Assembly (NCBI GenBank): GCA_029940345.1
Contig: JAOZRC010000118.1
Coordinates: 1 to 11,032 of the forward strand
Source of the DNA: Desulfobacterales bacterium
GTDB taxonomy: Bacteria; Desulfobacterota; Desulfobacteria; Desulfobacterales; JAUCGF01
DNA length: 11,032 nucleotides
Direction: 5' to 3'
The translations under genes and the position numbers were made by a program. Every line of letters begins with the position of its first letter. Position 1 is the stretch's first letter. This document shows positions 1 through 11,032 of this stretch, piece by piece. The notes below the pieces were generated by a model. That model saw only the letters and a list, made by a program, of their open reading frames with translations. It made no database searches and had not been told where the DNA came from.

Positions 1-664
1 CGTGATAGTGCAGGCATTTGTTAACACATGCCACCGATTTGACATACGTTGAAATGACCAACAGGTCGTGGCTGACCACCAGTATGGTAATTTCTTTATT
101 CAGTTCTTTAAGTAATCTGAAAAATTCGGCCTGGCCATTGGTATCAATACTGGCGGTGGGTTCGTCTAAAAGCAGTAGTTGAGGTTGCGCTGCCAATGCC
201 CGGGCGATCAGCACGCGCTGCCGCTGACCGCCGGAAAGTTCGCTGATCTTGCTATCCGCATACGCCGCCATTTCCATTTGATCAAGGACTTCAACGGCTT
301 CACGCCGATCCTTGGCGACATTACGGCGCCAGCGTATCCTTTTGATTTTGGGGGGTTTAAGTTTGCCCATCAGGACAATGTCGGTGACGGTAATGGGGAA
401 ATTGCGGTTAAGGTGGATATCCTGTGGGACATAGCCGATATGATGAGATGATTTGTTCGCCGGTCGGCCCAAGACGCGAATCTGGCCCCGGGCCGGTTTG
501 AGCAACCCCAGGATCAATTTCACCAGCGTGGTTTTGCCACCGCCGTTCGGGCCGATCATAGCGGTAAAATCACCTTGCCTCACCGTGAGATTTACATTCT
601 GAATTGCTATTTGGCCATTATAGCTAAAAGAGACATCTTTAATTTCAACAACGGGGAAATCCAT
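1..664 (-). CDS. znuC: Zinc/manganese-type ABC transporter ATP-binding protein (ZnuC-like), 3' end cut by window
   Basis: Cytoplasmic ATPase that powers uptake of a divalent metal, most likely zinc. I translated 221 codons from ATG 664. All the ABC motifs are visible in order: Walker A GPNGGGKTT at residues 38-46, the Q-loop glutamine at 81 (YVPQD), signature LSGGQ at 143-147, Walker B LLLLDE at 163-168, the D-loop ASID and the switch histidine at 199 (SHD). The GPNGGGKTT form of Walker A is typical of the ZnuC/MntB branch. The gene starts 9 bases after the znuA stop codon, so the two are translated from one message. The permease gene znuB is expected beyond the left edge. ATG 664 is preferred over the two GTG codons at 673 and 670, although its ribosome site (GGTG) is weak. 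Metal specificity, zinc versus manganese, cannot be settled from the sequence. Confidence 0.93.
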   Translation of the reverse strand, partial: MDFPVVEIKDVSFSYNGQIAIQNVNLTVRQGDFTAMIGPNGGGKTTLVKLILGLLKPARGQIRVLGRPANKSSHHIGYVPQDIHLNRNFPITVTDIVLMGKLKPPKIKRIRWRRNVAKDRREAVEVLDQMEMAAYADSKISELSGGQRQRVLIARALAAQPQLLLLDEPTASIDTNGQAEFFRLLKELNKEITILVVSHDLLVISTYVKSVACVNKCLHYH

Positions 665-673
665 ATTCACCAC

Positions 674-1564
674 TTATTTCAAAACCGTTTTGAATGTCTG
701 GGAAAGCGCACGCAGATTGGCGTCCCAATTTTCGGCCAGGGGGTCTGCAAACGCGACCTGTCCGCCGATTTCCTTAGCGATCAGTTGAGCGCTTTTGGAT
801 GAAAACTGGGGCTGCACAAAGATTACTTTGATAGCGTGTTTCCTGGCATATTCGATCAATTGCCTGAGTTGCGCAGGTTTCGGAGATTTGCCTTCGATTT
901 CGACAGGTGTTTGCATAAGCCCATAGGTGTGGGCAAAATATTCCCACGCGGGGTGGAACACCATAAACCGCTGTCCCTGCTTGTCTGCAAACATATTTCT
1001 TAAATCCCCATCCAGGTCTGCGAGTTTGGAAATAAAGGCTTTGTAATTGGCCTGATAAACGGAACGATTGTCCGGATCCGCCTTTTGAAGGGCTGTGACA
1101 ATCATACGGGCTTGCATCATTACCAGTGCAGGGGTTGTCCAGATGTGAGGATCGGGAATACCTTGTTGCAGATGACCCTTATGAGAACCCTGTTCATCCT
1201 TTTTATGAGAATGCGACTTCATCGAAAGTTTTCGGATGCCATGATCGGTGGGCACAATAGCCATAGTCGGATTGGATGAGGCAATTTTTTTAAGCCAGGT
1301 GTTTTCAAACGGAACGCCAATGGAAAAATAAATTTTCGCTTTGGTTAAAGCGATCATTTGTGTGGGTTTAGGCTCATACGTGGCCGGGCTGGCACCGGGT
1401 TGAACCATTACCTGAACATCGACTCGGCTTTGTCCAATTTGCTCTACAAAATATTTTTGAGGAACGATACTGACAAACACTGATAGTCTGTTTTGAGCCG
1501 CTCCTGTTTGTACAAAAACAAAAAATATGGTAAACATAATAATAATTTTAAGAATTGATCGCAT
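674..1564 (-). CDS. znuA: Zinc ABC transporter substrate-binding protein (ZnuA-like)
   Basis: Periplasmic metal-binding protein (family A-1 solute-binding protein) that hands zinc or manganese to the ABC importer. It has 296 residues. The N-terminus is a signal peptide with a hydrophobic run at about 5-19 and a likely cut after GAA near residue 23; there is no lipobox Cys. The family hallmark YEPKP is at 63-67. Likely metal ligands are H140 (DPHIW), H204 (FHPAWEYF) and D274 (ADPLAENW). The usual first ligand, the His in a PHTYEP context, is Ala61 here. A charged His-rich loop lies at 118-131, as in zinc chaperone-like family members. The start ATG has a clear AAGAGG ribosome site 9 bases upstream. 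It is followed 9 bases later by znuC. No convincing Zur operator was seen in the 74-bp upstream gap, which holds a palindromic repeat instead. Confidence 0.92.
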   Translation of the reverse strand: MRSILKIIIMFTIFFVFVQTGAAQNRLSVFVSIVPQKYFVEQIGQSRVDVQVMVQPGASPATYEPKPTQMIALTKAKIYFSIGVPFENTWLKKIASSNPTMAIVPTDHGIRKLSMKSHSHKKDEQGSHKGHLQQGIPDPHIWTTPALVMMQARMIVTALQKADPDNRSVYQANYKAFISKLADLDGDLRNMFADKQGQRFMVFHPAWEYFAHTYGLMQTPVEIEGKSPKPAQLRQLIEYARKHAIKVIFVQPQFSSKSAQLIAKEIGGQVAFADPLAENWDANLRALSQTFKTVLK

Positions 1565-1573
1565 CGTATTAAA

Positions 1574-1579
1574 CCTCTT
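1574..1579 (-). promoter_or_regulatory. znuA ribosome binding site
   Basis: On the minus strand AAGAGG sits 9 bases before the ATG at 1564 and fixes that start. A CCTCT at the edge of the neighbouring palindromic repeat (minus strand, 1600-1596) could base-pair with AGAGG and mask it in the mRNA; this masking is an inference. Confidence 0.6.
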
Positions 1580-1583
1580 TTAG

Positions 1584-1622
1584 TTTTTTCGAAATAGAGG
1601 AGTGCAAGCTTTCGCTTGCAAG
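1584..1622. repeat. Palindromic intergenic repeat, copy 1 (upstream of znuA)
   Basis: A 39-bp element made of TTTTTTCG, a short spacer, GGAGTGC and then the palindrome TGCAAGC-tttc-GCTTGCA followed by AG. Read on the minus strand the hairpin closes with a C-GAAA-G tetraloop. A second copy with the same order and orientation lies at 10426-10462. It sits between the LPP20-like gene and znuA, so it would be transcribed in the 5' leader of znuA or at the 3' end of the upstream gene. It lacks a following T-run on the minus strand, so it is not a classic terminator. Confidence 0.75.
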
Positions 1623-1638
1623 AATTAGGTGGGTTTTC

Positions 1639-2664
1639 TTAGGGAGTTGATAAGGCTGTGAAATATTTAAGACGGTACGCCTCAGGCCCCTGGCTGATAC
1701 GCCGGTTGTTTTTCGTTTTTGCAATCATCTGATCCATTACGATCACAACGCGACACTGTTTTAGAAATTCAAGGTGCTTGGAAGACCTCTGAAGCTTAGA
1801 GGCATCCGCATTACTGATCACAATGACAGAGGCGTCCCGGCCTTGGGTGCGTAATCCTTTCACGGTCAAGGGATTACCGGCAACGCGCGGTAATTGGTAG
1901 GCCGTCTCAAGTGTGGTTGAATAACCGCTGATACCATGTTGAACGGCAAACTCCCGGCTGATCATCGGCGGACCGAAAACATCCTCGCCGTTTTCATTCT
2001 GAATAATCGGAGCCAGAGCAGGATTGGCATTCAACCCCCTGGCATCTACAACCACACCGGTATAGTTTTTTTCCCCGCTGCTCTGATCAATTTGAGCATC
2101 ACGGGGAAGGGGCGCCATAGCGGCTTTACCTGTATTCTTCTTCAATATCTTTATTGATTCAAGTAATTTGATGTCATGTGGCAAAACCAGTTGGCTAAAT
2201 CCGCCATATAAACTCATCTGCAATGTAAGCTTGACCGTTCCGTCAGACAAATATTCCTTTTTCACAATCTGAGCACTTTTTATCATCGACTCAATTTCAG
2301 CCATTAAGAAATCATTTTCGACGGCCAGGTCTTTCACCAGGGTGTTGGCATCAATCCGTACGGATTTGATAACGGCCCGAAGGTTTTTGTATCCCACCCT
2401 GAGAGCAATGGTAAGCACTTTGTCAAGCAAATTCCGATACGAATCGTTTAATGCGATCCGAACAAATTTATCCTCATGCGAAAAATTTCCGAAAAGATGT
2501 TTGGTAGGGAGCATAACACCTGTCGCTTCAATCGCACCCTTGGTCCAATTAATACGTCCGCTTTCCAGGATTTCAACCAGATCGTGCGATTCATCGCTGT
2601 AAGCCAGAGGGGGCACTGCCACCGTTACTATAATAATTATTATAACCAGCAATCCATATTTCAT
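1639..2664 (-). CDS. Secreted protein with LPP20-like domain, function unknown
   Basis: A 341-residue exported protein. The N-terminus is a signal peptide: a Lys, a hydrophobic run at residues 4-20 rich in Ile and Val, then a probable cut near AYS at 23. No Cys follows the hydrophobic run, so it is not an obvious lipoprotein. Residues of about 75-155 resemble the LPP20 fold found in outer-membrane lipoproteins and FlgT-like flagellar proteins (an NLRAVIKSVRI segment, then DGTVKLTLQMSLYG). The C-terminal part holds VVDARGLNANPALAP at about 205-219 and RVAGNPLTVKGLR at about 260-272, a pattern I associate with deltaproteobacterial envelope proteins of unknown role. The start at 2664 is chosen over the ATG at 2676 because GGAG (2674-2671) lies 6 bases before it. 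It ends 74 bp before znuA on the same strand, so co-transcription is possible. The family call is from pattern recognition only. Confidence 0.75.
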   Translation of the reverse strand: MKYGLLVIIIIIVTVAVPPLAYSDESHDLVEILESGRINWTKGAIEATGVMLPTKHLFGNFSHEDKFVRIALNDSYRNLLDKVLTIALRVGYKNLRAVIKSVRIDANTLVKDLAVENDFLMAEIESMIKSAQIVKKEYLSDGTVKLTLQMSLYGGFSQLVLPHDIKLLESIKILKKNTGKAAMAPLPRDAQIDQSSGEKNYTGVVVDARGLNANPALAPIIQNENGEDVFGPPMISREFAVQHGISGYSTTLETAYQLPRVAGNPLTVKGLRTQGRDASVIVISNADASKLQRSSKHLEFLKQCRVVIVMDQMIAKTKNNRRISQGPEAYRLKYFTALSTP

Positions 2665-2670
2665 TTTTTT

Positions 2671-2674
2671 CTCC
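2671..2674 (-). promoter_or_regulatory. Ribosome binding site deciding the start of the LPP20-like gene
   Basis: GGAG on the minus strand lies 6 bases before ATG 2664. It overlaps codons 1-2 of the alternative ATG at 2676, for which I see no ribosome site, so the shorter protein is preferred. Confidence 0.6.
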
Positions 2675-2734
2675 ATTTATTTTGGCTTTTAATACAGAGC
2701 AAGACTGGTTTTCAGCCAATAAATACGTTGAGTT

Positions 2735-2907
2735 CCAATACCGTTCGGCACGATTCTTGCATTTAAAAAGTAAGAACCCTTGATACTTGTGGCTTTGCTT
2801 CCTGCCCAATTTTTAAAATTTAATTTTTTGTGAAGACAGCTAAATTTTCAATGCAATATTTTCAGATAGTTACATTTGTATGCAATATTCATGCCGAACG
2901 GTATTGG
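2735..2907. mobile_element. MITE-like foldback element with 7-bp target duplication
   Basis: The ends are a perfect 16-bp inverted repeat: CCAATACCGTTCGGCA at 2735-2750 and its reverse complement at 2892-2907. Weaker pairing continues about 12 bases further inward. The element is flanked by an identical TTGAGTT at 2728-2734 and 2908-2914, which reads as a target-site duplication. The 173-bp AT-rich interior has no credible gene and contains ATGCAATATT twice (2851 and 2880). The right flank ends one base before the stop codon of the small membrane-protein gene. The transposase family that moved it is unknown to me. Confidence 0.8.
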
Positions 2908-2915
2908 TTGAGTTC

Positions 2916-3236
2916 CTATTGCTCTCTAAATAATCTTGGAATAAGTGTGACCGCAAGAAAACCAATACCGAAGCTAATTATAATCATCGTCATAACCCAA
3001 TGAGGTGTAAAACGAGTCGGTTCAGATTCTTCCGCTCTTTTTTTTTTCCATTTGAAAAAAATGCTTTTTTGACGTAATACCTCAATGATAGCAGCTATGA
3101 AAAGAATCCCAAAGAACAGCCCAAATGCTGCGAATAGATAAACGCCGTCGTCGTTAAAAGAATTTACCATTAAAGCCATATAAAAACTGATGGAAGCACT
3201 ACTACCCCAAATAATAATTAAAGCCCATAGCCACAT
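2916..3236 (-). CDS. Small three-helix membrane protein, function unknown
   Basis: A 106-residue protein with three likely membrane helices at about residues 3-25, 32-54 and 78-100. A basic loop (FFKWKKKRAEESEPTRF) lies between the second and third helices and is probably cytoplasmic. The start ATG at 3236 has AAGGA 8-9 bases upstream (3245-3250 region), which supports translation. I do not recognise a named family; the size and shape fit a DUF-type inner-membrane protein. It lies between the methyltransferase and the LPP20-like gene on the same strand. A MITE-like insertion now sits directly behind its stop codon, which may separate its transcription from the genes downstream. Confidence 0.7.
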   Translation of the reverse strand: MWLWALIIIWGSSASISFYMALMVNSFNDDGVYLFAAFGLFFGILFIAAIIEVLRQKSIFFKWKKKRAEESEPTRFTPHWVMTMIIISFGIGFLAVTLIPRLFREQ

Positions 3237-3311
3237 GCCAGATATTCCTTAATCCTAATTCCGATATTTATCAAGCCATCTGCAATTATTGGCATCTTTG
3301 GGTTTTACAAG

Positions 3312-4088
3312 CTATTCGACCTGTTTTAAACTGGGTGCGGTCTCAGCAGTGCGTTTAGTCCGGACTCTCAACGGAAGCGTTCGCGTTCTAAACCGTGGAA
3401 TAAGCGTTACAACGATGCCTGAAAAATCGCCAAACGGGCTTTGTTGAGCGATTCCGGAACGTTCAAACCAATGTGTCAGGCGACCGGAAAGCAATGGCAC
3501 CTGGCGAACTGTTTTCCAGGCAATCGGAACATCGCCCAGAATCGTGTGAAGTTTACGTTTGATTTCCCAGATACTGAAAAAGCGAGCGCGGTTATATACC
3601 GTTTTAAAAAACATGCCACGAACACGAATTTGAAAGCATTTCGCTGAATACCGGTTCAAAATACCGATAAACAGTTTGTTTTTAGTCACGCGGCAGGCTT
3701 CTTCCAAAACTTTTTGAGGATTTTCGGCAAATTCAAGGGAAGTGAACAAACAGGCATAATTGAATGAATTGTCATCAAACGGAAGGTCTTCGCCAAAACC
3801 ACGGTACAGTTCGGCCCGGTCGCCCACTTTTTTCTTCGCAATGTCCAGCATATACGGGGAAGGTTCCACGCCCGTGGCATCAAGTCCATGGTCAATAAAA
3901 AGCTGCAATGCTGTTCCCATGCCGCAGCCAATATCAAGAATACGACGCCCTCTTACAGGTTTGAGCAGATTGAGCATCAAACGCTGTTCCAAATCCAGTA
4001 TAAATTGATTGCGGGGTGAATTATACCAGGCTTCATAAGATACCGCATCCTGAAATTGAAAGACATATCCCATAATAATTTTTGGCAT
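3312..4088 (-). CDS. Class I SAM-dependent methyltransferase (Methyltransf_11 type)
   Basis: A 258-residue cytosolic enzyme expected to transfer a methyl group from S-adenosylmethionine; the substrate is unknown. Motif I ILDIGCGMG is at residues 50-58 and the acidic residue at the end of strand 2 is E75 (GVEPS), as in Rossmann-fold methyltransferases. GFGEDLPFDDNSFNYACLFTSLEF at about 97-120 matches motifs II-III, followed by the family-typical ENPQKVLEEACRV. The C-terminal 25 residues are basic and threonine-rich and look like a tail outside the fold. ATG 4088 is used, but no good ribosome site is seen; a second ATG at 4073 is possible. The nearest upstream DNA is a MITE-like insertion (4136-4295), so its original promoter may have been displaced. 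Confidence 0.88.
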   Translation of the reverse strand: MPKIIMGYVFQFQDAVSYEAWYNSPRNQFILDLEQRLMLNLLKPVRGRRILDIGCGMGTALQLFIDHGLDATGVEPSPYMLDIAKKKVGDRAELYRGFGEDLPFDDNSFNYACLFTSLEFAENPQKVLEEACRVTKNKLFIGILNRYSAKCFQIRVRGMFFKTVYNRARFFSIWEIKRKLHTILGDVPIAWKTVRQVPLLSGRLTHWFERSGIAQQSPFGDFSGIVVTLIPRFRTRTLPLRVRTKRTAETAPSLKQVE

Positions 4089-4135
4089 CAGGCTTTTAAC
4101 GGCAAACGGTTAAAGAATAAAGTTGAAGTGTCTAA

Positions 4136-4295
4136 GAGCCTGTTTGGAAAGTCGTGATCGAAGCGAAAAAGTGTGAGAACGAGGGCTGATTTTCGCAAAT
4201 TTTGGGGCAATAGCCGGCCTATTGGCCTAAAATTTGCGGAAATCAGAACCGTTCTCACGCTTTTGCAGCCGATTTAAGACTTTTCAAACAGGCTC
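4136..4295. mobile_element. MITE-like foldback element with TAA target duplication (IS5-type ends)
   Basis: A 160-bp sequence that is one long imperfect palindrome centred at GCCGGC near 4213-4218. Its ends are GAGCCTGTTTG (4136-4146) and the reverse complement CAAACAGGCTC (4285-4295). The trinucleotide TAA flanks it on both sides (4133-4135 and 4296-4298). A 3-bp TNA duplication with GAG-CTGTTT-like ends is the style of IS5-family subgroups (IS1031/IS427), from memory. There is no open frame for a transposase, so it would need one supplied in trans. Confidence 0.8.
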
Positions 4296-4298
4296 TAA

Positions 4299-4481
4299 AC
4301 AGCCCCTGACACATAAATTCGACACATCAACTGACAGATTTACCTTGATTAAGATGTTTACATAACGGAAAAAAGAACACAAATCAAATAAAAAATGAAT
4401 CCTCTTCATATCAGATGGGATATGGGTGTACAAAAAAGCGCGTCGAAGGCCATTTTGGGTTACCGCTATAAGGCAGGGCAA
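4299..4481. other. Intergenic stretch with nothing recognised
   Basis: Between the MITE-like element and the next inverted repeat. A 65-codon minus-strand frame (4481-4284) crosses it, but that frame runs into the MITE end, has no ribosome site and resembles nothing I know. I see no RNA gene, operator or repeat here. It may contain promoter sequence for the methyltransferase. Confidence 0.4.
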
Positions 4482-4559
4482 ATGTAAAACGGAAAGCCGT
4501 TCCGCTTTTTAAACCCCGAAGCGGTTATGAACGGCTCGGAACAGCTTTCCGCATTACAT
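4482..4559. repeat. Inverted repeat with alternative folds downstream of the radical SAM gene
   Basis: Two 23-base arms (4482-4504 and 4537-4559) pair with about three mismatches; the core CGGAAAGCCGTTCCG / CGGAACAGCTTTCCG differs at one position. A competing fold pairs AGCCGTT (4495-4501) with AACGGCT (4530-4536) and, inside it, CCGCTT with AAGCGG. It begins about 33 bases after the radical SAM stop codon on the minus strand. It could act as a 3' end structure, though only a short T-run follows (TTTT at about 4486-4489). It could equally be a repeat element. Confidence 0.55.
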
Positions 4560-4591
4560 CCGTGTACCAGCGTAGTTGGCATCTGATTTTC

Positions 4592-5527
4592 TTAGCGCAC
4601 GCCAAATATGGGTCCACGACGATCTAAGCGCGTAATGCCCGCTCGTTCTGCGGCTAAAAGCGCTTTTTTATAATCCACCCCTGCAAGAGGTCTTGAAAGC
4701 GCTTTGATTTCATGCGCGCGTCCGCAAGGTCGATACTGAGGCATAATATTGACATAGGTGTCAGTTGATATTTCTTCGGCAATAAAACGCATCACCTCTT
4801 GGGTGCCCGCCAAATTTTCAGGAAGCACAAGATGGCGTATCAGGAGGCCGCATTGAGCAATGCCGTGCGCATCTGTTTTGAGGTCGCCTGCCTGTCGGTG
4901 CATTTCGATAACCGCCTTGCGGGCGAAATCAGGATAGTCAGCCGCCTCACAGGTCAGTTCTGCAACAGCCACATCCCAGAATTTAAAATCCGGCATATAA
5001 ATGTCGATGACACCATCCAATATCTTTAAGCTATCAACAGTGTCATACGCGCTCGTGTTATAAACCAGCGGAATTGAAAGGCCTTTCTCAATAGCGATTG
5101 CCAAGGCGGCCAGAATTGGGTAAATCACATGGGAAGGCGTGACCAGATTGATATTATGACAGCCGGCTTTTTGCAGAGACAACATCATCGCCGCTAACTG
5201 CGTATCAGTCACCATATAACCTTCACCTTCATGGCTGATACTGAAGTTTTGGCAAAAATTACAAAGTAAATTGCAATGGGTGAAAAAAACAGTTCCGGAA
5301 CCGTTGCGTCCCACTAAAGGTGCTTCCTCGCCAAAATGGGCGTTAAAACTGGAGATGACTGCCAATTGGCCTGTTTTACATACACCCGTCTCGTCTTCAA
5401 GACGATTGACACCGCATTGCCGTGGACAAAGCGTGCAAGCTTCTAAACGTTTATAAGCCTGCCCGATTTTTTCTTTAAGATAACCTTGGGCGTGTGTTTC
5501 AAGATACTTAGGTTGAAAAGAGGTCAT
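4592..5527 (-). CDS. pflX: Radical SAM protein, PflX-like (pyruvate formate-lyase activase homologue, COG1313)
   Basis: A 311-residue cytosolic radical SAM iron-sulfur protein of the PflX group, related to glycyl-radical-enzyme activases; its target is not established. The radical SAM CX3CX2C motif is C85, C89 and C92 (HCNLLCNFCQN). An upstream cysteine set, C31, C34, C38 and C50 (CTLCPRQCGVNR and GVCKTG), is characteristic of this family. Further family features are GTVFFTHCN before the motif, VTPSHV at about 141-146 and DIYMPDFKFW at about 180-189. The ATG at 5527 is chosen because a longer frame reaching 5731 translates only REP-like repeat DNA and has no family match. No ribosome site is strong here; AGGGA lies about 12 bases upstream. 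No glycyl-radical enzyme is in the window to suggest a partner. Confidence 0.87.
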   Translation of the reverse strand: MTSFQPKYLETHAQGYLKEKIGQAYKRLEACTLCPRQCGVNRLEDETGVCKTGQLAVISSFNAHFGEEAPLVGRNGSGTVFFTHCNLLCNFCQNFSISHEGEGYMVTDTQLAAMMLSLQKAGCHNINLVTPSHVIYPILAALAIAIEKGLSIPLVYNTSAYDTVDSLKILDGVIDIYMPDFKFWDVAVAELTCEAADYPDFARKAVIEMHRQAGDLKTDAHGIAQCGLLIRHLVLPENLAGTQEVMRFIAEEISTDTYVNIMPQYRPCGRAHEIKALSRPLAGVDYKKALLAAERAGITRLDRRGPIFGVR

Positions 5528-5640
5528 GGTTTGGCGTTTCCCTAAAATTCTTAACTTATCTGGAATCCATGTAGATGAATGATTTGAAGTATATCTAGAA
5601 TTTTTCGACCTGTGCGGTTGAAATAAAACATTCCTTAAAA

Positions 5641-5667
5641 GCTCCGTGAGAGCGGCATATTTGTAGT
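5641..5667 (+). repeat. REP-like hairpin unit 1
   Basis: GCTC-cgtga-GAGC forms a small hairpin followed by the conserved tail GGCATATTTGTAGT. Unit 2, 52 bases downstream, has the same 27-base length and tail but a different stem. Confidence 0.7.
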
Positions 5668-5692
5668 AAAATGATGTTATGATTCGGTCAGA

Positions 5693-5719
5693 GTCCCATC
5701 GGGACGGCATATTTGTAGT
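5693..5719 (+). repeat. REP-like hairpin unit 2
   Basis: GTCCC-atc-GGGAC hairpin followed by GGCATATTTGTAGT. The stem differs from unit 1 on both arms together while the tail is identical, as in REP-type elements where the fold rather than the stem sequence is conserved. Confidence 0.7.
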
Positions 5720-5750
5720 GTGATTATGCATATTCTGTTATGCTGAAACT

Positions 5751-5770
5751 GATATGCCGTCCTGACAGGA
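5751..5770 (-). repeat. REP-like hairpin unit 3, inverted
   Basis: On the minus strand TCCT-gtc-AGGA is followed by CGGCATAT, matching the start of the unit 1 and 2 tail. It faces unit 2 across about 31 bases, forming a BIME-like inverted pair. Relative to unit 2 one stem pair has changed C-G to T-A on both arms. Confidence 0.65.
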
Positions 5771-5838
5771 TTCTGAATGAATTTCACAGGTTGAATTTTT
5801 TACCCGCTTTTCCATACAATCGCTCTGATGATTAGCTA

Positions 5839-5867
5839 TTGACAAATTTTATCTTTTTAATTAAAAA
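5839..5867 (+). promoter_or_regulatory. Candidate sigma-70 promoter for the HdrA-like gene
   Basis: A perfect -35 TTGACA at 5839-5844, a 17-base spacer and TAAAAA at 5862-5867 as a moderate -10 (4 of 6). It lies in AT-rich DNA about 80 bases before the start codon. The rest of the 5528-5949 gap holds the REP-like units and no recognised operator. Confidence 0.45.
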
Positions 5868-5937
5868 TTTATAGTTGAATAACTTGTGACTTTACACTTC
5901 AATCTTAAAACTTTTATAACGATTAACCTAAATATTC

Positions 5938-5943
5938 AAGGAG
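5938..5943 (+). promoter_or_regulatory. Strong ribosome binding site fixing the HdrA start at 5950
   Basis: AAGGAG with a 6-base spacer to ATG 5950. This near-ideal site leads into a frame that begins with an HdrA FAD-binding motif and meets a TGA at codon 60. That is strong evidence that translation starts here and reads through the TGA. The alternative TTG at 6448 has no comparable site. Confidence 0.85.
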
Positions 5944-5949
5944 TATTAC

Positions 5950-8900
5950 ATGTCAGACCAAGTTATCGGATCCGTATTAGTTGTCGGCGGCGGCATCGCC
6001 GGAATGCAAGCATCTTTGGACCTGGCCGATTCCGGCTATCTGGTTCATCTGGTTGAAAAATCACCCGCAATCGGCGGCGTCATGAGCGAGTTGGATAAAA
6101 CGTTTCCCACTAACGATTGCGCCATGTGAATTATTTCACCCAAACTGGTCGAGGTCGGCCGGCATTTAAATATCAATCTGATCACCTGCGCCGAAGTTGA
6201 AAAAATCAAAGGCGACACAGGTAATTTTACAGTCACACTTAACAAAACACCCCGTTATATCGATCCCTTCAAATGCACTTCCTGCAGCGATTGCGTTGAT
6301 GTATGTCCCGTAACGCTTCCCAGTGAATATGATCAGGGATTCAGTGACCGCAAGGCAATTTATAAAAAATATGCCCAGGCCATTCCCGGAGCCTTCGCAA
6401 TTCAAAAAGCCGATAAAGCCCCCTGTCACCTGGCCTGTCCGGCCGGATTGAACGTCCAGGGATACGTTCAGATGGTGGGTGAAGGCAAGTACAAAGAGGC
6501 CCTTGAGATTATCATGGAAGATTTACCGCTGCCCGGCGTGTTGGGACGAATATGCCCACACGGTTGTGAGGATGCCTGCCGGCGATGCGATGTTGATAAT
6601 CCCGTGGCGATTCGTGATCTGAAACGGTTGGCTGCAGACCAATTCGATCCGCGTGAAATCGAAATTCAATGCCTGCCGCTCAGGGAAGAAACCGTGGCGA
6701 TCATCGGTTCAGGACCGGCGGGTCTTGCGGCGGCCTATCATCTGGCGCGCCGAGGAGTCAAAGCGACCATTTATGAAGCGCTTCCCCAAGCCGGCGGTAT
6801 GCTGCGCGTGGGAATCCCCGAACACCGGTTGCCGCGCGAAGTTCTGGACAATGAGATCGAACTGATCACCAATTTGGGCGTTGAAATTAAAACTGATGCA
6901 CCGCTGGGAGCGGATTTGACTGTGGATGATCTGTTTGATCAAGGCCACAAAGCGGTTTACCTCGCCATTGGCGCCCATAAAGGGATTGAACTGGGCATCC
7001 CCGGTGAAAAATCCAATGGTGTACGTCAGGGCGTGGGATTTTTAAAAGAAGTCAATCTGACCGGTGAAGCGGAAGTCGGCCAAAAAGTGGCCATTATCGG
7101 CGGCGGCAACGTGGCCATTGATGTGGCGCGTTCGGCTGTGCGTCTTGGGGCCAAATCGGTAAATATTGTGTATCGCCGCACCCGCGCCGAAATGCCAGCC
7201 TGGGAGGAAGAAATTGAGGCGACCGAGACCGAAGGCGTTGAAATCACTTACCTGTCCGCCCCGCAGGAAGTGCTGGTGGAAGATGGACGGGTGGTGGGAT
7301 TGCGCTGTATCCGTATGGAATTGACCGAACCGGACTCATCCGGAAGAAAACGGCCGATTCCGATTCCGGGAAGTGAATATGATCTTGAAATCGACCAATT
7401 GATTCCGGCGATTGGCCAGAGACCGGACCTTTCCGCGTTGGAAGATATCGCCGGTCTGGAATTTACACGCTGGGGAACTGCCGAGGTCGATCCGGTAACT
7501 TTCGCAACCAGCCGCGAGGGCCTGTTTGCCGGCGGCGATCTTCAAACCGGTCCCTGGGTGGCTATCGGCGCAATTGCCGCCGGACAGGAAGCCGCCGAAT
7601 CAATCGTACGTTATTTGGATGGCGTCGATATGGCGGACGGACGCGAACCCATTGTCAACGATAACCCGGTTTACCGTCCTGTGCCTCAGAATATGCTCCG
7701 CGAAAAGCGCGTTAAAATGCCCGAACTGCCGGTGGAGCAACGTCAGGGCAATTTTAAAGAGGTGGAGTTAGGTTACGAAACTGATGAAGGCCAAAAAGAA
7801 GCGCACCGCTGCCTCAATTGCGGTTACTGCTGTGAATGTTTTCAATGCGTAGAGGTCTGCGGCCCTGAAGCGGTGACAATTGCAACCCATGCCGAACAGG
7901 CCGAAACCGTTTCGCTTGATGTCGGTTCCGTGATTTTGGCGCCGGGCTTTCAACCGTTTGATCCCTCCTCTTTTGACAACTATAACTACGCCAAACATCC
8001 CAATGTGATCACTTCAATCGAATTTGAGCGCATTCTTTCGGCCACCGGCCCCACCGAAGGTCACCTGGTGCGCATGTCTGACAAAAAGGAACCGCAGAAA
8101 ATCGCATGGTTCCAGTGCGTGGGTTCACGCGATTTAAACCGCTGCGACAACGCCTATTGCTCTTCGGTGTGCTGTATGTATGCGGTTAAAGAAGCGGTTA
8201 TCGCCAAGGAACATGCGGCTGGCGATCTGGAATGCACCATCTTTTATATGGATATGCGCACCCACGGCAAGGATTTTGAAAAGTTCTATAACATGGCCGA
8301 AGATAAACACGGCGTTCGTTTTATCCGCAGCCGGGTGCACACCGTTATTCCGGCACCGGGCTCCGAAGATGATCTGCAAGTCAGTTATGCTACAGATGAA
8401 GGCGAGCTTAAAACCGAAGTTTTTGACCAGATTATCCTATCGGTGGGAATGCAGATATCGCCTGAAATTATCGCTTTGGCCAAACGTCTGGGAATCGAAC
8501 TGACCGACAGCAATTTCTGTAAATCGGACACCATCGATCCGGTGGCAACCTCAAGGGATGGCATCTTTGTATGCGGCGCTTTCCAGGGACCCAAGGATAT
8601 TCCTGAATCTGTCATGGAAGCCAGTGCCGCAGCTTGCAAAGCGGGCGCGATGATCGCCAAGTCAAGGGGCGCTTTAGTCAAAACGATGGAATATCCCGCT
8701 GAAACAGATGTGGCCGGCGAGGAGCCGCGCGTCGGTGTTTTTGTTTGTAATTGCGGTATAAATATCGGCGGTGTGGCCGATGTTCCCGCTATCGCCGCGT
8801 ATTGCAAAGACTTGCCGAATGTAACGTATGTGGAAGAAAACCTGTTCACCTGCTCACAAGACACCCAGGATAAGATGACCGAGGTGATCAAGGAACACAA

Positions 8901-10377
8901 CCTGAATCGTATCGTGGTGGCGGCCTGCACTCCTCGGACGCATGAACCACTCTTCCAGGAGACGATTCGCAACGCCGGAATCAATTCCTACCTGTTCGAT
9001 ATGGCCAATATCCGTAATCAATGCACATGGGTTCATGCTGACAACAAAGTCATCGCTACGGATAAATCCAAGGACTTAGTGCGCATGGCTGTAGCGCGCG
9101 CTTCGCTACTCGCTCCGATTGCCGATATTGCCGTTGACGTCAATAAGTCTTCACTGGTGATCGGCGGCGGTGTTGCCGGTATGACGGCCGCGCTGAGTCT
9201 GGCGGATCAGGGGTTTAAGACGACAGTTGTCGAAAGAACATCCCTGTTGGGCGGTGCCGCCCGGGATATTGGCCATACCTGGCGCGGACAAAGCGTTCCT
9301 GAATTTCTTAATAATTTAGTTGCTAAAGTTGAAAAGCATCCGGCGATAAAGGTGCTGCTCAATGCCAAAATTACGGACGCTTCCGGCTTTGTCGGCAACT
9401 TTGAAACCCAGGTGCGGGTCAATGAAGATGACCAAACCGTTGCGCACGGCGTAACGATCATCGCCACTGGCGGCCAGGCATCTGTCACCGATGAATATCT
9501 TTATAATAAACATCCCAAGGTTACTCGTTGGCACGATCTTGAAAACAATCCAGAACTGCTCGACGGTGCCGAAAGTGTGGTGTTTATCCAGTGTGTCGGG
9601 TCAAGGGATGACCAGCGGCCCTATTGTTCACGATTATGCTGCACCACCTCCATCTACCAGGCCATCGCCATCAAAAAGGACAAACCCGACACCGATGTCT
9701 ATGTCATTTACCGAGATATCCGAACATACGGTGAACGGGAAATGCTTTACAAACAGGCCCGTGAGCTAGGGGTTATCTTTATTAAGTATTCCCTTGATAA
9801 GAAACCCGTGGTGGCCGAACACGGTGACGGCCTCGAAGTGACGGTGTTCGATCCGATTCTTCAACAAACGTTGGCCATCAGGGCGGGCGTCGTCAATCTT
9901 GCCACTGCCATCCAACCGGCTGATAATGAAAAACTGGCGTCGTTTTATAAACTGCCGTTAAATGCCGAAAAATTCTTCATGGAGGCTCATGCCAAATTGC
10001 GACCGGTGGAATTCGCAACGGACGGTGTCTTTTTATGCGGTCTGGCGCACTATCCCAAACCGATAGATGAAAGCATCGCCCAGGCACAGGCAGCGGCCAG
10101 TCGCGCCGTAACCGTGTTGTCACAAGAATCCATCACCATTTCACCGCTGGTGTCCCAGATAGATCGGGAAAAATGTATCGGCTGCGGCTTGTGCGTCGAT
10201 GTGTGCGCGTTTGCCGCCATCCGCCTTGAAGAAGTGGAAGGCAAAGGCTATCGTGCGGAAAACATCTCAGCGTCCTGTAAAGGCTGCGGTCTATGCGCTG
10301 CTTCCTGCCCGCAACAGGCCATTGATATGCTCCATTTTAAGGATGAGCAGATTCTTGCTTCGGTGTGCGCTGCTTAA
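5950..10377 (+). CDS. hdrA: Selenocysteine-containing HdrA-like fusion protein (HdrA + GltD/NfnL-like module + second HdrA)
   Basis: A 1475-residue flavin/iron-sulfur oxidoreductase, probably cytosolic, whose codon 60 (TGA) is read as selenocysteine. Order: FAD motif VVGGGIAG at 11-18; [14 protein letters not shown] at 47-60; [4Fe-4S] ligands C109, C112, C115 and C119; then HdrA-typical RKAIY...AIPGAFAI, after which a GltD/DPYD-like module is inserted (C159, C163, C202, C206, C210, C213; FAD motif GSGPAG at 253-258; NAD(P) motif GGGNVA at 384-389; GLFAGGD at 524-530). HdrA resumes with seven clustered cysteines (621-637) and C737-x3-C741-C742. A second HdrA starts with VFVCNCG at about 931-936 and has FAD motif GGGVAG at 1072-1077 and C1226-x3-C1230-C1231. 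Two C-terminal [4Fe-4S] motifs lie at 1409-1419 and 1443-1453. Likely role: electron transfer between NAD(P)H, ferredoxin and a thiol/disulfide partner, perhaps bifurcating. No HdrB, HdrC or MvhD/FlpD gene is adjacent. A standard gene call would start at 6448 or call the gene broken. Confidence 0.92.
6127..6129 (+). other. In-frame TGA predicted to encode selenocysteine (Sec60)
   Basis: The TGA replaces the second Cys of the HdrA motif DCAMC. Protein similarity to HdrA continues without a break on both sides in the same frame (TFPTNDCAM before; [12 protein letters not shown] after). No frameshift is present and no other stop occurs until 10375. HdrA Sec at this position is known from methanogens and from deltaproteobacterial selenoproteomes. 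Confidence 0.9.
6145..6162 (+). promoter_or_regulatory. Bacterial SECIS element
   Basis: CUGGUC (6145-6150) pairs with GGCCGG (6157-6162) in a 6-bp stem that includes two G-U pairs. The six-base loop is GAGGUC. The loop GGU, a feature of SelB-binding SECIS loops such as E. coli fdhF, begins 26 bases from the U of the UGA, within the usual bacterial range. The element lies inside the coding sequence and specifies conserved HdrA residues at the same time. Confidence 0.8.
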
Positions 10378-10412
10378 TGGGTGGAACATCAGGTGAGAGT
10401 GTAGTGACAATA

Positions 10413-10489
10413 ATTCCGATTTTGGTTTTTTCGTAACTGGAGTGCTAGCTTTAGCTTGCAAGTTCAGATAGAAAAATCAAAATCGGAAT
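10413..10489. repeat. Foldback sequence enclosing palindromic repeat copy 2
   Basis: The outer arms ATTCCGATTTTGGTTTTTTC (10413-10432) and GAAAAATCAAAATCGGAAT (10471-10489) pair along nearly their whole length. Inside lies the second copy of the element seen upstream of znuA (10426-10462): TTTTTTCG, spacer, GGAGTGC, then TGCTAGC-ttta-GCTTGCA-AG. It sits between the hdrA stop codon and the HEPN gene and could end the hdrA message, insulate the next operon, or be a small mobile repeat. It ends only 14 bases before the HEPN start codon. Confidence 0.7.
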
Positions 10490-10490
10490 C

Positions 10491-10496
10491 AGGTAG
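10491..10496 (+). promoter_or_regulatory. Ribosome binding site of the HEPN gene
   Basis: AGGTAG lies 7 bases before ATG 10504. It supports this start over the upstream TTG at 10456, which falls inside the palindromic repeat. Confidence 0.5.
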
Positions 10497-10503
10497 TGAT
10501 ATT

Positions 10504-10911
10504 ATGGACATGGAGTGCAAGCAAATATCAGCTAAAATAAGCTATTGGATAGAACTATCTGACTACGATATTGATACAGCCAATGCAATGTTAACAAGCA
10601 AACGCTATCTTTATGTCGGATTTATGGCGCATCAGTCTGTTGAGAAAATATTAAAGGCCTATTACGTAAAAGTTTGTGGAAAGACAGCGCCATTTTCTCA
10701 CAGTCTTTCTTACATTGCTAAGAAATCCAAAATTTATGAGGAATTTTCAGAAAAGCAAAAACTATTTATTGATCTGCTGGAGCCATTGAATATTGAATGC
10801 AGATACCCATCTCATAAAGAGCAATTATTGAAAAGTCTGACTGATGAAAAATGCAAAGAAATTTTTAATAATTCAAAGCAATTACAGCAATGGATAAAAC
10901 AGAAATTATAA
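10504..10911 (+). CDS. HEPN domain protein, likely toxin of a HEPN/MNT pair
   Basis: A 135-residue helical protein of the HEPN family (PF05168 type). The N-terminal helix SYWIELSDYDIDTANAML at about 13-30 is followed by the family core GFMAHQSVEKILKAYYV at about 39-55, then PFSHSLSYIA at about 63-72 and a late ECRYPSH at about 98-104. The canonical RNase motif R-x4-6-H is not seen; the nearest match is R100-x3-H104. Activity as an RNase is therefore uncertain. The gene is clearly AT-richer than hdrA, which suggests separate acquisition. Its last 22 bases overlap the MNT gene, indicating translational coupling. In such pairs the HEPN protein is usually the toxin and the MNT protein the antitoxin; this is known for related families and only inferred here. 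The ATG at 10510 is an alternative start. Confidence 0.82.
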   Translation: MDMECKQISAKISYWIELSDYDIDTANAMLTSKRYLYVGFMAHQSVEKILKAYYVKVCGKTAPFSHSLSYIAKKSKIYEEFSEKQKLFIDLLEPLNIECRYPSHKEQLLKSLTDEKCKEIFNNSKQLQQWIKQKL

Positions 10912-11032
10912 CTAAACTTGAGAGATACAAACAACTTCTGGCGCGACAAATGTCATTTGATAAAATGATCCTGTTTGGTTCTTATGCCAAAGGCAATCAA
11001 CGCGAAGACAGCGATGTGGATGTCGCTATCGT
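10890..11032 (+). CDS. Minimal nucleotidyltransferase (MNT) of a HEPN/MNT pair, 3' end cut by window
   Basis: The first 47 complete codons of a polymerase-beta-like nucleotidyltransferase. The nucleotide-binding signature LFGSYAKG is at residues 28-35 and the metal-binding acidic pair is D42/D44 (SDVDVAI), the G-S-x(n)-D-x-D arrangement of the family. It starts inside the HEPN gene (22-base overlap, different frame), so the two are co-translated. Related MNT proteins neutralise their HEPN partner by attaching AMP to it; whether this one does is unknown. It runs off the right edge. Confidence 0.85.
   Translation, partial: MDKTEIITKLERYKQLLARQMSFDKMILFGSYAKGNQREDSDVDVAI

Follow-up and report, generated by a model that had tools for sequence, protein, structure and literature searches.

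The DNA analysed here (the window, 11,032 nt) very probably carries an intact HdrL-type gene at 5950-10377 in which UGA 6127 is decoded as selenocysteine (Sec) through SelB and a SECIS hairpin, and whose product would have the electron-transfer and cluster-ligand roles discussed below. Sequence evidence supports each part of this reading well: the open frame, the SECIS, the pattern of conservation and the machinery for Sec. The gene adds a member to an already known selenoprotein type, and the recoding mechanism is known; the remaining interest lies in whether Sec60 provides a natural example of selenolate ligation to a [4Fe-4S] cluster.

A frame interrupted only by UGA 6127

The frame runs on the forward strand from ATG 5950-5952 to TAA 10375-10377, as read directly and by translation with one TGA read through. 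TGA 6127-6129 is codon 60 and, when it is read as one residue, the product is 1475 aa long. The initial annotation had described this TGA as the only interruption, and no second stop is found before 10375. Its ribosome site and ATG at 5938-5952 hold at base level, and TTG 6448, which it gave as the start called by default, is the earliest ATG, GTG or TTG after the TGA. The AAGGAG also occurs in the sister locus L047 at the same spacing, and all 10 relatives compared have, 177 nt 5' of the TGA, an ATG that follows a purine-rich stretch. Compared with L047, the nearest relative, codons 1-59 differ synonymously at 13 codons and nonsynonymously at 1, and codons 61-166 at 27 and 8, respectively. 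The synonymous excess has the same direction in four further relatives on both sides of the TGA, and from these codon comparisons both sides look translated.

Were UGA 6127 a true stop, the locus would encode a 59-residue peptide and, from a second start at TTG 6448 or beyond, a protein of 1309 residues. A start codon is indeed present at 6448 and truncated forms are listed in databases, but codons 61-166 change mostly synonymously, like the remainder of the gene, and the four ferredoxin cysteines that precede 6448 are kept in 97/97 homologues. The 13 full-length Cys relatives that were fetched run unbroken through the region, and retention of the SECIS would be without reason. We regard a true stop as very unlikely; partial termination at UGA 6127 under selenium shortage is possible.

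Less probable still is a pseudogene, or a TGC or TGT miscalled as TGA in sequencing or assembly. The genome is a draft (6.05 Mb in 1024 contigs, 93% complete), which leaves some room for such errors, but the TGA is common to 77 of 102 non-duplicate loci from many assemblies and is also present in the sister at 92-93% identity. Selection against amino-acid change is seen on both sides, and the frame contains no other stop.

Table 1. Features of the hdrL-type locus, in window coordinates.
Feature	Position	Strand	Basis
Shine-Dalgarno AAGGAG	5938-5943	+	6-nt spacer to ATG 5950; read directly
hdrL-type gene, Sec (predicted) at codon 60	5950-10377	+	Pfam, NCBIfam, PDB sequence alignment
GGGIAG FAD-binding type motif, residues 13-18	5986-6003	+	Motif scan; Pfam FAD/NAD hits within 8-58
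UGA, predicted Sec codon 60	6127-6129	+	Ungapped opposite 5odc_A residue 197; TGA/Cys in loci
Bacterial SECIS stem-loop CUGGUC-GAGGUC-GGCCGG	6145-6162	+	Fold, bSECIS limits, conservation
First-half inserted ferredoxin, Cys109, 112, 115, 119	6274-6306	+	All four kept in 97/97 homologues
GltD/NfnB-like NAD(P)H-binding insertion, ~residues 155-557	6412-7620	+	Pfam PF14691, PF07992; NCBIfam
HdrA N-terminal Fe-S domain, second half, ~residues 924-1063	8719-9138	+	Aligned from 5odc_A residue 2
Glu1118 (GAA) in place of Cys/Sec at the second-half counterpart of residue 197	9301-9303	+	Codon read

Selenocysteine machinery, SECIS and the Sec/Cys comparison

The genome encodes SelA (595 bits, L009), SelB (366 bits, L001) and SelD (376 bits, L010), all above curated cut-offs, and a tRNA-Sec (L014) that scores 73.9 bits where the gathering score is 47. 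All four genes singled out in the initial annotation (selA, selB, selC and selD) are therefore present, among them selB and selC, on which it had made its reading depend. When 14 control genomes were run against the same cut-offs, they were passed by 1 for selA, 2 for selB, 2 for selD and 5 for tRNA-Sec; the tRNA-Sec cut-off is the least selective and the protein matches are thus more telling. UGA 6127 is almost certainly read as selenocysteine. The selD gene (C204:280-1203) has an in-frame TGA of its own and is likely a selenoprotein itself.

The initial annotation had placed a 6-bp stem with a GAGGUC loop at 6145-6162, and the hairpin is exactly as described (CUGGUC 6145-6150, loop GAGGUC 6151-6156, GGCCGG 6157-6162). 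ViennaRNA adds one G-C pair to the stem, which leaves AGGU as the loop. Five stretches over the hairpin region were folded, with energies of -10.2 kcal/mol (39 nt) and -11.2 kcal/mol (49 nt); the three shortest stretches gave z-scores against shuffles between -1.57 and -1.55, the longer ones -0.66 (81 nt) and -0.03 (86 nt). Published bSECIS limits place the hairpin 16-37 nt after the UGA, with a 4-16 bp stem, a 3-9 nt loop, a G in the first two loop positions and an MFE of at most -7.5 (PMC13188914). In our own implementation of these constraints the 6145-6162 element passes, with -9.1 kcal/mol, 7 bp, the loop AGGU and 22 nt from the UGA. The limits are passed by 6 of the 431 TGA triplets of the window, TGA 6127 among them, and by 1044 of 50620 in 80 loci (2.1%; true SECIS included). 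Since up to about 2% of arbitrary TGA triplets pass and the energy is unremarkable in longer contexts, the hairpin by itself is weak evidence. An Rfam scan of 5800-6500 gave 3 matches, none of them a SECIS and all below the gathering score; few bacterial SECIS are modelled in Rfam. A genome-wide scan for the UGA-plus-SECIS pattern gives 5 sites, all without mismatch, and none in the backward-read control.

Homologous loci came from two samples. In one, 58 genomes were searched and yielded 30 loci, one per genome with second copies left out; the other comprised the best 80 of 291 loci found with six peptide patterns, one of which has Cys at the site. Of these 110 loci (L046-L155), L120 was removed because its contig does not include the site, as were 6 duplicates and the locus of the window itself, which leaves 102; the 97-row alignment leaves out 5 of these with at most 1000 residues after the site. 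The codon equivalent to codon 60 is TGA in 77/102 loci and Cys in 25/102, counts that do not amount to a population ratio because both samples were chosen by similarity. TGA is present, for example, in L080 and L114, from the cultured sulfate reducers Desulfosarcina alkanivorans and Desulfonema magnum, respectively. No codon other than TGA or Cys was found among the loci covering the site. The alignment of the TGA with a Cys of homologues, as the initial annotation had proposed, is thus borne out by the 25 Cys loci, and all 13 fetched full-length database proteins likewise have C at the site.

The hairpin follows the codon. Among the TGA loci the 18-nt element is identical in 69/77, carries one loop change in 7/77, and in the remaining locus combines that loop change with one stem change, whereas the 25 Cys loci show 2-8 mismatches to it over the 18 positions. 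All six stem pairs are retained in 76/77 TGA loci versus 1/25 Cys loci, and the mean 24-nt folding energy is -10.3 versus -4.8 kcal/mol. Codon usage behaves in the same way: TGA rows have a single codon at 66, 67, 68 and 70 in 77/77 and at 71 in 76/77, while the 25 Cys rows keep the amino acids at 66, 67, 68 and 70 with mixed codons. Outside the stem the commonest synonymous codon in TGA rows accounts for 26/77 at Ser63, 32/77 at Pro64 and 33 of the 70 rows with Leu at Leu77, although the stem-adjacent codons are also fairly uniform (Lys65 AAA 67/71, His72 CAT 66/77). This comparison, in which the SECIS sequence is kept with TGA and lost with Cys, rules out a chance hairpin. Judged from the alignment, the codon freeze and stem retention in TGA rows are what a SelB-maintained SECIS looks like; the stem is so nearly invariant in these loci that covariation cannot be claimed.

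A quick tree was built on residues 85-560, thus outside the Sec/Cys site (98 rows: 75 Sec including the window, 23 Cys). It requires 6 Sec/Cys changes compared with a shuffled mean of 20.8, at least 4 of them forced by starred branches; as long branches are flagged in the tree, we claim only that several switches occurred.

It might be argued that the UGA specifies a residue other than Sec, either Cys inserted by a tRNA that recognises UGA or Trp under a reassigned genetic code; any reading leaves the frame open, and homologues have Cys at this position. Against this stand the SelA/SelB/SelD/tRNA-Sec set, a SECIS that persists where the codon is TGA and has decayed where it is Cys, and in-frame TGA codons also in selD and in 6/11 MvhD/FlpD matches, both known selenoprotein families. 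Such a reading is highly improbable. The statement of the initial annotation that the gene is intact and uses selenocysteine is supported by the machinery, the TGA/Cys alignment and the conservation of the SECIS.

Domain architecture and the role of Sec60

Pfam, NCBIfam and PDB matches give the order of an HdrA half that lacks the N-terminal domain and has GltD inserted, followed by a second HdrA half; the PDB alignment to HdrA 5odc_A falls in four pieces. The first half consists of a thioredoxin-reductase fold beginning at the FAD motif, an inserted ferredoxin, the GltD/NfnB-like insertion and then the remainder of the fold. The second half has the N-terminal Fe-S domain, a thioredoxin-reductase fold and a C-terminal ferredoxin, and Cys933, 935, 968 and 993 of its N-terminal domain are kept in 97/97 homologues. 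The insertion matches the GltD-type NF009410 above cut-off and, in the PDB, NfnI and the glutamate synthase small chain; a motif scan places the nucleotide motifs GSGPAG at 253 and GGGNVA at 384. The designation as an HdrA selenoprotein in the initial annotation thus stands for the HdrA sequence and the Sec, but the protein is an HdrA–GltD–HdrA fusion rather than a plain HdrA. Scores for the methanogen CoB-CoM HdrA equivalogs fall below their cut-offs in all three NCBIfam models (NF040770, 928.1 bits against 1100; NF041891, 695.3 against 1300; NF041778, 682 against 1400), and so the substrate of the methanogen HdrABC is not to be assumed.

Residue 60 aligns without a gap to residue 197 of the solved HdrA 5odc_A. 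In PDB 9SFI (9sfi_A) the position aligned to residue 60 is an X, which we infer to be Sec. Position 57 is Cys and position 60 is Cys or Sec in 97/97 homologues, with Cys57 near the site (CAMU). Cys197 of one HdrA copy has been described as a ligand of the [4Fe-4S] cluster of the partner's N-terminal domain, and fused or tandem HdrA pairs divide the N-terminal domain and Cys197 between members (PMC9012536). The same complementarity is seen here, where the first half has Sec60 without the N-terminal domain and the second half has the domain without a Cys at the position of 197. No Cys is found within residues 1098-1129 in any of the 70 homologues that cover the second-half site, as a ligand-complementarity model expects. 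Residue 60 is therefore probably a [4Fe-4S] ligand equivalent to Cys197 rather than a classical redox-active thiol, an assignment based on homology at one residue and on aligned sequences. The initial annotation had called the residue of the DCAMC motif redox-active; its placement at the Cys position of homologues stands, and an Fe-S ligand is the more likely role.

A real Sec60 could instead act as a redox-active selenol beside the FAD, as in disulfide oxidoreductases. The site follows an FAD motif in a thioredoxin-reductase-like fold and lies near Cys57, and the pairing of Cys at 57 with Cys or Sec at 60 throughout the 97 homologues would suit such a role. On the other hand, published work on the solved HdrA assigns the equivalent Cys197 to a cluster as ligand (PMC9012536), and the residue is missing from the second half, the one with the N-terminal domain, in all 70 covering homologues. 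We consider a selenol of this kind unlikely, though far from negligible.

With residue 60 taken as a ligand, a working scheme can be drawn. SelB would decode UGA 6127 as Sec, guided by the SECIS hairpin at 6145-6162; the GltD insert would bind NAD(P)H, and electrons would pass via Fe-S clusters to the HdrA flavin for bifurcation or confurcation. By analogy with published HdrA structures, Sec60 would replace Cys197, the ligand lent to the N-terminal-domain [4Fe-4S] cluster of a partner. Here the cluster of the second half would take Sec60 of the first half as its completing ligand, and the chain would be its own heterodimer partner. We further propose, tentatively and at somewhat less than even likelihood, that Sec60 is an in-cis selenolate ligand that tunes or gates the cluster of the bifurcation arm instead of serving as a redox thiol, that the Sec version is retained by relatives from many family-level groups, and that Sec and Cys were swapped several times. 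The N-terminal-domain cluster has been placed on the low-potential path (PMC9012536), unlike in PMC12350162, where the low-potential shuttle cluster HA3 is placed in the HdrA C terminus. Cys197 is numbered in a structure called M. wolfeii in PMC9012536; 5ODH, whose sequence is the same as that of 5odc, is called M. thermolithotrophicus in PMC12350162. In the literature covered, mostly outside subscription journals and in part as excerpts, we found no statement that Sec in HdrA ligates a cluster. Should Sec60 be a cluster ligand, a comparison of the enzyme's Sec and Cys forms would test directly how a selenolate affects cluster potential in flavin-based electron bifurcation.

Annotation, genomic setting and known systems

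The initial annotation had expected automatic gene calling to lose the N-terminus, and for HdrL-type relatives this is reflected in the database. The top 33 proteins, among 120 listed of 7996 matched, are 1299-1403 aa long with 87-95% query coverage, and the two that were inspected (P0003, P0004) start after the TGA position; some of the 33 may be shortened by contig ends. Proteins of at least 1478 aa number 13 of the 120 listed (7996 matched), and all 13 have C at the site. A frame called at 6448 misses the FAD-type motif GGGIAG (5986-6003). Comparable N-terminal loss has been reported for HdrA of some methanogens (PMC12054007). The locus is a clean example of such truncation by gene callers, in which a large electron-transfer enzyme loses Sec as well as one FAD site and one ferredoxin cluster.

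By the DLAG motif scan, mvhD is absent from the 655 nt between the hdrL-type gene and the contig end and from the 1500 nt after the sister gene L076. The motif is found within 900 nt downstream in 59/63 other loci, and in L081 too by eye; in many of these homologues the downstream mvhD has its own in-frame TGA. The genome contains 11 MvhD/FlpD matches, 6 of them with one TGA, and an MvhD partner could thus act in trans. Directly after hdrL, a HEPN-domain gene (10456-10911) overlaps the start of a nucleotidyltransferase (Polbeta/NTP_transf_2) gene (10890-11032), and together they look like a HEPN/MNT toxin-antitoxin pair. At the other end of the window, 2-1564 on the minus strand holds genes for a zinc/manganese-type ABC transporter ATPase and a substrate-binding protein, with the NCBIfam matches shown all below cut-off. 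Intergenic inverted repeats at 4135-4296, 4186-4246, 2735-2907 and 5682-5782 (arms of 19-33 nt, 81-95% complementary) are possibly small mobile or terminator-like elements.

Elsewhere in the genome, the contig pairs C808/C407 and C342/C775 (L028, L025, L032, L031) end or start at the UGA-SECIS stretch of paralogous hdrA genes. The contig ends share residues and letters; the repeat is thus the probable point at which the assembly broke, and the six TGA-bearing HdrA stretches of the genome may represent only four genes. Among the homologous loci, the frame after hdrL in L084 is an HdrA whose matching motif also contains TGA (TNDCAIU), giving a tandem of Sec-HdrL and Sec-HdrA. In L108, of the Cys type, the hdrL-like frame is apparently broken at the N-terminal-domain stretch, with a separate 538-aa frame 21 nt on; the break is possibly a frameshift.

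Sec in HdrA was published in 2006 and in HdrL in 2009 (PMC1794560, PMC2702500), and HdrL1 and HdrL3 of Desulfobacterium autotrophicum HRM2 are listed as selenoproteins (PMC2702500). As here, HdrL1 and HdrL3 join heterodisulfide reductase to glutamate synthase, have a predicted NADH site and reported Sec, and belong to a deltaproteobacterial sulfate reducer. The present chain likewise combines HdrA domains with an NAD(P)H-binding GltD-type domain. By the published description, through which alone HRM2 is compared, mvhD lies next to hdrL in that organism, whereas a HEPN-domain gene follows here (PMC2702500). We label the protein HdrL-type by architecture, since the missing downstream mvhD is an accompanying feature rather than a domain. 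Sec-HdrA of methanogens and deltaproteobacteria also shares the Sec, but is found in hdrA-frhD-frhG-frhA operons, and the accessible text makes no mention of a GltD insert (PMC1794560).

Archaeal type III HdrA and HdrA9/10/11 have a GltD/NfnB-like domain within the HdrA ferredoxin domain (PMC12054007, PMC9012536). The same trait is seen here, with ferredoxin cysteines at 109-119, GltD at ~155-557 and the HdrA alignment resuming at 626. Type III HdrA belongs to methane-metabolizing archaea, with nine sequences and no mention of Sec in the available portion of PMC12054007, which stresses GXGXXG where the insert here has GSGPAG and GGGNVA. Finally, ANME fused HdrA3/HdrA4 resembles the present protein in dividing Cys197 and the N-terminal domain between two HdrA halves, but the order of the halves is the reverse of that found here, and neither a GltD insert nor Sec is mentioned in the excerpted text (PMC9012536).
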